64,000 bases of DNA from Sphingomonas aerophila (GTDB taxonomy: Bacteria; Pseudomonadota; Alphaproteobacteria; Sphingomonadales; Sphingomonadaceae), in assembly GCF_014199305.1 (NCBI RefSeq), contig NZ_JACIJK010000006.1:124001-188000 (forward strand), in the 5' to 3' direction. Position 1 is the stretch's first letter. Each line of letters starts with the position of its first letter. The notes beneath the pieces were generated by a model. That model was not told where the DNA came from and made no database searches. It worked only from the letters and a program-made list of their open reading frames with translations. Positions 1 through 64,000 of the stretch are shown here, one piece after another. The position numbers and the translations under genes were made by a program.

Positions 1-142
1 CGACAGCCGCCGCGTGGGTAAAGGGGTTGAACCGTGAAGGGGACACGCTGCCCATCGATGGCATCGGCCGCGTGGCATTCAGGGAAACGTCGGGCACGGC
101 AGTGTCGTGGCAAATATCCAGCCTGTAGGACAGGAAAAAGCG
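1..142. other. Edge sequence without a supported gene
   Basis: I see no convincing coding frame, RNA or repeat between the window edge and the stop codon of the DUF418 gene. Short frames on both strands lack a Shine-Dalgarno sequence and read as arginine- and proline-rich shadow sequence. The left neighbour must lie outside the window. Confidence 0.4.
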
Positions 143-1483
143 CTACCCGATCGCGACCGCTTCAGGTGCTTCAAATGCAGCGCCGCGGCGGAACGGCAGC
201 CGCCTTCCCGCGACCAGCGACCGCCAGGCCCACTCGACCGGTGCCATCCGGTACCGCTTGACCCACCAGTTCGCCGCCACCGCCAGCGCGATGTTGATCG
301 CCACAGCCGTCAGCATCAGCATCGCCCATCCCGATCGGCCGTAAAGCGCCAGGCCCCAGGGCGGGTACAACACCCACAGCGCAATCACCGTCTGCGCGAT
401 GTACACGCTCAGCGCCGTTTGCCCCACCGCGCGAAAGGGGGCCAGCACGCGGGCGCCGGTCCCACTCGCCAGCATCCAGTTCACCAGAAATATGTGGCCC
501 AGAGTCATGGCAATGCGCCCCGGCTCGTAGAGCGCCTGCGTCAGATGGGGAAAGACCCCGGTGCCAACCGACTCCGCGGCCAACGCGATCCGGATGGCAA
601 AGCCGAACAGATAGGCGGTCACGGTCGCGGCCGCATACCACCTCGCCGACAGGCTTCCTTGCAGCACACCCAGCTTGAACAGCGCCGCCCCGATCAGCAT
701 CAACGACGCCGCTTCCCAAATGATGAAGACCTCGATGCCCTTGCCTTGGATCGCCATCTCCTGGTGCCATTGCCAGCGGACCCATTGACCTGCCGTTCCC
801 GAACGCTGGGCGTCCTCCGTCGCGACCTGCTTTGCGCTGTTCGCCAGCCGCGCCGTGCGCTCCGCACGCAGCTTCACCGCCGCCTTCTGCTCGTCGGTCA
901 GGAGCCGTCCCGCCGCCTGGGCGACCTGCGCGGCCTGATAGGCAGCGATCGACTGCCCGGTGTCGACATACCCCATCCCGCCGCCCGCCAGCTGCAACAG
1001 GCTCATCGCCAGTCCGAACGCGACCAGCAATCGCGGGCGCAGGTTTCGCATGGGAAAGATGACCAGCGCCGCGATCGCATAGCTGTGCAGGATGTCGCCC
1101 GGCCACAGCAGGATAAAGATGTGAATCAGGCCGAACGCGAACAGCACGGCGTTGCGCCAATAATAGCGCTTCAGTGCCGCCCAGCGCCGCTCGTCATCGA
1201 CCAGCCGCTCGGTCAGGATGACCATGCCCGCACCGAACAGCATTTCCAGCATGCCACGCGCGGTGCCGCTTGCGACCACTTCGCGGACCCACCACGCGAC
1301 CTGGTCAGCCGCGCCCCAGCCGATATGGCGGAAGTCGCCAAAGGACGCGTTCATCGACGCGCCCATGTCGTTGATGTTCATGAACAGGATGCCGAGGATC
1401 GCGATCCCGCGCAGGATATCCAGGTTCAGCAGCCGCGGCGCGCCGTCGGGCTCTGCGACAGTTCCCAAGGCGGTGTCGGTCAT
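143..1483 (-). CDS. DUF418-family integral membrane protein
   Basis: A 446-residue polytopic membrane protein. The N-terminus has the LNLDILRGIAILGILFMNI signature (about residues 19-38) of DUF418/YeiB-like proteins, followed by several hydrophobic segments and a soluble loop rich in Ala, Arg and Gln. The C-terminal third, with a GQTALSVYIAQT stretch and WWVKRYRMAPVEWAWRS near the end, is the DUF418 domain proper. The family is widespread, resembles acyltransferase-3 membrane proteins in layout, and has no settled function. I start at the ATG at 1483, which has GGGGGAG a few bases upstream, rather than the ATG 45 nt earlier. It is transcribed leftward like rplS but is separated from it by a strong terminator, so it is probably not part of the ribosomal operon. 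Confidence 0.85.
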   Translation of the reverse strand: MTDTALGTVAEPDGAPRLLNLDILRGIAILGILFMNINDMGASMNASFGDFRHIGWGAADQVAWWVREVVASGTARGMLEMLFGAGMVILTERLVDDERRWAALKRYYWRNAVLFAFGLIHIFILLWPGDILHSYAIAALVIFPMRNLRPRLLVAFGLAMSLLQLAGGGMGYVDTGQSIAAYQAAQVAQAAGRLLTDEQKAAVKLRAERTARLANSAKQVATEDAQRSGTAGQWVRWQWHQEMAIQGKGIEVFIIWEAASLMLIGAALFKLGVLQGSLSARWYAAATVTAYLFGFAIRIALAAESVGTGVFPHLTQALYEPGRIAMTLGHIFLVNWMLASGTGARVLAPFRAVGQTALSVYIAQTVIALWVLYPPWGLALYGRSGWAMLMLTAVAINIALAVAANWWVKRYRMAPVEWAWRSLVAGRRLPFRRGAAFEAPEAVAIG

Positions 1484-1540
1484 GGCCACTCCCCCGTTGA
1501 CCGGAACGCTATCCGAACCTTGCGCCATCGCAAAACGCAG

Positions 1541-1576
1541 AAAGGGCCGCTTTCCATTGCGGGAAAGCGGCCCTTT
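1541..1576 (-). terminator. Strong hairpin terminator of the rplS operon
   Basis: A perfect 15-bp inverted repeat (AAAGGGCCGCTTTCC and its complement) with a 6-nt loop lies 24 nt after the rplS stop codon. On the minus strand it is followed shortly by a GTTTT tract. This fits an intrinsic terminator for the trmD-rplS transcript. It overlaps the 5' leader of the DUF418 gene, which therefore needs its own promoter. Confidence 0.8.
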
Positions 1577-1599
1577 CGTTTTGGCTAAACAGCGCTGAC

Positions 1600-1992
1600 T
1601 TACTCGGCGGCAGCGGTGCCCTTGGCCGGACGATTGTCGCGACGCTCGGCGATACGCGCCGACTTACCGGTGCGGCCACGCAGATAGTACAGCTTGGCAC
1701 GACGCACGGCCCCCTTGCGGACCACGTCGATCGAATCGATGTTCGGCGAATACAGCGGGAAAACGCGCTCCACGCCCTCACCAAAGCTCATCTTGCGCAC
1801 GGTGAAGGAGGAACCCATGCCCTTGTTCGAACGCGCGATGCACACGCCTTCATAGGCCTGTACGCGGGTACGGTCGCCTTCGACGACCTTCACGCCGACC
1901 TTCAGCGTATCGCCAGGACGAAATTCGGGGATCGCACGCTGGCCGGTCAGCTTGGCGATCTGCTCGGCTTCGAGCTGCTGGATGATGTTCAT
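1600..1992 (-). CDS. rplS: 50S ribosomal protein L19
   Basis: A 130-residue protein matching bacterial L19, which sits at the 30S/50S interface of the ribosome. The start [12 protein letters not shown], the [16 protein letters not shown] segment and the basic [20 protein letters not shown] region are typical. The C-terminal tail ([14 protein letters not shown]) is slightly extended and Ala-rich. The ATG at 1992 is 4 nt after the trmD stop and has AAAGGA upstream, inside trmD, so translation is probably coupled. A longer frame to 2049 has no family support at its N-terminus. Last gene of its operon, followed by the hairpin at 1541-1576. Confidence 0.97.
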
Positions 1993-1996
1993 AACG

Positions 1997-2725
1997 TCAG
2001 TCCTTTTCGCGCCGCGCGCCAGAGGGCGACCTGACCCGAGCGCCCTCATGGCGCTCCCAAAGGTCCGGCCGCCTTAGCCGTGTGTCGATCTCCGCCTGAC
2101 GCAAACGCCAGGCAGCGATCTTCGCATGATCCCCCGATCGCAGCACTTCGGGGATCGTGCGCCCTTCCCATTCATATGGTCGGGTATAATGCGGGTATTC
2201 GAGAAGGCCGCTTTCGAAGCTTTCCTCGACTCCGCTGGTGGGCGCGCCCATTACGCCGGGAAGCAGCCGAATGCAAGCATCCAGCAGCACCAGCGCCGCC
2301 ATCTCGCCGCCTGAAAGCACATAGTCGCCGATGGAGACTTCCTCGATCGCCCGTGCCTCGAACAATCGCTGGTCGAACCCCTCGAACCGGCCGCACAACA
2401 GCGTGACCCCCGGCCCCGCCGCCAGCTCGCGCACCCGCGCCTGGGTCAACGGCGCGCCCCGCGGCGTCATCGCGAGTACCGGGCGCCCCTGCCCTTCCAC
2501 ACTGTCCAGCGCCGCCGCGACCACGTCCGCGCGCAGCACCATGCCAGCCCCGCCGCCTGCCGGCGTATCATCGACCGAGCGATGCTTGTCCGTCGCGAAC
2601 TCGCGGATCTGCACCGCGTCGAGCGACCAGCGCTCCTCCCGCAACGCCCGCCCCGCCAGCGATACGCCGAGCGGCCCGGGAAACATCTCGGGGTACAGGG
2701 TCAACACGGTCGCGGCAAAGGTCAT
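1997..2725 (-). CDS. trmD: tRNA (guanine37-N1)-methyltransferase TrmD
   Basis: A 242-residue SPOUT-class enzyme that methylates N1 of G37 in tRNAs with G36, using S-adenosylmethionine and preventing +1 frameshifts. The N-terminus [18 protein letters not shown], the GGGAGMVLR segment, the trefoil-knot motifs [12 protein letters not shown] and [11 protein letters not shown], and the C-terminal helical domain ending [11 protein letters not shown] are all present. The start at 2725 overlaps the stop of the preceding small membrane gene by 4 nt (ATGA), which decides it over the longer open frame. It is followed directly by rplS. In many bacteria rimM is the neighbour; here rimM lies about 1.6 kb upstream, across two opposite-strand genes. 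Confidence 0.96.
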
Positions 2726-2955
2726 CGGGGCCTCACCACCGCGTAGGTGAAGCCGCCCGCCAAAAGGCCGTACAAGGCAATCAGCGGCGAGAGGAATAAG
2801 GCGAGGCCCTGCGTCGCTACGGCCGCAACAAACGTCGGTATGGCCGCCGCCATCAAAACCACGACCCTCGGCGGCCACTTACGGTGAAAGTCGACCAGCC
2901 GACGTCCGATCAACGTGACCAGCACGGGACTGAGCAAGAGTAACATTAAGGACAT
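2722..2955 (-). CDS. Small hypothetical membrane protein coupled to trmD
   Basis: A 77-residue protein with two or three hydrophobic segments ([17 protein letters not shown], then [17 protein letters not shown] and [19 protein letters not shown]) and a basic loop [14 protein letters not shown] do not recognise the family. Its stop overlaps the trmD start by 4 nt, so it is probably co-translated with trmD and lies first in the trmD-rplS unit. A nearby ATG at 2946 is an alternative start. The upstream gene is divergent, so a promoter for both should lie around 2956-2997. Confidence 0.55.
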
Positions 2956-2997
2956 CCGGATCGCTATTGCCGCTCGCGAACCGGCGGGCAAGGAACG

Positions 2998-3942
2998 ATG
3001 CCGCCGGATGTGCGCTTGCTCGCTGGCATGAACGAAACCGACGACTGCATCATCATCGGCGCGGGGCCGGCGGGCCTCACCGCCGCCATCTACCTCGCGC
3101 GGTTCCACCTACGCATCCGGCTGTTCGACTCCGGGTCGAGCCGCGCCGCGTTGATCCCGTGCACCCACAACCATGCGGGTTATCCAGAGGGGATCAAGGG
3201 CACCGACCTGCTGCTCCTGATGCGCCAGCAGGCCGAGAAATACGGCGCTGTCCGGGAAACGGTGAAGGTCACGGCAATCGAGCGGAGCGGGCAGGAGTTC
3301 CGGGTGATTGCCGGCGACCGTGAGTTCGGCGGCCGCACCGTCCTCCTCGCGACCGGCGTGGTGAACCTCCGCCCCGATATGCCCGACGACGTCCATGACG
3401 AGGGGCTCGCGCGCGGGCTGTTACGCTACTGCCCCATCTGCGACGGCTATGAAGTAACCGACAAGCGCGTAGGCGTAATTGGAACGGGCGACCATGGCAT
3501 GCGGGAGGCGCTGTTCCTGCGCGGCTACACCAAGGACGTGTCGCTGATCGCGCCAGAGGCCGAGCACATGCTAGATGACTCATGCCGCGCCAAGCTGGAC
3601 GAGGCCGGCATCACCCGCATCGATGGCCCATGTGGCGGTTGGGCGTTGGAGGGCGACCGGATCGCCTTCGATACCGCGGCCGGTCGCCTCTCATTCAACA
3701 GCGTCTACCCGGCCATGGGCTCGCACATCCGTTCCGAACTCGCGGTCGCAGCCGGCGCAAAGGCGACGGACGAAGGGTGCCTGGACGTGGACGACCACCA
3801 ACGCACCACCATCCCGGGCCTGTTCGCCGCGGGCGACGTGGTGAAGGGCCTCGACCAGATCAGCCACGCTATGGGCGAAGCCGGCGTTGCCGCAACAACC
3901 ATCCGCAACACACTTGGCGAACGCGCGCCGTTATGGCGCTGA
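2998..3942 (+). CDS. Thioredoxin-reductase-like FAD/NAD(P) oxidoreductase
   Basis: A 314-residue pyridine nucleotide-disulphide oxidoreductase of the two-domain thioredoxin reductase type. It has the FAD-binding [20 protein letters not shown] near the N-terminus, an NAD(P) site around [13 protein letters not shown], a redox-type CxxC in [10 protein letters not shown], and a C-terminal FAD motif [14 protein letters not shown]. It is more divergent than the trxB gene at 56.7 kb, which has the standard CATC motif, so it may serve another acceptor. The ATG at 2998 has AAGGA upstream; the ATG at 3028 (MNETDD) fits the usual family start but has poor ribosome-binding sequence. It is followed 10 nt later by an 80-residue gene and lies on the opposite strand within the rimM/trmD region. 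Confidence 0.85.
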
Positions 3943-3952
3943 AGGAGAGATC

Positions 3953-4195
3953 ATGACCGACACGACCAACCAGGACGGCACGATCCAGACCCGCCGCCGC
4001 GAAATCGCCGCCGAGCATGTCCTGTTCAAGCTGATCGAATACGTCGAATCCAAGCACCCCGGCCTGCTCGACTTTGTGGAAACAAGCCTGGACCATCTTG
4101 GCGATCCGGCAACGGACGGCAGCAAGAATGACGAAGCCGTTCGGGAGATTGCCCGCAAGATGATCACTGGCGCGCGGCGTCAGGGCGTCAGCTAA
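3953..4195 (+). CDS. Conserved-looking small soluble protein, partner of the flavoprotein
   Basis: An 80-residue hydrophilic protein starting MTDTTNQDG with GAAGGAGA placed 6-8 nt before the ATG, a near-ideal ribosome-binding site. It reads as mostly helical, with EIAAEHVLFKLIEYVESKHP and a C-terminal VREIARKMITGARRQG. I do not recognise the family. It begins 10 nt after the flavoprotein stop, so the two are almost certainly co-transcribed. No signal peptide, membrane segment or cysteine is present, so it is not an obvious redox carrier. Confidence 0.6.
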   Translation: MTDTTNQDGTIQTRRREIAAEHVLFKLIEYVESKHPGLLDFVETSLDHLGDPATDGSKNDEAVREIARKMITGARRQGVS

Positions 4196-4214
4196 CCCGC
4201 ACGGCCCAGCGTCG

Positions 4215-4251
4215 TACCCGGTGGCTCCGCCAGCGCAGGAGCACCGGGGTA
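4215..4251. terminator. Imperfect inverted repeat between convergent genes
   Basis: TACCCGGTGGCTCC and GGAGCACCGGGGTA form a stem with one bulge on each side and a 9-nt loop. It lies 20 nt after the stop of the small rightward gene and about 100 nt after the end of leftward rimM, so it could end either transcript. There is no clear U-tract. Confidence 0.45.
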
Positions 4252-4352
4252 GCTGCCGCTCCTACGCGTTCGTCGGACAGAAGCTGGAGCGGAGCGCACC
4301 CGAACCCTGCTGACCGAAACACGAGTACGGTCTGACTGGTCGGTCGGGCGAC

Positions 4353-4823
4353 CTAACCCTCGGCGAACGCGTGGCTGACGATCAGCCGTTCGCCATCCCA
4401 TTCCGGCACCGCCTCGGGCCGCATCGGAATCATGAACCGTCGCCCGTTCGGACGCTCAATTTCGATCACGTCACCTGCACCGAAATTCTCGACCAGCACG
4501 ACACGACCCAGCGCCTCGCCGTCCGGGGTCACCGCAGGAAGCCCAATCAGGTCGGCGTGATAATACTCGCCCTCCTCCAACGGGGGCAGTGTGTCGCGCG
4601 ACACGGTCAGCTCTGTTCCACGCAACGCCTCGGCGGCCGTGCGGTCTTCAACCTCCGCAAAGCGGGCGATTTCTCCGCGCAGGCTCTTAACCGTCAGCCG
4701 GCCGCCGTTGAACGACCGGTAGCCCGACAGGTCACCGGTAAACAGCTTCAGGCGCACTTCGCCGCCGATGCCATGGGCACCAGTGACGACGGCCAGCGTC
4801 ACCGTGCGCTCGCCGTCGCTCAC
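4353..4823 (-). CDS. rimM: Ribosome maturation factor RimM
   Basis: RimM assists maturation of the 30S head by binding S19 and pre-16S rRNA. The N-terminal RimM domain is clear (VTLAVVTGAHGIGGEVRLKL), as is the C-terminal PRC-barrel (EEGEYYHADLIGLP through ALGRVVLVENFGAGDVIEI and MIPMRPEAVPEWDG). I place the start at GTG 4823, giving 156 residues, close to the family norm. An in-frame ATG at 4958 would add 45 Pro/Lys-rich residues unlike RimM. That stretch is instead better explained by the 51-aa gene in another frame, whose stop lies 4 nt before this GTG. The ribosome-binding site is weak, which fits translational coupling to that small gene. Operon ffh-rpsP-(small ORF)-rimM. Confidence 0.9.
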   Translation of the reverse strand: MSDGERTVTLAVVTGAHGIGGEVRLKLFTGDLSGYRSFNGGRLTVKSLRGEIARFAEVEDRTAAEALRGTELTVSRDTLPPLEEGEYYHADLIGLPAVTPDGEALGRVVLVENFGAGDVIEIERPNGRRFMIPMRPEAVPEWDGERLIVSHAFAEG

Positions 4824-4827
4824 AGGC

Positions 4828-4983
4828 TCAGCGCTCGTCGGCTGTTTCACCGGTGATGACACCTTCGGGGGAGCCGCTGTCACCCGTGGGGGCATCGTCG
4901 GCTCCTTCGGCGGGCTCGGTGGTCGAGACCCCCTGGTTGGTCGCGTCTTGCTGGTCATCGCGGCGGTCGGTGTCGGCAGTCAT
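4828..4983 (-). CDS. 51-residue acidic micro-protein between rpsP and rimM
   Basis: ATG at 4983, with GAGGAG 7 nt upstream, opens a 51-codon frame reading MTADTDRRDDQQDATNQ and ending ITGETADER. Third codon positions are almost all G or C, as in real genes of this genome, whereas the overlapping N-terminal extension of rimM in the other frame looks like shadow sequence. The product is strongly acidic, Asp/Thr-rich, without hydrophobic segments, and probably disordered. Its stop sits 4 nt before the proposed rimM GTG, so it may exist mainly to deliver ribosomes to rimM. I do not recognise a family. Confidence 0.6.
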   Translation of the reverse strand: MTADTDRRDDQQDATNQGVSTTEPAEGADDAPTGDSGSPEGVITGETADER

Positions 4984-5052
4984 GCAGCATCTCCTCGGGT
5001 TACCCCGGGGCAACGCATGACTGCCGCATTCCGATGCTTCGAAAGCCGAAGC

Positions 5053-5442
5053 TTACTCGGCGGCCGCTTCTTCGGTCGCCGGAGTTGCGGCAGCTTCCTC
5101 GGCGGCGCGCTGCTTCTCGGCACGCTCCTCGGCGCGCTCCTTGGCCTTCTCGCCCGGCTCACCCTTCTTGGGGTTGCTGCGCTCCGCGCGCTCACGAACG
5201 CCAGCGGCGTCCAGGAAGCGGGCAACGCGATCGGTCGGCTGGGCGCCGACGGACAGCCAGTGCTTGGCACGCTCGCCGTCGAGCTGGACGCGCTGATCCG
5301 AATCCTTGGCCAGCAGCGGGTTGTAGTTGCCGATCTTCTCGATGAACTTGCCGTCACGCGGGCTGCGCGCGTCGGCAACGACGATGCGATAGTAAGGACG
5401 CTTCTTGGAGCCGCCACGCGACAAGCGAATGCTGAGTGCCAT
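5053..5442 (-). CDS. rpsP: 30S ribosomal protein S16 with long Ala/Glu-rich tail
   Basis: S16 is a primary assembly protein of the small subunit. The core [38 protein letters not shown] and YNPL are canonical. The full product is 129 residues, longer than typical S16 (about 80-90), because of a charged tail from about residue 85 ([19 protein letters not shown], ending ATEEAAAE). Such tails are usual in alphaproteobacterial S16. It lies 36 nt downstream of ffh and is followed by the 51-residue ORF and rimM. Confidence 0.97.
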
Positions 5443-5478
5443 TGGTAATCTTCCTTCGTGTTTCGAGTAGGTTGAGAG

Positions 5479-6951
5479 TTATTTCTTCTTGTTCATCAGC
5501 GCGGCGAGCTCTGGCGGCAGGCCGCCGCCCGGCAAGCCAGGCAGGCCGCCGCCAGCCTTGGTAAGCGCCTCGCCCATGTCCGCGCCGCCGATCGCATTGC
5601 CCAGGCCGCCAAGGCCGCCCTTGCCCAGCATCGCCATCATGCCCTTGATCCCGCCCATCTTCTTGATGCGCTTCATGGCGGTTGCCATTTCCTGATGCAT
5701 CTTGAGCAGCTTGTTGACCTCCTGGACCGTGGTGCCGGAGCCCTTGGCGATGCGGATCTTGCGTTTGGCGTTGATCAGCTCGGGCTTGGCGCGTTCTTTC
5801 GCGGTCATGGAGCTGATCACGGCGTCCATGTGGGTCAGCACCTTGTCGCCGCCAGCCTGTTGCAGCGCGCCCTGCGCCTTCTTCATGCCGGGCATCATGC
5901 CGGCCAATGCGCCCAGGCCACCCATGCGGCGCATCTGCGACAACTGGCTGCGCAGGTCATTCAGGTCGAACTGACCCTTGGCCATGCGCGACGCCATGCG
6001 CTCGGCGTCTTCCTGCTGGATCGACTCCGCCGCGCGCTCGACCAGGCTGACGACGTCGCCCATGCCAAGGATGCGGCCGGCAACACGCGCCGGGTGAAAG
6101 GCTTCCAGCGCGTCGAGCTTCTCGCCCGTTCCCGCGAACTTGATCGGCTTGCCGGTGACAGCCCGCATCGACAGCGCCGCGCCGCCGCGCGCATCGCCGT
6201 CCATGCGGGTCAGCACCACGCCCGTCAGCGGCACCTGGTCGGAGAAGTTCTGCGCGACGTTGACCGCGTCCTGGCCGGTCAGGCTGTCAACGACCAGCAG
6301 GATCTCCTGCGGACGCGCGATGTCGGCCACGGCCTTCATCTCGTCCATCAGCGCCTGGTCGACGTGCAGACGGCCCGCCGTGTCGAGCATCAGCACGTCA
6401 AAGCCCTGAAGCTTCGCGGCCTGAAGCGCGCGGCGCGCGATGTCGACCGGCTGCTGCCCCGGGATGATCGGCAGCGTCGCCACTTCGACCTGCGTGCCGA
6501 GCGTCGCCAGCTGCTCCTGCGCATTCGGGCGATTGACGTCGAGCGACGCCATCATGACCTTTTTGCCGTCACGGCCCTTCAGCCGGCGTGCGATCTTGGC
6601 GGTGGTGGTGGTCTTGCCCGAACCCTGGAGACCGACCATCATCACGATGGCAGGCGGCGAGACGTTCAGGTCGAGTTCCGACGCGTCCGCGCCCAGCATC
6701 TCGACCAGCGCATCGTTGACGATCTTGACGACCTGCTGGCCCGGCGTGACCGAGCGCAGAACGTTGTGGCCGATCGCTTTTTCGGTAACATCGTCGACGA
6801 ACTTGCGAGCGACGGGCAGCGCCACGTCCGCTTCCAGCAGCGCCACGCGAACTTCGCGCATCGCGGTCCGCACATCGCCTTCGGTCAGGGCGCCACGTCC
6901 GCGCAGGCGGTCGAAGACGCCGCCAAGCCGGTCGCTCAGACTGTCAAACAT
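5479..6951 (-). CDS. ffh: Signal recognition particle protein Ffh (SRP54)
   Basis: The 490-residue GTPase of the bacterial SRP, which binds 4.5S RNA and signal sequences and docks with FtsY. Domains: N-domain helices (residues 1 to about 90), G-domain with GLQGSGKTTTTAKIARRLKG (about 107-126), DTAGRLHVD and VLTRMDGDARGG, and a methionine-rich M-domain with MRRMGGLGALAGMMPGMKKA and the RNA-binding GSGTTVQEVNKLL segment. The C-terminus is Gly/Pro-rich. It starts with MFDSLSDRLGGVFDRLRGRG as in relatives. Both its partners are in this window: ftsY at 10.0 kb and the SRP RNA at 32.3 kb. It is the first gene of the leftward ffh-rpsP-rimM operon. Confidence 0.98.
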   Translation of the reverse strand: MFDSLSDRLGGVFDRLRGRGALTEGDVRTAMREVRVALLEADVALPVARKFVDDVTEKAIGHNVLRSVTPGQQVVKIVNDALVEMLGADASELDLNVSPPAIVMMVGLQGSGKTTTTAKIARRLKGRDGKKVMMASLDVNRPNAQEQLATLGTQVEVATLPIIPGQQPVDIARRALQAAKLQGFDVLMLDTAGRLHVDQALMDEMKAVADIARPQEILLVVDSLTGQDAVNVAQNFSDQVPLTGVVLTRMDGDARGGAALSMRAVTGKPIKFAGTGEKLDALEAFHPARVAGRILGMGDVVSLVERAAESIQQEDAERMASRMAKGQFDLNDLRSQLSQMRRMGGLGALAGMMPGMKKAQGALQQAGGDKVLTHMDAVISSMTAKERAKPELINAKRKIRIAKGSGTTVQEVNKLLKMHQEMATAMKRIKKMGGIKGMMAMLGKGGLGGLGNAIGGADMGEALTKAGGGLPGLPGGGLPPELAALMNKKK

Positions 6952-7179
6952 CGCCTACACCTCATCAACAAGTTGCTAAACGCAAGAAACGCCGGCGGGC
7001 GAAACCTCGCCGGCCAGCGTGCATCCTTGGATGCTTCATCTTCACGTCCTGCAACGGACTTGGGTGTGCTCCTACGCGACAGGCAGGCGAAATGCAAGGG
7101 AAGCTCCCGCCATACCCGCGCCTTAACGCCGTCTACACTGCTGCCGTGGCAAGCGAGGCTTTGGGAGACGCGCTTGACG
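6952..7179. other. Divergent intergenic region ffh / diguanylate cyclase
   Basis: A 228-nt gap between divergent genes that must hold both promoters. It contains a small perfect hairpin GCATCC-TT-GGATGC (7021-7034) and a larger imperfect one built from GCCGGCGGG and CCTCGCCGGC just before it. Their position fits 5' leader structures of ffh. I cannot assign -35/-10 elements with confidence. Confidence 0.35.
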
Positions 7180-8775
7180 ATGACGATGTCCACTGATCCG
7201 CTCGAACAGGCGGCCCCGCTGCCGCAAGGGGATTACGTGACCGGTGCGATCACCGGCGGGGCGATCATCCTGTTCGTCGGGACCGGGAGCACGGTGCTGG
7301 GATCCGCCCTGCGCAGCCTGGCTGGCAATGGCGGCGCCGTGGACGAAATGCAGCTCGTCGCCATGCTTCTCAACATCGCGATCATCCTGCTCGCCTGGCG
7401 CGGGTATCGCCACAAAGTGCACGAGGTCCGCGACCTGGCGGCGGCCGGCCAACGCGCGGAAAAGCTGGCGGCGCACGACCCGCTGACCGGCCTCATTAAC
7501 CGGCACAGCTTCGCCGAACAGGGTGCCGCGCTAGTGTCCCTCGCGGCAGACCATGGCAAGGCGGTTGCTCTGCTCATGCTCGACCTCGACGACTTCAAGA
7601 CGGTCAACGACATGCACGGCCACCGGATCGGCGACGCGCTGTTGCGACAGGTCGCCGATGACATCGCGCAGGTCCTTCCTGCCAACGCGCTCACGGCGCG
7701 GCTGGGCGGCGACGAGTTCGGCTGTGCGATGTTGTTCGACCCGGCACACCCCGATTCGGTGGAGCGCGTTGCCAAGGCGCTGGTCCGCCGCCTGTCGCGC
7801 GCGGTCACGGTGGACGGGCACCTGCTGACGATCAGCGCGTCCTGCGGCCTCGCCCGGTCCGACCAGGATTGCGACACGGTCGACGTGTTGATGCGCGAGG
7901 CCGACATCGCCATGTATGCGGCCAAGAAGGCTGGACGCAACCGTTACGCCTGGTTTGACCGTTCCATGGAGCGTGCGATTCAGGCCCGGAACGAGATCGA
8001 GACGGGGCTGCGCAACGCCATCCCGCAGGGGCAGATCGTGCCTTACTTCGAGCAGCAGATCGACCTCGCGACCGGCGCGCTCGCCGGCTTTGAGGTGCTC
8101 GCCCGCTGGGAACACCCGCTACGCGGACTGATCGAGCCCGACCAGTTCATCCCGATCGCGGAAGAGACCGGCCTGATCGCCGATCTGTCGATGTCGGTGA
8201 TGAGGCAGGCGTTTATCGCCGCGCGCGACTGGGACCCGGATCTGGTATTGGCGGTCAATATATCGCCGTGGCAGCTGAAGGACGCCTGGCTCGCCCAGAA
8301 GATCATCAAGCTTCTGCTTGAAACCGGCTTCCCGGCCCGGCGGCTGGAGATCGAGATCACCGAAAGCGCGCTGTTCGACAATCTCGCGTTGGCCCAGTCG
8401 ATCGCGGTCAGCCTGAAGAATCAAGGCATCCGGTTGGCCCTGGACGATTTCGGCACCGGCTATTCCAGCCTCGCCCATCTGCGCGCGCTGCCGTTCGATC
8501 GGATCAAGATCGACAAATGCTTTGTCGGCTCGATTGCGGAAAAGCTGGAAAGCGCAGCCATTGTAGGCGCGATCGCGCGGCTCGGCGACAGCCTAAACAT
8601 GCCGACCACGGCAGAAGGCGTGGAGGACGCCGACACGCTGGAACGGCTGCGGGTCATGGGCTGCGCGCGTGCCCAGGGCTATCACTTTGGCCGGCCGGTC
8701 AGCGCCGCCAACGTCCGCCGCCTGCTGGCGGAGCGGCGCCTCATCGCACAAGGGCCACAGCGGCTGGCGGGGTAA
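7180..8775 (+). CDS. Membrane-anchored GGDEF-EAL cyclic-di-GMP protein
   Basis: A 531-residue protein joining a diguanylate cyclase and a c-di-GMP phosphodiesterase domain. Two hydrophobic segments (about residues 20-40 and 55-75) precede AHDPLTGLINRHSF, the usual start of GGDEF domains. The active-site GGDEF is intact at 176-180. The EAL domain has EVL in place of EAL (residue 305), a common active variant, plus LARWEHP, AVNISPWQL, EITESAL, LDDFGTGYSSL, IKIDKCFV and TTAEGVED, so the main metal-binding residues appear present. Both activities are therefore possible. ATG 7180 is used; TTG at 7174 has GGAG at better spacing and is an alternative. No sensory domain beyond the membrane region is visible. 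Confidence 0.9.
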   Translation: MTMSTDPLEQAAPLPQGDYVTGAITGGAIILFVGTGSTVLGSALRSLAGNGGAVDEMQLVAMLLNIAIILLAWRGYRHKVHEVRDLAAAGQRAEKLAAHDPLTGLINRHSFAEQGAALVSLAADHGKAVALLMLDLDDFKTVNDMHGHRIGDALLRQVADDIAQVLPANALTARLGGDEFGCAMLFDPAHPDSVERVAKALVRRLSRAVTVDGHLLTISASCGLARSDQDCDTVDVLMREADIAMYAAKKAGRNRYAWFDRSMERAIQARNEIETGLRNAIPQGQIVPYFEQQIDLATGALAGFEVLARWEHPLRGLIEPDQFIPIAEETGLIADLSMSVMRQAFIAARDWDPDLVLAVNISPWQLKDAWLAQKIIKLLLETGFPARRLEIEITESALFDNLALAQSIAVSLKNQGIRLALDDFGTGYSSLAHLRALPFDRIKIDKCFVGSIAEKLESAAIVGAIARLGDSLNMPTTAEGVEDADTLERLRVMGCARAQGYHFGRPVSAANVRRLLAERRLIAQGPQRLAG

Positions 8776-8826
8776 GCGGACGGGCGTGCGTGGACTTCGA
8801 ACGCCGCCGCTCCTAGATCGCGCTCC

Positions 8827-10038
8827 ATGTCGCCCGCCGTCCAGCCAGAGGTGGTCAGCCTCGGCTGCCGCCTCAACATCGCCGAAAGCGAGACGATCCG
8901 CGCGCTGCTCGGCGCCCGGAGCGACACGCGCGACGTTGCGGTGGTCAACAGCTGCGCGGTGACGAACGAGGCGGTGAAGCAAACCCGCGCCGCCATCCGC
9001 CGCCTGCGCCGCACACGGCCGGATGCGGAGCTGGTGGTGACCGGCTGCGCCGCCACCATCGATCCCGACGGCTTTGCAGCCATGGCGGAGGTCGACCGGG
9101 TCGTCGCCAACCCGTTGAAACTCGCGCCCGAAAGCTGGGGCGCCGACACCGCCCTGCCCGCGCCCGCCTTTACCGGCCACGCACGTGCGTTCGTGGAGGT
9201 GCAGAATGGCTGCGACCATCGTTGCACCTTTTGCGCCATCCCTTTCGGTCGGGGCCCCAGCCGCTCTCTGCCAGCCGGCGCTGTGGTGGAACGGGTCCGC
9301 TCGCTGGTTGAGGCCGGCCATGCAGAGGTGGTGCTGACCGGCGTGGACGTGACAAGCTGGGGCACCGACCTGCCCGGCCGTCCGACCTTCGGCGCGCTTG
9401 TCGAACGGGTGCTGGTGCACGTGCCCGCGCTGCGCCGGCTACGACTGTCCTCCCTCGATTCGGTGGAGATGGACGAACGGCTGGTGGAGCTGGTGACCGG
9501 GGAGCCGCGGGTCATGCCGCACCTCCATCTGTCGCTTCAGGCCGGCAACGACCTGATCCTGAAGCGCATGAAGCGGCGCCACTCACGCGCGCAAGCGGTG
9601 GCACTGGTCGAGCGCCTGAAGGCGCGACGGCCCGGGATCGCGATCGGCGCGGACATCATCGCCGGCTTCCCCACCGAGGACGAATCGATGTTCGCCGACA
9701 GCCTGGCGTTGATCGACGACTGCGACATCGTCCACGCTCACATCTTTCCCTACTCGCCGCGTGCGGGCACGCCGGCTGCCCGCATGCCGCAAGTCGACCC
9801 GCTGGTCCGTCGCGAGCGCGCAGGCAGGCTGCGCGACGCTGCCGAGAGGCGGCGCGCTGATTGGCTTGCCGGCCTGATCGGCAGCCGCGCTGATATGCTG
9901 GTCGAACGACCCGGCGACCGCGGCCATGCAGAGCATTTCGCCGAGGTGCGGCTGTCCCACAGCCTTGAGCCAGGCACCATCGCGCAGGTCACCATCGCCG
10001 GCGCCACCCCAACCCACCTGACGGGCATCATCGCATGA
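8827..10038 (+). CDS. mtaB: tRNA t6A37 methylthiotransferase MtaB
   Basis: A 403-residue radical-SAM methylthiotransferase of the MiaB/RimO/MtaB family. It contains an N-terminal UPF0004 domain (VVSLGCRLNIAES, VVNSCAVTNEA, VVTGCAA, with three cluster cysteines), the radical-SAM cluster motif CDHRCTFCAIPFGRGPSRS and a C-terminal TRAM-like segment. The short N-terminal motif LGCRLN and the C-terminal organisation match MtaB, which converts t6A37 to ms2t6A37, better than MiaB. It is coupled to ftsY by a 4-nt overlap, so mtaB-ftsY-yciB form one operon. The ribosome-binding site before the ATG is weak. Confidence 0.93.
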   Translation: MSPAVQPEVVSLGCRLNIAESETIRALLGARSDTRDVAVVNSCAVTNEAVKQTRAAIRRLRRTRPDAELVVTGCAATIDPDGFAAMAEVDRVVANPLKLAPESWGADTALPAPAFTGHARAFVEVQNGCDHRCTFCAIPFGRGPSRSLPAGAVVERVRSLVEAGHAEVVLTGVDVTSWGTDLPGRPTFGALVERVLVHVPALRRLRLSSLDSVEMDERLVELVTGEPRVMPHLHLSLQAGNDLILKRMKRRHSRAQAVALVERLKARRPGIAIGADIIAGFPTEDESMFADSLALIDDCDIVHAHIFPYSPRAGTPAARMPQVDPLVRRERAGRLRDAAERRRADWLAGLIGSRADMLVERPGDRGHAEHFAEVRLSHSLEPGTIAQVTIAGATPTHLTGIIA

Positions 10039-10970
10039 GCACTACCCCAACCTGGCATGACAAGCTGCTCGGCGGCTTTCGGCGCACCTCCGACCGGTTG
10101 ATCGGCAATCTCGCCGGCCTGGGCGGCGCCAGACTCGATGAGAGCACCCTGGATGAGGTCGAAGAGGCGCTGATCGCGTCGGACCTGGGTCCGGAGACGG
10201 CCGGCCACATCCGCACCCGCCTGGCCGAGGGGACGTTCGAGCGCGACATGGAGGAGCTCGGCATCCGCCTGGTGGTGGCCGAGGAAGTCGAGAAAGCACT
10301 CGCCAAGGTCGCCCGCCCGCTGGAGATCGATGCCTTCCCGCGGCCGCAGGTAATCTTGGTGATTGGCGTGAACGGGTCGGGCAAGACCACCACGATCGCC
10401 AAGCTCGCCCACTTGTTCATGGAACAGGACTACGGCGTCATGCTTGCCGCCGGCGACACCTTCCGCGCCGCCGCCATCGGCCAGCTTGCCACCTGGGCCG
10501 ATCGCGTCGGCGTGCCGATCGTGCGCGGGCCCGAAGGGGGCGACGCCGCGGGCGTGGTCTGGGACGCGGTCAAGCAGGCGACGGCCACCGGCATCGACGT
10601 GCTGATCGTCGACACTGCTGGCCGCCTTCAGAACAAGCGCGAGCTGATGGATGAGCTTGCCAAGATCCGCCGCGTGCTCGGCCGGCTCAACCCGGAAGCG
10701 CCGCATGACGTGGTGCTCGTGCTTGACGCCACGACAGGGCAGAATGCGCTCAGCCAGATTGAGGTGTTCGGCGATGTGGCGGGTGTCACGGGGCTGGTGA
10801 TGACCAAGCTCGATGGCACCGCGCGCGGGGGCGTCCTGGTCGCGGCGGCTGAGCGTTATGGCCTGCCGATCCATGCGATCGGCGTCGGCGAAGGCATGAC
10901 GGACCTACGACCTTTCGACGCGCGAGAGGTCAGCCGGATCATCGCAGGCGTGGAGCGGGTGTCAAAGTGA
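10035..10970 (+). CDS. ftsY: SRP receptor GTPase FtsY
   Basis: A 311-residue SRP receptor NG-domain protein that meets Ffh at the membrane. The G-domain has GVNGSGKTTTIAKLA, GDTFRAAAIGQL, DTAGRLQNK, TKLDGTARGG and the C-terminal GVGEGMTDLRPFDA. The acidic A-domain of the E. coli protein is absent, leaving only the short N-terminal amphipathic helix (TWHDKLLGGFRRTSDRLIG) for lipid contact, which is usual in alphaproteobacteria. It overlaps the mtaB stop by 4 nt (ATGA) and its own stop is overlapped by the GTG of a 28-codon ORF. Confidence 0.97.
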   Translation: MSTTPTWHDKLLGGFRRTSDRLIGNLAGLGGARLDESTLDEVEEALIASDLGPETAGHIRTRLAEGTFERDMEELGIRLVVAEEVEKALAKVARPLEIDAFPRPQVILVIGVNGSGKTTTIAKLAHLFMEQDYGVMLAAGDTFRAAAIGQLATWADRVGVPIVRGPEGGDAAGVVWDAVKQATATGIDVLIVDTAGRLQNKRELMDELAKIRRVLGRLNPEAPHDVVLVLDATTGQNALSQIEVFGDVAGVTGLVMTKLDGTARGGVLVAAAERYGLPIHAIGVGEGMTDLRPFDAREVSRIIAGVERVSK

Positions 10971-11053
10971 GCGACCATCCTACCGGCACGACCGAGAGCT
11001 TGCTCGACGCGACCGGAACGAAGCCGGTCATGTCGAGCGTTAAGGCCCGCTGA
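10967..11053 (+). CDS. 28-codon bridging ORF between ftsY and yciB
   Basis: GTG at 10967 overlaps the ftsY stop (GTGA) and the frame ends with TGA at 11051-11053, whose last base is the first base of the yciB ATG. The peptide begins VSDHPTGTTESLLDATG and ends MSSVKAR. Nothing in it resembles a domain or signal. The exact overlap at both ends suggests it keeps ribosomes moving from ftsY into yciB; it could also be a functional micro-protein. Third-position GC is high but the frame is too short to be decisive. Confidence 0.4.
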   Translation: MSDHPTGTTESLLDATGTKPVMSSVKAR

Positions 11054-11739
11054 TGACCACCATCAAAGCCCCCTCTCCCGGCCTGCGGCTCGCGCTCGAC
11101 TACGGGCCCTTGCTTGTCTTCTTCGCGGTCAACTTCCTCGTCCCTGCCGATTGGTGCCGGGTGCTGGTGGCGCGGTTCACGCCCTCGCTCGATGCGCTCA
11201 CTCGGGTAGAGGCGCTGTTGATCGCGCGGGTGATCGTCGCGACGGCTGCCTTCACGCTGGCGACGATCGCGGCTGTCGTCTGGTCGCTGGTAAAGCTGCG
11301 CCACGTGTCCCCGATGCTGTGGATCAGCGCGGTGCTGGTGATCGTGTTCGGTGGGCTCACGGTCTATTTCCACGATCCACGATTCATCCAGATGAAGCCG
11401 ACATTCGTGTATGCCATTCTGGCTGCGGTGCTGGGCTTTGGCCTCGCGACGGGGCGCCCCTTGCTTCAGCAACTCCTCGGCACCGCCTATCCGGGGCTGA
11501 GCGAGGTTGGCTGGCGCAAGCTGACGATCAACTGGACCGCGTTTTTTGCCGCGCTTGCCATTGCTAATGAGATCGCGCGCGCCGCGCTCAGCTATGATGC
11601 CTGGGTGCTCTTCAAGTTCCCCGGCTGCACGGTCGCGACCCTGGCCTTTGCCTTCGGGAACATCCCGATGCTGCTGCGCAACGGTTTGACGCTTGGGGAT
11701 GAGGAAACGGCGGCAACCGGTCAGTTGCCGCCGGAGTAA
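11053..11739 (+). CDS. yciB: Inner membrane septation protein YciB/IspZ family
   Basis: A 228-residue polytopic protein of the intracellular septation protein A family (YciB, formerly IspA/IspZ). Hallmarks are the N-terminal DYGPLLVFFAVNF, a VKLRHVSPMLWIS loop, VFGGLTVYFHDPRFIQMKPT and the conserved GWRKLTINWTAFFAALAIANE near the C-terminus. Five or so membrane helices are visible. Family members affect cell envelope and septum synthesis in E. coli; the biochemical role is unsettled. The ATG at 11053 overlaps the stop of the bridging ORF by one base. It is the last gene of mtaB-ftsY-yciB and faces sodB. Confidence 0.92.
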   Translation: MTTIKAPSPGLRLALDYGPLLVFFAVNFLVPADWCRVLVARFTPSLDALTRVEALLIARVIVATAAFTLATIAAVVWSLVKLRHVSPMLWISAVLVIVFGGLTVYFHDPRFIQMKPTFVYAILAAVLGFGLATGRPLLQQLLGTAYPGLSEVGWRKLTINWTAFFAALAIANEIARAALSYDAWVLFKFPGCTVATLAFAFGNIPMLLRNGLTLGDEETAATGQLPPE

Positions 11740-11752
11740 GTGCGTAGGCAAT

Positions 11753-11782
11753 CCTGTGCTCCCATTTAGGCGGGAGCACAGG
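11753..11782. terminator. Bidirectional terminator between yciB and sodB
   Basis: A perfect 11-bp inverted repeat (CCTGTGCTCCC / GGGAGCACAGG) with an 8-nt loop lies in the 49-nt gap between convergent yciB and sodB. The position on both 3' sides suggests that it ends both transcripts. There is no long U-tract on either strand. Confidence 0.75.
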
Positions 11783-11788
11783 TCGGGA

Positions 11789-12400
11789 TCAGCCGCCTAA
11801 CGCCTCATAGCGCTGGCCGACCGTGTCCCAGTCGACCACATCCCACCACGCCTTCAGATAGGCGGCGCGGTCGTTCTTGTAGTCGAGATAATAGGCGTGC
11901 TCCCACACGTCGTTGCCCAGCAGCGGGGTGCCCGGCTCCTTCGCGTCGTCCATGAGGGGGTTGTCCTGATTGGGGGTCGAGGTGACCTTGAGCTTGCCCG
12001 ACTGGTCCGCGATCAGCCATGCCCAGCCGGAGCCGAACTGGCCGACGCCCTTGGCGTTGAACTCTTCCTTGAACTTGTCGAGGCCGCCGAAATCGCGATC
12101 GATCGCCTCGGCCAGCTTGCCGGACGGCTTTCCGCCGCCCTTCTTCATCGACTTCCAGAAGAAGTCATGGTTCCAGTAACCACCGCCATTGTTGCGGACC
12201 AGCGGCGGCTGGGAGGAGATCACCTTCAGTATGTCCTCGATCGACTTGCCGGCGAGGTTCTGGTCCTTCTCGACACCCTCGTTCAGCTTGTCGGTATAGG
12301 CCTTGTGATGCTTGTCATGGTGAAGAGTCATGATCTCCTTGGAGATCGTCGGCTCCAGCGCATCATAGTCATAGGGAAGCGGGGGCAGTTCAAACGCCAT
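11789..12400 (-). CDS. sodB: Iron/manganese superoxide dismutase
   Basis: A 203-residue Fe/Mn-type superoxide dismutase, cytoplasmic (no signal peptide). Metal ligands are visible: His27 in TLHHDKHHKAY, His in YWNHDFFW, and Asp and His in DVWEHAYYLDY. The second-sphere glutamine that distinguishes the two metals is not in the Fe-type position (GGGYWNH has Gly there); instead a Mn-type NQDNPL is present in the C-terminal domain. The metal preference could therefore be Mn or cambialistic despite the usual sodB name. ATG 12400 has GGAGAG 7 nt upstream; longer frames lack support. Convergent with yciB. Confidence 0.93.
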   Translation of the reverse strand: MAFELPPLPYDYDALEPTISKEIMTLHHDKHHKAYTDKLNEGVEKDQNLAGKSIEDILKVISSQPPLVRNNGGGYWNHDFFWKSMKKGGGKPSGKLAEAIDRDFGGLDKFKEEFNAKGVGQFGSGWAWLIADQSGKLKVTSTPNQDNPLMDDAKEPGTPLLGNDVWEHAYYLDYKNDRAAYLKAWWDVVDWDTVGQRYEALGG

Positions 12401-12479
12401 GGGGGCTCTCCTTCGAGGTCGCGAGCGGTAACGCCCGAGCCGCCCTAGCGCTCCCTTATCGTTACGCAAGCGAGCCGAT

Positions 12480-13544
12480 CTATGTTGCCTTGATCAGATC
12501 GTGTCGGCGCAAGGCATGGCGCAGCTGGTCATAGGTCAGCCCCAGCGCCTCTGCCGCGGCACGCTGGTTGAACCGATGCTCGGCCAGGCTGCGGGCGAGC
12601 AGTTCCCGCTCAAACCGCGCGACCCGGCTCTTGAAGTCGGACGGCCCCGCCTCGCAAGCGGCGACCACGTCATCGTCACTGCCAGCAGCCGGTGACCTCT
12701 CGGCAGAGGCGGGCTCCGGCGAGGATGCGGGTGCTTGTGGCGCCGTCGATACCCTCGCTGGGCTGGTCGGTCGGTATGGCGACTGGAACGGGTCGATCTC
12801 GATCACGTCGACAGGAGCTTCCGTATCCCAGCGGTACACAGCGCGTTCGACAACGTTGCGCAGCTCACGCACGTTGCCCGGCCAGCGATACTCGGTCAGC
12901 ACCTGAGTCGCGGCGGCGCTGAATCCGGGCCAGTCGCGCCAGCCAAGCTCCGCCGCCATCCGCCGTCCGAAGTGGTCGGCAAGCACCATGATATCGGACC
13001 GGCGCGCCCGCAGCGGTGGCAGCGTCACGACCTCGAACGACAACCGGTCGAGCAGGTCGGCACGGAAGCTGCCGGCGTCGACCCGGTCGGGCAAATGTTC
13101 GTTGGTGGCAGCAACGATGCGCACGTCGACTCGCTGCGGCCGTGAGGAGCCGATACGGGTCACCTCCCCATATTCGACCGCGCGCAGCAAGCGTTCCTGC
13201 GCCCCCATCGACAGGGTGCCAAGCTCATCAAGGAACAGCGTGCCCCCGTCCGCCTCCTCGAACCGCCCCGCACGCATCTTGGTGGCGCCGGTGAAGGCGC
13301 CCGCCTCATGCCCAAACAGCTCCGCCTCGATCAGTGTCTCGGGCAGCGCGGCGCAATTCATGATCACCAACGGCTGGTCCCAACGAGGGGACAGACGATG
13401 CAGGCGTTCCGCGACCAATTCCTTGCCGGTGCCGCGCTCCCCGATCACCAGCACCGGCCGGTCGAGCGCAGCCGCCCTGCTCGCGCGCTCCAGGGCGTCG
13501 AGAAAGGCGCCGGACTGGCCAATGACCTGAGTAGTGCGCTCCAT
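12480..13544 (-). CDS. pspF: Sigma-54 activator PspF
   Basis: A 354-residue bacterial enhancer-binding protein with no N-terminal regulatory domain, as in PspF. It has an AAA+ domain with Walker A GERGTGKE (35-42), the sigma-54-contacting GAFTGA loop intact at 82-87, and a Walker B-like FLDELGTLS. A Pro/Ala/Ser-rich linker of about 40 residues follows, longer than in E. coli, then a Fis-type helix-turn-helix (FNQRAAAEALGLTYDQLRHA). It is divergent from the psp operon, and its start faces a sigma-54 promoter about 100 nt away. In E. coli PspA inhibits PspF directly; the same circuit is inferred here. The ATG 13544 (MERTTQVIGQ) matches the family start. Confidence 0.94.
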   Translation of the reverse strand: MERTTQVIGQSGAFLDALERASRAAALDRPVLVIGERGTGKELVAERLHRLSPRWDQPLVIMNCAALPETLIEAELFGHEAGAFTGATKMRAGRFEEADGGTLFLDELGTLSMGAQERLLRAVEYGEVTRIGSSRPQRVDVRIVAATNEHLPDRVDAGSFRADLLDRLSFEVVTLPPLRARRSDIMVLADHFGRRMAAELGWRDWPGFSAAATQVLTEYRWPGNVRELRNVVERAVYRWDTEAPVDVIEIDPFQSPYRPTSPARVSTAPQAPASSPEPASAERSPAAGSDDDVVAACEAGPSDFKSRVARFERELLARSLAEHRFNQRAAAEALGLTYDQLRHALRRHDLIKAT

Positions 13545-13549
13545 GATAC

Positions 13550-13620
13550 CCAAGGCTTGGCGCAAAATCCCGACACTTGGCAAGAGGTCAGCCGCCCCTC
13601 CCGACTTGCCCAGCGCCAAG
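13550..13620. promoter_or_regulatory. Clustered CTTGG/CCAAG elements, possible PspF binding sites
   Basis: Between pspF and the sigma-54 promoter lie CCAAGGCTTGGCGC (from 13550), CTTGGCAAG (13576-13584) and GCGCCAAG (13613-13620), repeated inverted copies of one core. Their spacing of roughly 30-100 nt upstream of the -24 element is where enhancer sites for PspF are expected. The assignment is inference from position and repetition. Confidence 0.4.
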
Positions 13621-13646
13621 CGCCTGTAAACACGTGAAAACTAGAA

Positions 13647-13663
13647 TTGGCACGGTGGATGCA
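13647..13663 (+). promoter_or_regulatory. Sigma-54 promoter of the psp operon
   Basis: TTGGCACG-GTGG-ATGCA matches the -24/-12 consensus, with the invariant GG at 13649-13650 and GC at 13661-13662 separated by exactly 10 nt. Transcription would start near 13674, ahead of the 43-codon leader gene. Presence of PspF next door makes this assignment strong. Confidence 0.88.
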
Positions 13664-13722
13664 AAGCATGTGGCATCCCGCCGATGGGCGGCCCGGTTCA
13701 CACGCTTCGAGGAGTTTCCGCC

Positions 13723-13854
13723 ATGTTCAGCACCAACCTCCGCCGCCAGCTTGCCGCCGTCTTCTGCACCGTTCTGATGAGCTCGGCCTGTGTGTTGAGC
13801 GCTGTGGGGCCGGCACAGGTCGATGCTGCCGCCACCACGCGGTCAGTCGCATGA
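13723..13854 (+). CDS. Small signal-peptide-bearing protein at the head of the psp operon
   Basis: A 43-residue ORF with GAGGAG about 8 nt before its ATG. It reads MFSTNLRRQLAAVFCTVLMS, then ends AATTRSVA. The charged start, hydrophobic core and small residues (SAVGPAQVDAA) look like a Sec signal peptide with little mature part, or a small membrane peptide. It contains two cysteines. It lies 60 nt after the sigma-54 promoter and is the first ORF of the operon; its stop overlaps ATG 13851, an upstream in-frame start of pspA. I know of no described E. coli psp component like this. Confidence 0.6.
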   Translation: MFSTNLRRQLAAVFCTVLMSSACVLSAVGPAQVDAAATTRSVA

Positions 13855-13928
13855 CCGCTCATTCTGCGGTAGAAGTGATGCCGCGCGCCGCACCGCCGGC
13901 GAACCTTGTTCCAGGAGTTCCCGCAATC

Positions 13929-14597
13929 ATGGGCATCTTTTCCCGCACCCGAGACATCATCGCCGCCAACATGGCGGACCTGCTGGAGAAGGCGGAGGAT
14001 CCCGCCAAGATGATCCGCATGATCATCCTGGAGATGGAGGAAACGCTGGTGGAGGTGCGCGCCTCGGCCGCCCGCACCATTGCCGACCAGAAGGAGATGC
14101 GCCGCCACGTCGTCAAGCTTGATGCGCTGCAGGAAAGCTGGACGGAAAAGGCAGAGCTCGCGCTGTCAAAGGGTCGCGAAGACCTGGCCAAGGCAGCGCT
14201 GGTCGAAAAGGGCAAGGCGGTCGACATGAGCGATCAGCTCAAGGCGGAGATCTCGGTCCTGGACGACGCGCTGCGCGCCAATGAAGAAGACATCGCCAAG
14301 CTGCAGAACAAGCTGCGCGAAGCACGGGTCAAGCAGGCCAACGTCCAGACCCGTCTGGAAAGCGCAACCAACCGCTTCCGCCTGCGTGACATGTATGCGG
14401 GTGCCAAGACCAACGAGGCCTTTAGCCGGTTCGACGTGCTGGAGCGCCGGGTGGACGAGGCAGAAGGTCGCGCCGACGCGATGGGCCTGGGCGTGGTCAA
14501 GAGCCTGGACGACGAGATCGCCGAGCTGCGCGCCAGCGACAAGGTGGATGCCGAGCTGGAAGCGCTCAAGGCCCGCATGATGAAGCGGGAGGGCTGA
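13929..14597 (+). CDS. pspA: Phage shock protein A (PspA/IM30/ESCRT-III family)
   Basis: A 222-residue coiled-coil protein that inhibits PspF in the soluble state and forms scaffolds on stressed inner membrane. The N-terminus MGIFSRTRDIIAANMADLLE with AEDPAKMIRMII and EMEETLVEVRASAARTIADQ is typical PspA. The rest is nearly continuous heptad sequence to KARMMKREG. I use ATG 13929 (family start, AGGAG 11 nt upstream). ATG 13851 is in frame, overlaps the stop of the leader gene, and would add 26 residues of low-complexity sequence. It is followed by pspB after 4 nt. Confidence 0.95.
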   Translation: MGIFSRTRDIIAANMADLLEKAEDPAKMIRMIILEMEETLVEVRASAARTIADQKEMRRHVVKLDALQESWTEKAELALSKGREDLAKAALVEKGKAVDMSDQLKAEISVLDDALRANEEDIAKLQNKLREARVKQANVQTRLESATNRFRLRDMYAGAKTNEAFSRFDVLERRVDEAEGRADAMGLGVVKSLDDEIAELRASDKVDAELEALKARMMKREG

Positions 14598-14601
14598 CGC
14601 G

Positions 14602-14895
14602 ATGGAAGACGTTGTTGTCCCCTTTATCGCCATCGTCACCCTGTTCATCGGGCTGCCCTGGCTAATCATGCATTACGTTACCAAGTGGCGGCAGGCGCCC
14701 AAGATCACCGAGGAAGACGAGCGTCTGCTGGACGAGATGTACAACCTCGCCAGACGCCTGGAGGACCGGGTGACCACGGTTGAACGGATCGTCGCCGCCG
14801 ACAATCCCGATTTCCGTCCCGGTCTGTCGAACGCCACCACGGATTGGCAGATCGAGAATACCAGTCGCAACTATTCGATCGATCGGAGGAACTGA
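14602..14895 (+). CDS. pspB: Envelope stress protein PspB
   Basis: A 97-residue inner-membrane protein with one N-terminal transmembrane helix (VVPFIAIVTLFIGLPWLIMH), then WRQAPKITEEDERLLDEMY and a coiled coil RLEDRVTTVERIVAAD. It is longer than E. coli PspB by about 20 C-terminal residues. With PspC it senses membrane damage and recruits PspA in E. coli. The coiled-coil motif VERI(V/A) reappears in the five downstream genes. It lies 4 nt after pspA and 1 nt before pspC. Confidence 0.93.
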   Translation: MEDVVVPFIAIVTLFIGLPWLIMHYVTKWRQAPKITEEDERLLDEMYNLARRLEDRVTTVERIVAADNPDFRPGLSNATTDWQIENTSRNYSIDRRN

Positions 14896-14896
14896 G

Positions 14897-15280
14897 ATGA
14901 GCGGGAGCCGTACCAAGTTCTACCTCGATAAGCAGAACGAGAAGTTCAAGGGTGTTTGCGCCGGCATCGCCGACTACACCGGGATCGAGGTACTGTGGGT
15001 CCGCGTGGCAGTGGTCCTGCTCACCGTGTCAGGCGTGGGTATGCCATGGGTTCCCCTGGCCTATTTTCTGGTCGCCTGGATGGCGAGCGCTAAGCCGACC
15101 GGCCTGTACGACACGCCGGAGGATGCCAAGTTCTGGCAGGGCGTTCGGACCAATCCCAAGCGCTCCACGGCTGAGGTCCGCTCCAAGTTCCGCGAACTCG
15201 ACAAGCGCCTGGCGGATATCGAGACGTTCTACACCAGCCGCAACACGCAGCTGGCGAGCGAGATCGACAGCCTGCGCTGA
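14897..15280 (+). CDS. pspC: Envelope stress protein PspC
   Basis: A 127-residue PspC-domain protein: FYLDKQNEKFKGVCAGIADY followed by a hydrophobic stretch WVRVAVVLLTVSGVGMPWVP and LAYFLVAWMA. After the membrane part comes a soluble segment with KFRELDKRLADIETFYTS and ASEIDSLR, the same (E/D)I-x-x-LR ending seen in the small genes downstream. ATG 14897 has GGAGGAACTGAG upstream. Acts with PspB as the membrane sensor of the psp response in enterobacteria; the role here is inferred from the family. Confidence 0.93.
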   Translation: MSGSRTKFYLDKQNEKFKGVCAGIADYTGIEVLWVRVAVVLLTVSGVGMPWVPLAYFLVAWMASAKPTGLYDTPEDAKFWQGVRTNPKRSTAEVRSKFRELDKRLADIETFYTSRNTQLASEIDSLR

Positions 15281-15310
15281 GGCAACACACGCAATCGAAG
15301 GGGGTTTTCG

Positions 15311-15610
15311 ATGGACATGGGCTGGATGGTGCCGGTGGGGATTGTGGGTGCGGTCAGCGCCAGCCACGCCTTTCGCACCTGGGTTCGCGCCAAGCACGGC
15401 TATCCGCTGGACGAAGGTCGCGGTCGGCGCCGGTCGCGGGGCGACGGGAATGACTTGGGGGAAGACCGCAAGATCGCGCTGCTGACGCAGGAGAACGAGC
15501 GGCTGAACGGCCAAGTCGGTCGACTGGAAGAAAGGCTGCGTGTGCTGGAGCGGATCGCCACAGATCCCGCCGCCCGCACCGCCCGGGAGATTGACGCGCT
15601 ACGCGACTGA
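15311..15610 (+). CDS. Psp-associated membrane coiled-coil protein 1
   Basis: A 99-residue protein with an N-terminal hydrophobic segment (WMVPVGIVGAVSASHAF), a juxtamembrane WVRAKHGYPLD, a basic Arg/Gly linker, and a coiled coil LLTQENERL through RLEERLRVLERIATD, ending EIDALRD. The WxRxKxGYPLD and L(L)xQEN segments are shared with the next gene, which marks them as paralogues. Layout and the LERI motif resemble PspB. It lies 30 nt after pspC, with GGGGG a few bases before the ATG, inside the psp operon. No function is known to me. Confidence 0.7.
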   Translation: MDMGWMVPVGIVGAVSASHAFRTWVRAKHGYPLDEGRGRRRSRGDGNDLGEDRKIALLTQENERLNGQVGRLEERLRVLERIATDPAARTAREIDALRD

Positions 15611-15621
15611 GGAGAACTGTC

Positions 15622-15948
15622 GTGTCACATGAAACCTACCAGATCATCATGGGCTTCTTTCCCCTGATCTGCATCATCGTTGGCATCTCGGTCGGCGGTT
15701 GGGTGCTGACCACCTGGCTGCGGATCAAGAACGGTTATCCGCTGGACGGGGCATGGGGGCAGGCGATCTACCCGCAGAAGAACGAGGAAACGGTGGAGCG
15801 CGTGAAGCTGCTGAGTCAGGAGAACGCGCAACTGCGCGCCGAGCTTGGGTCGATCAAGGACCGGCTCGCCAATGTTGAGCGGATCGTGACGGACAGCAGC
15901 CATCAGCTCGACCGCGATATCGAGGCGCTTCGCCTCAAGGCCAACTGA
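15622..15948 (+). CDS. Psp-associated membrane coiled-coil protein 2
   Basis: A 108-residue paralogue of the preceding protein: hydrophobic GFFPLICIIVGISVGGWVL, juxtamembrane WLRIKNGYPLD, then RVKLLSQENAQLRAELGSIK and DRLANVERIVTD, ending DIEALRLKAN. One transmembrane helix with a cytoplasmic coiled coil is the likely topology. It starts 11 nt after its neighbour with GAGGAG upstream. The VERIVTD sequence is nearly the same as VERIVAAD of PspB and LERIVTD of the next gene. Confidence 0.7.
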   Translation: MSHETYQIIMGFFPLICIIVGISVGGWVLTTWLRIKNGYPLDGAWGQAIYPQKNEETVERVKLLSQENAQLRAELGSIKDRLANVERIVTDSSHQLDRDIEALRLKAN

Positions 15949-15959
15949 GGAGAATTTCG

Positions 15960-16226
15960 ATGAGCCCACTCCTGATCCCGATCTTCGCCCTCATCATCCC
16001 GATCGTGGCGATCATTTGCGGCGTGGTGGTGAAGCCTTGGCTGGCCCTGAAAGAGCGCCAGATGGAGATGAACTCGGTCGCAACCGCTGAAAAGGCGGCA
16101 CAATATGCCGCTCAAACCGAACGGCTGGAACAGCGGGTGCGAGTGCTGGAGCGGATCGTGACCGACCGCGGCATTGCAGTAGCTGACGAGATTGAGCGGC
16201 TGCGCGACGACCGCCCGCTGAACTGA
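15960..16226 (+). CDS. Psp-associated membrane coiled-coil protein 3
   Basis: An 88-residue protein: N-terminal helix LLIPIFALIIPIVAIICGVV, a short WLALKERQMEM segment, and coiled coil ETAEKAA-like region leading to RLEQRVRVLERIVTD and EIERLRD. It lacks the GYPLD motif of the previous two. It begins 11 nt after the preceding stop with GAGGAG upstream. The conserved (L/V)ERIVTD followed by an (E/D)I-x-x-LR motif about 10-15 residues later places it in the same family. Confidence 0.7.
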   Translation: MSPLLIPIFALIIPIVAIICGVVVKPWLALKERQMEMNSVATAEKAAQYAAQTERLEQRVRVLERIVTDRGIAVADEIERLRDDRPLN

Positions 16227-16249
16227 ACACCGGAAAAGGGAAAGATCCC

Positions 16250-16483
16250 ATGAGCGTTTATGCGATGGTCGTCATGATCGTTCTGATCGTGACGATGGGG
16301 AAAGTGCTGGGCGGTCGCCACCGTATTCATCGGGGCACGGGGATCGACAACGCCGACTCCATGCGCCTGCAGGGCGAAGTGCAACAGCTGAGGGAGCGCA
16401 TCCAGGTACTGGAGCGCGTCATCACCGACAGTCATTCCAGCGTCGACCTCGATCGTGAGATCGAGCGCCTTCGCGACCGCTGA
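16250..16483 (+). CDS. Psp-associated membrane coiled-coil protein 4
   Basis: A 77-residue protein with a short N-terminal helix (VYAMVVMIVLIVTMGKVLGG), an RHRIHRGTG linker and coiled coil QLRERIQVLERVITD, ending EIERLRDR. It is the shortest of the full-motif members. It sits 23 nt after protein 3, with AAGGGAAAG upstream of the ATG, and 15 nt before the next gene. Confidence 0.68.
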   Translation: MSVYAMVVMIVLIVTMGKVLGGRHRIHRGTGIDNADSMRLQGEVQQLRERIQVLERVITDSHSSVDLDREIERLRDR

Positions 16484-16498
16484 GAAGGAGGCGGAACC

Positions 16499-16741
16499 AT
16501 GGACACCAATGCTTACCTTGTGCTCGCCAGCGCTTCCATCACCGGGCTTGGCATGGTTACCGCGGCAGGGCTTGCCGGCTGGCGCGGCTGGCTGCAGCTG
16601 AAGCGGCAGGAGCTCGACCACAGCCATGCCGGGGCGGCCGGCGCCACGGGCGCGGCAAGTGCGGGCGCCCGGATCGAGATGGCCGATCTACGTGAGCGAA
16701 TCCGAAAGCTGGAGGCGATCGCGGCGGGCGTCGAGCTATGA
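16499..16741 (+). CDS. Psp-associated membrane coiled-coil protein 5
   Basis: An 80-residue protein with hydrophobic LVLASASITGLGMVTAAGLAG, then WRGWLQLKRQELDHS, an Ala/Gly-rich linker and a coiled coil DLRERIRKLEAIAAG. The motif is degenerate (LEAI in place of LERI) and the terminal EI-x-x-LR is missing, so it is the most divergent member. GAAGGAGG precedes the ATG. It closes the run of small genes; its stop overlaps the ATG of a 30-codon frame. Confidence 0.65.
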   Translation: MDTNAYLVLASASITGLGMVTAAGLAGWRGWLQLKRQELDHSHAGAAGATGAASAGARIEMADLRERIRKLEAIAAGVEL

Positions 16742-16830
16742 CCTATCGCCGTTCCTTGCCGCCCGGCCCTGCAGCGGTTGCGGCGGCGGCGGGGGCACTG
16801 TACCGGCGGCGCTATGGCGACCCTCGCTGA
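16738..16830 (+). CDS. Possible 30-residue micro-ORF before sufE
   Basis: ATG 16738 overlaps the preceding stop (ATGA). The frame reads MTYRRSLPPGP, an Ala-rich stretch and LYRRRYGDPR, ending 17 nt inside sufE. An alanine-rich core flanked by arginines could be a tiny membrane peptide, but the length gives little statistical support. It may only couple translation to sufE. Confidence 0.28.
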   Translation: MTYRRSLPPGPAAVAAAAGALYRRRYGDPR

Positions 16831-17221
16831 CTTGCATGAAGAATATGACTTTCTCGACGGCGACGACCGCTACCGGTTGCTGATTGATCTGGGGCGTGGG
16901 CTGGAAGTGATGCCGCCAGCGCTCAAGACAGACGCGACGCTGGTACGGGGATGCTCCGCCTCCGTATGGGTATATCCGATGCGGCGTGAGGACGGGACGC
17001 TCCATTTCCTGGCCGACTCCAACGCTGCGATCACCAAGGGGATCATCGCCCTGGTCCTGCTGACGGTTCAGGACCGATCGCCTGCGGAAATCACGGCCAC
17101 CGACATTGAAGGCGCTTTGGCCCCGTTCGACCTGAAGGCGCAGCTCAGCTCCAACCGGACGCAGGGCATTCCCAATATGATTGCGCTGATCCGCGAAACC
17201 GCCGCCCGTTACGCAGCCTGA
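16814..17221 (+). CDS. sufE: SufE-family sulfur acceptor protein
   Basis: A 135-residue SufE/CsdE-like protein that accepts persulfide sulfur from a cysteine desulfurase and passes it to the Suf scaffold. The catalytic cysteine lies in LVRGCSASVWV. Other family features are the N-terminal EEYDFLDGDDRYRLLIDLGR, ITKGIIALVLLTV and the C-terminal GIPNMIALIRETA. ATG 16814 matches the family start. No other suf gene is in the immediate neighbourhood; two cysteine desulfurases occur at 33.4-35.6 kb. It lies downstream of the psp genes and may be read through from them. Confidence 0.92.
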   Translation: MATLADLHEEYDFLDGDDRYRLLIDLGRGLEVMPPALKTDATLVRGCSASVWVYPMRREDGTLHFLADSNAAITKGIIALVLLTVQDRSPAEITATDIEGALAPFDLKAQLSSNRTQGIPNMIALIRETAARYAA

Positions 17222-17262
17222 ATAGGTCGGAACGGCTGCGCTTCCGCAAACGCGCGGCGGGC

Positions 17263-17601
17263 CTACGACCGCGTTTCTAGCGCGGCGCCATGTTCATGAA
17301 CCACAGGGGCGCTCGTTAGCGCATCAAGGACGTCCTCGACAGCCGCTCCTTCCGGGACGATCATCCAGTCGCCAGGCCGCCGCGTGTCGACCATTGCGAC
17401 CGCTAGCTTTGGGCAAAGCTTCAGGCACTGCGTTTCCACCACGCCCAGCGTGGCTTTTCGGCCCTTGCCCAGTCCCAGCGCACGGCGAAGCGCCTTGGCG
17501 AGCGGCGTCCTGCCCTTCCTGCCAAACCCGCCGCCCAATTTTTTCGAGCATTTTCCGCAGACGAGCACCGCGCCCGTCCAGTGCGATCGGACCTGCCGCA
17601 T
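17263..17601 (-). CDS. Thioredoxin-like [2Fe-2S] ferredoxin domain protein
   Basis: A 112-residue protein with CGKCSKK near the N-terminus and CLKLCPK in the middle, the four-cysteine spacing of thioredoxin-fold [2Fe-2S] ferredoxins. A basic stretch between the cysteines (LAKALRRALGLGKGRK) and a C-terminal PGDWMIVPEG follow. The partner is unknown. Its ATG overlaps by one base the stop of the J-domain gene, so the two are translated together. Convergent with sufE, 41 nt apart; an Fe-S-related role would fit the neighbourhood but is inference. Confidence 0.75.
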   Translation of the reverse strand: MRQVRSHWTGAVLVCGKCSKKLGGGFGRKGRTPLAKALRRALGLGKGRKATLGVVETQCLKLCPKLAVAMVDTRRPGDWMIVPEGAAVEDVLDALTSAPVVHEHGAALETRS

Positions 17602-18137
17602 CAGGCCGGGCGCGCTTCGCGAGCCTCCTCGGCCGCGCGCAGCACTTCGTACGCCGCCTGCACCTGCTGGAACTTCGTGGCGGCACTGGCATCACCGGGC
17701 CGCACGTCCGGATGATTTTCCTTGGCCAGCCGCCGCCACGCCGCCTTCACACCCGCGAAGTCAGCGTCTGACTCCAGGCCAAGCGCTTCAAGCGCGCGCA
17801 TTTCGTCGCGCGAGCGGGTGCCGTCGCCCGGACCACCCCAGGCATAATGGTTGGCGCTGGCAAAAGCGGAAGCACCGCGCCGCTCCGCCTGTTCGCGCGA
17901 AGCCGCCTCCTCCGCGTCCAAACCAGCGAAATAATCCCAGCCCTTGTTGTACTCGGCCGCGTGGTCCCGGCAAAAATACCAGCGGTCGGGATTGTTGGGC
18001 GATTTGGGAGCGGGGCAATCGCCGGGCTGCTCGCAGCCATGGCGGTCGCACAGGCGCACGGGCTTTGCTTCCCTGGCGGAGCCATAGCCGCGCCAACGGG
18101 GAAAGCCCCAGTCCTGTGATCGGGTCGGTCGTGCCAT
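17601..18137 (-). CDS. J-domain protein with cysteine-rich N-terminus
   Basis: A 178-residue protein ending in a DnaJ domain (FAGVKAAWRRLAKENHPDVRP, with the HPD triad) that would stimulate a DnaK-type ATPase. The N-terminal half contains a Cys/His cluster (LCDRHGCEQPGDCPAP, then WYFCRDHAAEYN) that could bind zinc. There is no Gly/Phe or standard DnaJ zinc-finger region, so it is a class III J-protein. It shares a one-base stop/start overlap with the [2Fe-2S] gene, suggesting a specialised chaperone pair, perhaps for Fe-S proteins. Confidence 0.82.
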   Translation of the reverse strand: MARPTRSQDWGFPRWRGYGSAREAKPVRLCDRHGCEQPGDCPAPKSPNNPDRWYFCRDHAAEYNKGWDYFAGLDAEEAASREQAERRGASAFASANHYAWGGPGDGTRSRDEMRALEALGLESDADFAGVKAAWRRLAKENHPDVRPGDASAATKFQQVQAAYEVLRAAEEAREARPA

Positions 18138-18338
18138 GAACGCCGCGATGTAGGGTGAAAGCCGTGCAAGCTAAAGGGGGTAGCGGGATGATGACGCGCG
18201 TTTGATGCGGGGCGGAAGTACCAAGTGTCGTTCTGGCGGGCGTGACGGCTGTCGTGGGCCGTCATGACGGACGCCCCGTGACGTCGGCCTCCGCAAGCGC
18301 GGCAGGCTGGCAGGCCCGGCGCGTACGCTGTGCGCAAC
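18138..18338. other. Gap between the J-domain gene and rnpB terminator
   Basis: About 200 nt without a supported gene. It holds the start region of the J-domain gene and a partly self-complementary stretch around 18243-18275 (GTGACGGCTGTCGTGGGCCGTCA region). I assign no function. Confidence 0.3.
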
Positions 18339-18361
18339 GGCGGCTAGCATTGCTAGCCGCC
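18339..18361 (-). terminator. Hairpin after RNase P RNA
   Basis: A perfect 10-bp inverted repeat (GGCGGCTAGC / GCTAGCCGCC) with a 3-nt loop lies about 13 nt beyond the inferred 3' end of rnpB on the minus strand. No U-tract follows. Confidence 0.65.
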
Positions 18362-18373
18362 TCGCTTGGGGTG

Positions 18374-18763
18374 CCAAAGGGTCTGTAAGCCGGGTTCTGT
18401 CCATCCCCGAAGGGACTGGGCGACCATTCCTCTCCGACGACGCTTGCGCGCCGCCTCTAGCAACCAACCCGGGCGGCGAGCGGGAACACGCCCCGGGGCA
18501 CAAGGCCCCATGCCGCCCCTATTCGGTCTTGCTCCCGGTGGGGTTTGCCGTGCCGATGCTGTTGCCAGCACCGCGGTGCGCTCTTGCCGCACCCTTTCAC
18601 TTTTCGCGTGGCCGAAACCGTCGCTTGTCTGCTCTCTGTGGCACTGTCCCTGAAGGCGCCCATTACTGGCCGCCCCCGCCGGGTGTTACCCGGCACCGTT
18701 GTTCCGTGGAGCCCGGACTTTCCTCGGCATGTTTGCACATGACGCGGCCGCCCGACCCTCTGG
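18374..18763 (-). ncRNA. rnpB: RNase P RNA, bacterial class A
   Basis: The minus strand carries the conserved GAGGAAAGTCCGGGCTCC (P4 and flanks), GGTGCCGGGTAACACCCGGC and, near the 3' end, ACAGAACCCGGCTTACAGACC. P1 can be drawn as CCAGAGGGTC at the 5' end pairing with GACCCTTTGG at the 3' end (one G-U), which sets the ends at about 18763 and 18374, about 390 nt. It is the ribozyme subunit that matures tRNA 5' ends. Exact termini may differ by a few bases. It follows the amidase gene by 10 nt. Confidence 0.93.
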
Positions 18764-18773
18764 CCGGTTCGCC

Positions 18774-19463
18774 TTACTCGTCACCCTGCGGCTTGGGAAG
18801 CAGTAGCGCGAGAAGGATCATGCGGCACTCTGCATCGATTTCCCCGTCGATCAGTTCGGGGCGAAAGCGGCGCTGGAATGCCATGATCGCGGCCATGCGG
18901 TCACTGACGTCATAGCCGAACCGCTCCAGCGCCAGGCAGAACCCCGCTTCCGTCCACTCCGGGTCCATCAGGTTGCGCGTCGGTCGAGGCAGCGCGAGCC
19001 GCAGCCGCGCCAGGCTATGCCAGGGGAACAGCTCACCCGGGTCGCGCTTGCGTCCGGGCGCTACATCGGAATGGCCGACCACGTTGCCGCGACTGATGCC
19101 GTGACGATCCTTGATGTCGCCGACCAGTTCGATCACGGCGGCGATCTGCTCGGCCGGAAATGGGCGGTAGCCCCACTCGTGCCCCGGATTTACGATCTCG
19201 ATGCCGATGCTGGCGGAGTTGACGTCGTCGATCTCACGCCAATGGCTGCGGCCCGCATGCCAGGCGCGCCGGTCCTCAGGCACCAGGCGGTGCACCCTTG
19301 CGTCTTCATCGACCAGATAATGGCACGACACCTTGGCCTCTGCATCGCATAGTCGCGCAAGGGCCCCGGCGGCATCCGGCATGCCGGTATAATGAAGCAC
19401 GATCATCGAGATCGGGAGCGAGCGCTCGTCCCAATTGGGCGAGGGCGTGTCGATGATCGTCAT
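18774..19463 (-). CDS. N-acetylmuramoyl-L-alanine amidase (Amidase_2 with peptidoglycan-binding domain)
   Basis: A 229-residue AmpD/AmiD-like amidase cleaving the MurNAc-L-Ala bond. Zinc ligands and active-site motifs: IVLHYTGMP, AWHAGRSHWRE, SIGIEIVNPGHEWGY and VGHSDVAPGRKRDPG. A C-terminal PG_binding_1-like domain (EAGFCLALERFGYDV, MAAIMAFQRRFRPE) follows. No signal peptide is seen, so it may act on cytoplasmic anhydro-muropeptides in recycling, like AmpD, although AmiD-type proteins share this domain order. It lies downstream of cheR, same strand. Confidence 0.9.
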   Translation of the reverse strand: MTIIDTPSPNWDERSLPISMIVLHYTGMPDAAGALARLCDAEAKVSCHYLVDEDARVHRLVPEDRRAWHAGRSHWREIDDVNSASIGIEIVNPGHEWGYRPFPAEQIAAVIELVGDIKDRHGISRGNVVGHSDVAPGRKRDPGELFPWHSLARLRLALPRPTRNLMDPEWTEAGFCLALERFGYDVSDRMAAIMAFQRRFRPELIDGEIDAECRMILLALLLPKPQGDE

Positions 19464-19501
19464 GCTGCTCTGATCGGCGAGCCGCGCCGCAAAGTAAACC
19501 G

Positions 19502-20362
19502 TCAGGCGACGGCGCGACCGCCCCCGACGACGGGTTCGTAAAAGCCGCGAACACGCGCGCTCGGCTGGAAACGGTCGGTCTGCCCGATCACCGTCTCACC
19601 CGCGCCCAGAACCAGCAGCCCCCCGGGACGCAGCACCTCCGCGAACCTCGTGAACATCAGCGCCTTCGCCTCCGCCGACAGGTACAACAGCACGTTGCGG
19701 CACAGGATCACGTCAAAGCGGCCGATCGGCCAGCCTTCGCCCATCAGGTTCAGCGGTCGATAAGCCACATGGCGCAGCAGCTCGGGCTTGGCGATCCACT
19801 CGCCCGATGCATCGCCATCGAACCACGTCACCGCGCGTCGGATCGGCAGCCCGCGCTGAATCTCGAACTGGCTGTAGCGGCCCTGGCGTGCGCGATGGAT
19901 CACGCCCTCCGACACGTCGGTGCCCAGGATCTCAGGCATGCCACGCCCGGTCTTGTCGCGACGCTCAGCGAACAACATGGCGAGCGACAACGGCTCCTGC
20001 CCTGTCGAGCAGCCCGCGCACCACACGCGCGCCCGACGGCCCTCGCCTTCCAGCGCCGTTGTTGCTTCCACAACGGAATCGAAGACGGGCGATTCACGAA
20101 AGAACGATGTTTCGTTGTTGACCAACGCGTCAACGATTTGATCCGACAACGCAGCCTCCTGTCCCCCGAGCAGCAGGTGAACGAGCTGGTCGAGTGTTTC
20201 CAGCGCACGCAGGCGCATCAACGGCCGCAGGGCGGTGTCGATTCGCCACGCGCGAGCGGAGGCGAGCTGCTGACCCGTGCGCGCCTCCAGCAGCCGCGTG
20301 AGCACGGCGATCGCCTGGGGCGAAGCGGGCGGTGACGCCTGCGGGGTTGCTTGACTGGCCAT
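19502..20362 (-). CDS. cheR: Chemotaxis protein methyltransferase CheR
   Basis: A 286-residue SAM-dependent enzyme that methylates glutamates of chemoreceptors. The N-terminal all-alpha domain (LTRLLEARTGQQL, VNNETSFFRE) and the Rossmann domain (VWCAGCSTGQEPLSLAML, GTDVSEGVIHRARQG, DVILCRNVLLYLSAEA) are complete. The tail has Arg/Gly-rich sequence without the receptor-binding pentapeptide system being visible here. Its ATG overlaps the cheB stop by one base (TGATG), which fixes the start against a longer frame. Last gene of the che cluster; the amidase follows 38 nt later. Confidence 0.94.
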   Translation of the reverse strand: MASQATPQASPPASPQAIAVLTRLLEARTGQQLASARAWRIDTALRPLMRLRALETLDQLVHLLLGGQEAALSDQIVDALVNNETSFFRESPVFDSVVEATTALEGEGRRARVWCAGCSTGQEPLSLAMLFAERRDKTGRGMPEILGTDVSEGVIHRARQGRYSQFEIQRGLPIRRAVTWFDGDASGEWIAKPELLRHVAYRPLNLMGEGWPIGRFDVILCRNVLLYLSAEAKALMFTRFAEVLRPGGLLVLGAGETVIGQTDRFQPSARVRGFYEPVVGGGRAVA

Positions 20363-21480
20363 CAGGGCCTCCGTCCACCAGCCAGCAGCCGGCCAATCGC
20401 TTCGGGAGCCAACACCGCATCGGCCAGGCCCAGCGCCGCCACTGCGCCCGGCATGCCCCACACGGTAGAGGATGGCTGATCCTGCACCACAACACAGCCG
20501 CCCGCGGCATGAACGACTCGAGCGCCCTCCGCGCCGTCGCGCCCCATGCCGCTCAGCACGATCGCCAGGACCCGCGACTCGAACGCCGAGGCCACGGACG
20601 CGAACATGGGATCAACCGAAGGAAGGCAGCCGCTCGTCACCAGCTCGCTCGACAGGCGGACGGCGCCGCCGCCATCGGCAAGTCGAACGCAGCGGAGGTG
20701 CGCATCGCCGGGCGCCACGATCATCCGACCCGGACGCATGCGCAGCCTGTCCACTGCCACCTCACAGGGCCGCCCGGCAATCAACGTCAGTTGCGCTGCG
20801 AAATAGGGCATGAACGACGCGGGGAGATGTTGAGTTATCAGGATCGGCTGAGTGACGCTGGCCGGCAGCGCCCTCAACATGCCGCTCAACGCATGAATGC
20901 CGCCCGTTGAGGCACCGATCGCAATCACATCGAAATTGTCCCGCGCAGCCAGGGCCGCGCTGGCAAGACGTTCGGAAAGACGGAGCGGAGCCGGCACCGG
21001 AGCTGGCGATGGAAGCACCGGATTCGCGGGCTGGCCCAATCGATCAAGCTTTTCGAGCAATTGTTCGCCGAAGCGGGCGCTGCTGTCGCCGCTGCTCGGT
21101 TTCACCAGCGTGTCCGCCGCGCCAAGGGCCAGCGCCTGGACAGTAGCTACCGCCCCTTCCCCCGCCGCCGCTGACACGATCAGGACGCGCGCATCGGTTG
21201 CGGCGAGCAAGTCGGGCAGCGCCGTCAGCCCGTCAACGCCTGGCATCTGAATGTCGAGCAACACTGCATCCACGCGCTCACGAGCGAGGAATTCCAGCGC
21301 AGCCGTGGCGTTGGCCACTGACCCTGCCACCACGAACCTTCCGCTCGCTTCAAGGGTGCGCGCTATCACCGCCCGTGCGACTGCCGAATCGTCCACCACC
21401 AGCACCCGACGCGAACCGACGTCACCGGCGGGCAGCGAGGCCGGGCCGCGCGATGCGGCTGCATGGGTGGCGGCGCTCAC
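20362..21480 (-). CDS. cheB: Chemotaxis response regulator / methylesterase CheB
   Basis: CheB removes methyl groups from receptors when phosphorylated by CheA. The N-terminal receiver domain (RRVLVVDDSAVARAVIA, AVLLDIQMPGVDGL) is joined by a Pro/Ser linker to the methylesterase domain with catalytic motifs GASTGGIHAL (Ser), TQHLPASFMPYFA (His) and VLSGMGRDGAEG (Asp). The start is unsure: GTG 21480 gives 372 residues; TTG 21510 would add 10 and overlap cheY by 17 nt. Neither has a strong ribosome-binding site. cheR follows with a one-base overlap. Confidence 0.92.
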   Translation of the reverse strand: MSAATHAAASRGPASLPAGDVGSRRVLVVDDSAVARAVIARTLEASGRFVVAGSVANATAALEFLARERVDAVLLDIQMPGVDGLTALPDLLAATDARVLIVSAAAGEGAVATVQALALGAADTLVKPSSGDSSARFGEQLLEKLDRLGQPANPVLPSPAPVPAPLRLSERLASAALAARDNFDVIAIGASTGGIHALSGMLRALPASVTQPILITQHLPASFMPYFAAQLTLIAGRPCEVAVDRLRMRPGRMIVAPGDAHLRCVRLADGGGAVRLSSELVTSGCLPSVDPMFASVASAFESRVLAIVLSGMGRDGAEGARVVHAAGGCVVVQDQPSSTVWGMPGAVAALGLADAVLAPEAIGRLLAGGRRP

Positions 21481-21493
21481 CGGCGTGCCTGGA

Positions 21494-21859
21494 TCAGGCC
21501 ATGCCGACAATCTGGAGCTTACTCTCCAGCGTGTCGCGATCGAACGGCTTCATGACATATTCGTCCGCGCCGGCTTCGATCGCTGCGCGGATATGGGCCA
21601 TGCCGTTCTCGGTCGTGCAGAACACCACCTTGGGCTTGTCCGCGATCGAGCTTTCACGCAGCGCGCGAAGGAACTCCATGCCGCTCATCACCGGCATGTT
21701 CCAATCGAGCAGGATCACGTCGGGCGGGGTCGCCATGCAATGATCCAGCGCCTCACGCCCGTCCGCCGCTTCGCTGACCGCGAAGTTGAGCGTTTCGAGG
21801 ATGTGGCGGGCGACCTTGCGGATCACCTTCGAATCATCGACCACCAGGCACGTCTTCAT
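21494..21859 (-). CDS. cheY: Single-domain response regulator CheY
   Basis: A 121-residue stand-alone receiver domain. Acidic pocket Asp8/Asp9 (LVVDDSKVIRKV), phospho-acceptor Asp52 (VILLDWNMPVMSG), conserved Thr in FCTTENG and Lys in YVMKPFD are all present. In this cluster it is the natural phosphate acceptor from CheA and should bind the flagellar switch, or act as a phosphate sink if another CheY does so. It is separated from cheW by 83 nt containing an inverted repeat, and followed by cheB. Confidence 0.94.
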   Translation of the reverse strand: MKTCLVVDDSKVIRKVARHILETLNFAVSEAADGREALDHCMATPPDVILLDWNMPVMSGMEFLRALRESSIADKPKVVFCTTENGMAHIRAAIEAGADEYVMKPFDRDTLESKLQIVGMA

Positions 21860-21878
21860 CGAAACACCTTCTACTGAC

Positions 21879-21925
21879 TGGGGCTCTTCTTGCGCGCATA
21901 GGAGTAAGCAGCGCGTTAAGCCCCA
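21879..21925 (-). promoter_or_regulatory. Inverted repeat between cheW and cheY
   Basis: TGGGGCT (21879-21885) pairs with AGCCCCA (21919-21925), and an inner GCGCGC/GCGCG pair can extend the structure. It sits in the only sizeable gap of the che operon and could be a partial terminator or mRNA-processing site that alters cheY-cheB-cheR output relative to cheA-cheW. Low certainty. Confidence 0.35.
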
Positions 21926-21942
21926 AGAAGAATCAAGAACCT

Positions 21943-22380
21943 CTACGCCGCTGCTGCGGAAATCTTGTGCGTCCCGGGCACCAGCGCTGCGAGGTCGAGC
22001 ACTAGCAACGGGTCACCGTCACGATCGACCAGGCCCCTGCCAGCGCTCGCCCAGCCATGCTGGAGCGAAAGGCCGGACGACAGCGAAAGCGGCTCGTACC
22101 GCGCGACATCGTCCAGGCTGTCGACCAGCACGGCATAGTGATGGCCGTCGATGCGAGTGATCACCGCGCGCCGACAACTGTCCGGCATCGGTTCGATCCC
22201 CAGCGCGGTGCCGGTATCGATCACGGTCAGCACGCGGCTGCGCAGGGCCGACAGGCCTCGCACGGATGAAACCGCGCATGGCACCGCGACCACGTCGCCA
22301 AGGTCCACCACCGAATCGACTTGCTCGGTGGGTATGGCAACGCCCCGACCCGCGATGTGAGCGATCAGATAGAGTTCCAT
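21943..22380 (-). CDS. cheW: Chemotaxis coupling protein CheW
   Basis: A 145-residue CheW-domain protein that couples receptors to CheA. It shows the family core: YLIAHIAGRGVAIPTEQVDS, a SVRGLSALRSRVLTVIDTG segment and HYAVLVDSLDDVARY, then a C-terminal LLVLDLAALV. ATG 22380 overlaps the cheA stop by one base. It is rather divergent from E. coli CheW but the position between cheA and cheY supports the call. Confidence 0.88.
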   Translation of the reverse strand: MELYLIAHIAGRGVAIPTEQVDSVVDLGDVVAVPCAVSSVRGLSALRSRVLTVIDTGTALGIEPMPDSCRRAVITRIDGHHYAVLVDSLDDVARYEPLSLSSGLSLQHGWASAGRGLVDRDGDPLLVLDLAALVPGTHKISAAAA

Positions 22381-24695
22381 CAGCCGATCCTCCGCGTGGC
22401 GATCGTGTCTGCCATTGCTGCGAGCAGGGCGGCACGGTCGTAGCGATACACCGTCGTATCTTCCCTCGCGGCGGCGCGCTCCCGCCGCAACCTGACCACC
22501 GGCACGCCAGGGTCGTTTGCTCCGGCCCCGCGCTCGCCGCTCGCCAAGCTGAGGGCGATTGCCGGGCGCTGCCCTGCCGGGGCAGCAGCAACGCAGCGGT
22601 AGCCGGCGGCCTCCAGCGTCGGGCGCAGGAACTGGTCCATCCAGCCGGTGCCGTCGTCGTGCAGGAGGCACAAGGCGGGATCGGCAGGCTCCGGCTCTGC
22701 CTGTGCGAACAGGGCCAGCGGGTCGAGCACTTCCACCGGCTCTTCCCCGATCAGCACCACGCCCGCGATCGTGCCGGCCCCATTGGCGCAGGCCATCGTT
22801 GTGGGCAGATCCACGATGTCGAGCGGCTCAGCGATGGCATAGGCGACGTCCGTCTCACGGTCGGTAAGACGAAGAACGGGCAGGCTCGCCCGGCCCTCCA
22901 GGGTGGCGACAGAATAAAGGGGAACAATGACGCCGTCCGCCGACAACCTCAGCCTGCCACCAACATGTCGGATCGACGATGCTTCCACCGTTTCGACCCG
23001 GTCGACGGCAGCGAGCGGGACCGCGCGGCGCTGGCCATCGAGGTCCTCGAACAGCAGCGCCGGCACAGCCGGTATCGCGGCTTCGGTGTCTGCCTGTTCG
23101 TCGGCCCCTATCGCCCTGTCGAACCGCAGGCCCGCCACCGTCGCAACCCCCGCGCCATCGAGCAGCAGCATCGGCAGGCCGCTGTCAGGCAGCGACTGCC
23201 CGGCATAAAGGCCGGTTGCCATCACGGCGGGCGCAGCCGGCTTGATGACCAGCTCTTCCGTGTCCAGCACCGCGTCGATGCCAAGCGCGTAGCTGCCATC
23301 GCGGGTGCCGACGATTGCCAGCGTCCCCGGCTCCCCCGTTTGTGGCAGGCCGAGCAGCGCCGACAGGCGAACCAGCGGCAGCCGTTCGCCCCGCACGGTC
23401 GCAATGGCCGAATCACCCACGGCGTCGATCCGCACCGTGTCGCCCCGCGCGGTCACGATCTCGTCGATGCTCGCGCGGGACAGGGCAAAGCGCTGGCCGC
23501 CCGCACCGATGACGATCGTCGGCATAATCGACAAGGTCAGCGGCACCTGGATGGTGATAACCAGGCCGCGACCCGGACGACTGGTCAGCGAGATGCGCCC
23601 GCCAATCTGTTCGATGTTGGCGCGAACGACGTCCATGCCGACGCCGCGGCCGGATATTGAACTGGCCAGATCCTTGCTCGACAGGCCGGCGGCAAAGATC
23701 AGTTCCTCGCGCGCGGCCTGACTCATGGCGTCGACATCGGCCGCGCTGTACAGCCCCATCTTCACCGCTTTTGCCGCAACACGGGCAACGTCGATGCCCG
23801 CCCCGTCGTCCGCAATCTCTACCAGAATCTGATTGCCCGACTGGCGCGCGGATACGGTCAGCCGCCCTGTTTCGCGCTTGCCCGCGCTACGACGCACAGA
23901 CGGCGCTTCGATGCCATGATCCAGTGCGTTACGAATGATGTGCACCAGAGGATCGCGCATCATCTCGATCATCTCGCGGTCGAGCTCGACGTCCGACCCC
24001 TCCAACGTCAGGGCCACCGCCTTGCCGAGCTCGGCCGCCGTGTCGCGCACCATGCGGGGCAGCGCGGAGAACAACGCATCGATCTTCTGCATGCGCGTGC
24101 GGGTCACGGTGTCGCGCATTTCCGCGACAGTTCCGGACAAGCGCTCCAGCGCTGCCTCGACCCGCGGGTCCACATCGTCGTCGCGCAACCGACGCGCGAG
24201 TTCGTTGCGTGCCAGCACGATGTCGGACATGCCGCTCATCATGCGGTCGAGCAGTTCGACGTTGAGCCGGACCGAACGCGCAGGGGCACGATGTCCCATT
24301 GCCGACGCAGGCGCGGACGCCGGCGCGGCATTTTCTGCCAGCGCCGCAATCAGCAGGTCCTCGGAGGTGTCGTCCAGCGACACACCGGCGTCGATCGCTT
24401 CCACGATCTCCCCGATTCGATCAACGATGGCGAGGACCGCATTGACCAGCGCCGTGTCGGGAATGCGTTGGCCATCCCGCACCGCAGCCAGCACATCCTC
24501 CGCTGCATGGCTGAGGCGGGCAAGGCGGGGCAGGTCCAGAAAACCGCAGCTACCCTTTACCGTGTGAACGAAGCGGAAAATCGCATCCAGTCGAGCGCGG
24601 TCGGCTGGTTGCGCTTCCCACGCGACGATCTCGCCCGCCAACGCTTCCAGCGTTTCACGGGTTTCGGCGACGAATTCCTGAAGCAGGTCATCCAT
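22380..24695 (-). CDS. cheA: Chemotaxis histidine kinase CheA, with extra C-terminal domains
   Basis: A 771-residue CheA. Order: HPt domain with phospho-His44 (FRFVHTVKGSCGF); no clear P2 CheY-binding domain; dimerisation helices (LLDRMMSGMSDIVLARNEL); HATPase with N-box HIIRNALDHGIE, DDGAGID and GRGVGMDVVRANIEQIGG; a CheW-like domain; then a second CheW-like stretch (VPALLFEDLDGQRRAVPLAA) and a C-terminal receiver-like remnant (LCLLHDDGTGWMDQFLRPTL) that seems to lack a phospho-acceptor aspartate. Start at ATG 24695 (AGGACGG upstream, family start MDDLLQEFVAETRETLE); ATG 24749 overlaps the chpT stop and is an alternative. It is coupled to cheW by a one-base overlap. Confidence 0.93.
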   Translation of the reverse strand: MDDLLQEFVAETRETLEALAGEIVAWEAQPADRARLDAIFRFVHTVKGSCGFLDLPRLARLSHAAEDVLAAVRDGQRIPDTALVNAVLAIVDRIGEIVEAIDAGVSLDDTSEDLLIAALAENAAPASAPASAMGHRAPARSVRLNVELLDRMMSGMSDIVLARNELARRLRDDDVDPRVEAALERLSGTVAEMRDTVTRTRMQKIDALFSALPRMVRDTAAELGKAVALTLEGSDVELDREMIEMMRDPLVHIIRNALDHGIEAPSVRRSAGKRETGRLTVSARQSGNQILVEIADDGAGIDVARVAAKAVKMGLYSAADVDAMSQAAREELIFAAGLSSKDLASSISGRGVGMDVVRANIEQIGGRISLTSRPGRGLVITIQVPLTLSIMPTIVIGAGGQRFALSRASIDEIVTARGDTVRIDAVGDSAIATVRGERLPLVRLSALLGLPQTGEPGTLAIVGTRDGSYALGIDAVLDTEELVIKPAAPAVMATGLYAGQSLPDSGLPMLLLDGAGVATVAGLRFDRAIGADEQADTEAAIPAVPALLFEDLDGQRRAVPLAAVDRVETVEASSIRHVGGRLRLSADGVIVPLYSVATLEGRASLPVLRLTDRETDVAYAIAEPLDIVDLPTTMACANGAGTIAGVVLIGEEPVEVLDPLALFAQAEPEPADPALCLLHDDGTGWMDQFLRPTLEAAGYRCVAAAPAGQRPAIALSLASGERGAGANDPGVPVVRLRRERAAAREDTTVYRYDRAALLAAMADTIATRRIG

Positions 24696-24745
24696 GATGC
24701 CCGTCCTGCCCCGGACGGGGTTAAAGCGCGGTTTACCCCCGCCGC

Positions 24746-25417
24746 TCATTCGGCGCTGGGCATTCCGGCACGAAAGGTCGCACCGAACACGGTGACCGGT
24801 TCGTCGCTCGCCGAAACCAGCACGCGCCCACCGCCCGACGCGACGATGTTGTGGACCATCAGCGCCGCCGCGGTGCGCGAAGTGATCGGCTCACCTCCCT
24901 CACCGCCGGTCAGCACCGCGGAGATGCCGCTGTCGAGCAGGATGCGTGGCCCCTCGATACGAATCACTATTTCCACCATGGCGGCATCGCCTTCGCCGTT
25001 CACTTCGGCGCCGATATCGAGCTTGCCGCCACGGACCAGTGCTTCGTTGGCGATCAGCGCGAGGTTGAGCAGAACCTTGATCGCTGCCTTGGGCAGTTGA
25101 TCATCTTCGATCAGCCAGCCAAGCTCGGTCCGCTTGGCGTCCGCCAGCAGCGCCTCGATCGCCGCGCGTGCTTCGCGCACGTCCACCAGCTCGCCGAAAC
25201 CGCCGCCGGCACCGAACGCCAGGCGGAAGAATTTGAGCTTGGCTGCGGAAGCCCGCGCGCTTTCATGGAGTAGCTCGGTGACGCGTGCACGCATCGCCGG
25301 GTCGGTTTCATCCGCCAATAGCTCCAAACCGTTGTTCAGTGCGCCAACTGGCGAGAGCAAGTCGTGACATAGTCGCGAACACAACAGGCTTGCGAAATCG
25401 ACAGCGGTGACGGGCAT
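24746..25417 (-). CDS. chpT: Histidine phosphotransferase ChpT-like protein
   Basis: A 223-residue protein with the signature LLCSRLCHDLLSPVGALNNG (phospho-His18) of the alphaproteobacterial ChpT family, followed by a degenerate HATPase-like fold (LLNLALIANEALVRGG, then TAAALMVHNIVASGGG). In Caulobacter ChpT passes phosphate from CckA to CtrA and CpdR, controlling cell cycle and motility genes. Here it sits directly between a JAMM protease (3 nt gap) and cheA (overlap or 50 nt), so it is co-transcribed with the chemotaxis genes. It could instead be a second, chemotaxis-specific HPt protein; a genome-wide count of chpT copies would decide. Confidence 0.85.
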   Translation of the reverse strand: MPVTAVDFASLLCSRLCHDLLSPVGALNNGLELLADETDPAMRARVTELLHESARASAAKLKFFRLAFGAGGGFGELVDVREARAAIEALLADAKRTELGWLIEDDQLPKAAIKVLLNLALIANEALVRGGKLDIGAEVNGEGDAAMVEIVIRIEGPRILLDSGISAVLTGGEGGEPITSRTAAALMVHNIVASGGGRVLVSASDEPVTVFGATFRAGMPSAE

Positions 25418-25420
25418 GGA

Positions 25421-25867
25421 TTACCTTTCCTCAACATCGGCGTTTCTGGCGACGGACGCGCCCATGCGCAAGGCAAGCGGGTCAAAGCGCCCCTCGACCG
25501 CGCCATTTGCAACGGCGCGCCATGCCGTGACATCAAATCCCGCGACAATCAGCCAGACGGAGCCGTCAGCAACGGCATCTGCAGCATCGGTGGCGGATGG
25601 CCACGCCCTGCCGCTCGGATGCGAATGGTAGTGGCCGATGACCACCGGCCCACCGGCGCGGGACCGGCGGTGGGCCGCAAGCAACTGCGCCGGGTCGATC
25701 TCGAACCGACGTGCAGGCTCCGCCGCGACATTTGTGCAGCGTTCCAGCGCATCGATCACATCGGGCGTGCCGAACAACAGACCACAGACCTCCGCAAACG
25801 GCGATTGCTGCGCGTGCGCTACGATTTGGGCCAGCAGTTCGGTTGAAATCGCAACGTTCGCCACCAT
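25421..25867 (-). CDS. M67-family JAMM/MPN metalloprotease-like protein
   Basis: A 148-residue JAB/MPN protein. The JAMM signature is intact: upstream Glu in FAEVCGLLFGTP, then GHYHSHPSGRAWPSATDAAD (H-x-H-x-S-x-x-D type zinc site). Bacterial members act as isopeptidases on ubiquitin-like or sulfur-carrier proteins, or as cysteine-conjugate hydrolases; the substrate here is unknown. I use ATG 25867; a TTG 30 nt upstream is less likely. The next gene, chpT, begins 3 nt after its stop. The divergent rluD begins only 12 nt from this start. Confidence 0.85.
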   Translation of the reverse strand: MVANVAISTELLAQIVAHAQQSPFAEVCGLLFGTPDVIDALERCTNVAAEPARRFEIDPAQLLAAHRRSRAGGPVVIGHYHSHPSGRAWPSATDAADAVADGSVWLIVAGFDVTAWRAVANGAVEGRFDPLALRMGASVARNADVEER

Positions 25868-25878
25868 ATCGCGATGGC

Positions 25879-26823
25879 ATGGACCGGGGGGTCTCAATCA
25901 TACAAGCGACCATTGCGCCTGCCGCGCATGGATGGCGGCTGGATCGGGCACTCGCAGATGCGGTGCCGACCTTGTCGCGTGAGCGGCTGAAGGTGCTGAT
26001 CAATTCGGGTGCCGTATCCCAGGGCAGCGCGCTTGCCCGCGATCCGGCGAAGAAGGCGGCCGCAGGTGACATCTTCGCCGTCGCAATCCCCGCCCCCGCC
26101 CCGGCCCACAACGAAGCGCAGGACATACCCCTGGTTGTGCCGTTCGAAGACGAACATCTGCTGGTCGTTGACAAGCCGGCGGGGCTGGTAGTCCATCCGG
26201 CGGCCGGCAATCTGGACGGCACGCTGGTCAATGCGCTGCTTCACCATTGCGGGGGATCGCTGTCGGGCATCGGTGGCGTTGCGCGGCCGGGCATTGTTCA
26301 CCGGATCGACAAGGACACATCGGGTCTTCTGGTCGTGGCAAAGACCGATCGCGCGCATGAAGGACTGGCGAAGCAGTTTGCGGTGCACTCAATCGACCGG
26401 CGTTATCTCGCGATTGTCGGCGGCCGACCGGCTCCGGAAGGAACGGTTGACGCTCCGCTCGCCCGTTCGCCATCTAACCGGAAAAAGATGGCCATTGTGC
26501 AAAGTGGCAAGCGCGCAGTGACCTTTTACCGGAGTTTGCGAAACTTTCGCGATGCTGCGATGGTTGAGTGCCGGTTGGAGACGGGGCGCACGCATCAGGT
26601 GCGGGTGCACATGGCCTCCATCGGGCACGCTCTGCTCGGCGACCAGACCTATGGTCGTGACAAGGGTGCGACCAAGGCACTGCTGGATACGCTGAGTTTC
26701 CGCCGACAAGCCTTGCACGCAACCCGTCTGGGGTTCATCCACCCCGTGACACGGCAACCTATGGCATTCGATAGCGCGATGCCGGCGGATATGCAGGAAC
26801 TGTTCAGCGCGCTTGTCGTATAG
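25879..26823 (+). CDS. rluD: Ribosomal large subunit pseudouridine synthase D (RluD family)
   Basis: A 314-residue RluA/RluD-family enzyme. An N-terminal S4 RNA-binding domain (GWRLDRALADAVPTLSRERL) is followed by the catalytic domain with HRIDKDTSGLLVVAK (catalytic Asp), VDKPAGLVVHPAAGN, LETGRTHQVRVHMASIGH and GDQTYG. RluD makes pseudouridines 1911/1915/1917 in helix 69 of 23S rRNA. The two-domain layout with S4 favours RluD over RluA. ATG 25879 lacks a good ribosome-binding site and lies 11 nt from the divergent JAMM gene start. Confidence 0.92.
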   Translation: MDRGVSIIQATIAPAAHGWRLDRALADAVPTLSRERLKVLINSGAVSQGSALARDPAKKAAAGDIFAVAIPAPAPAHNEAQDIPLVVPFEDEHLLVVDKPAGLVVHPAAGNLDGTLVNALLHHCGGSLSGIGGVARPGIVHRIDKDTSGLLVVAKTDRAHEGLAKQFAVHSIDRRYLAIVGGRPAPEGTVDAPLARSPSNRKKMAIVQSGKRAVTFYRSLRNFRDAAMVECRLETGRTHQVRVHMASIGHALLGDQTYGRDKGATKALLDTLSFRRQALHATRLGFIHPVTRQPMAFDSAMPADMQELFSALVV

Positions 26824-26881
26824 CTTGGGCAAGCTTCACCGCAGTGCGGGAAGTATGCCTCCGGACAAAGGGAGAATGGTC

Positions 26882-27787
26882 ATGGCAAAAGGCAGCAACG
26901 TCCCAGCGACGGTTCCTGCGCTGGGCGGCGAGCAAAGCCTCAACCGCTACCTGGCCGAGATCAAGAAGTTTCCGATCCTGCAGCCAGAGCAGGAATATAT
27001 GCTCGCCAAGCGCTTTCAGGAGCATGGCGATACCGAAGCTGCAGCGCAGCTCGTGACCTCACATCTTCGGCTCGTGGCGAAGATCGCCATGGGGTATCGC
27101 GGCTATGGCCTGCCGACGTCCGAGCTGATCAGCGAAGGCAATATCGGCCTGATGCAGGGCGTGAAGAAATTCGAACCCGATCGCGGCTTCCGCCTGGCGA
27201 CCTATGCCATGTGGTGGATCCGCGCGTCGATCCAGGAGTACATCCTGCGGTCGTGGAGCCTGGTCAAGATGGGCACTACCGCGGCGCAGAAGAAGCTGTT
27301 CTTCAACCTGCGCCGGATGAAGTCCAAGCTCGACGCGTTCGAGGACGGCGATCTGCGCCCCGAGGACGTGACCAAAATCGCGACCGATCTGGGCGTGGCT
27401 GAAGCCGACGTCGTGTCAATGAACCGGCGCATGGCGATGGGTGGCGACACCTCGCTCAACGTGTCGATGAACGAGGACGGCGAGGGTCAGTGGCAGGACT
27501 GGCTCGCCGACGAGGGTCCGTTGCAGGACCAGGTTGTCGCCGAGGAGCAGGAAGCGGACGTTCGCCACACCATGTTGGTGTCGGCGATGGACGACCTGAA
27601 TGATCGCGAGAAGCATATCCTGACCGAGCGCCGCCTGACCGACGATCCCAAGACTCTGGAAGAACTGTCCCAGGTCTATGGCGTGAGCCGGGAGCGCGTT
27701 CGCCAGATCGAAGTCCGCGCCTTTGAAAAGCTGCAAAAGGCGATGATGCGGATTGCAGGCGAAAAGCGGATGCTGGCAGCGGCGTAA
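26882..27787 (+). CDS. rpoH: Heat-shock sigma factor RpoH (sigma-32)
   Basis: A 301-residue group-3/4-type sigma factor of the RpoH family. Region 2 is seen in QLVTSHLRLVAKIAMGYRGY and GLMQGVKKFEPDRGFRLATY with AMWWIRASIQEYILRSW; the RpoH-box-like KLFFNLRRMK follows; region 4 ends ELSQVYGVSRERVRQIEVRA. It directs RNA polymerase to heat-shock promoters. ATG 26882 is preferred because AAGGGAG is 7 nt upstream; ATG 26876 is too close. Alphaproteobacteria often have more than one rpoH copy. The 58-nt gap to rluD is short, so it may be partly read from upstream. Confidence 0.95.
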   Translation: MAKGSNVPATVPALGGEQSLNRYLAEIKKFPILQPEQEYMLAKRFQEHGDTEAAAQLVTSHLRLVAKIAMGYRGYGLPTSELISEGNIGLMQGVKKFEPDRGFRLATYAMWWIRASIQEYILRSWSLVKMGTTAAQKKLFFNLRRMKSKLDAFEDGDLRPEDVTKIATDLGVAEADVVSMNRRMAMGGDTSLNVSMNEDGEGQWQDWLADEGPLQDQVVAEEQEADVRHTMLVSAMDDLNDREKHILTERRLTDDPKTLEELSQVYGVSRERVRQIEVRAFEKLQKAMMRIAGEKRMLAAA

Positions 27788-27791
27788 TGTG

Positions 27792-29027
27792 ATGGGCCGG
27801 ATCGTCGTCATTGGCGGCGGTTCGGCCGGTATCGCGGCGGCACGGGCGCTGCACGACGATGGGCGCGACGTGTTGCTGCTCGAGGCGGGCGACCGCCTTG
27901 GCGGACGGGCGCACACTGTCCCGCTCACCCTTTCAACGGGCCAGGTTCGCGTAGATCATGGCTGTGGCTGGCTTCATTCCGCCCGCCGCAACCCTTGGAC
28001 CACCATCGCCGAAACGTCCGGATTTCATATCGATCGGTCGAGTCCTGGCTGGGGCGAGCAATGGCGAAACCTTGGCTATCCGCCCCATGAGCAGGAGGCG
28101 TTCGGCCAGGCCTATGCGCGTTTCGAGCGCCATGCCCGCGCCGCAGTCACAGGGCCGGATCGCCCCTTGTCGGAACTGGTCGAACCGGCCGATCCGTTCC
28201 GGGCGACGCTGGACGCCATGTCGGGTTACATCAGCGGCGCGCCGCTAGATCGCGTCTCGCTTCACGACTGGGCCGCGTATGAGGCGGATGCCAGCAACGA
28301 CAATTGGGCTGTGCGCGAAGGCTATGGCAGCCTGATCGCGAGCCACGCGGCAGGCGTGCCGGTCAGGCTGTCGACGCCGGTCACTCGCATCGACCATCGC
28401 GGGCTGACGGTCCGCGTCGTGACCACCGCCGGCGCGATCGAGGCAGACCGCGTCATCGTCGCCGTGCCGACAACGGTGCTGGCACGCGGCGAGATCACCT
28501 TCGACCCACCCTTGCCGGCCAAGCAGGACGCCGCAGCCGCGCTGCCCCTCGGGCTGGCAGACAAAAGCTTTCTCGCTGTCGATGACACTCCCTGGCCGCC
28601 GCACTCGCACCTGATCGGCAATCCGCACGCGGCGGTGACGGGGAGCTACCGCTTGTCACCCTTTGGCTGGCCGATGATCGAAGCCTTTTACGGGGGCCTT
28701 GCCGCCGAGGCGTTAGATGAGAAAGGTGCCGCTGCGGCCTTTGCGATCGATGAGCTGGTAAAGCTACTCGGTAGCGATTTTCGCCGCCGCCTCCACCCGC
28801 TCGGTGCGACGCGGTGGAGGCAGCAGCCCTACATAGCCGGAAGTTATTCTTATGCGGTTCCAGGCCGGGCGGACGCGCGTTCGGTACTGGCCGAGACGGT
28901 GGACGGCCGACTGTTCTTTGCAGGTGAGGCCTGCCATGCGACCGACTTCACCACGGCGCACGGCGCCTATGAAACCGGCCTCGCGGCCGCGCACGCGATC
29001 TTGTCGGCCCCGCGCACCGTCGCCTAA
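27792..29027 (+). CDS. FAD-dependent amine-oxidase-like protein
   Basis: A 411-residue flavoprotein of the flavin-containing amine oxidase / NAD(P)-binding Rossmann type. N-terminal GRIVVIGGGSAGIAAARALH and LLLEAGDRLGGRAHT bind FAD; the C-terminal motif LFFAGEACHATDFTTAHGAY is the second FAD contact. Between them lies the variable substrate domain. Substrate is unknown; candidates are polyamines or other amines, but nothing here shows this. It begins 4 nt after rpoH with no clear ribosome-binding site, so translation may be coupled. mtgA follows 9 nt later. Confidence 0.82.
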   Translation: MGRIVVIGGGSAGIAAARALHDDGRDVLLLEAGDRLGGRAHTVPLTLSTGQVRVDHGCGWLHSARRNPWTTIAETSGFHIDRSSPGWGEQWRNLGYPPHEQEAFGQAYARFERHARAAVTGPDRPLSELVEPADPFRATLDAMSGYISGAPLDRVSLHDWAAYEADASNDNWAVREGYGSLIASHAAGVPVRLSTPVTRIDHRGLTVRVVTTAGAIEADRVIVAVPTTVLARGEITFDPPLPAKQDAAAALPLGLADKSFLAVDDTPWPPHSHLIGNPHAAVTGSYRLSPFGWPMIEAFYGGLAAEALDEKGAAAAFAIDELVKLLGSDFRRRLHPLGATRWRQQPYIAGSYSYAVPGRADARSVLAETVDGRLFFAGEACHATDFTTAHGAYETGLAAAHAILSAPRTVA

Positions 29028-29036
29028 GGCGCACGG

Positions 29037-29717
29037 ATGACCGTCTTTCGCGTGTTCATCTGGCTGACCAAAGTGGCGCTGTGGTTTCTCCTGATCACCG
29101 TGTTGTGGGTCGGCGTGTATCGGTTCGTCCCGCCCCCCATCACGTTCACGATGCTGGGCGATGTTGTTGGCGGTCACGGCGTCACCAAGGACTGGATGTC
29201 GCTGGCCGAGATGGACCCCGACATGCCCCGCGCGGCGATCGCGGGCGAGGACGCGCGCTTCTGCGTACACCATGGCTTCGACTGGCGCGGCATTGCGAGC
29301 GCAGCGGCCAACAACGCGCGGGGTCGACGCGTCCGTGGCGGCTCGACGATCAGCCAGCAGACGGCAAAGAATGTGTTCCTGTTTCAGGGCGGCGGCTATG
29401 TCCGCAAGGCGTTTGAGGCGTACTTCACAGTGCTGATCGAAGCGATCTGGGGCAAGCGCCGGATCATGGAGGTTTATCTCAACGTCGCGGAGACGGGGAT
29501 CGGCACATATGGCGCGAACGCGGGGGCGATGCGCTACTATCACCATAACGCATCGAAGCTGTCGCCAACCGAGGCAGCGCGCATCGCGGCGGTGCTGCCG
29601 CTGCCCAAGAAGCGGGCGGCGGTGGATCCCCGCGGCTTCGTCCGGCGTCATGGCAACACGCTGGCGCGCTATGTCGGGGTAGTCAGGCGCGGCGGCCTGG
29701 ACCGCTGCATCAGATAA
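29037..29717 (+). CDS. mtgA: Monofunctional biosynthetic peptidoglycan transglycosylase
   Basis: A 226-residue GT51 enzyme polymerising lipid II, without a transpeptidase domain. One N-terminal transmembrane helix (VALWFLLITVLWVGVYRFV) precedes the catalytic motifs AAIAGEDARFCVHHGFDW, RGGSTISQQTAKNVFLF and KRRIMEVYLNVAETGIGTYG. The donor-site glutamate in the AGED motif is present. It lies just after the flavoprotein gene and is closed by a 9-bp hairpin. Confidence 0.93.
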   Translation: MTVFRVFIWLTKVALWFLLITVLWVGVYRFVPPPITFTMLGDVVGGHGVTKDWMSLAEMDPDMPRAAIAGEDARFCVHHGFDWRGIASAAANNARGRRVRGGSTISQQTAKNVFLFQGGGYVRKAFEAYFTVLIEAIWGKRRIMEVYLNVAETGIGTYGANAGAMRYYHHNASKLSPTEAARIAAVLPLPKKRAAVDPRGFVRRHGNTLARYVGVVRRGGLDRCIR

Positions 29718-29720
29718 GGC

Positions 29721-29744
29721 GGCGGCCGGACCGAGCCGGCCGCC
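29721..29744. terminator. Hairpin between mtgA and the convergent small membrane gene
   Basis: GGCGGCCGG and CCGGCCGCC form a perfect 9-bp stem with a 6-nt loop, 3 nt after the mtgA stop and 10 nt from the end of the leftward gene. Likely terminator for both. Confidence 0.7.
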
Positions 29745-29753
29745 GAAATGTGC

Positions 29754-30014
29754 TTACTTCCCCGGATCGATCGCGGAGCCAGCCTTGTCGGCCGTGCGCT
29801 CCACGCTCTTCGCGGCAGAGGTGATCGCGTTGTTCTTGGCGCTTTCGCTCGAGTTGCGGGCGAACAGGAAATAGCCGCCGATCAGAACTGCAATCAGCAG
29901 CACCACCGCGAGCAGGGCCGTTCCGCCGCCCCCGCCGCTCCGCTCGACCACCGTTGTATGGGTGGACGTGCCCGCGCTGTTTGCCGGGGTCTCTACGATA
30001 CGCTCTTCGACCAT
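29754..30014 (-). CDS. Small single-pass membrane protein
   Basis: An 86-residue protein: polar Thr/Val/Glu-rich N-terminus, a GGGGG hinge, one strong transmembrane segment (LLAVVLLIAVLIGGYFLFA) and an Asn/Ser/Ala/Lys-rich C-terminus (ITSAAKSVERTADKAG). I do not recognise the family, though similar small proteins occur in many sphingomonads by my recollection. It has GGGAGTAAG upstream. It follows ybaB on the same strand with a 73-nt gap. Confidence 0.6.
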   Translation of the reverse strand: MVEERIVETPANSAGTSTHTTVVERSGGGGGTALLAVVLLIAVLIGGYFLFARNSSESAKNNAITSAAKSVERTADKAGSAIDPGK

Positions 30015-30087
30015 GACGCTTACTCCCTGTTGTTCACAGGGCCCGTAACGTGGAGCGGCGGAAACTTGTTCCCGCCGCGCAACGACC

Positions 30088-30411
30088 TCAGAACGGCAGC
30101 TTGAAGCCCGGTGGCAGGGGAATGCCTGCGCTCATCTTGGACATCTCCTCGCCCGACGCCGCATCGGCCTTGGCGCGCGCGTCGTTGAAAGCCGCGACCA
30201 CCAGGTCCTCCAGCATCGCCTTTTCGCTAACCTGGACGAGGCTGTCGTCGATGCTGAGTGATATGACACGCCCCTTCGCCGACGCCCGCACCTTTACCAG
30301 GCCGCCACCCGCCTGCCCTTCGACTTCGATGGTGTCGAGGTTGGCCTGCGCCTTGCTGAGTTCGGCCTGGACGTTCTGCGCCATGGCCATGATCTGATCG
30401 AGGTCGTTCAT
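30088..30411 (-). CDS. ybaB: YbaB/EbfC nucleoid-associated protein
   Basis: A 107-residue DNA-binding protein of the YbaB/EbfC family: LDQIMAMAQNVQAELSKAQA, EVEGQAGGGLVKV, and MLEDLVVAAFNDARAKAD, ending MSAGIPLPPGFKLPF. It overlaps the dnaX stop by 4 nt, the conserved dnaX-ybaB arrangement (recR, often the third member, is not next). Family members coat the nucleoid and affect gene expression. Confidence 0.94.
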   Translation of the reverse strand: MNDLDQIMAMAQNVQAELSKAQANLDTIEVEGQAGGGLVKVRASAKGRVISLSIDDSLVQVSEKAMLEDLVVAAFNDARAKADAASGEEMSKMSAGIPLPPGFKLPF

Positions 30412-32051
30412 GCGATGCTCCGTTTGCCCGGCCAGTCTTCAAGTTCAGCGTCCGGGAATGCTTCTTGCGCCGCCCGGACGAGGGGGGATGCCAGGATGGC
30501 CTGCCGCGTGGCCTCTGCGACGGTATCCTCGGCCTGACGAATGGTGGGGTCGCCGGGCTCGTCCGACAAGGTCACCTTCCACACCCGGCCGGTCAGCCCC
30601 TTCATGGCCACCGTCAGTTCGGTCAGCGTGTCGGCCGCGATCGGGCGACTGCCGCTCAGCACCAGTTCTGGCGGGGTATAGCGAACCAGGCGCGCGCCGT
30701 GCCGCAGGCGGGCCGCTAATGCGAGGTGGCCCGCATTGTCTAGCGCATCGACCATGCCGGGGAATGTCGCCGGCGTTGGATCCTCCGCTACCGGCTCTGC
30801 CTGTGGTGCGGGCGCAGTAGCTGGCGCCGGGGCTGCGGCACCGGGAATGGGTCCACCTGCCTGGATCCGTCGTGCAAGCTCGCCCGGATCGGGAAGCGTG
30901 GACGCGTGGATCGCGCGGAGCAGCGCCATCTCGGCCGCTTCGATCGGCAGCACCGCGCGCGCGACCTCATCATGTCCCTTCAGCAGCAGCTGCCACAGCC
31001 GGTGAAGGACAGGAAAGGACAGTCGCGCCGCCCAGTCTTCCCGCGCGGCGCGCTCCTCTTCCGACTGAGCGGGATCGGGCGCGGTGCCGACCTTCGCCAG
31101 CGTGATGCCGTGCACCGCCTCCAGCAGCGCGCGCATCACTGATTGCGGGTCGGTGCCGCCGTCATACTGCCGCCGAAGCCCGTCGAGCGCGACTGGCGCA
31201 TCGCTTGCCAGCACCGCTGTCAGGATCTGACGAACGGCACCGCGATCGGACAAGCCCAGCATTGCCCGCACGGCAACGGCGGTGATCCCGCCGCCTTCCA
31301 GTCCGGCGTGCGCGATCGCCTGGTCCAGGATCGACAATCCGTCGCGCGCCGATCCTTCGGCAGCGCGCGCGACCAATGCCAGTGCCGCGGGCTCGGCCTC
31401 CACCCCTTCCTTGTCGCACACTTCGGCGAAATGCTGGGCGAGCAGGTCGGCCGGGATGCGCCGCAGGTCGAAGCGCTGGCAGCGCGACAGGACGGTGATC
31501 GGAACCTTGTTCACCTCCGTCGTCGCGAGCAGGAACTTGACGTGCGCGGGCGGCTCCTCAAGCGTCTTCAGCAGCGCGTTGAACGCCGCCTTCGACATCA
31601 TGTGGACCTCGTCCACGATGTAGATCTTGTAGCGCGCGGAAACGGCGGCATAGCGCGACGCCTCCGTGATCTCGCGGACGTCGTCGATGCCGTTGTGGCT
31701 GGCAGCGTCCATCTCGATCACGTCGATGTGGCGGCCTTCGGCGATGGCGCGGCACGGTTCGCAGACACCGCATGGACCGATCGTCGGGCCGCCCTGCCCG
31801 TCCGGACCGATGCAGTTGAGCGCCTTCGCGATCAGGCGGGCGGTGGAGGTCTTTCCGACCCCGCGCACGCCGGTCATCAGGAACGCGTGCGCGATCCGGT
31901 CGCGCTTGATGGCGTTGCCGAGCGTCCGCACCATCGCGTCCTGCCCGATCAACTGAGCAAAGGTCTGCGGACGATATTTGCGGGCGAGAACGCGATACGC
32001 CTCCGGCCGGGCGGGCTGGGACGGTTCACCAAGGTCGAGGAAGTCGGCCAT
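30408..32051 (-). CDS. dnaX: DNA polymerase III subunits gamma and tau
   Basis: The 547-residue clamp-loader ATPase. The start MADFLDLGEPSQPARPEAYR leads into VLARKYRPQTFAQLIGQDAM, Walker A GVRGVGKTSTARLIAKALNC, zinc-binding cysteines CGVCEPCRAI, Walker B YIVDEVHMMS, sensor 1 LLATTEVNKVPITVLSRC and an Ala/Pro linker before the C-terminal tau region. The shorter C-terminal part than in E. coli (643 aa) is normal. I do not see a clear slippery heptamer for gamma formation. Longer frames to 32171 lack family sequence. The SRP RNA gene lies 224 nt upstream on the same strand. Confidence 0.96.
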   Translation of the reverse strand: MADFLDLGEPSQPARPEAYRVLARKYRPQTFAQLIGQDAMVRTLGNAIKRDRIAHAFLMTGVRGVGKTSTARLIAKALNCIGPDGQGGPTIGPCGVCEPCRAIAEGRHIDVIEMDAASHNGIDDVREITEASRYAAVSARYKIYIVDEVHMMSKAAFNALLKTLEEPPAHVKFLLATTEVNKVPITVLSRCQRFDLRRIPADLLAQHFAEVCDKEGVEAEPAALALVARAAEGSARDGLSILDQAIAHAGLEGGGITAVAVRAMLGLSDRGAVRQILTAVLASDAPVALDGLRRQYDGGTDPQSVMRALLEAVHGITLAKVGTAPDPAQSEEERAAREDWAARLSFPVLHRLWQLLLKGHDEVARAVLPIEAAEMALLRAIHASTLPDPGELARRIQAGGPIPGAAAPAPATAPAPQAEPVAEDPTPATFPGMVDALDNAGHLALAARLRHGARLVRYTPPELVLSGSRPIAADTLTELTVAMKGLTGRVWKVTLSDEPGDPTIRQAEDTVAEATRQAILASPLVRAAQEAFPDAELEDWPGKRSIA

Positions 32052-32239
32052 TACGGAGCCGATATAGGCGCGTGCCCCGCGAGAGTCACCGATCGTTGGT
32101 GGATTGTGACGGAGCAAGGGTTTGAGCCCGGTCACGCTCAGCTGCAGGCCCAATGGCCAGGCATGAGGCATAAGGGGTTAGGTGGCGAAGCCGCGTCGTC
32201 AGTCATCACTTTGCGACGCTGGCCGCGCTCGCCGGCGTG
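32052..32239. other. Spacer between dnaX start and SRP RNA terminator
   Basis: Non-coding spacer of about 190 nt on the 5' side of dnaX. It should contain the dnaX promoter on the minus strand. I see no conserved RNA or ORF that I can support. Confidence 0.35.
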
Positions 32240-32256
32240 GCGAGGCGCAGCCTCGC
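32240..32256 (-). terminator. Hairpin after the SRP RNA gene
   Basis: GCGAGGC-GCA-GCCTCGC is a perfect 7-bp hairpin with a 3-nt loop, 18 nt beyond the inferred 3' end of the SRP RNA on the minus strand. Confidence 0.5.
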
Positions 32257-32274
32257 TCTCGCTGGCTGCACGGT

Positions 32275-32363
32275 GGGAACCGGAACGACCCGTGGCGAAA
32301 TCGTTGTGGCTGCTGCCTTCCGGCCCTGACCAGGTTGGCGACGACCACGTCCGCCCGGCTCCC
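32275..32363 (-). ncRNA. ffs: Small SRP RNA (4.5S RNA)
   Basis: The minus strand contains the diagnostic domain IV hairpin, CAGGGCCGGAAGGCAGCAGC, with the GGAA tetraloop and the Ffh-binding internal loops. The outer ends GGGAGCCGG and CCGGTTCCC pair over 9 bp (one G-U), which sets the core at about 89 nt. It forms the particle with Ffh (5.5-6.9 kb). Its place just upstream of dnaX is common in proteobacteria. Ends may differ by several bases. Confidence 0.92.
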
Positions 32364-32401
32364 GCGCGCTATATGGCGAAGCCGGGCGGTGTGATCAAGC
32401 G

Positions 32402-32635
32402 TCAGTAACGGTTACGGACGCGGCGGCACACCCGCTCACGATGACCATGGCGGCGCTCGGTGTGGCACATGGTGCGATAACGCGCGCGATTGTGGAAGCG
32501 GCGGTCGTTGTGGCGAACCACCGTACGCTCACGCACGATCACCCGCTCCTGAGCGGCCGCGGGGGTCGCGATCGCGATCGGCGCCAGACCCGTCAGCATC
32601 GTCAGGCCGGCAGCGGCCAAGGCAATCAACTTCAT
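32402..32635 (-). CDS. Small secreted basic protein A
   Basis: A 77-residue protein with an N-terminal signal peptide (MKLIALAAAGLTMLTGLAP, cleavage likely after TPAAA) and a short, very basic mature part rich in Arg and His (RERTVVRHNDRRFHNRARY) ending in two cysteines (MCHTERRH, VCRRVRNRY). GAGGAG lies upstream of ATG 32635. The next gene upstream encodes a similar pre-protein with the same start MKLIA and the same paired-cysteine C-terminus, so these two look like paralogues. Function unknown. Confidence 0.6.
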   Translation of the reverse strand: MKLIALAAAGLTMLTGLAPIAIATPAAAQERVIVRERTVVRHNDRRFHNRARYRTMCHTERRHGHRERVCRRVRNRY

Positions 32636-32655
32636 TTCACTCTCCTCTTGTGAAC

Positions 32656-32988
32656 TTAATAAACGCGGAAGCAGCGGCGGACGGGGCCGTAATATCCCGG
32701 GCGCAGGCGGCACACGACGCGCGGCCGGTGATAGCCGCCGCCGTACCCGCGGTAACCACGCGGGCCGCCATAACCGTAGTCGCCGCGGAACCCGTGGCGC
32801 CCGCCGCGATAGGCGTAGCGGTTGCCGCCACGGTAACCATGGTCGCGAGAGCCCCGATCGTGGCCGCGGTCACCATAGCCATGGCTGCCCCGGTCATAAC
32901 CGTACCCGTACCGCTGCGCCTCCGCCGGCACTGCACCCAGCGTTCCCGCAGCAAGGGCACCGACGCCCAACATCGCGATCAGCTTCAT
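32656..32988 (-). CDS. Small secreted Gly/Tyr/Arg-rich protein B
   Basis: A 110-residue protein with a signal peptide (MKLIAMLGVGALAAGTLGAV, cleavage likely after PAEA) and a low-complexity mature part of Gly, Tyr, Arg and Asp (GYDRGSHGYGDRGHDRGSRD), ending VVCRLRPGYY and RRCFRVY with two cysteines. It is 20 nt upstream of protein A and on the same strand. Such composition suggests an extracytoplasmic structural or nucleic-acid/polysaccharide-binding role, but this is a guess. GGAGTGTGGG precedes the ATG. Confidence 0.62.
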   Translation of the reverse strand: MKLIAMLGVGALAAGTLGAVPAEAQRYGYGYDRGSHGYGDRGHDRGSRDHGYRGGNRYAYRGGRHGFRGDYGYGGPRGYRGYGGGYHRPRVVCRLRPGYYGPVRRCFRVY

Positions 32989-33115
32989 GATCCCACACTC
33001 CTCTCTACGCACCCGTTCGCTGACGGGCATGAGGACAATCTGAGAGCCCCGCCATGCACACGGCCTGAACTCGTTGTTGTGAGAACGTCAGCTTGGCTGC
33101 CGCTGTTCCCTGGCT

Positions 33116-33424
33116 TTAGCCGGGAATGCGGACCGTGATCGCGCCGACCTGTGCGGTCAGTCGCACCTGGCAGGCGAGCCGGCTGGTCCGGGTCGCGTTG
33201 GGGGCGAGGTCAAGCAGGTCTTCTTCTTCCGCGCTCGCGGCGGGGAGGCGCGCGAAATCGGCGGCGTCGACCACGACGTGGCAGGTCGCGCAGGCAAGGT
33301 CGCCATCGCAGGTGCCCTCCAGCGGCTGTCCCGCGGCTTGCGCCACGTCGAGCAGGCGCGCGCCCTCGATACCATGTGCGTGCGTCTCACGCCCGTCCAT
33401 GCCCAGAAATGTGACGAGGATCAT
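33116..33424 (-). CDS. [2Fe-2S] adrenodoxin-type ferredoxin
   Basis: A 102-residue plant/adrenodoxin-type ferredoxin. The cluster cysteines are in EGTCDGDLACATCHVVV and, near the C-terminus, RLACQVRL. EEEDLLDLA is the acidic partner-binding segment typical of adrenodoxins and Isc ferredoxins. The start overlaps the stop of a cysteine desulfurase gene by 4 nt, so it probably supplies electrons for Fe-S cluster or related sulfur chemistry. Confidence 0.93.
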   Translation of the reverse strand: MILVTFLGMDGRETHAHGIEGARLLDVAQAAGQPLEGTCDGDLACATCHVVVDAADFARLPAASAEEEDLLDLAPNATRTSRLACQVRLTAQVGAITVRIPG

Positions 33425-34512
33425 GCGGCCACTCGCTGCCGTGCCGCTGCCTGAACAAGCCGATCGAGTGCCTGGGCGAGGTCATTCGCATTGGTATAGC
33501 GCCCAAACCCCAGGCGAATGGACGAACGCGCCTCCGCATCCGGCAGCCCCAGCGCGCGCAGCACATGGCTCGGCCGACCCGAGCCGCTTGCACAGGCAGA
33601 GCCGGCGGAAAAGGCAATGTCGCGGCAATCCGACATCAGCCGGGCGACATCCAGCCCGGCCCGCCGCACGTTCAGATTGCCATGGTAGCGTTGATCGACG
33701 GACCCGTTGACCTGCCACTCACCCCCGAGCCGGTCCTGGGCGACAGCCCATAGGCGCTCGATATGCGCGCGGTCCGCCTCCGCCCGATGGCGCATGAGCG
33801 TCGCGGCGGCGCCGAACCCCGCGCACAGGGCCGGCGACAGCGTGCCCGAACGCCCTGCCGGCTCCTGCATGCCACCGTGAAGCAACGGATCGATCTGCAC
33901 GCCGTCCCGTATCCACAATGCGCCAATGCCCTTGGGGCCATGCAACTTGTGCGCGGATACAGCGATCAGGTCGCAATCATCCGGGATCGGCACGCGGCCA
34001 TAGCCCTGCACCGCATCGCACAAGAACAGCGCGCCTGCCGCCCGAGCCAGCCCCGCCAGCGCGGCGACCGGCTGCACCACGCCGACCTCGTTGTTGACCA
34101 GCATGGCCGCGACCAGGCCAGTGCCGGGCCGGATAGCGGCTTCCGCTCTCGCCAGGTCCACCAGCCCGTCCCCACCGACCGGGAGAACGGTCAACTCGCG
34201 CCCTAGCCGTGCCTCGGCCGTAGCCGTGTCGAGAACGGCCGCGTGTTCGGTGCTAAGCGTGACGATCGGCCCGGTCGTGCCCTTGATCGCCCAGTTCAGG
34301 GCCTCCGTCGCGCCGCTCGTCCAGGTGACCTGCCCGCCGGACGGTAGCAGAGTGGCCACCGCGTCGCGGGCTACCTCCACCGCAGCGCGAGCACGCCGCC
34401 CCTCACGATGGGGTGAATGCGGGTTGGCGAAGTTGTCGCGTAGCCAGGGCAGCATCGCGTCCAACGCTTCGGGCGCCAGTGGGGTGGTCGCCTGATAGTC
34501 GAGATAGGCCAT
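33421..34512 (-). CDS. Cysteine desulfurase (NifS/IscS-like), copy 1
   Basis: A 363-residue PLP enzyme that removes sulfur from cysteine. It begins MAYLDYQATTPLAPEALDAM; PLP lysine in VSAHKLHGPKGIGALW; catalytic cysteine loop in FSAGSACASGSGRPSHVL. ATG 34512 is 10 nt after the stop of the second desulfurase gene; GTG 34560 is an overlapping alternative that would add 16 residues not seen in the family. It is followed by the ferredoxin with a 4-nt overlap. Order desulfurase 2, desulfurase 1, ferredoxin. Confidence 0.9.
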   Translation of the reverse strand: MAYLDYQATTPLAPEALDAMLPWLRDNFANPHSPHREGRRARAAVEVARDAVATLLPSGGQVTWTSGATEALNWAIKGTTGPIVTLSTEHAAVLDTATAEARLGRELTVLPVGGDGLVDLARAEAAIRPGTGLVAAMLVNNEVGVVQPVAALAGLARAAGALFLCDAVQGYGRVPIPDDCDLIAVSAHKLHGPKGIGALWIRDGVQIDPLLHGGMQEPAGRSGTLSPALCAGFGAAATLMRHRAEADRAHIERLWAVAQDRLGGEWQVNGSVDQRYHGNLNVRRAGLDVARLMSDCRDIAFSAGSACASGSGRPSHVLRALGLPDAEARSSIRLGFGRYTNANDLAQALDRLVQAAARQRVAA

Positions 34513-34522
34513 GCCGTGGGTA

Positions 34523-35590
34523 TCAGGCCGCAAAGCGGCTGGTTGCGCGGGCAATGCCACGCCAGGCCGCGATCAGGGCGTCGACCTCCTCGATACTCGT
34601 GCCGCGACCGAAGCTGACACGGATGACCTCTCGCCCCGCCTCCTCCGAATAGCCGAGCGCGGCCAGCACATGGCTGGGCTTCAGACTGCCGCTCGCGCAC
34701 GCGCTACCGGCCGACACGGAGAAGCCGGCCAGGTCCAGCCGGATCAGCTGCGCCGTGGATGGCGTGCCCGGCAGTCGGTACGATCCGATCGCGGGGTGGC
34801 GCGGCGACCCGCCCGCAACAACTTCGCCCCCCGACCGCGCGAGCGCATCGTCGAGTCGCGCGCGGAGCATTGCCCAGTTCTCCACCGGCTCAGGCTCCGC
34901 CAGCGCCGCCGCATAGCCGAGCACGCCCGGAAGGTTCTCGGTCCCGCCACGATAGCCGCGCTCCTGCCCGCCGGACGGTCGCAACAGCGCGAGGTCTCGG
35001 ACGAGCAGCGCGCCTACTCCGGGCGGCCCGCCGCGCTTGTGGGCGGAAAGCGCCACCATGTCGGCGCCGGCAACCGACTCGGCTTCGCTCGCCGGCATCT
35101 GCGCCGCATCGACAAGCAGGTGGCACCCAGCCGAATGTGCTGCCTCCGCCAACGCCGCGACCGGCTGGCGTACCCCTGTCTCGCTATTTGCCCATTGCAC
35201 TCCCACCAGCGTGCCTGCCGGTAATGCGGCAACGCTGTTCACATCGAGCAACCCGTCCCGACCGACCGGCAGCACCCGCGCGCCCTCGCCCGCCGCCCGG
35301 ATCGCCGCGTCATGCTCCACCGCGCTGATCGCGATTGCACCCGCCGTGTTCCGCCCGAGCGCGATAGCGAGCGATTCGCTGGCGCCGCTGGTGAACAGCA
35401 CCTCGCCGGGCCAACCATGCGCGGCGGCGACCTGCGCCCTTGCCTCTTCCAGCGCTGCACGCGCGGCCCGACCCTCGCCATGGGGACTGGACGGATTGGC
35501 CCAGCGCGCCATGCCGTCCAGCACGGCTGCGCGTGCCCTCTCGGTCATCGGCGTGGTGGCGGCGTGGTCAAGATAGGTGCGGGGCGGCAA
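34523..35590 (-). CDS. Cysteine desulfurase (NifS/IscS-like), copy 2
   Basis: A class V aminotransferase-fold enzyme, about 355 residues. It shows TYLDHAATTPMTERARAAVL, LFTSGASESLAIALGRN, PLP lysine in LSAHKRGGPPGVGALLV and the loop VSAGSACASGSLKPSHVL. It differs clearly from the neighbour (KRGGP in place of KLHGP), so this is not a recent duplication. The start is uncertain: TTG 35590 gives the family N-terminus; TTG 35632 is possible. A TATATA box at about 35618 on either strand suggests a promoter shared with the divergent hydrolase gene. Confidence 0.87.
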   Translation of the reverse strand: MPPRTYLDHAATTPMTERARAAVLDGMARWANPSSPHGEGRAARAALEEARAQVAAAHGWPGEVLFTSGASESLAIALGRNTAGAIAISAVEHDAAIRAAGEGARVLPVGRDGLLDVNSVAALPAGTLVGVQWANSETGVRQPVAALAEAAHSAGCHLLVDAAQMPASEAESVAGADMVALSAHKRGGPPGVGALLVRDLALLRPSGGQERGYRGGTENLPGVLGYAAALAEPEPVENWAMLRARLDDALARSGGEVVAGGSPRHPAIGSYRLPGTPSTAQLIRLDLAGFSVSAGSACASGSLKPSHVLAALGYSEEAGREVIRVSFGRGTSIEEVDALIAAWRGIARATSRFAA

Positions 35591-35673
35591 GGTCGTTCCA
35601 ATTCGGCTCGGCTCCCCTATATAGCGGCGCAATCCGGCGGGTTCGACCCGCTGCCGCTATTCTAAGGTTCGCC

Positions 35674-36330
35674 ATGCCTGAAGTCATTTTTCCCGGCCCG
35701 GAAGGGCGCCTGGAAGGTCGTTTTGCTCCTGCCCCCCGTCCGCGCGCGCCAGTCGCGATGATCCTGCATCCGCACCCGTCTTCCGGGGGCACGATGAACA
35801 ATCGCCTGGTGCAGGAGCTCTACAAGACCTTCCAGCGCCGCGGCTTCGCCACGCTGCGCTTCAATTTCCGCGGCGTCGGAAAAAGCCAGGGCGTGTTCGA
35901 CAACGGCGTCGGCGAGCTGTCGGATGCGGCAAGCGCGCTCGACTGGGTGCAGAGCTTCCACCCCGAAGCGTCGTCGACCTGGATCGCAGGCGTCAGCTTT
36001 GGCGCGTGGATCGGCATGCAGTTGCTGATGCGCCGGCCGGAGATTCGCGGCTTTATCTCGATCGCGCCGCCCGCGAACATGTACGACTTCACCTTCCTAG
36101 CCCCCTGCCCGTCATCGGGCATCATCATCCAGGGCGAAGCGGACGAGGTGGCAACCCCGGCCGCGACCCAGAAGCTGGTCGACAAGCTGCGGACGCAGAA
36201 GCACATCACCATCCATCACGATACGATCCCCAAGGCCAATCACTTCTTCGAGCATGAAACGCCCGAGCTGATGGCCTCGGTGGACAAGTACCTGGACATG
36301 CGCCTGGACCCGAACTCACCCATCCGGTGA
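35674..36330 (+). CDS. Alpha/beta hydrolase of unknown substrate
   Basis: A 218-residue single-domain alpha/beta hydrolase related to the CocE/NonD-like and DUF group described for YfhR/YtmA-like proteins. Features: VAMILHPHPSSGGTMNNR with the oxyanion region, LRFNFRGVGKSQG, the nucleophile elbow AGVSFGAWIG (Ser), an Asp-containing GEADEVATP segment and the terminal His in KANHFFEH. Cytoplasmic, no signal peptide. AAGG lies 6 nt before ATG 35674. It is divergent from the cysteine desulfurase operon, and the shared gap has a TATATAG element. Confidence 0.83.
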   Translation: MPEVIFPGPEGRLEGRFAPAPRPRAPVAMILHPHPSSGGTMNNRLVQELYKTFQRRGFATLRFNFRGVGKSQGVFDNGVGELSDAASALDWVQSFHPEASSTWIAGVSFGAWIGMQLLMRRPEIRGFISIAPPANMYDFTFLAPCPSSGIIIQGEADEVATPAATQKLVDKLRTQKHITIHHDTIPKANHFFEHETPELMASVDKYLDMRLDPNSPIR

Positions 36331-36358
36331 GGTTGCCGCTGGCAATCGGGCGCGGGTG

Positions 36359-36685
36359 TCACCGCGCCCGCCTTGTCCCAGCCTCGCAATATTCCTGAAC
36401 CAGGTCTGCGATGCCGTCGCTTTCGGACCGGATATCACGGTGAAGCTGCGCCGTTTGCGGTGCCGCTGGCTTGTAGCGGGCCCGGTTTGCCACGATCGCG
36501 GCCGCGTACCAGCGGTTCAGATAAGCCCTGAACACCTCGCCCGCGCTGACGCAGGCGATTTGATGTGCCGGCCCGGCTGTGCGCGCTGCGCGTCACCCGA
36601 CGCGACCGGTCGAAAACAGCGCATACTTGAAGGTTTGATAGGCACGCAGCGCCGTCTCACGGCCGCTGCTCCAGGGGGGCAACAT
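36359..36685 (-). pseudogene. Decayed gene with one in-frame TGA
   Basis: On the minus strand ATG 36685 opens a frame of 30 codons (MLPPWSSGRETALRAYQTFK, then YALFSTGRVG) to a TGA at 36593-36595. The same frame then continues for 77 codons with protein-like sequence (AGEVFRAYLNRWYAAAIVAN, then SESDGIADLVQEYCEAGTRR) to a TGA at 36359. Composition on both sides of the internal stop looks coding, so this is probably a gene broken by a single substitution, or selenocysteine-like recoding, which is much less likely. Sequence at 36657-36755 (MSAPIALEALRGHQEPALGN) in another frame may be its frameshifted 5' part. I do not recognise the family. Confidence 0.5.
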
Positions 36686-36790
36686 CGCGTGACAGGTTGC
36701 CAAGCGCGGGTTCCTGATGCCCGCGTAGCGCCTCGAGGGCGATGGGGGCGCTCATTCCCCTGACGCTCCCCGGAAAGGCTTCAGCGAGCG

Positions 36791-36970
36791 TTACAGGGTC
36801 CAGATCGCCACATTGGCGAGCAGGACGACGGCCATGATCAACAGCAGCACGCCCTTCCTGGTATCGCGCCGGCGCAGCACCATCATGCCACCGCCGATCA
36901 GGCAGGCGAAAAAGCCGATCATCGCTATCGCGGGTGCCGCGGCCCCAAGGCCAGTAAAGTTCCCGCTCAT
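36791..36970 (-). CDS. 59-residue two-helix membrane protein
   Basis: ATG 36970, with GGGAG about 11 nt upstream, opens a 59-codon frame: MSGNFTGLGAAAPAIAMIGF, a loop VLRRRDTRKG and a second hydrophobic stretch VLLLIMAVVLLANVAIWTL. Two transmembrane helices with a positively charged loop between them are plain. It starts 21 nt after the dehydratase stop and may be in that operon. Family not recognised. Confidence 0.55.
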   Translation of the reverse strand: MSGNFTGLGAAAPAIAMIGFFACLIGGGMMVLRRRDTRKGVLLLIMAVVLLANVAIWTL

Positions 36971-36991
36971 CTCAGATGTCTCCCGGCCCGG

Positions 36992-37951
36992 TCATGACAG
37001 GACCCGCGCATATGCCGCCAGGTCGACATTGCCGCCCGACAGGATGATCAGCATCCCCGGCTCAGGCGCCACGCGCCCTGCCAGCAGCGCCGCAAGCGCA
37101 ACGGCGCCTCCCGGCTCCACCACCAGCCGCAACCGCTCCGCCGCCCAGCGCTGCGCCATCCGTACCTCCTCTTCGCTCACGGCGACACCGCGCGCGTCCC
37201 GGCGCGAGAGTACGTCAAAGGTGAGCGGAGAGACGCGCGTGGTCTGCAGCGAATCGCAGGCGGTCGGTGGCGGGTTGGGGCCCACCGGCTCTATCCAGCT
37301 TGCCTCAAGGCTGCGGCGCATATCGTCCCAGCCGTCAGGCTCCACAGCCGTGATCTGTGCCTCCCCAAGGCCCAGCGCTATGCCCGCAGCCAAGCCGCCG
37401 CCGCCGCAGGGCACAACGACGTGGGTGGGCTCACCCAGTCCCGCTGCCTCCATCTGCCGGCGCGCCTCGATCCCGGTCGACCCCTGCCCTTCGATGATCC
37501 ATGGGTCGTCAAAGCTCGGTACCAGGGTGGCCCCGCGCGCCTCGGCCAGACGCGCGGCGATCGCTTCGCGGCTTTCGGTCGCGCGATTATAATCGACCAC
37601 TTCGGCCCCGAGCGCGAGCGTGCCTTCACGCTTGGCCCGCGGCGCATCGGCCGGCATCACGATCGTCGCCTGCATGCCGAGCCGCCGGGCGGCCCAGGCT
37701 ACTCCCTGCGCGTGATTGCCGCTGGAAAAGGCGACCACACCCCGCGCCCGCGCCTGGTCATCGAGGGCAGTCAGCCGGTGCCACGCCCCCCGGATCTTGA
37801 AGGCGCCGATCGGCTGCAGGCATTCTGCCTTGAAAGCGACCGTTATCCCCTTGATCTCGGCCGTGAACAGCGGCGTCGGCGGCAGTATCGCAGCCACCTT
37901 TGCCGCCGCGTCGCGTACCCCGGCCCGGGTCGGCTGTCGCACGATTGTCAC
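36992..37951 (-). CDS. PLP-dependent threonine/serine dehydratase
   Basis: A 319-residue fold-type II PLP enzyme. PLP lysine in QPIGAFKIRGAWHRL, the substrate loop SSGNHAQGVAWAA, and the phosphate-binding VVPCGGGGLAAGIAL are present; no C-terminal ACT regulatory domain, so it is the catabolic/short type (TdcB- or serine-racemase-like) and not the biosynthetic IlvA. It would deaminate threonine to 2-oxobutyrate or serine to pyruvate. It is divergent from the ornithine decarboxylase leader. Confidence 0.9.
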   Translation of the reverse strand: MTIVRQPTRAGVRDAAAKVAAILPPTPLFTAEIKGITVAFKAECLQPIGAFKIRGAWHRLTALDDQARARGVVAFSSGNHAQGVAWAARRLGMQATIVMPADAPRAKREGTLALGAEVVDYNRATESREAIAARLAEARGATLVPSFDDPWIIEGQGSTGIEARRQMEAAGLGEPTHVVVPCGGGGLAAGIALGLGEAQITAVEPDGWDDMRRSLEASWIEPVGPNPPPTACDSLQTTRVSPLTFDVLSRRDARGVAVSEEEVRMAQRWAAERLRLVVEPGGAVALAALLAGRVAPEPGMLIILSGGNVDLAAYARVLS

Positions 37952-37984
37952 CTTTTATCTCCTGACCCTGATTCATTGCTTTAC

Positions 37985-38091
37985 AGGGGGGTACCCCAAT
38001 CCTATGTGCGCCGTCCGCTGCCCCATGGGACTTCCAACCGCAAGGCAGCTTCTGAACGTCGTCGCCGCAAGGCACTTGGAGGTCCCTTGAA
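37985..38091 (+). promoter_or_regulatory. Structured leader of ornithine decarboxylase (candidate speF-type RNA)
   Basis: GGGACTTCCAA (38027-38037) can pair with TTGGAGGTCCC (38076-38086), an 11-bp helix with one G-U that buries GGAGG, the ribosome-binding site of the decarboxylase. A competing helix GCTGCC/GGCAGC (38017-38022 with 38043-38048) uses flanking sequence, and GGGGTACCCC is a further palindrome at the 5' side. A leader RNA upstream of ornithine decarboxylase genes (speF motif) is known in alphaproteobacteria; I could not compare with it, so the match is a proposal. Confidence 0.55.
38004..38090 (+). CDS. 28-residue upstream ORF in the ornithine decarboxylase leader
   Basis: ATG 38004 opens MCAVRCPMGLPTARQLLNVV, ending AARHLEVP, with stop TGA at 38088-38090, one base before the decarboxylase TTG. 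The ORF runs straight through both halves of the SD-masking helix, so translating ribosomes would open or hold it. In enterobacteria the SpeFL arrest peptide senses ornithine upstream of speF; a similar role is inferred from position only, and the peptide is not obviously related. Confidence 0.42.
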   Translation: MCAVRCPMGLPTARQLLNVVAARHLEVP

Positions 38092-39324
38092 TTGCACCAG
38101 CATCATCGCGCGCTGGGGCTAGCGCCCCAATCGACCGCCGACTCCCCTGTCCTGGGGGGTGGTATCGACATCGCCAAGGCGTTGCCGGTTCAACCGGTAA
38201 CGCTTGTCCGTCCGCATGCCGCGGCGCGGGCTGCCCGCTTCTTTTCGGAGAAGTTTCCGGGCCGGTCGATGTACGCCGTAAAGGCTAATCCTTCGCCCGA
38301 CCTGCTCCGCGTCCTGTGGGACAACGGCATCACGCATTACGACGTGGCATCGTTGGCCGAAGTGCGCCTGGTCGCCGACACGCTGCCGGAGGCGACCTTG
38401 TGCTTCATGCACCCGGTCAAGGCCGAGGAAGCGATCGCGGAAGCGTATTTCACCCACGGCGTGCGCGTGTTCAGCCTGGATTCGCTCGACGAGCTCGAAA
38501 AGATCCAGCGGGCGACCCGCTTTGCGGCCGACCTGACCCTGTGCGTTCGGCTGCGGGTTTCGTCCGAGCATTCGAAGCTGAGCCTCGCGTCCAAGTTCGG
38601 CGTTGCTTCGCATGAGGCAAAGGCGTTGCTGTTCGCGACCCGTCAGGCGGCGGACTCGCTTGGCATCTGCTTCCACGTCGGCAGCCAGGCGATGACACCG
38701 GATGCCTATGCGCAGGCGATGGAGCGCGTTCGCGCCGCCATCGTCGAAGCGGCCGTAACCGTGGACGTAATCGACGTCGGCGGTGGCTTCCCCAGCGTCT
38801 ATCCGGACATGGAGCCGCCGGCACTCGAGCGCTATTTCGAGGTGATCGGACGCGCATTCGAAAGCCTGCCGATCTCCTACTCGGCAGAGCTATGGGCGGA
38901 GCCGGGCCGAGCGCTGTGCGCGGAATATTCCTCGCTGGTGGTTCGGGTCGAGCGGCGGCGCGGGAATGAGCTGTACATCAACGACGGCGCCTATGGTGCG
39001 CTGTTCGATGCGGCGCATATCGGCTGGCGTTTTCCGGTGAAGCTGCTGCGCGAGCCGGAGTCGACGGTGCGCGATCACCCCTTCTCGTTCTATGGCCCGA
39101 CCTGCGACGACCTGGACCACATGGCAGGCCCTTTCCTGCTCCCGGCGGACGTAAAGGCGGGCGATTACATCGAGATAGGGATGCTCGGCGCTTATGGCGC
39201 GGCGATGCGGACCAGGTTCAACGGCTTCACCTCCGATGAAACGGTGGTGGTAACGGACGAGCCGATGGCCTCGCTCTACGCACAGGTCGATCCGATCACT
39301 ACCTCGAACGTCGTCAAGCTGTAA
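38092..39324 (+). CDS. Ornithine/lysine decarboxylase, alanine-racemase fold
   Basis: A fold-type III PLP decarboxylase, 410 residues from TTG 38092, which has GGAGG 9 nt upstream. PLP lysine in MYAVKANPSPDLLRVLW; other motifs are HVGSQAMTPDAYAQA, IDVGGGFPSVYPD, the PLP-phosphate/Arg segment WAEPGRALCAE and YGPTCDDLDHM, which contains the active-site Cys-Asp of ornithine decarboxylases. It should make putrescine from ornithine (possibly cadaverine from lysine). A hairpin follows, then the deoxyhypusine-synthase-like gene on the same strand, giving a polyamine block. Confidence 0.9.
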   Translation: MHQHHRALGLAPQSTADSPVLGGGIDIAKALPVQPVTLVRPHAAARAARFFSEKFPGRSMYAVKANPSPDLLRVLWDNGITHYDVASLAEVRLVADTLPEATLCFMHPVKAEEAIAEAYFTHGVRVFSLDSLDELEKIQRATRFAADLTLCVRLRVSSEHSKLSLASKFGVASHEAKALLFATRQAADSLGICFHVGSQAMTPDAYAQAMERVRAAIVEAAVTVDVIDVGGGFPSVYPDMEPPALERYFEVIGRAFESLPISYSAELWAEPGRALCAEYSSLVVRVERRRGNELYINDGAYGALFDAAHIGWRFPVKLLREPESTVRDHPFSFYGPTCDDLDHMAGPFLLPADVKAGDYIEIGMLGAYGAAMRTRFNGFTSDETVVVTDEPMASLYAQVDPITTSNVVKL

Positions 39325-39348
39325 GACGGCGAGAGCAGACAAGCTTGG

Positions 39349-39372
39349 TCGGCGGGGCTACGGTCCCGCCGA
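39349..39372 (+). terminator. Hairpin after the decarboxylase gene
   Basis: TCGGCGGG and CCCGCCGA form a perfect 8-bp stem with an 8-nt loop, 24 nt after the decarboxylase stop; flanking TTGG/CCAA can extend it. It may terminate or attenuate transcription into the downstream gene. Confidence 0.55.
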
Positions 39373-39434
39373 TCCAATACGGGTTTCCGCGTCCCCTTTG
39401 AACGACGTCGGCTTTGAACAACCATAAGGCTGTC

Positions 39435-40514
39435 ATGACCGATACCCTGACCAAGACCGCGGCGGCAAACGCCCCGATCAACGACACCCGCAAGGCCGAA
39501 CTGCTGAGCAAGCAGGTCAAGCACATCGACATCAAGAGCTTCGACGCACGCCCGATCGTCGATGCGATGAGCGACATGAGCTTCACCAGCCGCGACCTCG
39601 GCCGCGCGACCAAGATCTACAACCAGATGCTGGCCGACAAGGACTGCACCGTCTGCCTGGTGATCGCAGGATCGACCTCGGCCGGCGGCTGCATGGACCT
39701 GTATGCGGAGCTCGTCCGAAACAACATGGTGGACTGCATCGTCGCGACCGGCGCCACCATCGTCGACATGGATTTCTTCGAAGGCCTGGGTCACAAGCAC
39801 TTCCAGGCGCTGGAGATCCCCGACGACGACACGCTGCGCTCGCTCTACATCGACCGCATCTACGACACGTACATCGACGAGGAAGCGCTCCAGAACGTCG
39901 ACCACACGATCTTCGAGATCGCCGAGTCACTGGAGCCAAAGGCGTACAGCTCGCGCGCGTTCATTCGCGAAATGGGCAAGTACCTTGTCGAGCACGGCAA
40001 GAAGGAGAACAGCCTCGTCAAGCTCGCCTATGAGCATGACGTGCCGATCTTCTGCCCGGCGTTCGTGGATTCGTCGGCAGGCTTCGGCCTGGTGAAGCAT
40101 CAGGTCGATCGCGCCAAGGAAGGCAAGCCCTACCTGATGATCGACGCGGTGGCCGACTTCCGTGAGCTCACGCAGATCAAGATCGAGGCTGGCACCACCG
40201 GCCTGCTGATGATCGGCGGCGGCGTGCCGAAGAACTTTATCCAGGATACCGTCGTTTGCGCCGAGATCCTCGGCCATGACGACGTCGCGGTCCACAAGTA
40301 CGCGGTGCAGATCACCGTGGCCGACGTGCGCGACGGCGCCTGCTCGTCCTCCACGCTTCAGGAGGCGGCGAGCTGGGGCAAGGTCAACACCGGGATCGAG
40401 CAGATGGTGTTCGCCGAAGCGGGCTCGGTCATGCCGCTGCTGGCGTCCGACGCCTACCACCGCGGCCACTGGAAGGACCGCGCGGTTCGCGGCTGGGCGA
40501 AGCTGTTCGCCTGA
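39435..40514 (+). CDS. Deoxyhypusine-synthase-like protein (probable homospermidine synthase)
   Basis: A 359-residue member of the deoxyhypusine synthase family. The NAD-binding and active-site motifs are visible: VCLVIAGSTSAGGCMDLYAE, IVATGATIVDMDFFEGLGH, CPAFVDSSAGFGLVKHQV, GGGVPKNFIQDT and the catalytic-lysine segment ASWGKVNTG. Bacteria lack eIF5A, and bacterial homologues are known to make homospermidine by aminobutyl transfer from spermidine to putrescine. The neighbouring ornithine decarboxylase, which supplies putrescine, supports that role. ATG 39435 has AAGG 7 nt upstream; a TTG 21 nt earlier is less likely. Confidence 0.9.
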   Translation: MTDTLTKTAAANAPINDTRKAELLSKQVKHIDIKSFDARPIVDAMSDMSFTSRDLGRATKIYNQMLADKDCTVCLVIAGSTSAGGCMDLYAELVRNNMVDCIVATGATIVDMDFFEGLGHKHFQALEIPDDDTLRSLYIDRIYDTYIDEEALQNVDHTIFEIAESLEPKAYSSRAFIREMGKYLVEHGKKENSLVKLAYEHDVPIFCPAFVDSSAGFGLVKHQVDRAKEGKPYLMIDAVADFRELTQIKIEAGTTGLLMIGGGVPKNFIQDTVVCAEILGHDDVAVHKYAVQITVADVRDGACSSSTLQEAASWGKVNTGIEQMVFAEAGSVMPLLASDAYHRGHWKDRAVRGWAKLFA

Positions 40515-40520
40515 ACAGCG

Positions 40521-40544
40521 CGCGGGTAGCGAAAGCTACCCGCG
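40521..40544 (+). terminator. Hairpin 1 with GAAA tetraloop
   Basis: CGCGGGTAGC-GAAA-GCTACCCGCG: a perfect 10-bp stem closed by a stable GNRA tetraloop, 6 nt after the stop of the deoxyhypusine-synthase-like gene. Probably its terminator. Confidence 0.7.
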
Positions 40545-40562
40545 AGACGGCGAGGGCCGGCC

Positions 40563-40585
40563 GACGCGGGCCGCAAGCCCGCGTC
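40563..40585. repeat. Hairpin 2
   Basis: GACGCGGGC-CGCAA-GCCCGCGTC: a perfect 9-bp stem with a 5-nt loop, the second of three consecutive hairpins. Confidence 0.65.
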
Positions 40586-40587
40586 CG

Positions 40588-40615
40588 ACGTCACGGGGGC
40601 ATGCCCCCGTGACGT
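40588..40615. repeat. 28-bp perfect palindrome (hairpin 3)
   Basis: ACGTCACGGGGGC, AT, then its complement: a 13-bp stem with a 2-nt centre. It lies 20 nt before the start of the GreA/B-like gene, so it is in the leader of that mRNA. With hairpins 1 and 2 it fills the whole 120-nt gap. It may be a protein-binding operator or an RNA-stability element. Confidence 0.6.
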
Positions 40616-40634
40616 GGCCTGGAGAGATATAACG

Positions 40635-41081
40635 ATGAGCGTCGCCTTCCGCCGCGACTCCGACGAGGAGCATCTCGAACCCAAGTTCGAGCGGCCCATC
40701 GCGCCCGGTCCCAATCTCGTGACCCCGCGCGGACTGGAGATGATCGGGGCCGAAGTCGCGAGGCTGGAAGCGGCCATTGCCAATGCGCCTGCCGAAGACA
40801 TCGAAGCACTACGGCGCGACCTTCGCTATTGGCACACCCGCGCCACCACCGCCGAGCTCGCGCCACGGCCCGAGGAGGGCGAGGCCGGGATCGGATCGCG
40901 CGTGACGTTCCAGCAAGGTGCCACGACCCGCACCGTCGAGATCGTCGGCGGCGATGAGGCCGACCCGGCGTCCGGGCGCGTCGGCTTTCAGGCTCCCCTC
41001 GCCCGTGCGTTGATGGGCGCGATGGAGGGTGAGGCAGTCGCATCCGGTGGAGCGACGCTACAGGTGCTCGCGGTCGAATAG
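40635..41081 (+). CDS. GreA/GreB-family protein
   Basis: A 148-residue protein with a short helical N-terminus (TPRGLEMIGAEVARLEAAIA, DLRYWHTRATTAELAPRP) and a C-terminal FKBP-like GreA/GreB domain (GIGSRVTFQQGATTRTVEIV, FQAPLARALMGAMEGEA). The coiled coil is shorter than in GreA, and the acidic tip residues that reactivate stalled polymerase are not obvious, so it may resemble Rnk- or Gfh-type regulators. GGAGAG lies upstream of ATG 40635. It follows three tandem hairpins. Confidence 0.78.
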   Translation: MSVAFRRDSDEEHLEPKFERPIAPGPNLVTPRGLEMIGAEVARLEAAIANAPAEDIEALRRDLRYWHTRATTAELAPRPEEGEAGIGSRVTFQQGATTRTVEIVGGDEADPASGRVGFQAPLARALMGAMEGEAVASGGATLQVLAVE

Positions 41082-41116
41082 TTGCCGCCAGCGGGCCGGC
41101 CGCCTAGCATCACTCG

Positions 41117-41560
41117 ATGGCCGTCCCGCTCCATAGCTTCTCGCCCATTCTCCAACCTGTGGCCGTGCTGGTCGCGTGGACACTCGCCATGCTGGTCTGG
41201 ACACTGGCGACCCGGTTTCCGGCTATGGCCAAGGCCGGCGTGCGCTTCTCCACCCTGGTCGGGACCAAGGGAGCCGACGCCGACCGGGCGCTGCCAGCGC
41301 AGGCGCAGTGGAAGGCGCACAATTACAACCACCTGGTGGAGCAGCCGACGCTGTTCTACGCGATCTGCGCCGTACACGCGCTGGCGGGCAGCGGGATCGG
41401 GGTAAATGTGGCGCTCGCCTGGCTTTATGTCGCCTTCCGTATCGCACACAGCCTGTGGCAAGCGACGGTGAACCGGGTATCAGTGCGCTTCTATCTGTTC
41501 TTCGCGTCGTCGCTTGTGCTGGGCGCGCTCACTTTTTCGGCATTGCTGGTGGTATTCTGA
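41117..41560 (+). CDS. MAPEG-family membrane protein
   Basis: A 147-residue protein with about four membrane helices (LQPVAVLVAWTLAMLVWTLA, FYAICAVHALAGSGIGVNVA, FASSLVLGALTFSALLVVF) and the loop HNYNHLVEQPTLFYA that is typical of bacterial MAPEG (membrane-associated eicosanoid and glutathione metabolism) proteins, with FRIAHSLWQATVNR later. Bacterial members are mostly uncharacterised; some have glutathione transferase activity. It shares a one-base stop/start overlap with the next gene. Confidence 0.82.
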   Translation: MAVPLHSFSPILQPVAVLVAWTLAMLVWTLATRFPAMAKAGVRFSTLVGTKGADADRALPAQAQWKAHNYNHLVEQPTLFYAICAVHALAGSGIGVNVALAWLYVAFRIAHSLWQATVNRVSVRFYLFFASSLVLGALTFSALLVVF

Positions 41561-41745
41561 TGGCCAAGGACAAGGAATTCGAACGGCATCGGCAGCCCTG
41601 GACCACGGATGAGATCCAGAAGCTGCACACGCTGGCGAAGAAGGGCATTGCCCTGCGCGCAATCGCGAAGGCGTTGAAGCGGTCGGAGGAGTCGACCAAG
41701 GATCGCGCCAAGCAGGACGGCCTTTCGATCGCAAAGCTGCACTGA
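41560..41745 (+). CDS. 61-residue SANT/Myb-like helix-turn-helix microprotein
   Basis: ATG 41560 overlaps the MAPEG stop (TGATG). The product starts MAKDKEFERHRQPWTTDEIQ and contains LHTLAKKGIALRAIAKALKR followed by SEESTKDRAKQDGLS. PWTTDEIQKL with spaced helices resembles SANT/Myb or GcrA-type HTH motifs that recognise DNA. It is almost certainly translated with the MAPEG gene. The convergent exosortase gene ends 1 nt after its stop. Confidence 0.68.
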   Translation: MAKDKEFERHRQPWTTDEIQKLHTLAKKGIALRAIAKALKRSEESTKDRAKQDGLSIAKLH

Positions 41746-41746
41746 T

Positions 41747-43261
41747 CTAGCGGACCGATCGCGCGATCAGCGCCCTCGGCGACCCTGCGGCACGGAGCAA
41801 CGCTTCAATGCTGCCGGCCGGGTCCGGGCCGTTCGGGATCGCCTCGGCCGACAGGTGAAGAGCGACTGCCTGTTGCGATCCGCCGAACAGGCGCCCCCGC
41901 AGGGTGGCGAGCTTCACGTCGACAGGGCTTGCCGTCAGGGTATCGCCAATCCGGTACCAGCTCGTCACCAAACGCCGCACAGGGCCGGGCGCCGTGATCC
42001 ACATTGCTGACCCGGCTGCCACGGCCGGCGCGTCATTTACCCGCAGCCAGCGATCCTCGGCCCGCAGCACACCAACGCCATAGCCGACGAGCTCGCGCCC
42101 TTCCGCCTGCCGCGGATAAGCCGCAACCGCGACGTCGACCGCCCGGCCGTGCCCGTCCGCGTAGCGCTGCATCGAGAGAGCCGCACCGGGGTACCAGGGC
42201 CGCCAGGCGGCCGAACTCTTGCCGGAAACGCGATGCCACCCCGGAATGTCCGGCAGCACGATCAAGGGTGCGGCTGCAGTGCGGCTCTCAACCGCCGCAG
42301 CCCAGACGGGAAACACACCCGCCCCCGCCATAACGAGCGCCGCCGCCGCGATCAGGGGCAGTTGCGGGCGAACCGGGCCTTTCAGGGTTTCGGGGTCGAA
42401 CGCCGGGTCATCCGCAGGCCGATCGAAGAAGCGCCACGCGACGGCCAGCATCCCGGCTACCACCAACGCGAAGAAGACCCAGCCATAAACGATGTGGTCG
42501 AACCCGCCCGCCGTCTCGACATCGGTCAGGTCTGCGGCAAGGATGGTGGCAAAGGCGCGCAAACCATTGGCGAGCACCGGCACGACCAGGCACGCGGCCA
42601 GCCAGACAAATCGCCGTCGTCGGGAGCGGAACCCGACCTGCGCGACCAGCACGCCAAAGGCAGCCATGGCGATGACGAACTTGGCCCCAGAACACGCCTC
42701 CGCCACCTCGAAATAGTAACGGCCGGCATGGATCATTACGCCGTCGGCACTTGCCGGGATGCCCGCCAATGCGAGGAGCGGCATCACCAGGCGGACGGTG
42801 ATGGCCTGAAGCGGTGCCTCCAGCCAATCGCCGAATGGCACCAGGAACAGCGCATAGCCGAGCGGAAAGGCAAGCCCGCGCGCCACCCTCGGTCCGAGCA
42901 GTGTCACCACGGCCCCGATCAGCATCAGCACCAGCGCGAACTGCCGGGCGAAGGCGACGGACGCCGCCTGCCCTAGCCACCACTGCGCCCCGCCAGCGCT
43001 CACCAAAAGAAGCCCGGGCCACCATGCAACCGGCTCCAGCTCCGCTAGCTGCTCGCGGCGCTGCCACACCAGCCAGCCGAGGATTGGCGCGATCAGCAAA
43101 CAGTGGCCGAAGGTGCTGCTGGTCCACCAGATGCCGACCATGTCGGACAGGTCGCGCGCGAAGATCAGCAGTATCGCGGCTGCAACGGCAGCGACCACCG
43201 AAAGGTGCATGCGCCAGCGAACCGGCACAGCAAAGGTCGTTGCGGGGATCGCCACCGTCAC
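41747..43261 (-). CDS. xrtA: Exosortase A fused to an EpsI domain
   Basis: A 504-residue polytopic exosortase. The putative catalytic triad is Cys190 in EVAEACSGAKF, Arg235 in LANGLRAFATI and His256 in GGFDHIVYGW. Exosortases cut and transfer PEP-CTERM proteins to the surface, in parallel with EPS production. About residue 300 onward is the periplasmic EpsI-family domain (LPDIPGWHRVSGKSSAAWRP, SWYRIGD). The triad region has EACSGAK where many members have EACSG(I/L)R. Start: GTG 43261 overlaps the stop of the glycosyltransferase (GTGA) and is preferred to the upstream in-frame start at 43300. It is the last gene of the exosortase operon. Confidence 0.92.
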   Translation of the reverse strand: MTVAIPATTFAVPVRWRMHLSVVAAVAAAILLIFARDLSDMVGIWWTSSTFGHCLLIAPILGWLVWQRREQLAELEPVAWWPGLLLVSAGGAQWWLGQAASVAFARQFALVLMLIGAVVTLLGPRVARGLAFPLGYALFLVPFGDWLEAPLQAITVRLVMPLLALAGIPASADGVMIHAGRYYFEVAEACSGAKFVIAMAAFGVLVAQVGFRSRRRRFVWLAACLVVPVLANGLRAFATILAADLTDVETAGGFDHIVYGWVFFALVVAGMLAVAWRFFDRPADDPAFDPETLKGPVRPQLPLIAAAALVMAGAGVFPVWAAAVESRTAAAPLIVLPDIPGWHRVSGKSSAAWRPWYPGAALSMQRYADGHGRAVDVAVAAYPRQAEGRELVGYGVGVLRAEDRWLRVNDAPAVAAGSAMWITAPGPVRRLVTSWYRIGDTLTASPVDVKLATLRGRLFGGSQQAVALHLSAEAIPNGPDPAGSIEALLRAAGSPRALIARSVR

Positions 43262-44415
43262 GCGAACAGCGCGTCGAGCGGGGCGAGGTTTGCACGCCAT
43301 TCATAGCGTTCCAGCACTCGCGCCCGCGCCGCCCGGCCGAGCGCGCCCGCCGCAGGCCTGTCCGACAGCAGTTGCGCGAGCGCCTGCGCAAATCCCGCCG
43401 GGTCGTCGGCGGTCCTCAGCGTTCCGGCATGGTCGATCCCCTCTGCCGCCGCGCTGGTCGCGACGACGGGTCGCGCCATCGCCATCGCTTCGAGCACCTT
43501 GTTCTGGATGCCGCGCGCCAGATGCAGCGGCGCGGCAGCGACTGCCGCGCGCGCGAGCCAGGGCCGCACATCCGCGACCTCACCAGTCACGGCCACGCCA
43601 GGCTGCTGTGCCAGGGCCTTCACCGCGGGAACGGGCGCTCGCCCGACAATGGCAATTTCCGCGTCCGGATGGATCTCGCGCAGCACTGGCAGCACGCGCT
43701 CGACCAGCCAGACGGCGCCCTCGACATTGGGGGCATAATCCATCTGTCCCGTCATCACGACCAGCGGCTCGGACGGTGGCGCGAAGATCGCTGGATCGAA
43801 CACACCCGCATCGATCCCGTTCTCGACCGCTATGACGCGCCCTGATCCGCCGCCCCTTGGGAACAGCGCCGCCTCGGCTTCGCTAACGAACAAGGTCGCG
43901 CTTGCACGCGCCGCCACGTCGCGCTCCACCGCGCCGAGCAGCCGCGCCTCGCGGGCGTAAAGCGACGCGAGCGGACCGCGCCCGCTGGTCGAAAGCTGCG
44001 CGAATTTGGCCGAGTCGACATCGACCAAGTCCATCACCGTTCGCGGCCCGTCGGGGAGATACTGCGCCATCTGCCCCGAAAAGGCATAGGTCGCCCCGAT
44101 CGGATGCGCTGCCCGGACCTGCGCCACCGCGCGGGCGAAGTGCGGGTCGGCGAAGGCGGTCATCGACACCGCCCGACCTGTCGCCAGCGCCTCAGCCAAC
44201 GCCCGTGCACGTGACTTACGCCGATGCAGCAAGGTGCAACTCGCGGTGACGGCGGTCAGCTCAGGCGCGGGCAGCGTCTGCGCCGCCTCGTCAACAAAGG
44301 CGACCAGATGGACGCGATGGTGCCGGGCGAGGTGCTTCAGCACATGCCAGCTGCGGATACGGTCGCCCCTGTCCGGCGGCCAAGGGGCACGGTGCGCCAG
44401 GAACAGCAAATCCAT
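43258..44415 (-). CDS. XrtA/PEP-CTERM-associated glycosyltransferase (GT4)
   Basis: A 385-residue glycosyltransferase of the sugar transferase family tied to exosortase A loci. It begins MDLLFLAHRAPWPPDRGDRI; the GT-B C-terminal half has VMTGQMDYAPNVEGAVWLVE, EIAIVGRAPVPAV, and the donor-binding RGIQNKVLEAMAMARPVVAT with AEGI. It likely adds a sugar to the exopolysaccharide repeat or to a PEP-CTERM protein. ATG 44415 overlaps the FemAB stop by one base. Confidence 0.9.
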   Translation of the reverse strand: MDLLFLAHRAPWPPDRGDRIRSWHVLKHLARHHRVHLVAFVDEAAQTLPAPELTAVTASCTLLHRRKSRARALAEALATGRAVSMTAFADPHFARAVAQVRAAHPIGATYAFSGQMAQYLPDGPRTVMDLVDVDSAKFAQLSTSGRGPLASLYAREARLLGAVERDVAARASATLFVSEAEAALFPRGGGSGRVIAVENGIDAGVFDPAIFAPPSEPLVVMTGQMDYAPNVEGAVWLVERVLPVLREIHPDAEIAIVGRAPVPAVKALAQQPGVAVTGEVADVRPWLARAAVAAAPLHLARGIQNKVLEAMAMARPVVATSAAAEGIDHAGTLRTADDPAGFAQALAQLLSDRPAAGALGRAARARVLERYEWRANLAPLDALFA

Positions 44416-45449
44416 CAGCCCAGGCCGCGGGCTATCCAGGGGCCGGCCAGATTGGCGATCGGGAGCGGCAGGCGTTTCCACGTCCGCACCATCAGCGCGT
44501 ATTTGGGGTTAAGCGGGTTCACCTCTCGCGCCGGGCCATCCGAGCGCTTCGCATAGCGGCGCGGGACCGGCTCAAATCCCCAGTTCTTCTTGAACGACGC
44601 CGCACCGGTGCCGGCCTTGGAGCGCCCGAAATCAAACCGCCTACAGCCGCGCGCCCGCGCATGGTTCATCAGCGCGAAGTACATCATGTCGTTAGCGCGC
44701 AGGGCTCGCGCCGCCGCGGTGCCGCCGCCCCAATAAGGGTACACCGTGCCCTGCCAGTACAGGCTCAACACCGACGCGACGGCGCGTCCCTGATGGCGAA
44801 CGGTCAGAACGTCGCTGTCGACCGCCGCCGCCACGTTGGACAGAAGCCTTGGCGGGAAGACGGGGGTGCCGAGGTTGTGCACCGATTCGGCATAGACCCC
44901 GTAGTGCTCGCCGAGATCACGCCCGACCGAAACCTCCAGATCGAAGCCGAGCGCACGGCGAACCTCCGCGCGCTGCTTGCGCGGGATCGCGGCAAGCTCT
45001 GCCGCCTCGTCGCCTGCCAGTGGCCGCACGAAGCCAAGATAACTGCCCTCGTCGACCGCCCAGCCTTCGGGCAGCGCTCCGCCGCGCAATTCCACCTCCG
45101 GGCAGCCCAGACGCCGCGCCAGTTCCCATGCACCGCTGGCGAGAGATTCCACCCCGTCACCCAGGATGCCGCCGTCCACCCCGAAACCCGTCGACACCAG
45201 CGCCCGCCCGAACAGGCGCGACCGCATCTCTGTCAGCGGCAGCACGCCGATCACGGCTCCATTGGCCCGCTCCGCCACCAAGTATCGGGCGCGGTTGCCC
45301 GTCGCGCGCGCGACGGCGGCGCTCCAGCCCGCCAGGTGAAATGGCGTGGATCCGGGCGTACTCGCGACAAAGGCGTCGATGCGCGCGCGTTCGCGGTCGT
45401 CGGCAAGGTTCGCCTCCCGAACCCCGACCGGCTGAGTCACCAGTGACAT
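44415..45449 (-). CDS. FemAB-like XrtA-associated acyl/aminoacyl transferase
   Basis: A 344-residue protein with the double-GNAT fold of FemAB-related proteins (ARYLVAERANGAVIGVLPLT, IPRKQRAEVRRALGFDLEVS, then YWGGGTAAARALRANDMMYF and FDFGRSKAGTGAASFKKNWG), the hallmark of the PEP-CTERM-associated FemAB family. In EPS loci it probably transfers an acyl or aminoacyl group to a glycan. ATG 45449 or an overlapping GTG 45455 starts it; the deacetylase stop lies at 45452. Coupled at both ends. Confidence 0.9.
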   Translation of the reverse strand: MSLVTQPVGVREANLADDRERARIDAFVASTPGSTPFHLAGWSAAVARATGNRARYLVAERANGAVIGVLPLTEMRSRLFGRALVSTGFGVDGGILGDGVESLASGAWELARRLGCPEVELRGGALPEGWAVDEGSYLGFVRPLAGDEAAELAAIPRKQRAEVRRALGFDLEVSVGRDLGEHYGVYAESVHNLGTPVFPPRLLSNVAAAVDSDVLTVRHQGRAVASVLSLYWQGTVYPYWGGGTAAARALRANDMMYFALMNHARARGCRRFDFGRSKAGTGAASFKKNWGFEPVPRRYAKRSDGPAREVNPLNPKYALMVRTWKRLPLPIANLAGPWIARGLG

Positions 45450-45451
45450 CG

Positions 45452-46273
45452 TCACGCGGCGATTGCCTGGTCGACGCGGCCCCACTCGTGCCGGGCGAGC
45501 AGCCCAGCGAGCTTGCCGCGCATTGCGCCGAGCCGGCTGTAATGACGCAGGCGAGAACGCAGCGGCGCGCCCGTGACCCGGGGCTGGTCGGGGTCGACTT
45601 CCCAGGGATGGAAGTAGAACATGGCCGGCTGCTGCTCGGCATTGGCCCGACGCACCGCGCGATCGGTCACGGCCGAGGGTAACAGGCGAAAAAAGCCTCC
45701 GCCCGCCGTTACCTGCTTCGGGCCGACTGTAGCGATCGTCACCGGCACCTCCAGCAACGGGCTGTCCGCCAGCGGACGGTGCGCATAGCGTGGCGCGTCG
45801 GGCCAGCCATAATGGTCATGTGCGATCGGGGCGATGCTGGATGAATAGCGGTAGCCCGCCGCGGCGAGCTCGACATGGGCCCAGGGCGTGCGGGTATCGA
45901 CGGAGAAGCTCGGCGCGCGGTAACCGATCACACCCCGCCCGCTCGCATCCTCCAACGCGGAACGCGCGCGGGCCAGGTCCGCGCGGAACGTAGCCGCGTC
46001 CATGGTCCACACCCGCTGGTGGTCCCAACCGTGGCTAGCAATCTCATGTCCTGCGTCCGCGATCCGCCGGATCAACGCAGGACAGCGATGCGCAACCCAG
46101 CCAAGCGTGAAAAAGGTCGCGGCCACGCCGGCTTCCGCGAACAGGTCGAGCACTCGCCCTGTGTTCGCTTCCACCCGGCTTTCGAGCGTCGGCCAGTCGT
46201 CCTTGTCGATCACGCGTTCGAACGCGCCGACCTGAAACCATTCCTCCACATCGACCGACATGCCGTTGAGCAT
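45452..46273 (-). CDS. XrtA-associated polysaccharide deacetylase (NodB domain, DUF3473)
   Basis: A 273-residue carbohydrate esterase 4 protein. Metal and catalytic motifs: MSVDVEEWFQVGAF (Asp), ATFFTLGWVAHRCPALIRRI, IASHGWDHQRVW (His-x-x-x-His) and RAPSFSVDTRTPW. The C-terminal DUF3473 part has PAMFYFHPWEVDPDQPR. It would N-deacetylate a sugar of the polymer, altering charge. No signal peptide is seen, as is common for this group. ATPase gene is 9 nt upstream. Confidence 0.92.
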   Translation of the reverse strand: MLNGMSVDVEEWFQVGAFERVIDKDDWPTLESRVEANTGRVLDLFAEAGVAATFFTLGWVAHRCPALIRRIADAGHEIASHGWDHQRVWTMDAATFRADLARARSALEDASGRGVIGYRAPSFSVDTRTPWAHVELAAAGYRYSSSIAPIAHDHYGWPDAPRYAHRPLADSPLLEVPVTIATVGPKQVTAGGGFFRLLPSAVTDRAVRRANAEQQPAMFYFHPWEVDPDQPRVTGAPLRSRLRHYSRLGAMRGKLAGLLARHEWGRVDQAIAA

Positions 46274-46282
46274 GGTGCGAAC

Positions 46283-47329
46283 TCAGGCAGCGCGGTTGGT
46301 GAGCGTGGGGCGGGCGTCCTCCCCCTCCACCCATTCGACAAGCATGTTGAGCACGCGGCGCAGCGCCAGGTCCTGCTCCTCGATGCGCGTCTCCAGCTCG
46401 ATCAGCCGCGCCGCCGTCTCGTGATCAATGGCGGGAGCGACCGGCGCGTTGGCCGACGAAACCAGCTCGGCCGCAGCCGTGACGGCCTTGGGCGCGTGCT
46501 TGGCGGAGGGTACGGGCAGATCAGCGCGCATGTCCGCCACCACCGCTTCGACCGCATCTGCGTTGATCAGGTCCGATCCCGACAGCGCGGCGTGCAGCAT
46601 GACCCGGTTCGCGATCGAATTCAGCTGGCGCGGCACACCGCCCGACGCGCGATGGAACGCGGCAAAAGCATCGGCGGTGAAATCGGGCTTTCCCTTCCAG
46701 CCCACGCGGAGAAGGCGGTGCGCCATGTACGCGTCCACCTCTTCCAGGCCCATGGGCTCCAGGTGATGGATCGCGATCACACGCTGGCGCAGCTGCTCAA
46801 GGTGGCTTTCGCCGTGAAGGCGGTCGCGGAACTCGGGCTGGCCGAGCAGCACGACCTGCAGCATAGCCCGCCCGCCGGCCTGAAAGTTGGAGAGCATGCG
46901 CAGCTCCTCCACCGCCGACACAGACAGCGCCTGCGCTTCATCGACGACCAGCAGGGTACGACGCCCAGTGCGCGCCACGCTGTGCAGCCCGCGTTCGATG
47001 GCGAGCAGCAGCTCCGCCTTCGCCAGCCCGCGCGGTTGTACGCCCAGCTGCACCGCCACTATGCGCAGCAAGTCGTCTGCTTCCAGGGCAGTCGACACCA
47101 TCCGGATCGCGTTCAGCGAGGTTGGGTCGATGCTGGCGAGCAAATGCCCCATCAGCGTGGTCTTGCCCGCGCCGATCTCCCCCGTGATGACAACAAAACC
47201 CTCGCCCTGCTGGAGCCCGAACCCCAGATAGGCCATCGCCTTGCGGTGGGTTGCGGTTTCAAACCAGAAGGCCGGGTCCGGCGTCAGCTGGAAGGGACGG
47301 CCGGTAAGCCCGAAATGATCCTCGAACAT
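46283..47329 (-). CDS. XrtA-associated AAA ATPase
   Basis: A 348-residue ATPase of the type found in PEP-CTERM/EPS loci, related to ExeA/GspA. It begins MFEDHFGLTGRPFQLTPDPA; Walker A is ITGEIGAGKTTLMG, Walker B TLLVVDEAQALS, and arginine-finger region FHRASGGVPRQLNSIANRVM. A long Ala-rich linker leads to a C-terminal coiled coil (ARLIELETRIEEQDLALRRV). Role in secretion or assembly is inferred. It starts 11 nt after the outer-membrane protein gene stop. Confidence 0.92.
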   Translation of the reverse strand: MFEDHFGLTGRPFQLTPDPAFWFETATHRKAMAYLGFGLQQGEGFVVITGEIGAGKTTLMGHLLASIDPTSLNAIRMVSTALEADDLLRIVAVQLGVQPRGLAKAELLLAIERGLHSVARTGRRTLLVVDEAQALSVSAVEELRMLSNFQAGGRAMLQVVLLGQPEFRDRLHGESHLEQLRQRVIAIHHLEPMGLEEVDAYMAHRLLRVGWKGKPDFTADAFAAFHRASGGVPRQLNSIANRVMLHAALSGSDLINADAVEAVVADMRADLPVPSAKHAPKAVTAAAELVSSANAPVAPAIDHETAARLIELETRIEEQDLALRRVLNMLVEWVEGEDARPTLTNRAA

Positions 47330-47340
47330 CTCAAACGTCC

Positions 47341-48960
47341 TTAGAAGGTATAACGGGCCGCGAGCTGCGCCTGGGCGGACCAGTCGCTGGGCAGGTCGCC
47401 GACCTTGAAGCTGTACAGGCCGGCGCTCGCGGTGGTGCTGATCCGGCCGAAACTGCGATTGTAGCTGCCGACGGCGCCGTACGACCAGACCCCGTCCGAG
47501 TTGACCTGACCCGGATCGAAATAGTTGGCGAACAGGTTCAGATCGACCGTGGAAACCGGGCTCATCCGTCGCGAGTAGAAGCCCTGGGCGTAATAGCTTT
47601 CGTCCTCCACGCCGAAGACCGACACGCCAGGATTGGCGCGGGAGAACAGCTTGCGATTCACATATCCGGCGCCGAAGCCATAGGTGTTCAGCCCCCGCGT
47701 GGCGGTGACCACGGCATCCAAACCGCGGGTGCGATAGGTGGCCGTCGTGATCGATTGGAGTACGCTGTTCAGGCAGGATCCCGGCGCCGCGCCGGACGTA
47801 CCAAAGATGCAACCGTTGAACTGTTGCGAATACAGGTCGCGCGCGGTCACGAAGCTGGTCGGCAGGGACCCGATATTGTCGCGCAGCTGATTTCCGAACG
47901 TCTCGACGCTGTCGTACAGGTTCACGGCGACCCCGACACTGCGGGACGCGGCCCAGGTTGCCTGCCCGGTATAGATGGTGGAGCCATAGCGGCGCCCCAC
48001 CGCGCCGGAGACGGAGGTGCGTCGGTTGGGCCGCCATACCACGCCCGCATCGAAGTAGACGCCGTCGGTACGGTAATCGACGCGGCGCGGGCTGGCGGGA
48101 TCGGTCACGAAGCGGCCATTGCCGTCGGTCACCGGCACGCCCGTCACCGCGTTAACCAGCGGAGCCCGGCTGGAGGAGGTGACCTTCTCATAGCCCACCC
48201 CGCCCTGCAGGGCGAGGTTCGCGGATACCGGCAACAGCGCATCAACCCGGCCATACGCGTCTTCGAACCGCTGGCTCAGCTGGCCCGCATCCTCACGCAC
48301 ATAACCACCGCTCGCGGTCAGCCCGACCGGTAGCAGCGTGCCGGGCGCAAAGCCGATGCGCGCGGTCGCGACGATGCCAAGCGAATCGTCGTAGTAGTCG
48401 CGACGGGGCCGGCCGACGACCGCCGGGTCGAAGCCAGGCGTTTCGACCTTTGTGTAGCCGATCCGGTAATCCGCCCCGACCGTGAACGCGCCCAGCGTCG
48501 TCGACAGGCTGGGCCCCGCGTAAAGAGAATAAAGCTGCGAAACATTGGTGTTGTTGCCCAGCAACAGCCCCGGCGCGGCACCGCGAATATCAGACCGGGT
48601 CCGCGTTGCCAGGCCGCCCGCCTCCAATGTCAGCGCGTTGGTGACGCGTGCCGCCACGCGGGCCAGGCCGAGGTGCAGGTCGTCGTCGCCGACGCCCTTT
48701 TCCCATGAAAAATTGTGCTGGTAGCGATAGCTCAATTGCGCCGAGGTACGCGCGGTGTCGGCCGACACGTCCACGCCCGCGGCCAGCGTGGTATAGGTCA
48801 CCGCGTCGCCGTTGTTCAGGTCCCAATCGAGCAGCTGCCCGACCTCGACATAGGGCGCGACCTGCACGCTCCCGCGATCGCCCGACCTTTCCTGCGCCGC
48901 GGCCGGCGCTGCCAGCGCCAGCGTCGCCGTCCCCGCGATGAGCGCCTGTTTCAGGCTCAT
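47341..48960 (-). CDS. XrtA/PEP-CTERM-associated outer-membrane beta-barrel protein
   Basis: A 539-residue protein with signal peptide (MSLKQALIAGTATLALAAPA, cleavage after AAAQ) and alternating amphipathic strands throughout, ending AQAQLAARYTF with the aromatic C-terminus used by the BAM complex. It matches the TIGR03016 type of PEP-CTERM-system outer-membrane proteins in length and position. It may be the polysaccharide exit pore or a structural companion of Wza. ATG 48960 overlaps the kinase stop by one base. Confidence 0.88.
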   Translation of the reverse strand: MSLKQALIAGTATLALAAPAAAQERSGDRGSVQVAPYVEVGQLLDWDLNNGDAVTYTTLAAGVDVSADTARTSAQLSYRYQHNFSWEKGVGDDDLHLGLARVAARVTNALTLEAGGLATRTRSDIRGAAPGLLLGNNTNVSQLYSLYAGPSLSTTLGAFTVGADYRIGYTKVETPGFDPAVVGRPRRDYYDDSLGIVATARIGFAPGTLLPVGLTASGGYVREDAGQLSQRFEDAYGRVDALLPVSANLALQGGVGYEKVTSSSRAPLVNAVTGVPVTDGNGRFVTDPASPRRVDYRTDGVYFDAGVVWRPNRRTSVSGAVGRRYGSTIYTGQATWAASRSVGVAVNLYDSVETFGNQLRDNIGSLPTSFVTARDLYSQQFNGCIFGTSGAAPGSCLNSVLQSITTATYRTRGLDAVVTATRGLNTYGFGAGYVNRKLFSRANPGVSVFGVEDESYYAQGFYSRRMSPVSTVDLNLFANYFDPGQVNSDGVWSYGAVGSYNRSFGRISTTASAGLYSFKVGDLPSDWSAQAQLAARYTF

Positions 48961-49934
48961 CACCTGTTCTCCTGATCGTAATAGCTGCCAAAACGCGCGC
49001 CGCTCGGCACGAACGACACGGCATTCAGCACCAGCGCGATATGCTCGCACGCGTCGAGCAGCCCGACGGCCTGGCCGACCTCGCTTTCAGGGGTATGGTC
49101 CGCGCGCACCACCAGCATCACCTGGCCGACCAGCATCGCCAGCACCGAAGCGGGGCTGGCCGCCAGCGCGGGGGGCGAATCGAACACCAGCAGGCGGTTG
49201 GGCTCCGCCTCCAGCAGCCGCGCGATCACGGCACGAGTGCGGGCGGAGGCAAGCAGCTCGGTATCCGTCGCCGTACGGGTACCCGCGCGCAGCACCGACA
49301 GGTGCGGCACGTCAGTGCGCACGACCAGCGTTTCCGGGTCGAGATGCGTGTCAGCCAAAGCGTCGAGCAGCCCCGGCCCTTCGGTCAGGCCCAACTGCCG
49401 CATCACGTCGGGTTTGGCGAAGTCCGCATCCACCAACAGCACTTCCAGGTCACGCTCCGCCGCAAGGCTGAGGGCGAGGTTTATCGCGCAAAACGTCTTT
49501 CCGTCGTTCGGGCGTGCGGAGCAGACCAGCAGCGAACGCGCCTTTTCGGGCGAGCCGCCCTCGGCCACCCGCTCGCGCGTGATCAAGAGCTGGCGCTTCA
49601 CCAACCGGAATTCCTCCGCCAGCGGACCCACGGGCGCGCCGGGGACGATCATGCCGGCCTCAGCCAGCATCAATCGATCGATCGGTGCGACGTCCTGCGG
49701 GTCCCGCGCGGGCGCGATGTCCTCATCATAGCCGCCGAACTGGTCGACCGGCGCGAAGTGCGGCTCCCATTCAGGCGCTGTCTCGAAGTCGGGCTCGATC
49801 GGCGGCAGTGGCTCGGGCTGTGCGGCCAGCGGCTCGGGCGACCGGAACTGACGCCCCCAGTCATAGGTCTGCGCCGCACGTTCCAGCAGGGAACCGCCAT
49901 CCTGCGCAGGGTGGTCGATCTTCTCGTTCCTCAT
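48960..49934 (-). CDS. XrtA-associated tyrosine autokinase (CpsD/BY-kinase)
   Basis: A 324-residue cytoplasmic P-loop kinase without the Wzc-type transmembrane part, which is encoded separately as the Wzz protein upstream. The N-terminal 90 residues are Pro/Asp/Glu-rich. Walker A' is LLVCSARPNDGKTFCAINLA, Walker A-prime partner LLVDADFAKPDV, Walker B LLVFDSPPAL. A tyrosine cluster at the C-terminus is reduced to GSYYDQENR, fewer than in classic BY-kinases. It controls polymer length with Wzz. It overlaps the Wzz stop by 4 nt. Confidence 0.9.
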   Translation of the reverse strand: MRNEKIDHPAQDGGSLLERAAQTYDWGRQFRSPEPLAAQPEPLPPIEPDFETAPEWEPHFAPVDQFGGYDEDIAPARDPQDVAPIDRLMLAEAGMIVPGAPVGPLAEEFRLVKRQLLITRERVAEGGSPEKARSLLVCSARPNDGKTFCAINLALSLAAERDLEVLLVDADFAKPDVMRQLGLTEGPGLLDALADTHLDPETLVVRTDVPHLSVLRAGTRTATDTELLASARTRAVIARLLEAEPNRLLVFDSPPALAASPASVLAMLVGQVMLVVRADHTPESEVGQAVGLLDACEHIALVLNAVSFVPSGARFGSYYDQENR

Positions 49935-51442
49935 GCTGCCATCCCCCGCTGGAGAAGCTCTACGCCCAGCAGCAGCACGTACGCCGCCGGCAAGGCCGCC
50001 GCGCCGCCCAGGAACAGCTTCAGCTTCTTGGCGCGGTCCTCCGACTGGCGCCGGGTCACGACCTCCCCGATCGATCCGATCACCGGCAGGCCTGCCGCCT
50101 TTTCCAGCCGCGCTTGCGTCGGGAAAGTGGTGCGCAGCTTACCCATGGCGAACGCACCGCCGACTCCTGCGCCCGCACCAAGCAGCAGCACCGCTGTCAG
50201 CAACAGGAAACGGTTTGGCGCGGTCGGCGCACGCGGCAGGGTCGGCTTATCGATGACCGAGAAGCGGACGCGATCGGTTTGCGACTGGGCCTGCCCCTTC
50301 AGCGCCGTTTGTTCGCGCTGGGCGAGCAACTGGTCATATTGGTCCTTAAGGACCTGGTAATCGCGCTCGATCTGTCCCTGTTCTGCCGCGACCGCGGGAT
50401 CGCCGGCAAGCTTGGCGTTGAGCTGGTCGAGGTCGGCCTGCAGCTGCGCCTTTTTGATCCGAAGGCCGGCGACCTGGCTCTGCTTGTCCGCCAGCATGGA
50501 CTGGAGCGACAGGTAGAGCGGATTGGGCGTGCCCCCGCCGGCTACACCCGCAGGCTCGCTGCGAGCCGCGCCCGTGGCGGCGCTCAGCTGCGCCTTCAAC
50601 GCGACGACATCGGGGTGGTTTTCGGTGTAGCCCCGCGCCCGCGCATCAGCGAGCTGGCCCTGGATCGCGGCCAGACGCGCGCGAGCAGGACCGCCGGTGA
50701 CACCACCGGCCCCAGGCAGGCTCGCCTGGGTGCCCGCCATCTGCCCCTGCACGGCGGCAAGGCTCGACTGCGCCGCCGCAAGGTCACCATCGACCTGCGC
50801 CATCTGCGCGCGTGACGCGCCGATCCGGTCGCTCACCGAGCCTGCGCCCGGCAGCGAGCCGAGATACCGGTTCTGGAAATCCGCGCGCTTGGCTTCGGCG
50901 TCCTGCAGCTGTTGCTGGCGCTGGGCGAGCTGCTGGTCGAGGAACGCGAGCGACTGGGTATTGCTCCGCCGGTCGCCCGCCAGGTTGCCGTCCACGAACA
51001 CGTCGATCAGCTTCTGGGTCACCTGTTGCGCCAGCCGCGGGCTCGACATGGTAGTGGTCAGCCCGAATACATTGTCCTGCTGCGCATCCACCTTGATCGC
51101 GAGGGCCAACGAGGCGACGCGGTCGGCGACATCGCGGTCGCTCGACACCGTGTTGGCGAGGTCGGTCCCGCGCACCACCTTTTCGAGGTTCACCGCGCTG
51201 ACCATCGTCTGGCGAACGCTGGTGATGTCGCGCGTGGTGTCCGTCGGCACACCGTTCATCTGCTGCGGCAACAGCGTGTTCATCTGGATCAGCACGCGCG
51301 CGGTCGAGGTGTAGCGGCTGGGCATCTGCGACACGACGAGCCAGCCGAGCACACAGGTGGCCCAGGCGATGCCCAGCGCCAGCCAGCGACGTGTCCACAC
51401 CGCGTGCAGCGCTATCCGCGCTTCATCGTAGATGCCGTTCAA
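49931..51442 (-). CDS. Polysaccharide chain-length determinant (Wzz/PCP, XrtA type)
   Basis: A 503-residue polysaccharide co-polymerase. Two transmembrane helices flank a long periplasmic coiled coil: WLALGIAWATCVLGWLVV near residue 20 and FLLLTAVLLLGAGAGVGGAF near 410, plus a further C-terminal hydrophobic stretch (GGAAALPAAYVLLLGVELL). The internal region has many Gln/Ala heptads (FLDQQLAQRQQQLQDAEAKR). It sets EPS length with the downstream kinase. It follows the Wza gene by 10 nt. Confidence 0.92.
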   Translation of the reverse strand: MNGIYDEARIALHAVWTRRWLALGIAWATCVLGWLVVSQMPSRYTSTARVLIQMNTLLPQQMNGVPTDTTRDITSVRQTMVSAVNLEKVVRGTDLANTVSSDRDVADRVASLALAIKVDAQQDNVFGLTTTMSSPRLAQQVTQKLIDVFVDGNLAGDRRSNTQSLAFLDQQLAQRQQQLQDAEAKRADFQNRYLGSLPGAGSVSDRIGASRAQMAQVDGDLAAAQSSLAAVQGQMAGTQASLPGAGGVTGGPARARLAAIQGQLADARARGYTENHPDVVALKAQLSAATGAARSEPAGVAGGGTPNPLYLSLQSMLADKQSQVAGLRIKKAQLQADLDQLNAKLAGDPAVAAEQGQIERDYQVLKDQYDQLLAQREQTALKGQAQSQTDRVRFSVIDKPTLPRAPTAPNRFLLLTAVLLLGAGAGVGGAFAMGKLRTTFPTQARLEKAAGLPVIGSIGEVVTRRQSEDRAKKLKLFLGGAAALPAAYVLLLGVELLQRGMAA

Positions 51443-51452
51443 CGGACGGTCC

Positions 51453-52094
51453 TCAGAACATCGACTCGGGGATGATGATCACGTCGCCCGGCTCCAGCCG
51501 GACATTCGCGGACGAGTCGCCCTTCTTCAGCAAGTTGCTGATCTGGAGCGCGAACTCCTTCTGCTTGCCCGTGTCGCGGTCATAGCGGACCAGCTTCGCC
51601 TTATTGCCCGCTGCGTATTGCGACAGCCCGCCGACCGCGATCATCGCGTCAAGCAGCGTCATGTTGGCGCGGAACGGGATGGAGGCGGGCTTCTCGGTCG
51701 CGCCGACGATGCGGACCTGCTGAGAATAGGTGCCGGAGAAATTCTCCACGATCACAGACACGATCGGCTTGTTGACGTACTCGGACAGCGCCTTCTTCAT
51801 GTCGTCGGCCAGCATGGCGGGCGTCTTGCCGACCGCGGGCATGTCGTTGACCAGCGGCGTGGTGATCCGACCATCGGGGCGCACCTGCACCTTCGCCGAC
51901 AGCTCCGGGTTGCGCCACACAAAGATGTTGAGCTGGTCGAGCGGGCCGATGACGTATTCTTCGCCAGGCTGCTCCTTGGACGCGACATAGGACGCAGAGG
52001 GCAGCTCGGGACGCCCGCCATTCCCACCGGCACAGGCGGTGGTCATGGTGGCGAGAGCGCCTAGGGTCAGGACCGAACGGGAAACGGAACGCAT
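51453..52094 (-). CDS. XrtA-type polysaccharide export lipoprotein (Wza-like)
   Basis: A 213-residue secreted lipoprotein: signal peptide MRSVSRSVLTLGALATMTTA then Cys (lipobox MTTAC). The Poly_export domain is clear (YVIGPLDQLNIFVWRNPELS, VQVRPDGRITTPLVNDMPAV), followed by a SLBB segment (VRIVGATEKPASIPF, NMTLLDAMIAVGGLSQYA) and LEPGDVIIIPESMF. It forms the outer-membrane export channel. ATG 52094 is preferred to TTG 52103, which lies too close to the AGGAG. Confidence 0.92.
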   Translation of the reverse strand: MRSVSRSVLTLGALATMTTACAGGNGGRPELPSASYVASKEQPGEEYVIGPLDQLNIFVWRNPELSAKVQVRPDGRITTPLVNDMPAVGKTPAMLADDMKKALSEYVNKPIVSVIVENFSGTYSQQVRIVGATEKPASIPFRANMTLLDAMIAVGGLSQYAAGNKAKLVRYDRDTGKQKEFALQISNLLKKGDSSANVRLEPGDVIIIPESMF

Positions 52095-52190
52095 GGCCGA
52101 CAAATCTCCTGAGCTCGGGCCCGTACGGGCGCTCGGCTTGGCTGATCGGCTATGCGCGGGAGAGGTGAAGATAGCGTTAGGGCTGAGCGC

Positions 52191-53408
52191 TCAGGCGACG
52201 ACCTCCGCCGCCGGGGGGTGGCCGAGGAACGCGGTCGGCGACGCGGTTGCGCCATATGCGCCCGCCAGGAACACGGCGATCAGATCGCCGACACTGGCCG
52301 CAGGCAGCCCGACATGATCCCCCAGCCGGTCGAGTGGGGTGCAGAGCGGGCCGACCACTGAGGCCTCCTGAACATCCTCCACGTTCACCGCATGGGTCAG
52401 CGCGAGCGGATAGTTTCGCCGCACCACCGTTCCCAAATTCCCGGTGGCAGCGAGCTGATGATGCAGCCCGCCGTCGACAACCAGAAAGGTCTCGCCCCGG
52501 CTCTGCTTCACGTCGACAATTCGGGTCAGGTACACGCCCGCTTCTGCGACGAGCCAGCGGCCGAGCTCGATCGCAAAGCGCGTATTCGCCAGGATCGCGG
52601 GGCGGCTCGCGAGCGCGCCGGAAAGCGACGCCCCCACCGCTTCAACGTCGAGCGGCCTGTCGCCCGCGAAATACGGCACCCCGAACCCGCCGCCGAGGTT
52701 GACGAGCGGCGGCGCGGCGTCCGCCTCCTCAGCCAACCGCGCCACGAGCGCAAGCGTCGCTGCTTGTGTTTCGATCACCGCCTCGGCGCTCAGGGCCTGA
52801 CTTCCGGCATAGACGTGGAAGCCCCGCCAATCTGCTCCAGCCCCCACCAGCATCCGGACCAGCGCCCCTGCCCGTTCGGCATCCACCCCGAACGGCGACG
52901 GGCGTCCGCCCATCCGCATCCCCGACCCGCGCAGTTCCAGGTCCGGGTTGACCCGCACCGCCAGTCTTGGCTGCACCCCGATCTGCTCGGCGATGGCGAG
53001 CGCGCGCTTTGCCTCGTTCTCCGATTCCAGGTTCAGCGTCGCGCCCGCCAGGATCGCCGCCTCCAGCTCCGCATCGCGCTTGCCAGGACCCGCGAAGCTG
53101 ATCGCGGCCGCCGGCTTTGCATTGAGCGCCCGGGCGAGCTCCCCCGACGAAGCGACGTCGAGCCCGTCAACCAGCGGCGCGATTGCGGCGAGCAGGCCGG
53201 TGTGCGGGTTTGCCTTGATCGCATAATGAAGGTCGACGCCCGGAAACGCCGCGCGAAACCGCGCGACACGCGTTGCGACCATGGCCGGATCATAGACGAA
53301 GACCGGGGTGCCATGCTCGGCAGCCCAGCTATCGGCCGAACGTCCCGCGATCATCAACTCGCCGCCTTGGCCCGCGAACTCGCGCGGTAAAGGGCCGGTC
53401 GGCTTCAT
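52191..53408 (-). CDS. XrtA-associated PLP-dependent decarboxylase
   Basis: A 405-residue alanine-racemase-fold decarboxylase of the exosortase-A-associated family, related to diaminopimelate/ornithine decarboxylases. PLP lysine in LHYAIKANPHTGLLAAIAPL; other motifs are GLDVASSGELARAL, VNLGGGFGVPYFAG, ELGRWLVAEAG and CTPLDRLGDHVGLP. It likely makes an amine used in surface polymer or a small lipid-linked product together with the adjacent ligase and acyl carrier protein. It overlaps the ligase stop by 4 nt. 97 nt separate it from the Wza gene. Confidence 0.92.
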   Translation of the reverse strand: MKPTGPLPREFAGQGGELMIAGRSADSWAAEHGTPVFVYDPAMVATRVARFRAAFPGVDLHYAIKANPHTGLLAAIAPLVDGLDVASSGELARALNAKPAAAISFAGPGKRDAELEAAILAGATLNLESENEAKRALAIAEQIGVQPRLAVRVNPDLELRGSGMRMGGRPSPFGVDAERAGALVRMLVGAGADWRGFHVYAGSQALSAEAVIETQAATLALVARLAEEADAAPPLVNLGGGFGVPYFAGDRPLDVEAVGASLSGALASRPAILANTRFAIELGRWLVAEAGVYLTRIVDVKQSRGETFLVVDGGLHHQLAATGNLGTVVRRNYPLALTHAVNVEDVQEASVVGPLCTPLDRLGDHVGLPAASVGDLIAVFLAGAYGATASPTAFLGHPPAAEVVA

Positions 53409-54907
53409 GCTTCCTCTCCCCCGCGCAGCATCGCCGCGATGGCCGCCCGGTCCAGCTTCCCGTTGGCGTTGCGCGGCAGTTCGTCCAGCCAGCGGTAACG
53501 CTGCGGCTGCTGAAAGCTCGGCAGCTCCGCCCTCAACCGCGCGCGCAACGCTCCCTCCCGCGCCGGATCGCCCGCCACCGCCACCGCGATCGCCTGCCCC
53601 AATCGCTCGTCCGGCACGCCCACCGCGACCGCCTCGCGCGCCTCACCGCCGGACAGCACCGCTTCCTCGACCTCGGCCGGGCTGATGCGGTTGCCCGCCG
53701 ACTTGATCATCTCGTCGTCCCGCCCGACAAAGCGTAGCAGCCCGTCCAGGCCGACCATCATGGTGTCGCCCGACCATACCGCCGTGCCCCCCAACCGTGA
53801 CCATGCGGGTGCCGGACGGAAGCGGCGGGCCGTACGCTCCGGGTCCCGCCAATAGCCTTTCGCGACCAGTGGGCCGGCATGGACCAGCTCACCCGGCTCA
53901 CCTGGGTCCGCGCGAGTACCGTCAGGGCGGACCACCATCACCTCAGCAGACGGGATCGCAGCGCCGACCGCATCGGGATTAGCGTCGATCAGCGTCGGAT
54001 CGAGGAAGGTCGAACGGAATGCTTCGGTCAGGCCGTACATGGCGAAGATCCTTGCCGCCGGAAACCGCTCACGCAGGCCTCGCACCATACGCGGCGTGAG
54101 CGCGCCGCCAGAGTTGGTCAGCCTGTTCAGACGCGCCGAAACCTCGCTCGGCCAGTCAGCCTCCAGCAATTGCACCCAGAGCGGCGGCACCCCGGCCAGC
54201 GTGGTTGCCCCCACCCGTTCAACAGCCTTCACCACATCGCGCGCGGTCAGATAGTCGACTGGCGCAACCACTCCGCCCGCATACCAGGTCGAGAAAAGCT
54301 GGTTCTGCCCATAATCGAACGACAGCGGCAGCACCGCCAGCACGCGGTCGTCGCTCCCCAGCCCCAGATAGTGGGCGACCGACACCGCCCCCAGCCACAG
54401 ATTGGCATGGCTCACCATCACTCCCTTGGGAGCGCCCGTCGAGCCAGATGTATAGAGGATCGCGGCAAGGTCATCAGGGTCGGCAGTCGAGGGCGATAGC
54501 GGCTCTCCCCTGCCCGCCTCCGTCATGACCCGGCAATCGTCGGGCACATCGCCCGGCACCAGCGTTGCTGCGCGCGCCGGCTGCGTCAGCAAAAGCGCCG
54601 CTCCGCTGTCGGCAAGGATATGGGCGACCTGTGCACGACGTAGTGCCGGGTTAATCGGCACGTGGACCAGACCCGCCCGCGGCGCGGCAAGCGGCATAAG
54701 GCAGGCGTGGCGTGTCTTGGGAAGCCAACTTGCAACGCGCGCACCCGGAGCAAGGCCAAGGCTGGCCAGCCACCCCGCGAGCGCTGCAACCTCCGCCTCT
54801 GCTTCCGCGAAGGTCAGTTCGCCCTCGCGATCGATCAGGGCCAAATCGTCCGGCCGTCCGCGCAAGGCATGGTCGATGGGCCGGGGCACAGGATCAGGCG
54901 CGATCAT
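53405..54907 (-). CDS. XrtA-associated acyl-CoA/AMP ligase
   Basis: A 500-residue ANL-family adenylating enzyme. AMP-binding P-loop AAILYTSGSTGAPKGVMVSH, AMYGLTEAFRSTFLDP, GDTMMVGLDGLLRFVGR and catalytic-lysine region PRNANGKLDRAAIAAML are present. It should activate an acid for transfer to the acyl carrier protein encoded divergently 87 nt away. ATG 54907 (MIAPDPVPRPIDHAL) fits the family start better than GTG 54943. It is the first gene of the long leftward exosortase operon. Confidence 0.92.
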   Translation of the reverse strand: MIAPDPVPRPIDHALRGRPDDLALIDREGELTFAEAEAEVAALAGWLASLGLAPGARVASWLPKTRHACLMPLAAPRAGLVHVPINPALRRAQVAHILADSGAALLLTQPARAATLVPGDVPDDCRVMTEAGRGEPLSPSTADPDDLAAILYTSGSTGAPKGVMVSHANLWLGAVSVAHYLGLGSDDRVLAVLPLSFDYGQNQLFSTWYAGGVVAPVDYLTARDVVKAVERVGATTLAGVPPLWVQLLEADWPSEVSARLNRLTNSGGALTPRMVRGLRERFPAARIFAMYGLTEAFRSTFLDPTLIDANPDAVGAAIPSAEVMVVRPDGTRADPGEPGELVHAGPLVAKGYWRDPERTARRFRPAPAWSRLGGTAVWSGDTMMVGLDGLLRFVGRDDEMIKSAGNRISPAEVEEAVLSGGEAREAVAVGVPDERLGQAIAVAVAGDPAREGALRARLRAELPSFQQPQRYRWLDELPRNANGKLDRAAIAAMLRGGEEA

Positions 54908-54993
54908 CGCTACCCCATAGCGCGAGGGCGTTGCCGTTTTCACCCCCGGCGATTATCGCGGCGCACCATGACAGGGGCGAGAGGAAGCGGGCG

Positions 54994-55266
54994 GTGATCT
55001 TCGAGGGCACTCACGAGGTAGAGCGGGCAGTTCGCGCAGTGCTCGGCGACGTCCTGGGCCTGTCGCCCGAACGCACCGCCGAGTTCACGGATGTGACGCC
55101 ATTGTTCGGCGCGCTCCCCGAGCTCGATTCCATGGCGGTCGCAGGCGTGCTGACCGAGGTCGAGGACCGCCTGGGTATCGTGATCGAGGATGATGAGGTG
55201 GATGGCGAGACGTTGTCGACCTTTGGCGCCCTCGTCGCCTTTGCCGCTCGCAAGACAGCCGTTTAG
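54994..55266 (+). CDS. XrtA-associated acyl carrier protein
   Basis: A 90-residue carrier protein. Phosphopantetheine attachment serine in LPELDSMAVAGVLTEVED; helices around it (VERAVRAVLGDVLGL, DRLGIVIEDDEVDGETLST) match ACP/PCP folds. GTG 54994 has GAGAGGAAG upstream. It is divergent from the ligase and begins the short rightward group with two hydrolases. The ligase-ACP pair suggests acyl or aminoacyl transfer. Confidence 0.88.
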   Translation: MIFEGTHEVERAVRAVLGDVLGLSPERTAEFTDVTPLFGALPELDSMAVAGVLTEVEDRLGIVIEDDEVDGETLSTFGALVAFAARKTAV

Positions 55267-55278
55267 CACCGCGCCGGC

Positions 55279-55956
55279 ATGACCGGCCTGCGGATCGACA
55301 GCTATGACTGGCAAGGCGGGCATGAGGCAATGCTGCGCCTCGGCCCCGACCACGCGCCCCTTGCGATCATCGCGCCCGCGCTGTTCGAGGAAGCCAACCG
55401 CACACGCGCCTTTACCCTCGCGATTGCACGCGCCCTGGCGACTCATGGGATCGGCGTGGCCATTCCGGACATCCCCGGACAGGGCGAAAGCGTGCTTCCA
55501 ACCGACCGCGCCAGTCTGGCAGACTGGCGAGCGGCCTTTGCCGCAGCAACCGCGCAGATCGGCGGCCAGGTGCACGGCATCGCGATCCGCGGGGGCGCTA
55601 TCGTCGACACGGACGCGGAACTCGCCAGTCGCTGGCGCCTGTCTCCGATCACCGGCCAGACCGTCCTCTCCGATCTTCGCCGCGCCTCCCGCCATGCAAC
55701 CGTCAACGGCGAGCCATCAACCCTCGCCGGAAACCGGCTAGCTGCTCCGCTCGTCGCCGCACTAGAGGCAGACGAGATATTTCCATCAACGGGCGGCCCG
55801 GTTCGGACCGTCAGGGTCGACACCGACCCGCGCCCAGCAGATCGGCATGTCGCTGGTTCGCCCTTGTGGCGCCGAAGCGAGCCAGCCAACGATCCTCCGT
55901 TCGCAGCTACGCTCGCTGCCGACATTGCCCAATGGATCACAAGTTGCGGAGGGTGA
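55279..55956 (+). CDS. Exosortase-A-system hydrolase 2
   Basis: A 225-residue alpha/beta-hydrolase-like protein of the second hydrolase family in exosortase A loci. Visible elements are IIAPALFEEANRTRAFTLAI, VAIPDIPGQGES, and a C-terminal catalytic-like region VRVDTDPRPADRHVAGSPLW. The usual Ser elbow G-x-S-x-G is not clear (GIAIRGGAIV stands there), so activity is uncertain. It starts 12 nt after the carrier protein and overlaps the next gene. Confidence 0.85.
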   Translation: MTGLRIDSYDWQGGHEAMLRLGPDHAPLAIIAPALFEEANRTRAFTLAIARALATHGIGVAIPDIPGQGESVLPTDRASLADWRAAFAAATAQIGGQVHGIAIRGGAIVDTDAELASRWRLSPITGQTVLSDLRRASRHATVNGEPSTLAGNRLAAPLVAALEADEIFPSTGGPVRTVRVDTDPRPADRHVAGSPLWRRSEPANDPPFAATLAADIAQWITSCGG

Positions 55957-56732
55957 TCACCTTCACCTGCGACAGGGCGAGCCTGCTCGGCACGCTCGAC
56001 GCGGCTCCGGGCGCCACGGGCCTGTTGATCCTATCGGGTGGCAACGAGGTTCGGGCAGGCGCTCACCGCGGCATGGCACTGCTCGCTGCCAAGGTGGCAT
56101 CCGCCGGATATCCCGTGTTCCGCTTCGACCGTCGTGGAGTCGGCGATTCGGAAGGCGAGAATGGCGGCTGGGAAAGCGTGGAACCCGACCTCATGGCCGC
56201 CCTCGCCATGCTGCGCCGCGAACAGCCGCAGGTCACCCGCGTGGTGGCACTTGGCAACTGCGATGCCGCAACGGCGCTCGCCCGGTTAGGTGCCCGTGCC
56301 GGGGTAGACGCGCTGGTGCTCACCAATCCCTGGACCGGCGACGACGCGGACGGACTGCCCCCCGCTGCCGCGATCAGGCAACGCTACGGCCAGCGGCTGC
56401 GCGATCCGGCGATGTGGCGGCGCGCGTTAAGCGGCAACATCGCCTGGGGTAAGCTCTTGCGCGGCATGGCTAAGAGCCTAGTTCTCGCCCCCAGCACGCT
56501 ACTGAATCGAATGGCTGCGGATCTGGCCGCCTTCCCCGGCCCGCTGACGCTGGTGCTTGCCAGAGGAGACGCCACCGCGATCGGCTTCCGCGCCTTCTGG
56601 ACGGGCGCGGCCTTTGCGCCCGTTCGCGACCGCGCGACCCTGGTCGAACTCGACACAACATCGCACAGCTTCCAGCACGCGGCCGACGCCGCCGCGCTGG
56701 AAGCCGCGGTGCTGGCAGCGCTTACCAGGTAG
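55932..56732 (+). CDS. Exosortase-A-system hydrolase 1
   Basis: A 266-residue alpha/beta hydrolase: ITFTCDRASLLGTLDAAPG, LLILSGGNEVRAGAHRGMAL, VFRFDRRGVGDSEGENGGWE and a nucleophile region ALGNCDAATALARLG that has Cys where Ser is common. The C-terminal His is in DTTSHSFQHA. ATG 55932 gives 266 residues and overlaps the preceding gene by 25 nt; GTG 55953 with a 4-nt overlap is an alternative. The 3' end overlaps trxB by 11 nt, tail to tail. Confidence 0.88.
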   Translation: MDHKLRRVITFTCDRASLLGTLDAAPGATGLLILSGGNEVRAGAHRGMALLAAKVASAGYPVFRFDRRGVGDSEGENGGWESVEPDLMAALAMLRREQPQVTRVVALGNCDAATALARLGARAGVDALVLTNPWTGDDADGLPPAAAIRQRYGQRLRDPAMWRRALSGNIAWGKLLRGMAKSLVLAPSTLLNRMAADLAAFPGPLTLVLARGDATAIGFRAFWTGAAFAPVRDRATLVELDTTSHSFQHAADAAALEAAVLAALTR

Positions 56733-57729
56733 CTTCGGCGTTTTCCTTCTCGCGTGGCGGCTCGTTCATCGCCGCCACGTCGGACTCGAACTGAGCGTGG
56801 GCCAGGAAACGCTCGGCGTCCAAGGCAGCCATACAGCCTGTGCCAGCCGCCGTAATCGCCTGGCGATACACCTTGTCCGCCACGTCGCCGCAGGCGAACA
56901 CACCCGGGACGGAGGTCTTGGCCGTGCCGGGCTCCACCTTCATGTAACCGTCAGCGTCCAGTTCCAGATGTCCGCGGAACAGCTCTGTCGCCGGCGAGTG
57001 GCCGATCGCGACGAAGCCGCCCTCGACGTCCAGCCTTCTCTGTTCGCCGGTGCAGGTGTCCACCAGGTCGAGCGCGACCAGCCCGGCATTGCCCCCGCCG
57101 TCCACGAACTCGCGCACTTCCTTGTTCCACAACACGGTGATGTTGGGGTGCGCGTGCAGCCGCTCCTGCAGGATGCGTTCGGCACGCAAGGTGTCGCGGC
57201 GGTGGATCAGCGTCACGTCCTGCGAATGGTTGGTGAGGTACAGCGCTTCTTCGACGGCGGTATTGCCCCCGCCGATTACCGCAACCTTCTTGCCGCGGTA
57301 GAAGAAGCCGTCACAGGTCGCACAGGCGGACACGCCCTTGCCCTTCATCGCGTCTTCGGACGGGATCCCCAGCCACTTTGCCTGCGCGCCGGTCGCGATA
57401 ACCAGCGTTTCGCCCTCATAGATGTCGCCCGAATCGCCGGTCAGGCGGAACGGACGGCGTGACAGGTCGATGCCGACGATCGTGTCCCATACCATGGTGG
57501 TGCCGACATGCTCGGCCTGTGCCTGCATTTCCTGCATCAGCCAGGGTCCCTGGATCACCTCGCGGAACCCCGGATAGTTCTCGACGTCGGTGGTGGTGGT
57601 CAGTTGGCCGCCGGGTTGGATGCCCTGCACCACGATCGGCTTCATGCCCGCGCGCGCTCCATAGATTGCGGCAGACAACCCGGCGGGGCCGGAGCCGAGG
57701 ATGAGCATGCGGGTAGTATGGGTCGCCAT
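56722..57729 (-). CDS. trxB: Thioredoxin reductase
   Basis: A 335-residue NADPH-dependent flavoenzyme reducing thioredoxin. FAD site LILGSGPAGLSAAIYGARAG, redox-active SACATCDGFFYRGK, NADPH site VAVIGGGNTAVEEALYLTN and HRRDTLRAERI, and the second FAD motif GVFACGDVADKVYRQA are canonical. It is on the minus strand, convergent with the hydrolase 1 gene and divergent from fdhF. Confidence 0.96.
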   Translation of the reverse strand: MATHTTRMLILGSGPAGLSAAIYGARAGMKPIVVQGIQPGGQLTTTTDVENYPGFREVIQGPWLMQEMQAQAEHVGTTMVWDTIVGIDLSRRPFRLTGDSGDIYEGETLVIATGAQAKWLGIPSEDAMKGKGVSACATCDGFFYRGKKVAVIGGGNTAVEEALYLTNHSQDVTLIHRRDTLRAERILQERLHAHPNITVLWNKEVREFVDGGGNAGLVALDLVDTCTGEQRRLDVEGGFVAIGHSPATELFRGHLELDADGYMKVEPGTAKTSVPGVFACGDVADKVYRQAITAAGTGCMAALDAERFLAHAQFESDVAAMNEPPREKENAEATW

Positions 57730-57782
57730 GAAAAAAGCCTCTTAGGAATCGGTGCTGATCTAGGATGTTGGCAGCCTGATTT

Positions 57783-57802
57783 GAACCGATCGATTTCGGT
57801 TC
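57783..57802. promoter_or_regulatory. Palindrome between trxB and fdhF
   Basis: GAACCGA-tcgatt-TCGGTTC is a 7+7 bp palindrome with a 6-nt centre midway between the divergent trxB and fdhF genes. Placement suggests an operator for one or both. The binding protein is unknown. Confidence 0.35.
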
Positions 57803-57856
57803 CCGTCAGGGCATCCAAAGCTGCCCCGGCTCGTTGTGGCCAGAGCGGAGGATGGC

Positions 57857-60172
57857 GTGACACAAGGCAGCAATATCCCGGCCGAAGGGTCGGGCAAGGT
57901 TGAGATAACCGAGTACAAGGGCGCGGCAGGCGGCTGGGGGTCGATGAAGTCGCTCGTCCACATCCTGCCCCAAGAGGACGCGATCGGTCCCGACACGCTC
58001 GACACACTCAGGCGGCAGAACAAGCCCGAGGGCTTCATGTGCGTGTCCTGCGCCTGGGGAAAGCCGGCCAAGCCGCACATCGCCGAGTTTTGCGAGAACG
58101 GCGCCAAGGCAACCGCGTGGGAGCTGACCAGCTACCGCGTCACGCCGGACTTCTTCCAGCAGCACACTGTTGCCGAACTGGAGCAATGGCCCGAGTACAA
58201 CCTCGAACAAGCCGGCCGGCTTACGCATCCGATGAAATATGATCGCGCGACCGACAAATACGTCGCGGTCAGCTGGCAGGAGGCGTTCGATGGCATCGCC
58301 GCCCGGCTGAAAGGGTCGGACCCCAAGAAGGTCGTGCTCTATTCGTCCGGCCGTGCCAGCCTGGAAACCAGCTACATGTATGCGCTGTTCGGGCGTCTCT
58401 GGGGTACCCAGAACCTGCCCGATTCGTCGAACATGTGCCATGAAACGACGTCGGTCGGGCTGAAGAATGCGACGGGTTCCCCGGTCGCGACCATCCAGCT
58501 TCAGGACTATGACAAGTGCGACGCGATCTTCTGCTTCGGGCAGAATGTCGGCACCAACTCGCCCCGCATGCTCCATACGCTTCGCGACTGCGCCAAGCGC
58601 GGGGTGGAGATCGTCACCTTCAATCCACTGAAGGAGCGCGGATGGGAGAAGTTCACCGATCCCCAGAACCCGATCGAGATGGCGACGGGTAAGTCGACCC
58701 AAATCTCGTCGCAATATCACCAGGTCCGCGCAGGCGGCGACATCGCCGCGATCCTCGGCATCTGCAAGCTGACCATCGAGGCAGACGACCAGGCGCTGCG
58801 TGATGGCGGCGAGCGCGTGCTCGACCACCACTTCATCGAACAGCACACGGTTCGCTTCGAGGAGTTCGCCACCTTCTGCCGCAACGCGACGTGGGACGAC
58901 ATTACTCGCGAAAGCGGGCTGACGCGGGAAGCGATCACGGAAGCTGCCCGCGTGTACATGAATGCCAAGGCCGTCATCAACGTCTATGGCATGGGCATCA
59001 CCCAGCACCGCTATGGCATGGACAGCCTGTACATGCTGACCAACATGCTGCTGCTGCGCGGCAATATCGGGCGCGAAGGAGCCGGACCGGGGCCGGTCCG
59101 CGGCCATTCCAACGTGCAGGGGCAGCGCACCGTCGGCATTACCGAAAAGAGCGAGCTGGTGCCGGTCGACAGGCTGAAGCAGCTCTATCAATTCGACCCG
59201 CCCACGGAAAAGGGTTGGGACACCGTCGAAAGCTGCCGCGCCATCATCGCCGGCGAATGTCAGGGCTTCGTCCAGCTCGGCGGCAACTTCCTGCGCGCGG
59301 CCCCCGATTATGGGCGCCTGCGGGAAGCCTGGGCCAAGCTTCCTTTCACTGTCCACATCGCGACAAAGCTCAACAAGAGCCACCTCGTGCCGGGTGAAGA
59401 CAGCTGGATCCTCCCCTGCCTTGGCCGGTCGGAGCTCGACATGCAGGCGACCGGCCGACAGGCGGTGTCGATCGAGGACTCGTTCAGCCACATCTACGGG
59501 TCAGTTGGGAAGGCAAAGCCGGCGGCAGAAACGTTGTTGTCCGAACCCGCGATCGTCGCCGGCATTGCCTCGCGCGTGCTGCCGCCCAATCCGAACATTG
59601 ATTGGGAAGAGTGGGTCGGCGACTATGGCAAGGTCCGCGACGCGATCGAGAACACCTATCCCGACAAGTTCGCCAACTATAACGGCCGCCTGTTCCAGCC
59701 CGGCGGCTTCTGGAAGGGCAACCCCGCCGCGCATCGGAAATGGGAAACGAAGAGCGGCAGGGCGGAATTCAACGCCCCCCGGGCGCTCAACTCCGCAGGG
59801 TTCGCGGACAAGGAAGGCCGATATCGGCTGGTGACGCTCCGCTCCAACGATCAGTTTAACACCACCATCTATGGCTATGACGACCGATTTCGTGGCATCA
59901 AGGGGACCCGCCAGGTGGTCATGATGTGCGTCGCCGACCAGCAGCGATTGGGGGTCAAGGACGGCGACATCGTTGCGCTCGAGAGCGACGCGGACGACGG
60001 CATTGATCGCGTCGTGGAAGGTCTCCGCGTCGTCAACTACGACCTGCCAGAGGGCACGATCGCGGGCTATTATCCCGAACTCAACGTGCTTGTCCCGCTG
60101 GAACACCATGCGCTCGAAAGCCATGTTCCGGCGGGCAAGTCCGTCCCGGTCAGGGTGCGGGTGTCTGCATGA
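57857..60172 (+). CDS. FdhF/YdeP-family molybdopterin oxidoreductase
   Basis: A 771-residue protein of the DMSO-reductase superfamily, FdhF/YdeP branch. N-terminal GFMCVSCAWGKPAK with a further Cys may hold an Fe-S cluster. A Cys-His pair in SSNMCHETTSVGLKNATG occupies the position of the Cys/Sec-His of formate dehydrogenases. Mo-bis-MGD-binding stretches include CFGQNVGTNSPRML, GMGITQHRYGMDSLYMLTN and C-terminal FRGIKGTRQVVMM. Substrate (formate or another) is not certain; YdeP-like proteins are often called formate-dehydrogenase-like. GTG 57857 with GGAGG 5 nt upstream is preferred to GTG 57836. It overlaps mobA by 4 nt. Confidence 0.9.
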   Translation: MTQGSNIPAEGSGKVEITEYKGAAGGWGSMKSLVHILPQEDAIGPDTLDTLRRQNKPEGFMCVSCAWGKPAKPHIAEFCENGAKATAWELTSYRVTPDFFQQHTVAELEQWPEYNLEQAGRLTHPMKYDRATDKYVAVSWQEAFDGIAARLKGSDPKKVVLYSSGRASLETSYMYALFGRLWGTQNLPDSSNMCHETTSVGLKNATGSPVATIQLQDYDKCDAIFCFGQNVGTNSPRMLHTLRDCAKRGVEIVTFNPLKERGWEKFTDPQNPIEMATGKSTQISSQYHQVRAGGDIAAILGICKLTIEADDQALRDGGERVLDHHFIEQHTVRFEEFATFCRNATWDDITRESGLTREAITEAARVYMNAKAVINVYGMGITQHRYGMDSLYMLTNMLLLRGNIGREGAGPGPVRGHSNVQGQRTVGITEKSELVPVDRLKQLYQFDPPTEKGWDTVESCRAIIAGECQGFVQLGGNFLRAAPDYGRLREAWAKLPFTVHIATKLNKSHLVPGEDSWILPCLGRSELDMQATGRQAVSIEDSFSHIYGSVGKAKPAAETLLSEPAIVAGIASRVLPPNPNIDWEEWVGDYGKVRDAIENTYPDKFANYNGRLFQPGGFWKGNPAAHRKWETKSGRAEFNAPRALNSAGFADKEGRYRLVTLRSNDQFNTTIYGYDDRFRGIKGTRQVVMMCVADQQRLGVKDGDIVALESDADDGIDRVVEGLRVVNYDLPEGTIAGYYPELNVLVPLEHHALESHVPAGKSVPVRVRVSA

Positions 60173-60687
60173 CGGGGTTGCTGGGCGCTGTACTGGCTGG
60201 CGGGCGGTCGAGCCGCTTCGGGTCTGACAAGGCGCTGGCACTGTGGGAGGGCCAGCGACTGATCGACCGGTCCCGCGCACTGCTGGAACCCTGGTGCGAT
60301 GAGGTCATCGTGGTCGGTCGGAATGATGATGGCGCCGGAGTGGCCGATCTTCCGCGCGCAAGCCTCGGCCCGCTTGGCGGCATCGCCGGGGCACTCGATT
60401 ACGGGGCAAGCCACGGCTATCGCTGCGTCCTGACGATCAGTTGCGACATGCCGTTCCTGCCCGATGGCCTGGTGGAGGCGCTGGTCCGTCGCGGCCCCGC
60501 ATACTGTTCGGACGCGCCGGTGCTGGGGTACTGGCCGTCCGCCCTCGGCGCACAACTGCTCGGCTGGATCGAGACTGCGCCCGATCTGTCGGTGCGCGGC
60601 TGGGCCCGCTCGGTCGGCGCGCTACCCATCGCCTCCCCCGCTCCGCTCGCCAACGTCAACACGCCCGAGGACTTGCTCGCCCTGTGA
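60169..60687 (+). CDS. mobA: Molybdenum cofactor guanylyltransferase MobA
   Basis: A 172-residue nucleotidyltransferase that attaches GMP to molybdopterin to form the MGD cofactor required by fdhF-type enzymes. N-terminal GAVLAGGRSSRFGSDKALAL binds GTP; TISCDMPFLPDGLVEAL carries the metal-binding Asp; ending LANVNTPEDLLAL. It is shorter than E. coli MobA (194). It overlaps the flanking genes by 4 nt at both ends (ATGA and GTGA). Confidence 0.93.
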   Translation: MTGLLGAVLAGGRSSRFGSDKALALWEGQRLIDRSRALLEPWCDEVIVVGRNDDGAGVADLPRASLGPLGGIAGALDYGASHGYRCVLTISCDMPFLPDGLVEALVRRGPAYCSDAPVLGYWPSALGAQLLGWIETAPDLSVRGWARSVGALPIASPAPLANVNTPEDLLAL

Positions 60688-61517
60688 CCGGGCCCGTTGC
60701 CGGCGACACGGTGAGGCGAGCGCCGACGCTGGTCCTGCGCGCTGACACCGTTCTACCCGGTGAGCGAGTGATTGCGGTGGAGGCGCCCGTCGCGATCGAG
60801 GTCGACGGGCTCGGCTACGCGGTAATGATGATGACCCCGGCCGATCTCCAGGCGTTTGCGACGGGGTTCATGCTGACGGAGCGGCTTGCCGACAGCGCGG
60901 CCGACGTGATCGATGTGGAGCCTTTCGAGTCACAGGCGGGCTGGATCGTGCGCGTGGCCCTGTCTGACCGATGCCGTGGGCGCATTCAGGACCGGGTCCG
61001 CCACCGCACCAGCGATACAAGCTGCGGCTTGTGCGGCATCGCCGGGCTGGAACAATTGCGGCGCCCGGTGTCGGGCCGGCCTGCCCGCCCGGAGGTCGCC
61101 TCGCCCGCTCTCTTCGCCGCCCTGGCCACACTGCGCGACCGACAGTTGCTTAACGCGGAGACCGGAGCCGTTCACGCCGCCGCCGCCTGTGACCGGGATG
61201 GTGGCATTACCCGCGTCATGGAGGATGTTGGCCGTCACAATGCCCTCGACAAGCTGATCGGCGCGCTGGCGCTGTCGGACGAGGCACCGGGGTTCCTGCT
61301 CGTCACCTCGCGGCTCAGCTTTGAAATGGTGGACAAGGCGCTTGTTGCAGGTGTGCCGCTGCTCGTCGGCATCTCCGCACCCACCAGCCTCGCTCTTGAT
61401 CATGCCCGCGAGCATGGGCTGACGCTGATCGCCCTGGCACGGCACGATGCGATGCTGGTCATGAACGATCCGTGGGAGGCCTTCGGGCCTGGTAGCGGAG
61501 GACAGCTACCCACTTAA
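60684..61517 (+). CDS. fdhD: Formate dehydrogenase accessory sulfurtransferase FdhD
   Basis: A 277-residue FdhD that moves sulfur from a cysteine desulfurase onto the Mo cofactor of formate dehydrogenase. The CxxC of the sulfur relay is in TSCGLCGIAGLEQL; FATGFMLTERL and TRVMEDVGRHNALDKLIGAL are further family motifs, with TSRLSFEMVDKALVAGVP at the C-terminus. GTG 60684 overlaps the mobA stop. Its presence strongly supports a formate-dehydrogenase-type role for the first gene of the operon. A hairpin follows at once. Confidence 0.94.
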   Translation: MTGPVAGDTVRRAPTLVLRADTVLPGERVIAVEAPVAIEVDGLGYAVMMMTPADLQAFATGFMLTERLADSAADVIDVEPFESQAGWIVRVALSDRCRGRIQDRVRHRTSDTSCGLCGIAGLEQLRRPVSGRPARPEVASPALFAALATLRDRQLLNAETGAVHAAAACDRDGGITRVMEDVGRHNALDKLIGALALSDEAPGFLLVTSRLSFEMVDKALVAGVPLLVGISAPTSLALDHAREHGLTLIALARHDAMLVMNDPWEAFGPGSGGQLPT

Positions 61518-61553
61518 CCGAGCGGTGAAGACCATTAAGGTTTGACCGCTCGG
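61518..61553 (+). terminator. Hairpin directly after fdhD
   Basis: CCGAGCGGT and ACCGCTCGG pair over 9 bp around an 18-nt loop, starting at the base after the fdhD stop. A second hairpin (GGGCCGC/GCGGCCC, 61552-61570) follows and is trailed by a T/C-rich tract. Together they probably terminate the fdhF-mobA-fdhD transcript. Confidence 0.55.
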
Positions 61554-61570
61554 GCCGCAGACAGCGGCCC

Positions 61571-61755
61571 TCTCCCCTCGACGATAAGCATCAGCCAGCG
61601 CTCACGCGCTCCACCGTGATCCCGACTTGGGAGCGGCGCTCCTAACCCGCGTCTCCTCGGGCGACGCCTCAGAACCTGCGACTGCGCACGGCTGCCGACC
61701 TCGGTTCAGCTGGCGCTTTCGTGCGCCCATCGACTCCGCAGTGGGAGCCGACACG
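61571..61755. other. Spacer at the boundary of the foreign region
   Basis: About 185 nt with no supported gene between the fdhD terminator and the helix-turn-helix gene. It may contain the left junction of an integrated element. I could not find a direct repeat here matching sequence near the integrase. Confidence 0.3.
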
Positions 61756-62286
61756 ATGTCGAATGCCAAGAGCACTGACGCAGCGCTGACCGCGCGCCAA
61801 GCTCGCCAGATTACCCAAGGTTTCACCGCACGCCTGACCGGGCGCGCCGAACGCGGCGCTGACCGGAAGGTCCGCCGCAACAGCGTCGACGTTGGCGATC
61901 GCCGGGCGCAGGTCTCCCGGCCGATCGGCGACGGCACCATGGCCGGCGCGCTGTCCTGGATCGACTGCCTGCTGAAAGCCGTCTCGGAATGGGACAATAT
62001 GGAGCGCCGCAAGAACGGCGCCCGGCCGCTCGGGCTGTACGGCCTGCGCGTGCTCGAGGTGATCCTCGGCCGCCACGGCGCGATCGCGATCGACTTCAAG
62101 TCGGGCCGCCTGGACCCCGCGATCGACACGATCGCACGTGTCGGCCGGATAAGCCGAACGACGGTGGTACGCGCTCTCGCCCAGCTGCGCGCCATGAAGG
62201 TGCTCAGCTGGATCCGCCGGACAGAGAGCACCGGCCGCGATGGCCTGTTCGGGCCGCAACGTCGGCAGGTGTCGAACTCTTACTAG
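61756..62286 (+). CDS. Helix-turn-helix (replication-initiator-like) protein, probably truncated
   Basis: A 176-residue protein beginning MSNAKSTDAALTARQARQIT. The middle (NGARPLGLYGLRVLEVILGR, AIDFKSGRLDPAIDTIARVG, RISRTTVVRALAQLRAMKVL) is a winged helix-turn-helix resembling those of plasmid-type proteins in sphingomonads. It ends QVSNSY at an amber codon (62284-62286), but the same frame continues with FTPEQLPARVLQRLRDLVAR to a TAA at 62511, so the original product was likely 251 residues. It is close to an integrase gene and looks like part of a mobile element. Confidence 0.65.
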   Translation: MSNAKSTDAALTARQARQITQGFTARLTGRAERGADRKVRRNSVDVGDRRAQVSRPIGDGTMAGALSWIDCLLKAVSEWDNMERRKNGARPLGLYGLRVLEVILGRHGAIAIDFKSGRLDPAIDTIARVGRISRTTVVRALAQLRAMKVLSWIRRTESTGRDGLFGPQRRQVSNSY

Positions 62287-62511
62287 TTCACGCCCGAGCA
62301 GCTGCCTGCGCGCGTGCTACAACGCCTCCGCGACCTGGTCGCCCGTCGGGCGCTCCGCCGCCGCACTGGCGCTGAGAGCCCGCCGCACGCCCCGCCCTCA
62401 CCCGCAGAGCCGTCGAGTCCCGAACTTCGCGCTGTTCTGGCCCGCGTCTCGCAGGCCCTGAACGCGAGTCCACCATCCCGTCTGTATCCCTGCTCAGGGG
62501 TTGAAGGATAA
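62287..62511 (+). pseudogene. Separated 3' part of the helix-turn-helix gene
   Basis: In the same frame as the upstream gene and directly after its TAG, 74 sense codons read FTPEQLPARVLQRLRDLVAR, a Pro-rich linker and ELRAVLARVSQALNASP, then stop at TAA 62509-62511. Composition is coding-like. It is either translated by amber readthrough or marks the gene as a pseudogene. Confidence 0.5.
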
Positions 62512-62516
62512 GAGGA

Positions 62517-62540
62517 ATGGGATCGTTCAGACGATCCCAT
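62517..62540. terminator. Hairpin after the helix-turn-helix gene
   Basis: ATGGGATCGT-TCAG-ACGATCCCAT, a perfect 10-bp stem with a 4-nt loop, begins 6 nt after the TAA that ends the full-length reading frame. Its position after the distal stop, not after the amber codon, supports the view that the gene once extended to 62511. Confidence 0.55.
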
Positions 62541-62933
62541 GCGCTGATTTGAAGTCCCCCAGGCCGAAACGGCCCACCTTCCACCACCGGACCGCTTAGA
62601 CGCGCGGTCGGGACCGGGCGGCCATGCCGCCCGATGCTGCCGGAGGGGGACGAGCACGAAGCGTGCCGATCAGCCGCCATCGGAGCGGCCTACGGCCGGC
62701 GAAGCCTAAAATGGTGGCCCCTCCGCGGGGGACTTTGGAGGGGCCTCAGGTTGGGGTCTGTCAACACGGAAAGGCTGCTGACTCGTCAAAGATACGCAAC
62801 GCGATCCGCACTTCCCATGCCGAGAACATGACCCCAACTTTTTACCCAAGAAACGTTCGCGGCGCGCATGAAGGCACTGCGCGGTGTTCGGCCCCAACCG
62901 GCCCTGACTTTCGAGCCCCTGCCATCAATCTGG
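62541..62933. other. Non-coding stretch between helix-turn-helix gene and integrase
   Basis: About 390 nt with no supported gene on either strand. The second half is less GC-rich (AACTTTTTACCCAAGAAACG around 62830) than the surroundings. It could hold an attachment site or remnants of element DNA; no tRNA-like sequence was seen. Confidence 0.35.
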
Positions 62934-64000
62934 TCAGGTGATCAGAACCGCCCAGGCATCGAAGAGCTCGCGCAGCTGGTCGAGATACTCACCGCGATCA
63001 TATGCGGCCTTCACCTTGTTCTTCGGCGCATGAGCCAGCGCCCGCTCGATCAACTCGCCGTCAAACCGCCCGCCTCGATTCATGATGGTAGAAAAGGCCG
63101 CGCGCCAGCCGTGCGGCACGTGGCGGCCGGAGAAGCCAGCTCGACCATACAACGCGCCGATCGCCGCCTCGCCGATCGGCGCCGACCCGGTGCGGCCGGG
63201 GAAGATCAATTGCGCGGCGTCCCGAATATGATCGCCCGCCAGGCCGCGTGCCTGGCGCAGCACCTCCACCGCAGCCGGCGACAGCGGGACCAGATGGTCG
63301 TTCTTCGGATCCAGCTTCTTGGCTGCCGCTTGCTTCATCCGAACTGCAGGCACACGCCACACCGGCGCCGGGCCGTCCAGGTCCAGGATCTCCGACCAGC
63401 ACGCGCCCCGAACCGCGGCCAGGCGCATGGCCGTAAGTGCCAGGAAACGAGAAGCCAGTTTGAACGACGGCGCGGCGCCCAGCTGGTCGACAGCGGCCAG
63501 CAGCTCGCACACCTGGTCGACCTCGAGGAGCGCAGGCTGATGGCGTGCCGGCTTGGGCGGCATCAGCGCGCGGCCGACGATCGCGGCCGGGTCGCTCTCA
63601 GCCCAGCCCTCGCCCATGGCGTAGCAGAACACGGCCGAGATCCGCTGGCGCACCCGGCGCGCCGTTTCGCGTCGGCCGCGCCCCTCAACTGAACGCAAGG
63701 CGTTCAGCAGCACAGGCGGGGTGATGGCCGCCAGCGGCATCGCGCCGATTGCCGGGAACACGTCGCGCTCGAGGCTGTCCAGGACGTCGCCGGCGTGAAC
63801 TGCGGTCCAGCGCGGCAGCATGTGCTTATGCCAGAGCCGGGCAACATACTCGAAAGCACGAACTTGCGCCTGGTCGGCCGCGACCTCGCGCGGATCCTCG
63901 CCTCGGGCCAGCTGCTCGCGTGCGAGCTCGGCACGTTCCCGCGCCTGGTCGAGCGTGACTTCCGGCCACTGGCCGATCGTCAGGAGCTGCTCTTTGCCGG
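62934..64000 (-). CDS. P4-type tyrosine integrase, 5' end outside window
   Basis: The frame is open from 62934 to the window edge, so about 355 C-terminal residues are seen. Near the edge GKEQLLTIGQWPEVTLDQAR is the end of the N-terminal arm-binding domain (DUF4102) typical of P4-like integrases. The core-binding domain follows (FEYVARLWHKHMLPRW), then the catalytic domain with Arg in LTAMRLAAVRGACWSEI, the HxxR box VPHGWRAAFSTIM and the nucleophile Tyr in VKAAYDRGEYLDQLRELFDA. It catalyses site-specific recombination of an integrative element. The C-terminus points toward the interrupted helix-turn-helix gene. Confidence 0.9.
   Translation of the reverse strand, partial: GKEQLLTIGQWPEVTLDQARERAELAREQLARGEDPREVAADQAQVRAFEYVARLWHKHMLPRWTAVHAGDVLDSLERDVFPAIGAMPLAAITPPVLLNALRSVEGRGRRETARRVRQRISAVFCYAMGEGWAESDPAAIVGRALMPPKPARHQPALLEVDQVCELLAAVDQLGAAPSFKLASRFLALTAMRLAAVRGACWSEILDLDGPAPVWRVPAVRMKQAAAKKLDPKNDHLVPLSPAAVEVLRQARGLAGDHIRDAAQLIFPGRTGSAPIGEAAIGALYGRAGFSGRHVPHGWRAAFSTIMNRGGRFDGELIERALAHAPKNKVKAAYDRGEYLDQLRELFDAWAVLIT

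Follow-up and report, generated by a model that had tools for sequence, protein, structure and literature searches.

The window analyzed here, a 64,000-nt stretch of the Sphingomonas aerophila genome, contains a psp operon in which five small genes, here called the array and numbered as proteins 1 to 5, follow pspC. A first-pass annotation had described these five ORFs 3' of pspC, and all were confirmed, with preceding gaps of 30, 11, 11, 23, and 15 nt. It had also let the operon run from 14602 to 16741; the genes in that interval are confirmed, but the operon starts 5' of it, with pspA at 13929 and a sigma-54-like site at 13648-13663. The features are as follows:

12480..13544, minus strand: pspF, sigma-54 activator of the psp operon (TIGR02974, 486 bits; cut-off 443.55)
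13648..13663, plus strand: sigma-54-type -24/-12 site, TGGCACGGTGGATGCA, 5' of pspA (from the sequence)
13723..13854, plus strand: 43-aa exported-type ORF between promoter and pspA, outside the array
13929..14597, plus strand: pspA (TIGR02977, 267 bits; cut-off 242.95)
14602..14895, plus strand: pspB (PF06667, 87.1 bits; cut-off 25.6)
14897..15280, plus strand: pspC, whose tail ends RLADIETFYTSRNTQLASEIDSLR (TIGR02978, 118 bits; cut-off 104)
15311..15610, plus strand: array protein 1, with marginal membrane helix, KxGYPLD linker, coiled coil, and PspC-type tail (protein-2 profile, E 3.7e-26)
15622..15948, plus strand: array protein 2 (GTG start), with membrane helix, KxGYPLD linker, coiled coil, and PspC-type tail
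15960..16226, plus strand: array protein 3, with membrane helix, coiled coil, and PspC-type tail (PF06667, 26.4 bits; cut-off 25.6)
16250..16483, plus strand: array protein 4, with membrane helix, coiled coil, and PspC-type tail (PF06667, 21.1 bits, below cut-off; family alignment)
16499..16741, plus strand: array protein 5, with membrane helix, short coil, and the end ADLRERIRKLEAIAAGVEL, lacking EIxxLR (family alignment)
16814..17221, plus strand: sufE, the usual right-hand neighbor, probably outside the array (PF02657, 111 bits)

The array genes share the direction of pspABC, are separated by short gaps, lie behind a sigma-54 site, and are kept in relatives, as expected of psp operon members; a simple scan of 13500-17300 found no terminator-like site. 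Our comparison set comprised 102 loci, i.e., the window and 101 of the other 136 PspB-bearing genomes of the Sphingomonadaceae. A sigma-54 site (at most one mismatch) precedes pspA in 65 of these loci, vs. 0/102 shuffles, and relatives of the 43-aa ORF occupy the same position in 40. The pspF-divergent pspABC core resembles those of E. coli pspABCDE and Yersinia pspABCD-ycjXF (PMC3467454). However, E. coli has annotated pspD and pspE in the array's place, and its PspD has no such tail when inspected by eye.

Sequence motifs had been reported for these proteins, and they are present as described. Proteins 1-4 carry LERIATD..EIDALR, VERIVTD..DIEALR, LERIVTD..EIERLR, and LERVITD..EIERLR, respectively, PspB contains VERIVAAD, and PspC ends in EIDSLR; proteins 1 and 2 also have W(V/L)RxKxGYPLD and LL(T/S)QEN in common. 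The N-terminal membrane helix ascribed to all five is clear in proteins 2-5 but marginal in protein 1, the mean Kyte-Doolittle hydropathy over 17 residues being 1.37, 2.71, 3.21, 2.35, and 1.74 for proteins 1 to 5. An AlphaFold model of protein 2 has helices at residues 3-37 and 55-107. In every array type, charge is on average negative before the helix and positive after it, as in PspB, placing the C-terminus inside; hydropathy and charge of the family members thus indicate the PspB arrangement of one N-terminal helix with an internal C-terminus.

The array across Sphingomonadaceae

Array genes were called with iterated profiles, a score of at least 30 bits being required. Three loci were set aside, two at contig ends (L025, L031) and one with broken psp genes (L040), leaving 99 assessable, of which 98 contain an array of one to eight genes (416 in total). 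The earlier proposal of a paralogue family expanded within the psp operon is borne out, and the family is conserved at other psp loci. The single locus scored as zero, L078, retains an intact PspC tail and has no array on the same strand between pspC and sufE, the locus alone being considered. Gaps within arrays (n = 318) have a median of 13 nt, with 106 overlaps and 2 exceeding 100 nt, and gene order is conserved across loci. Pooled dN/dS is 0.20-0.29 for types 2-5, compared with 0.19 for PspB, and the measured subfamilies (types 2-5) are under purifying selection. Four array genes shorter than 60 aa may be fragments (one each in L038 and L090, two in L114).

A tree was built from 95 rows and 89 columns covering 13 loci, with the array copy of L121 standing in for its PspB row; of its 91 forks, 35 are open. 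It required 14 changes of type, where shuffling gave a mean of 62.9, and 83 changes of locus. In this tree the subfamilies predate the genera, and recent duplication within genomes was rejected as their main source on the same counts. One genome without a PF06667 match (G040, locus L298) has a PspC that stops before the tail, and the genes immediately after it, of types 3 and 4, keep their tails. The sufE gene is present in 87 of the 102 loci but lies more than 1.5 kb away in, e.g., L041 and L121, while the array stays beside pspC; since its distance varies, a sufE operon was rejected as the identity of the array.

Protein 5 had been described as carrying a degenerate form of the motif. That description was abandoned, since its C-terminal LxERxxxLEAIAxG hardly varies among 26 members; protein 5 represents a conserved family of its own, which usually comes last in the array, type 5 being the final array gene in 91 of 98 loci. 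Its profile matched, in the genome, itself and protein 3 (E 1e-4). In profile comparisons the protein-5 type aligned to the protein-3 type (E 1.5e-5), and with PspB over the membrane helix alone (E 0.03).

Relation of the array tails to PspB and PspC

When the protein-3 family profile was run against the whole 4.0-Mb genome, the six best matches were proteins 1-4, the PspC tail, and PspB, with the first outsider at E 0.055. The protein-2 profile placed psp operon genes at ranks 1-5 and 7, with a sole outsider at E 0.2, and neither profile found protein 5 anywhere in the genome. With hhalign, the protein-2 type aligned to the PspC tail at E 1.6e-7 over 36 columns reaching the last PspC residue, and the protein-3 type at E 5.9e-5; the corresponding values against PspB were 5.7e-5 and 1e-4, and the protein-4 type matched PspB weakly (E 0.006). 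Similarity to the PspC tail module up to its last residue was found for types 2 and 3. The family profiles of PspB and PspC did not align with one another over the tail, only over the membrane helix (8.7e-4). These alignments are to be read with their length in mind, those outside the membrane helix spanning 24-47 columns and the similarity to PspB being confined to ~25-60 residues; the protein-2 profile also matched unrelated coiled coils in G336, G428, and G206 at E 5e-5 to 9e-4.

At E 0.01, Pfam PspB matched 7/20 protein-3 and 5/24 protein-4 members, and 0/26 each of the protein-2 and protein-5 members. Among the array proteins of the window, only protein 3 passed the Pfam gathering score for PF06667 (25.6 bits), while proteins 1, 2, and 5 had no PspB match in Pfam up to E 10. 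None passed TIGR02976 (cut-off 51.7 bits; best, protein 3 at 32.6), and none of the five matched the PspC domain, PF04024. The simple assignment of all five as PspB is thus rejected by the Pfam and NCBIfam cut-offs. Sequence searches of solved structures yielded nothing beyond generic coiled coils for the protein-2 type and nothing convincing for PspB or PspC, the one PHROGs match was weak (E 0.0033) and has no known function, and the AlphaFold model of PspC (mean pLDDT 60) was too poor for tail comparison.

A terminal EIxxL occurs in 301/324 type 1-4 proteins and 97/100 PspC, compared with 5/103 PspB and 0/91 type 5. The broader pattern R(LIVMTAG)xxxE...(E/D/Q)(I/V/L/F)xxL was present in 314/324 type 1-4 and 5/91 type 5 proteins, and in 176/6480 shuffled copies. 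The PspB-type end, which lacks EIxxL, is accordingly not that of types 1-4. Inspected by eye, the subfamilies diverge more in the membrane helix than in the tail, and the KxGYPL flank is restricted to types 1 and 2.

Like PspB, then, array proteins are small, with one N-terminal helix, a cytoplasmic coiled coil, and a (V/L)ER(I)V-like motif, and are encoded in the same operon; however, E. coli PspB ends in AEHPNWRDR, whereas proteins 1-4 end in EIxxLR. With the PspC tail (TIGR02978, region 67-121) they have in common a coiled helix and an E..(V/Y)TS/VTD segment followed by EIxxL(R), but the array tail sits on a single-helix anchor of its own, without PF04024. The first-pass annotation had called the family PspB-derived. 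Profile similarity to PspB was indeed found for types 2 and 3 and weakly for type 4, although for protein 5 it extends only to the helix, and most of the five have both such similarity and counterparts in other psp loci. Derivation from PspB in particular does not stand, since what aligns is the tail, for which that of PspC is at least as good a match. In these comparisons, the tails of types 2 and 3 resemble the PspC tail and, to a slightly lesser degree, PspB, and those of types 1 and 4 share the motif.

Duplicates of PspB in psp operons have already been published (e.g., AOL22920.1; Ravi et al., 2024; PMC11237479), as has a divergent PspB at the PspC C-terminus (PMC11237479). The available text of that paper devotes one clause to duplicates, describing neither a multi-gene array with subfamilies and a closing gene nor tails of the PspC type carried on anchors of their own, and we found no description of a multi-gene array. 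In what is available of three Zymomonas transcriptome reports, pspA, pspB, and pspC were induced in two studies and pspA in the third; all three mention a hypothetical gene before pspA, and none names an array gene.

Possible roles of the array

In enterobacteria, stress leads the PspC tail to contact PspA, pulling PspA off PspF and onto the membrane. We lean toward the view that proteins 1-4 are extra single-helix anchors bearing PspC-type tails, which would offer further docking points both to PspA and to the PspB/PspC switch. This refines the hypothesis offered previously, of a hetero-oligomeric sensor or PspA anchor, to docking tails of the PspC type. In its favor are the tail similarity and the EIxxL distribution, the charge pattern, the tight spacing and purifying selection of the array genes, the retained array tails beside the tail-less PspC of G040, and the orphan tail genes (described below) in genomes that have PspA and PspC. 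The C-terminal domain of PspC binds PspA in the on state (PMC5596341), and a change at the matching Yersinia residue, V125, abolishes the PspC/PspA interaction (PMC6003685); for E. coli, V105D is stated to abolish PspC-dependent signaling in work given as in preparation (PMC6003685). The tail motif spans V105 of E. coli PspC, a position we checked on the sequence. At this column, 65 of 99 family PspC proteins, including that of the window, have Y, while array tails mostly have V or A, so that only a loose hydrophobic class is kept; since PspB also has V or I here, the residue by itself is no marker of a PspA dock.

Under the docking model, each array gene would encode a small inner-membrane protein with an N-terminal helix, an internal C-terminus, a coiled coil, and a short tail, and proteins 1-4 would supply additional PspC-type docking tails, each on its own membrane anchor. 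Once the operon is switched on, these four would be made in bulk, and the PspA polymer would gain several, differently tuned attachment points. Through their coiled coils, proteins 1-4 may pair with PspB, with PspC, or with each other. Protein 5, having no EIxxLR, would most likely act as a "partner" or "cap" and not as a site where PspA docks, which is the weakest step. Several observations run against the docking model. Protein 5 does not fit it, and L078 has an intact PspC tail yet no array at the locus; the points made above on the V105 column, on the short alignments and the unrelated coiled-coil matches, and on the PspB and PspC profiles weigh on the same side, as do the Pfam results for the orphan relatives (described below).

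Other readings account for parts of the same evidence. The array could comprise diversified PspB-type off-switch partners that hold the PspC tail off, tuning the threshold and input range of PspBC and not docking PspA. The PspB-like layout of one helix plus cytoplasmic coil and the score of protein 3 above the Pfam PspB cut-off favor this possibility, as do helices that vary more than tails (by eye), as those of sensors of different inputs might. Switching of a binding domain between partners that exclude each other would fit as well. Partner switching of such a domain is the topic of a 2015 JBC paper. We nevertheless regard it as doubtful, since types 1-4 share with PspC an EIxxL end that few PspB proteins have, and the protein-2 type finds its closest profile match in the PspC tail. 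It seems unlikely that types 1-4 are effectors acting on damaged or mislocalized membrane complexes, with PspA as mere company. There is a precedent in Yersinia PspBC, which forms a complex with mislocalized secretins and is sufficient against their toxicity (PMC5596341), but across types 1-4 the tail is conserved and not the helix (by eye), which is unexpected for an effector working through its membrane part, and only types 1 and 2 have the KxGYPL flank.

Least probable are two readings that take the array out of the Psp response or deprive it of function. An unrelated task, e.g., with sufE, for genes that merely lie behind pspC, their tail likeness being coiled-coil convergence, would agree with the frequency of sufE at these loci and with the chance matches that coiled coils of this length give (in the solved-structure search and in three unrelated profile matches). 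We judge it very improbable, as the array remains with pspC where sufE is distant (L041, L121), psp genes top the genome-wide profile searches, and for all ten scanned orphan relatives (described below) the best NCBIfam match is PspB or PspC, albeit below cut-off. Decaying, functionless gene copies would be compatible with array sizes ranging from 0 to 8 and with the few array ORFs of just 47-52 aa; the pooled dN/dS, the conserved order, and the age of the subfamilies make decay scarcely credible.

The array could bear on how PspA is recruited to the damaged membrane and on what PspB and PspC contribute; the experimental work on PspBC that we found concerns E. coli and Yersinia, each with one PspB and one PspC. 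The array may offer PspA several membrane landing sites. A family with up to eight extra genes, together with one genome whose PspC is tail-less but whose array tails remain, would permit a direct test of whether a tail alone recruits PspA, and the same natural set could be used to ask whether several anchors shift the threshold or the place of the response.

Small orphan tail genes also occur outside psp operons, in 14 non-family genomes among the matches listed, all of which have PspA and PspC; PspC was present in 21 of 226 non-family genomes of the phylum sample (among the genomes listed). The 14 remain from 17 listed non-family matches after removal of G644 (a 1185-aa frame), G676 (370 aa), and G428. 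The 111-aa ORF of G428 shows no membrane helix on inspection by eye and resembles an unrelated coiled coil, and that genome has no PspC. We tentatively suggest that Psp-tail anchors, in which the PspA-docking tail of PspC would sit on a single-helix anchor of its own, could form a general family of small membrane proteins that has escaped cataloguing, in which the Sphingomonadaceae array would be a graded scaffold whose mix of helices places the nucleation of ESCRT-III-like PspA, and unlinked copies elsewhere in the phylum would be silent Psp members. Such genes would add candidate unnamed Psp components in genomes that offer no clue near pspA. Protein sequences were inspected for 12 of the 14 orphan genomes (all but G876 and G878), and only five of ten orphan relatives had PspB as their best Pfam match, in each case under the cut-off.

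The psp operon of the window and its array

The array of small membrane-protein genes 3' of pspC is real, conserved, and more extensive than a first reading could see. The first-pass annotation had placed five ORFs after pspC at spacings of 11-30 nt; all five are present (15311-16741), in the same direction as pspABC, with gaps of 30, 11, 11, 23, and 15 nt. Neighboring features are as follows:

12480-13544, pspF, divergent from the psp operon
13648-13663, sigma-54-type site, upstream of pspA
16814 (start), sufE, downstream of the array

A simple scan of 13500-17300 for sigma-70-like promoters and terminator-like sites returned none; such a scan expects few and is weak evidence. We compared 102 psp loci, i.e., 98 fetched, three smaller ones from a survey with the PspB model PF06667, and the window. 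Sigma-54-type sites with at most one mismatch lay upstream of pspA in 65 of them vs. 0 of 102 shuffles. Between this site and pspA, a gene for a 43-aa exported-type protein (13723-13854) has relatives at the same position in 40 of the 102 loci; in some of these relatives the C-terminal part is longer and, by eye, TonB-C-like.

Conservation of the array in Sphingomonadaceae

Of 149 family genomes, 137 gave a PspB match to PF06667; 13, among them the window's genome, gave another, weaker one. After removal of three loci (two cut, one broken), 99 were assessed, and an array followed pspC in all except one (L078), for a total of 416 genes, of which one was labelled PspB. Arrays comprised one (5 loci), two (7), three (11), four (34), five (25), six (10), seven (5), or eight genes (1). 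Gaps within arrays (n = 318) had a median of 13 nt; 248 were ≤30 nt, 106 were overlaps, and two exceeded 100 nt. Naming types 1-5 after the window's proteins, gene order is conserved, with type 5 last in 91 of 98 arrays and type 4 in the penultimate position in 77 of 93. A protein-2 profile scan of GTDB genomes found 560 relatives. Among the best 80 of these loci, hence chosen for a protein-2-type gene, the 79 in which pspC was called in full carry between two and eight array genes, closed by type 5 in 76; L228 has array genes but no full pspC call. Record titles in this set named sphingomonads or unspecific bacteria except for L208 (Arthrobacter sp. TPD3018) and L245 (Bacillus sp. 2B10), whose psp loci are of sphingomonad type and whose records are probably mislabelled or from contaminated genomes.

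Two minor features recurred. In many Sphingomonas loci (L192, L196, L198, L212-L215, L219, L227, L244, and others), ~165-230 nt separate the type-3 gene from the one that follows it in the array; this gap is possibly an internal regulatory element or a missed gene. Three oriented loci carry an extra, stand-alone PspC-like gene of 62-64 aa between pspB and full pspC (L036, 1778-1973; L052, 1785-1974; L110, 1784-1976).

The typical array protein has an N-terminal helix, a coiled coil, and a short tail. Helix hydropathy was ≥1.6 in 405 of 415 proteins of types 1-5, and the flanks, on average negative before the helix and positive after it, would place the C-terminus inside. AlphaFold predicted helices at 3-37 and 55-107 of protein 2, joined by a weak linker (pLDDT 78.6, pTM 0.32). 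Pooled dN/dS, from at most 34 comparisons in 19 close pairs and covering types 2-5, was 0.21, 0.29, 0.27, and 0.20, respectively, and 0.11, 0.19, and 0.14 for PspA, PspB, and PspC. Since the rows of a 95-row tree clustered by type and not by locus (type 5 clade, support 99; one protein-2 clade, 97), the paralogues seem to have split into types before the genera arose, although columns are few and many forks are open. Ravi et al. (2024; PMC11237479) report that psp operons can carry duplicated PspB (e.g., AOL22920.1) and that PspC can bear a divergent PspB at its C-terminus. The portions of Popp et al. (2022; PMC9239133) consulted do not mention such arrays, nor was a description found in titles and abstract openings of open-licence literature, in which no paper joining PspB and PspC with sphingomonads was found.

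Tail ancestry and putative PspA docking

The array proteins had been read as PspB-derived. Types 1-4 are PspB-like in layout, and profile comparison with PspB gave E-values of 5.7e-5 (protein-2 type), 1e-4 (protein-3 type), and 0.006 (protein-4 type); type 5 aligned with PspB over the membrane helix alone (0.03), and with the protein-3 type at 1.5e-5. However, the PspC tail was matched at 1.6e-7 by the protein-2 type and at 5.9e-5 by the protein-3 type, and a terminal EIxxL ends 301 of 324 proteins of types 1-4 and 97 of 100 PspC, but five of 103 PspB and none of 91 type 5. PspB and PspC profiles aligned over a membrane helix only (E 8.7e-4); aligned stretches other than membrane helices spanned 24-47 columns. 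A whole-genome search with the protein-3 profile placed six psp genes at the top, including the PspC tail and PspB, and did not match protein 5. From these comparisons we conclude that what is shared is the tail module, and that types 1-4 combine a PspB-like layout with an end nearer PspC. Descent from PspB is one possible history, and the reading shifts from PspB copies to putative anchors bearing PspB/PspC-type tails.

As far as the cited sections report, the PspC C-terminus binds PspA under stress and so recruits it to the membrane (PMC6003685), the C-terminal domain binding PspA in the on state (PMC5596341); in Yersinia a V125 change abolishes this binding, and the matching V105D in E. coli abolishes PspC-dependent signalling (PMC6003685). 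V105 is the V of ERYVTSD, and since array tails mostly have V or A at this place, types 1-4 may be extra docks for PspA. This is supported by one family genome, G040 (L298, 3622-4407), where PspC ends at an in-frame stop before the tail (88 aa), PspB is absent by Pfam, and the genes directly behind pspC, of types 3 and 4, keep their tails. The docking proposal is limited by the same column being Y in 65 of 99 family PspC, and V or I in PspB.

Relatives outside the family

Type-5 and protein-2 profile matches suggest that the array proper is a family trait. In an order-wide sample (n = 118), 34 family genomes had a match to the type-5 profile, as did, at weak E-values of 1.9e-4 to 6.5e-4, four genomes from another family, f177; among the family genomes listed, G040 had no match. 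Class-wide (n = 385), the type-5 profile matched five listed family genomes and two weak outsiders. These five also matched the protein-2 profile, along with four outsiders, among which G329 is a real relative; G336, G428, and G206 were rejected as unrelated coiled coils. PspB was found in 45 of the 385 genomes at E 0.001, 42 above cut-off. In G077 the type-5 gene (at 2.01 Mb) and the psp operon (at 1.28 Mb) are widely separated.

Relatives of the tail also occur elsewhere:

L286-L297, L300, L301: orphan loci (PspC-type tail outside the psp operon), other classes
L282-L285: orphan loci, family f177
L273, L299: orphan loci, family f146
L275 4063-4552, L276 3826-4314: two-gene psp tail of another alphaproteobacterial family, PspC-type plus PspB-type single-helix proteins

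In a phylum-wide sample (n = 299), the protein-2 profile matched 13 listed family genomes and 17 others; in 14 of the latter the match is a small ORF at a distance from the psp genes. Two of these 14 carriers belong to the window's class and twelve to other classes of the phylum. Orphans are single-helix proteins of ~64-100 aa with a PspC-type tail, one or two per genome and accompanied there by PspA and PspC, and most sequences read end in a VLE(K/R)IVTDxxYxLxxxIxxL-like motif. Ten were scanned (eight from six of the 14 carriers, one from f177, one from G329); the best NCBIfam match was PspB or PspC in all ten and the best Pfam match PspB in five, all below cut-off. PspA and PspC are present in all 14 carrier genomes. 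In a separate phylum sample, PspC occurred in 30 of 235 genomes; non-family genomes (n = 226) account for 21 of the 30. Eight of these 21 carry orphans, and eight of eight carriers having PspC would have a probability of 1.4e-9 under independence. Because these eight represent just four families and each sample was a draw of its own, the co-occurrence is no more than suggestive. One carrier, G834, has two tandem orphans outside its psp operon (L289, 3468-4017).

In the alphaproteobacteria G321 and G416 (one family), the last two genes of the psp operon are small; the tail is PspC-type in one (ERYVTSPEFGLNRQFRDL) and PspB-type in the other (ERILDAEAPGWR). Both kinds of tail sit on single-helix anchors there, apparently independently of the sphingomonad array. 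The alphaproteobacterium G470 has pspA, pspB, a short pspC, a second PspB-like gene, and pspC (L277, 2749-3847), and G828 has two tandem PspB genes followed by pspC (L302, 1360-1817).
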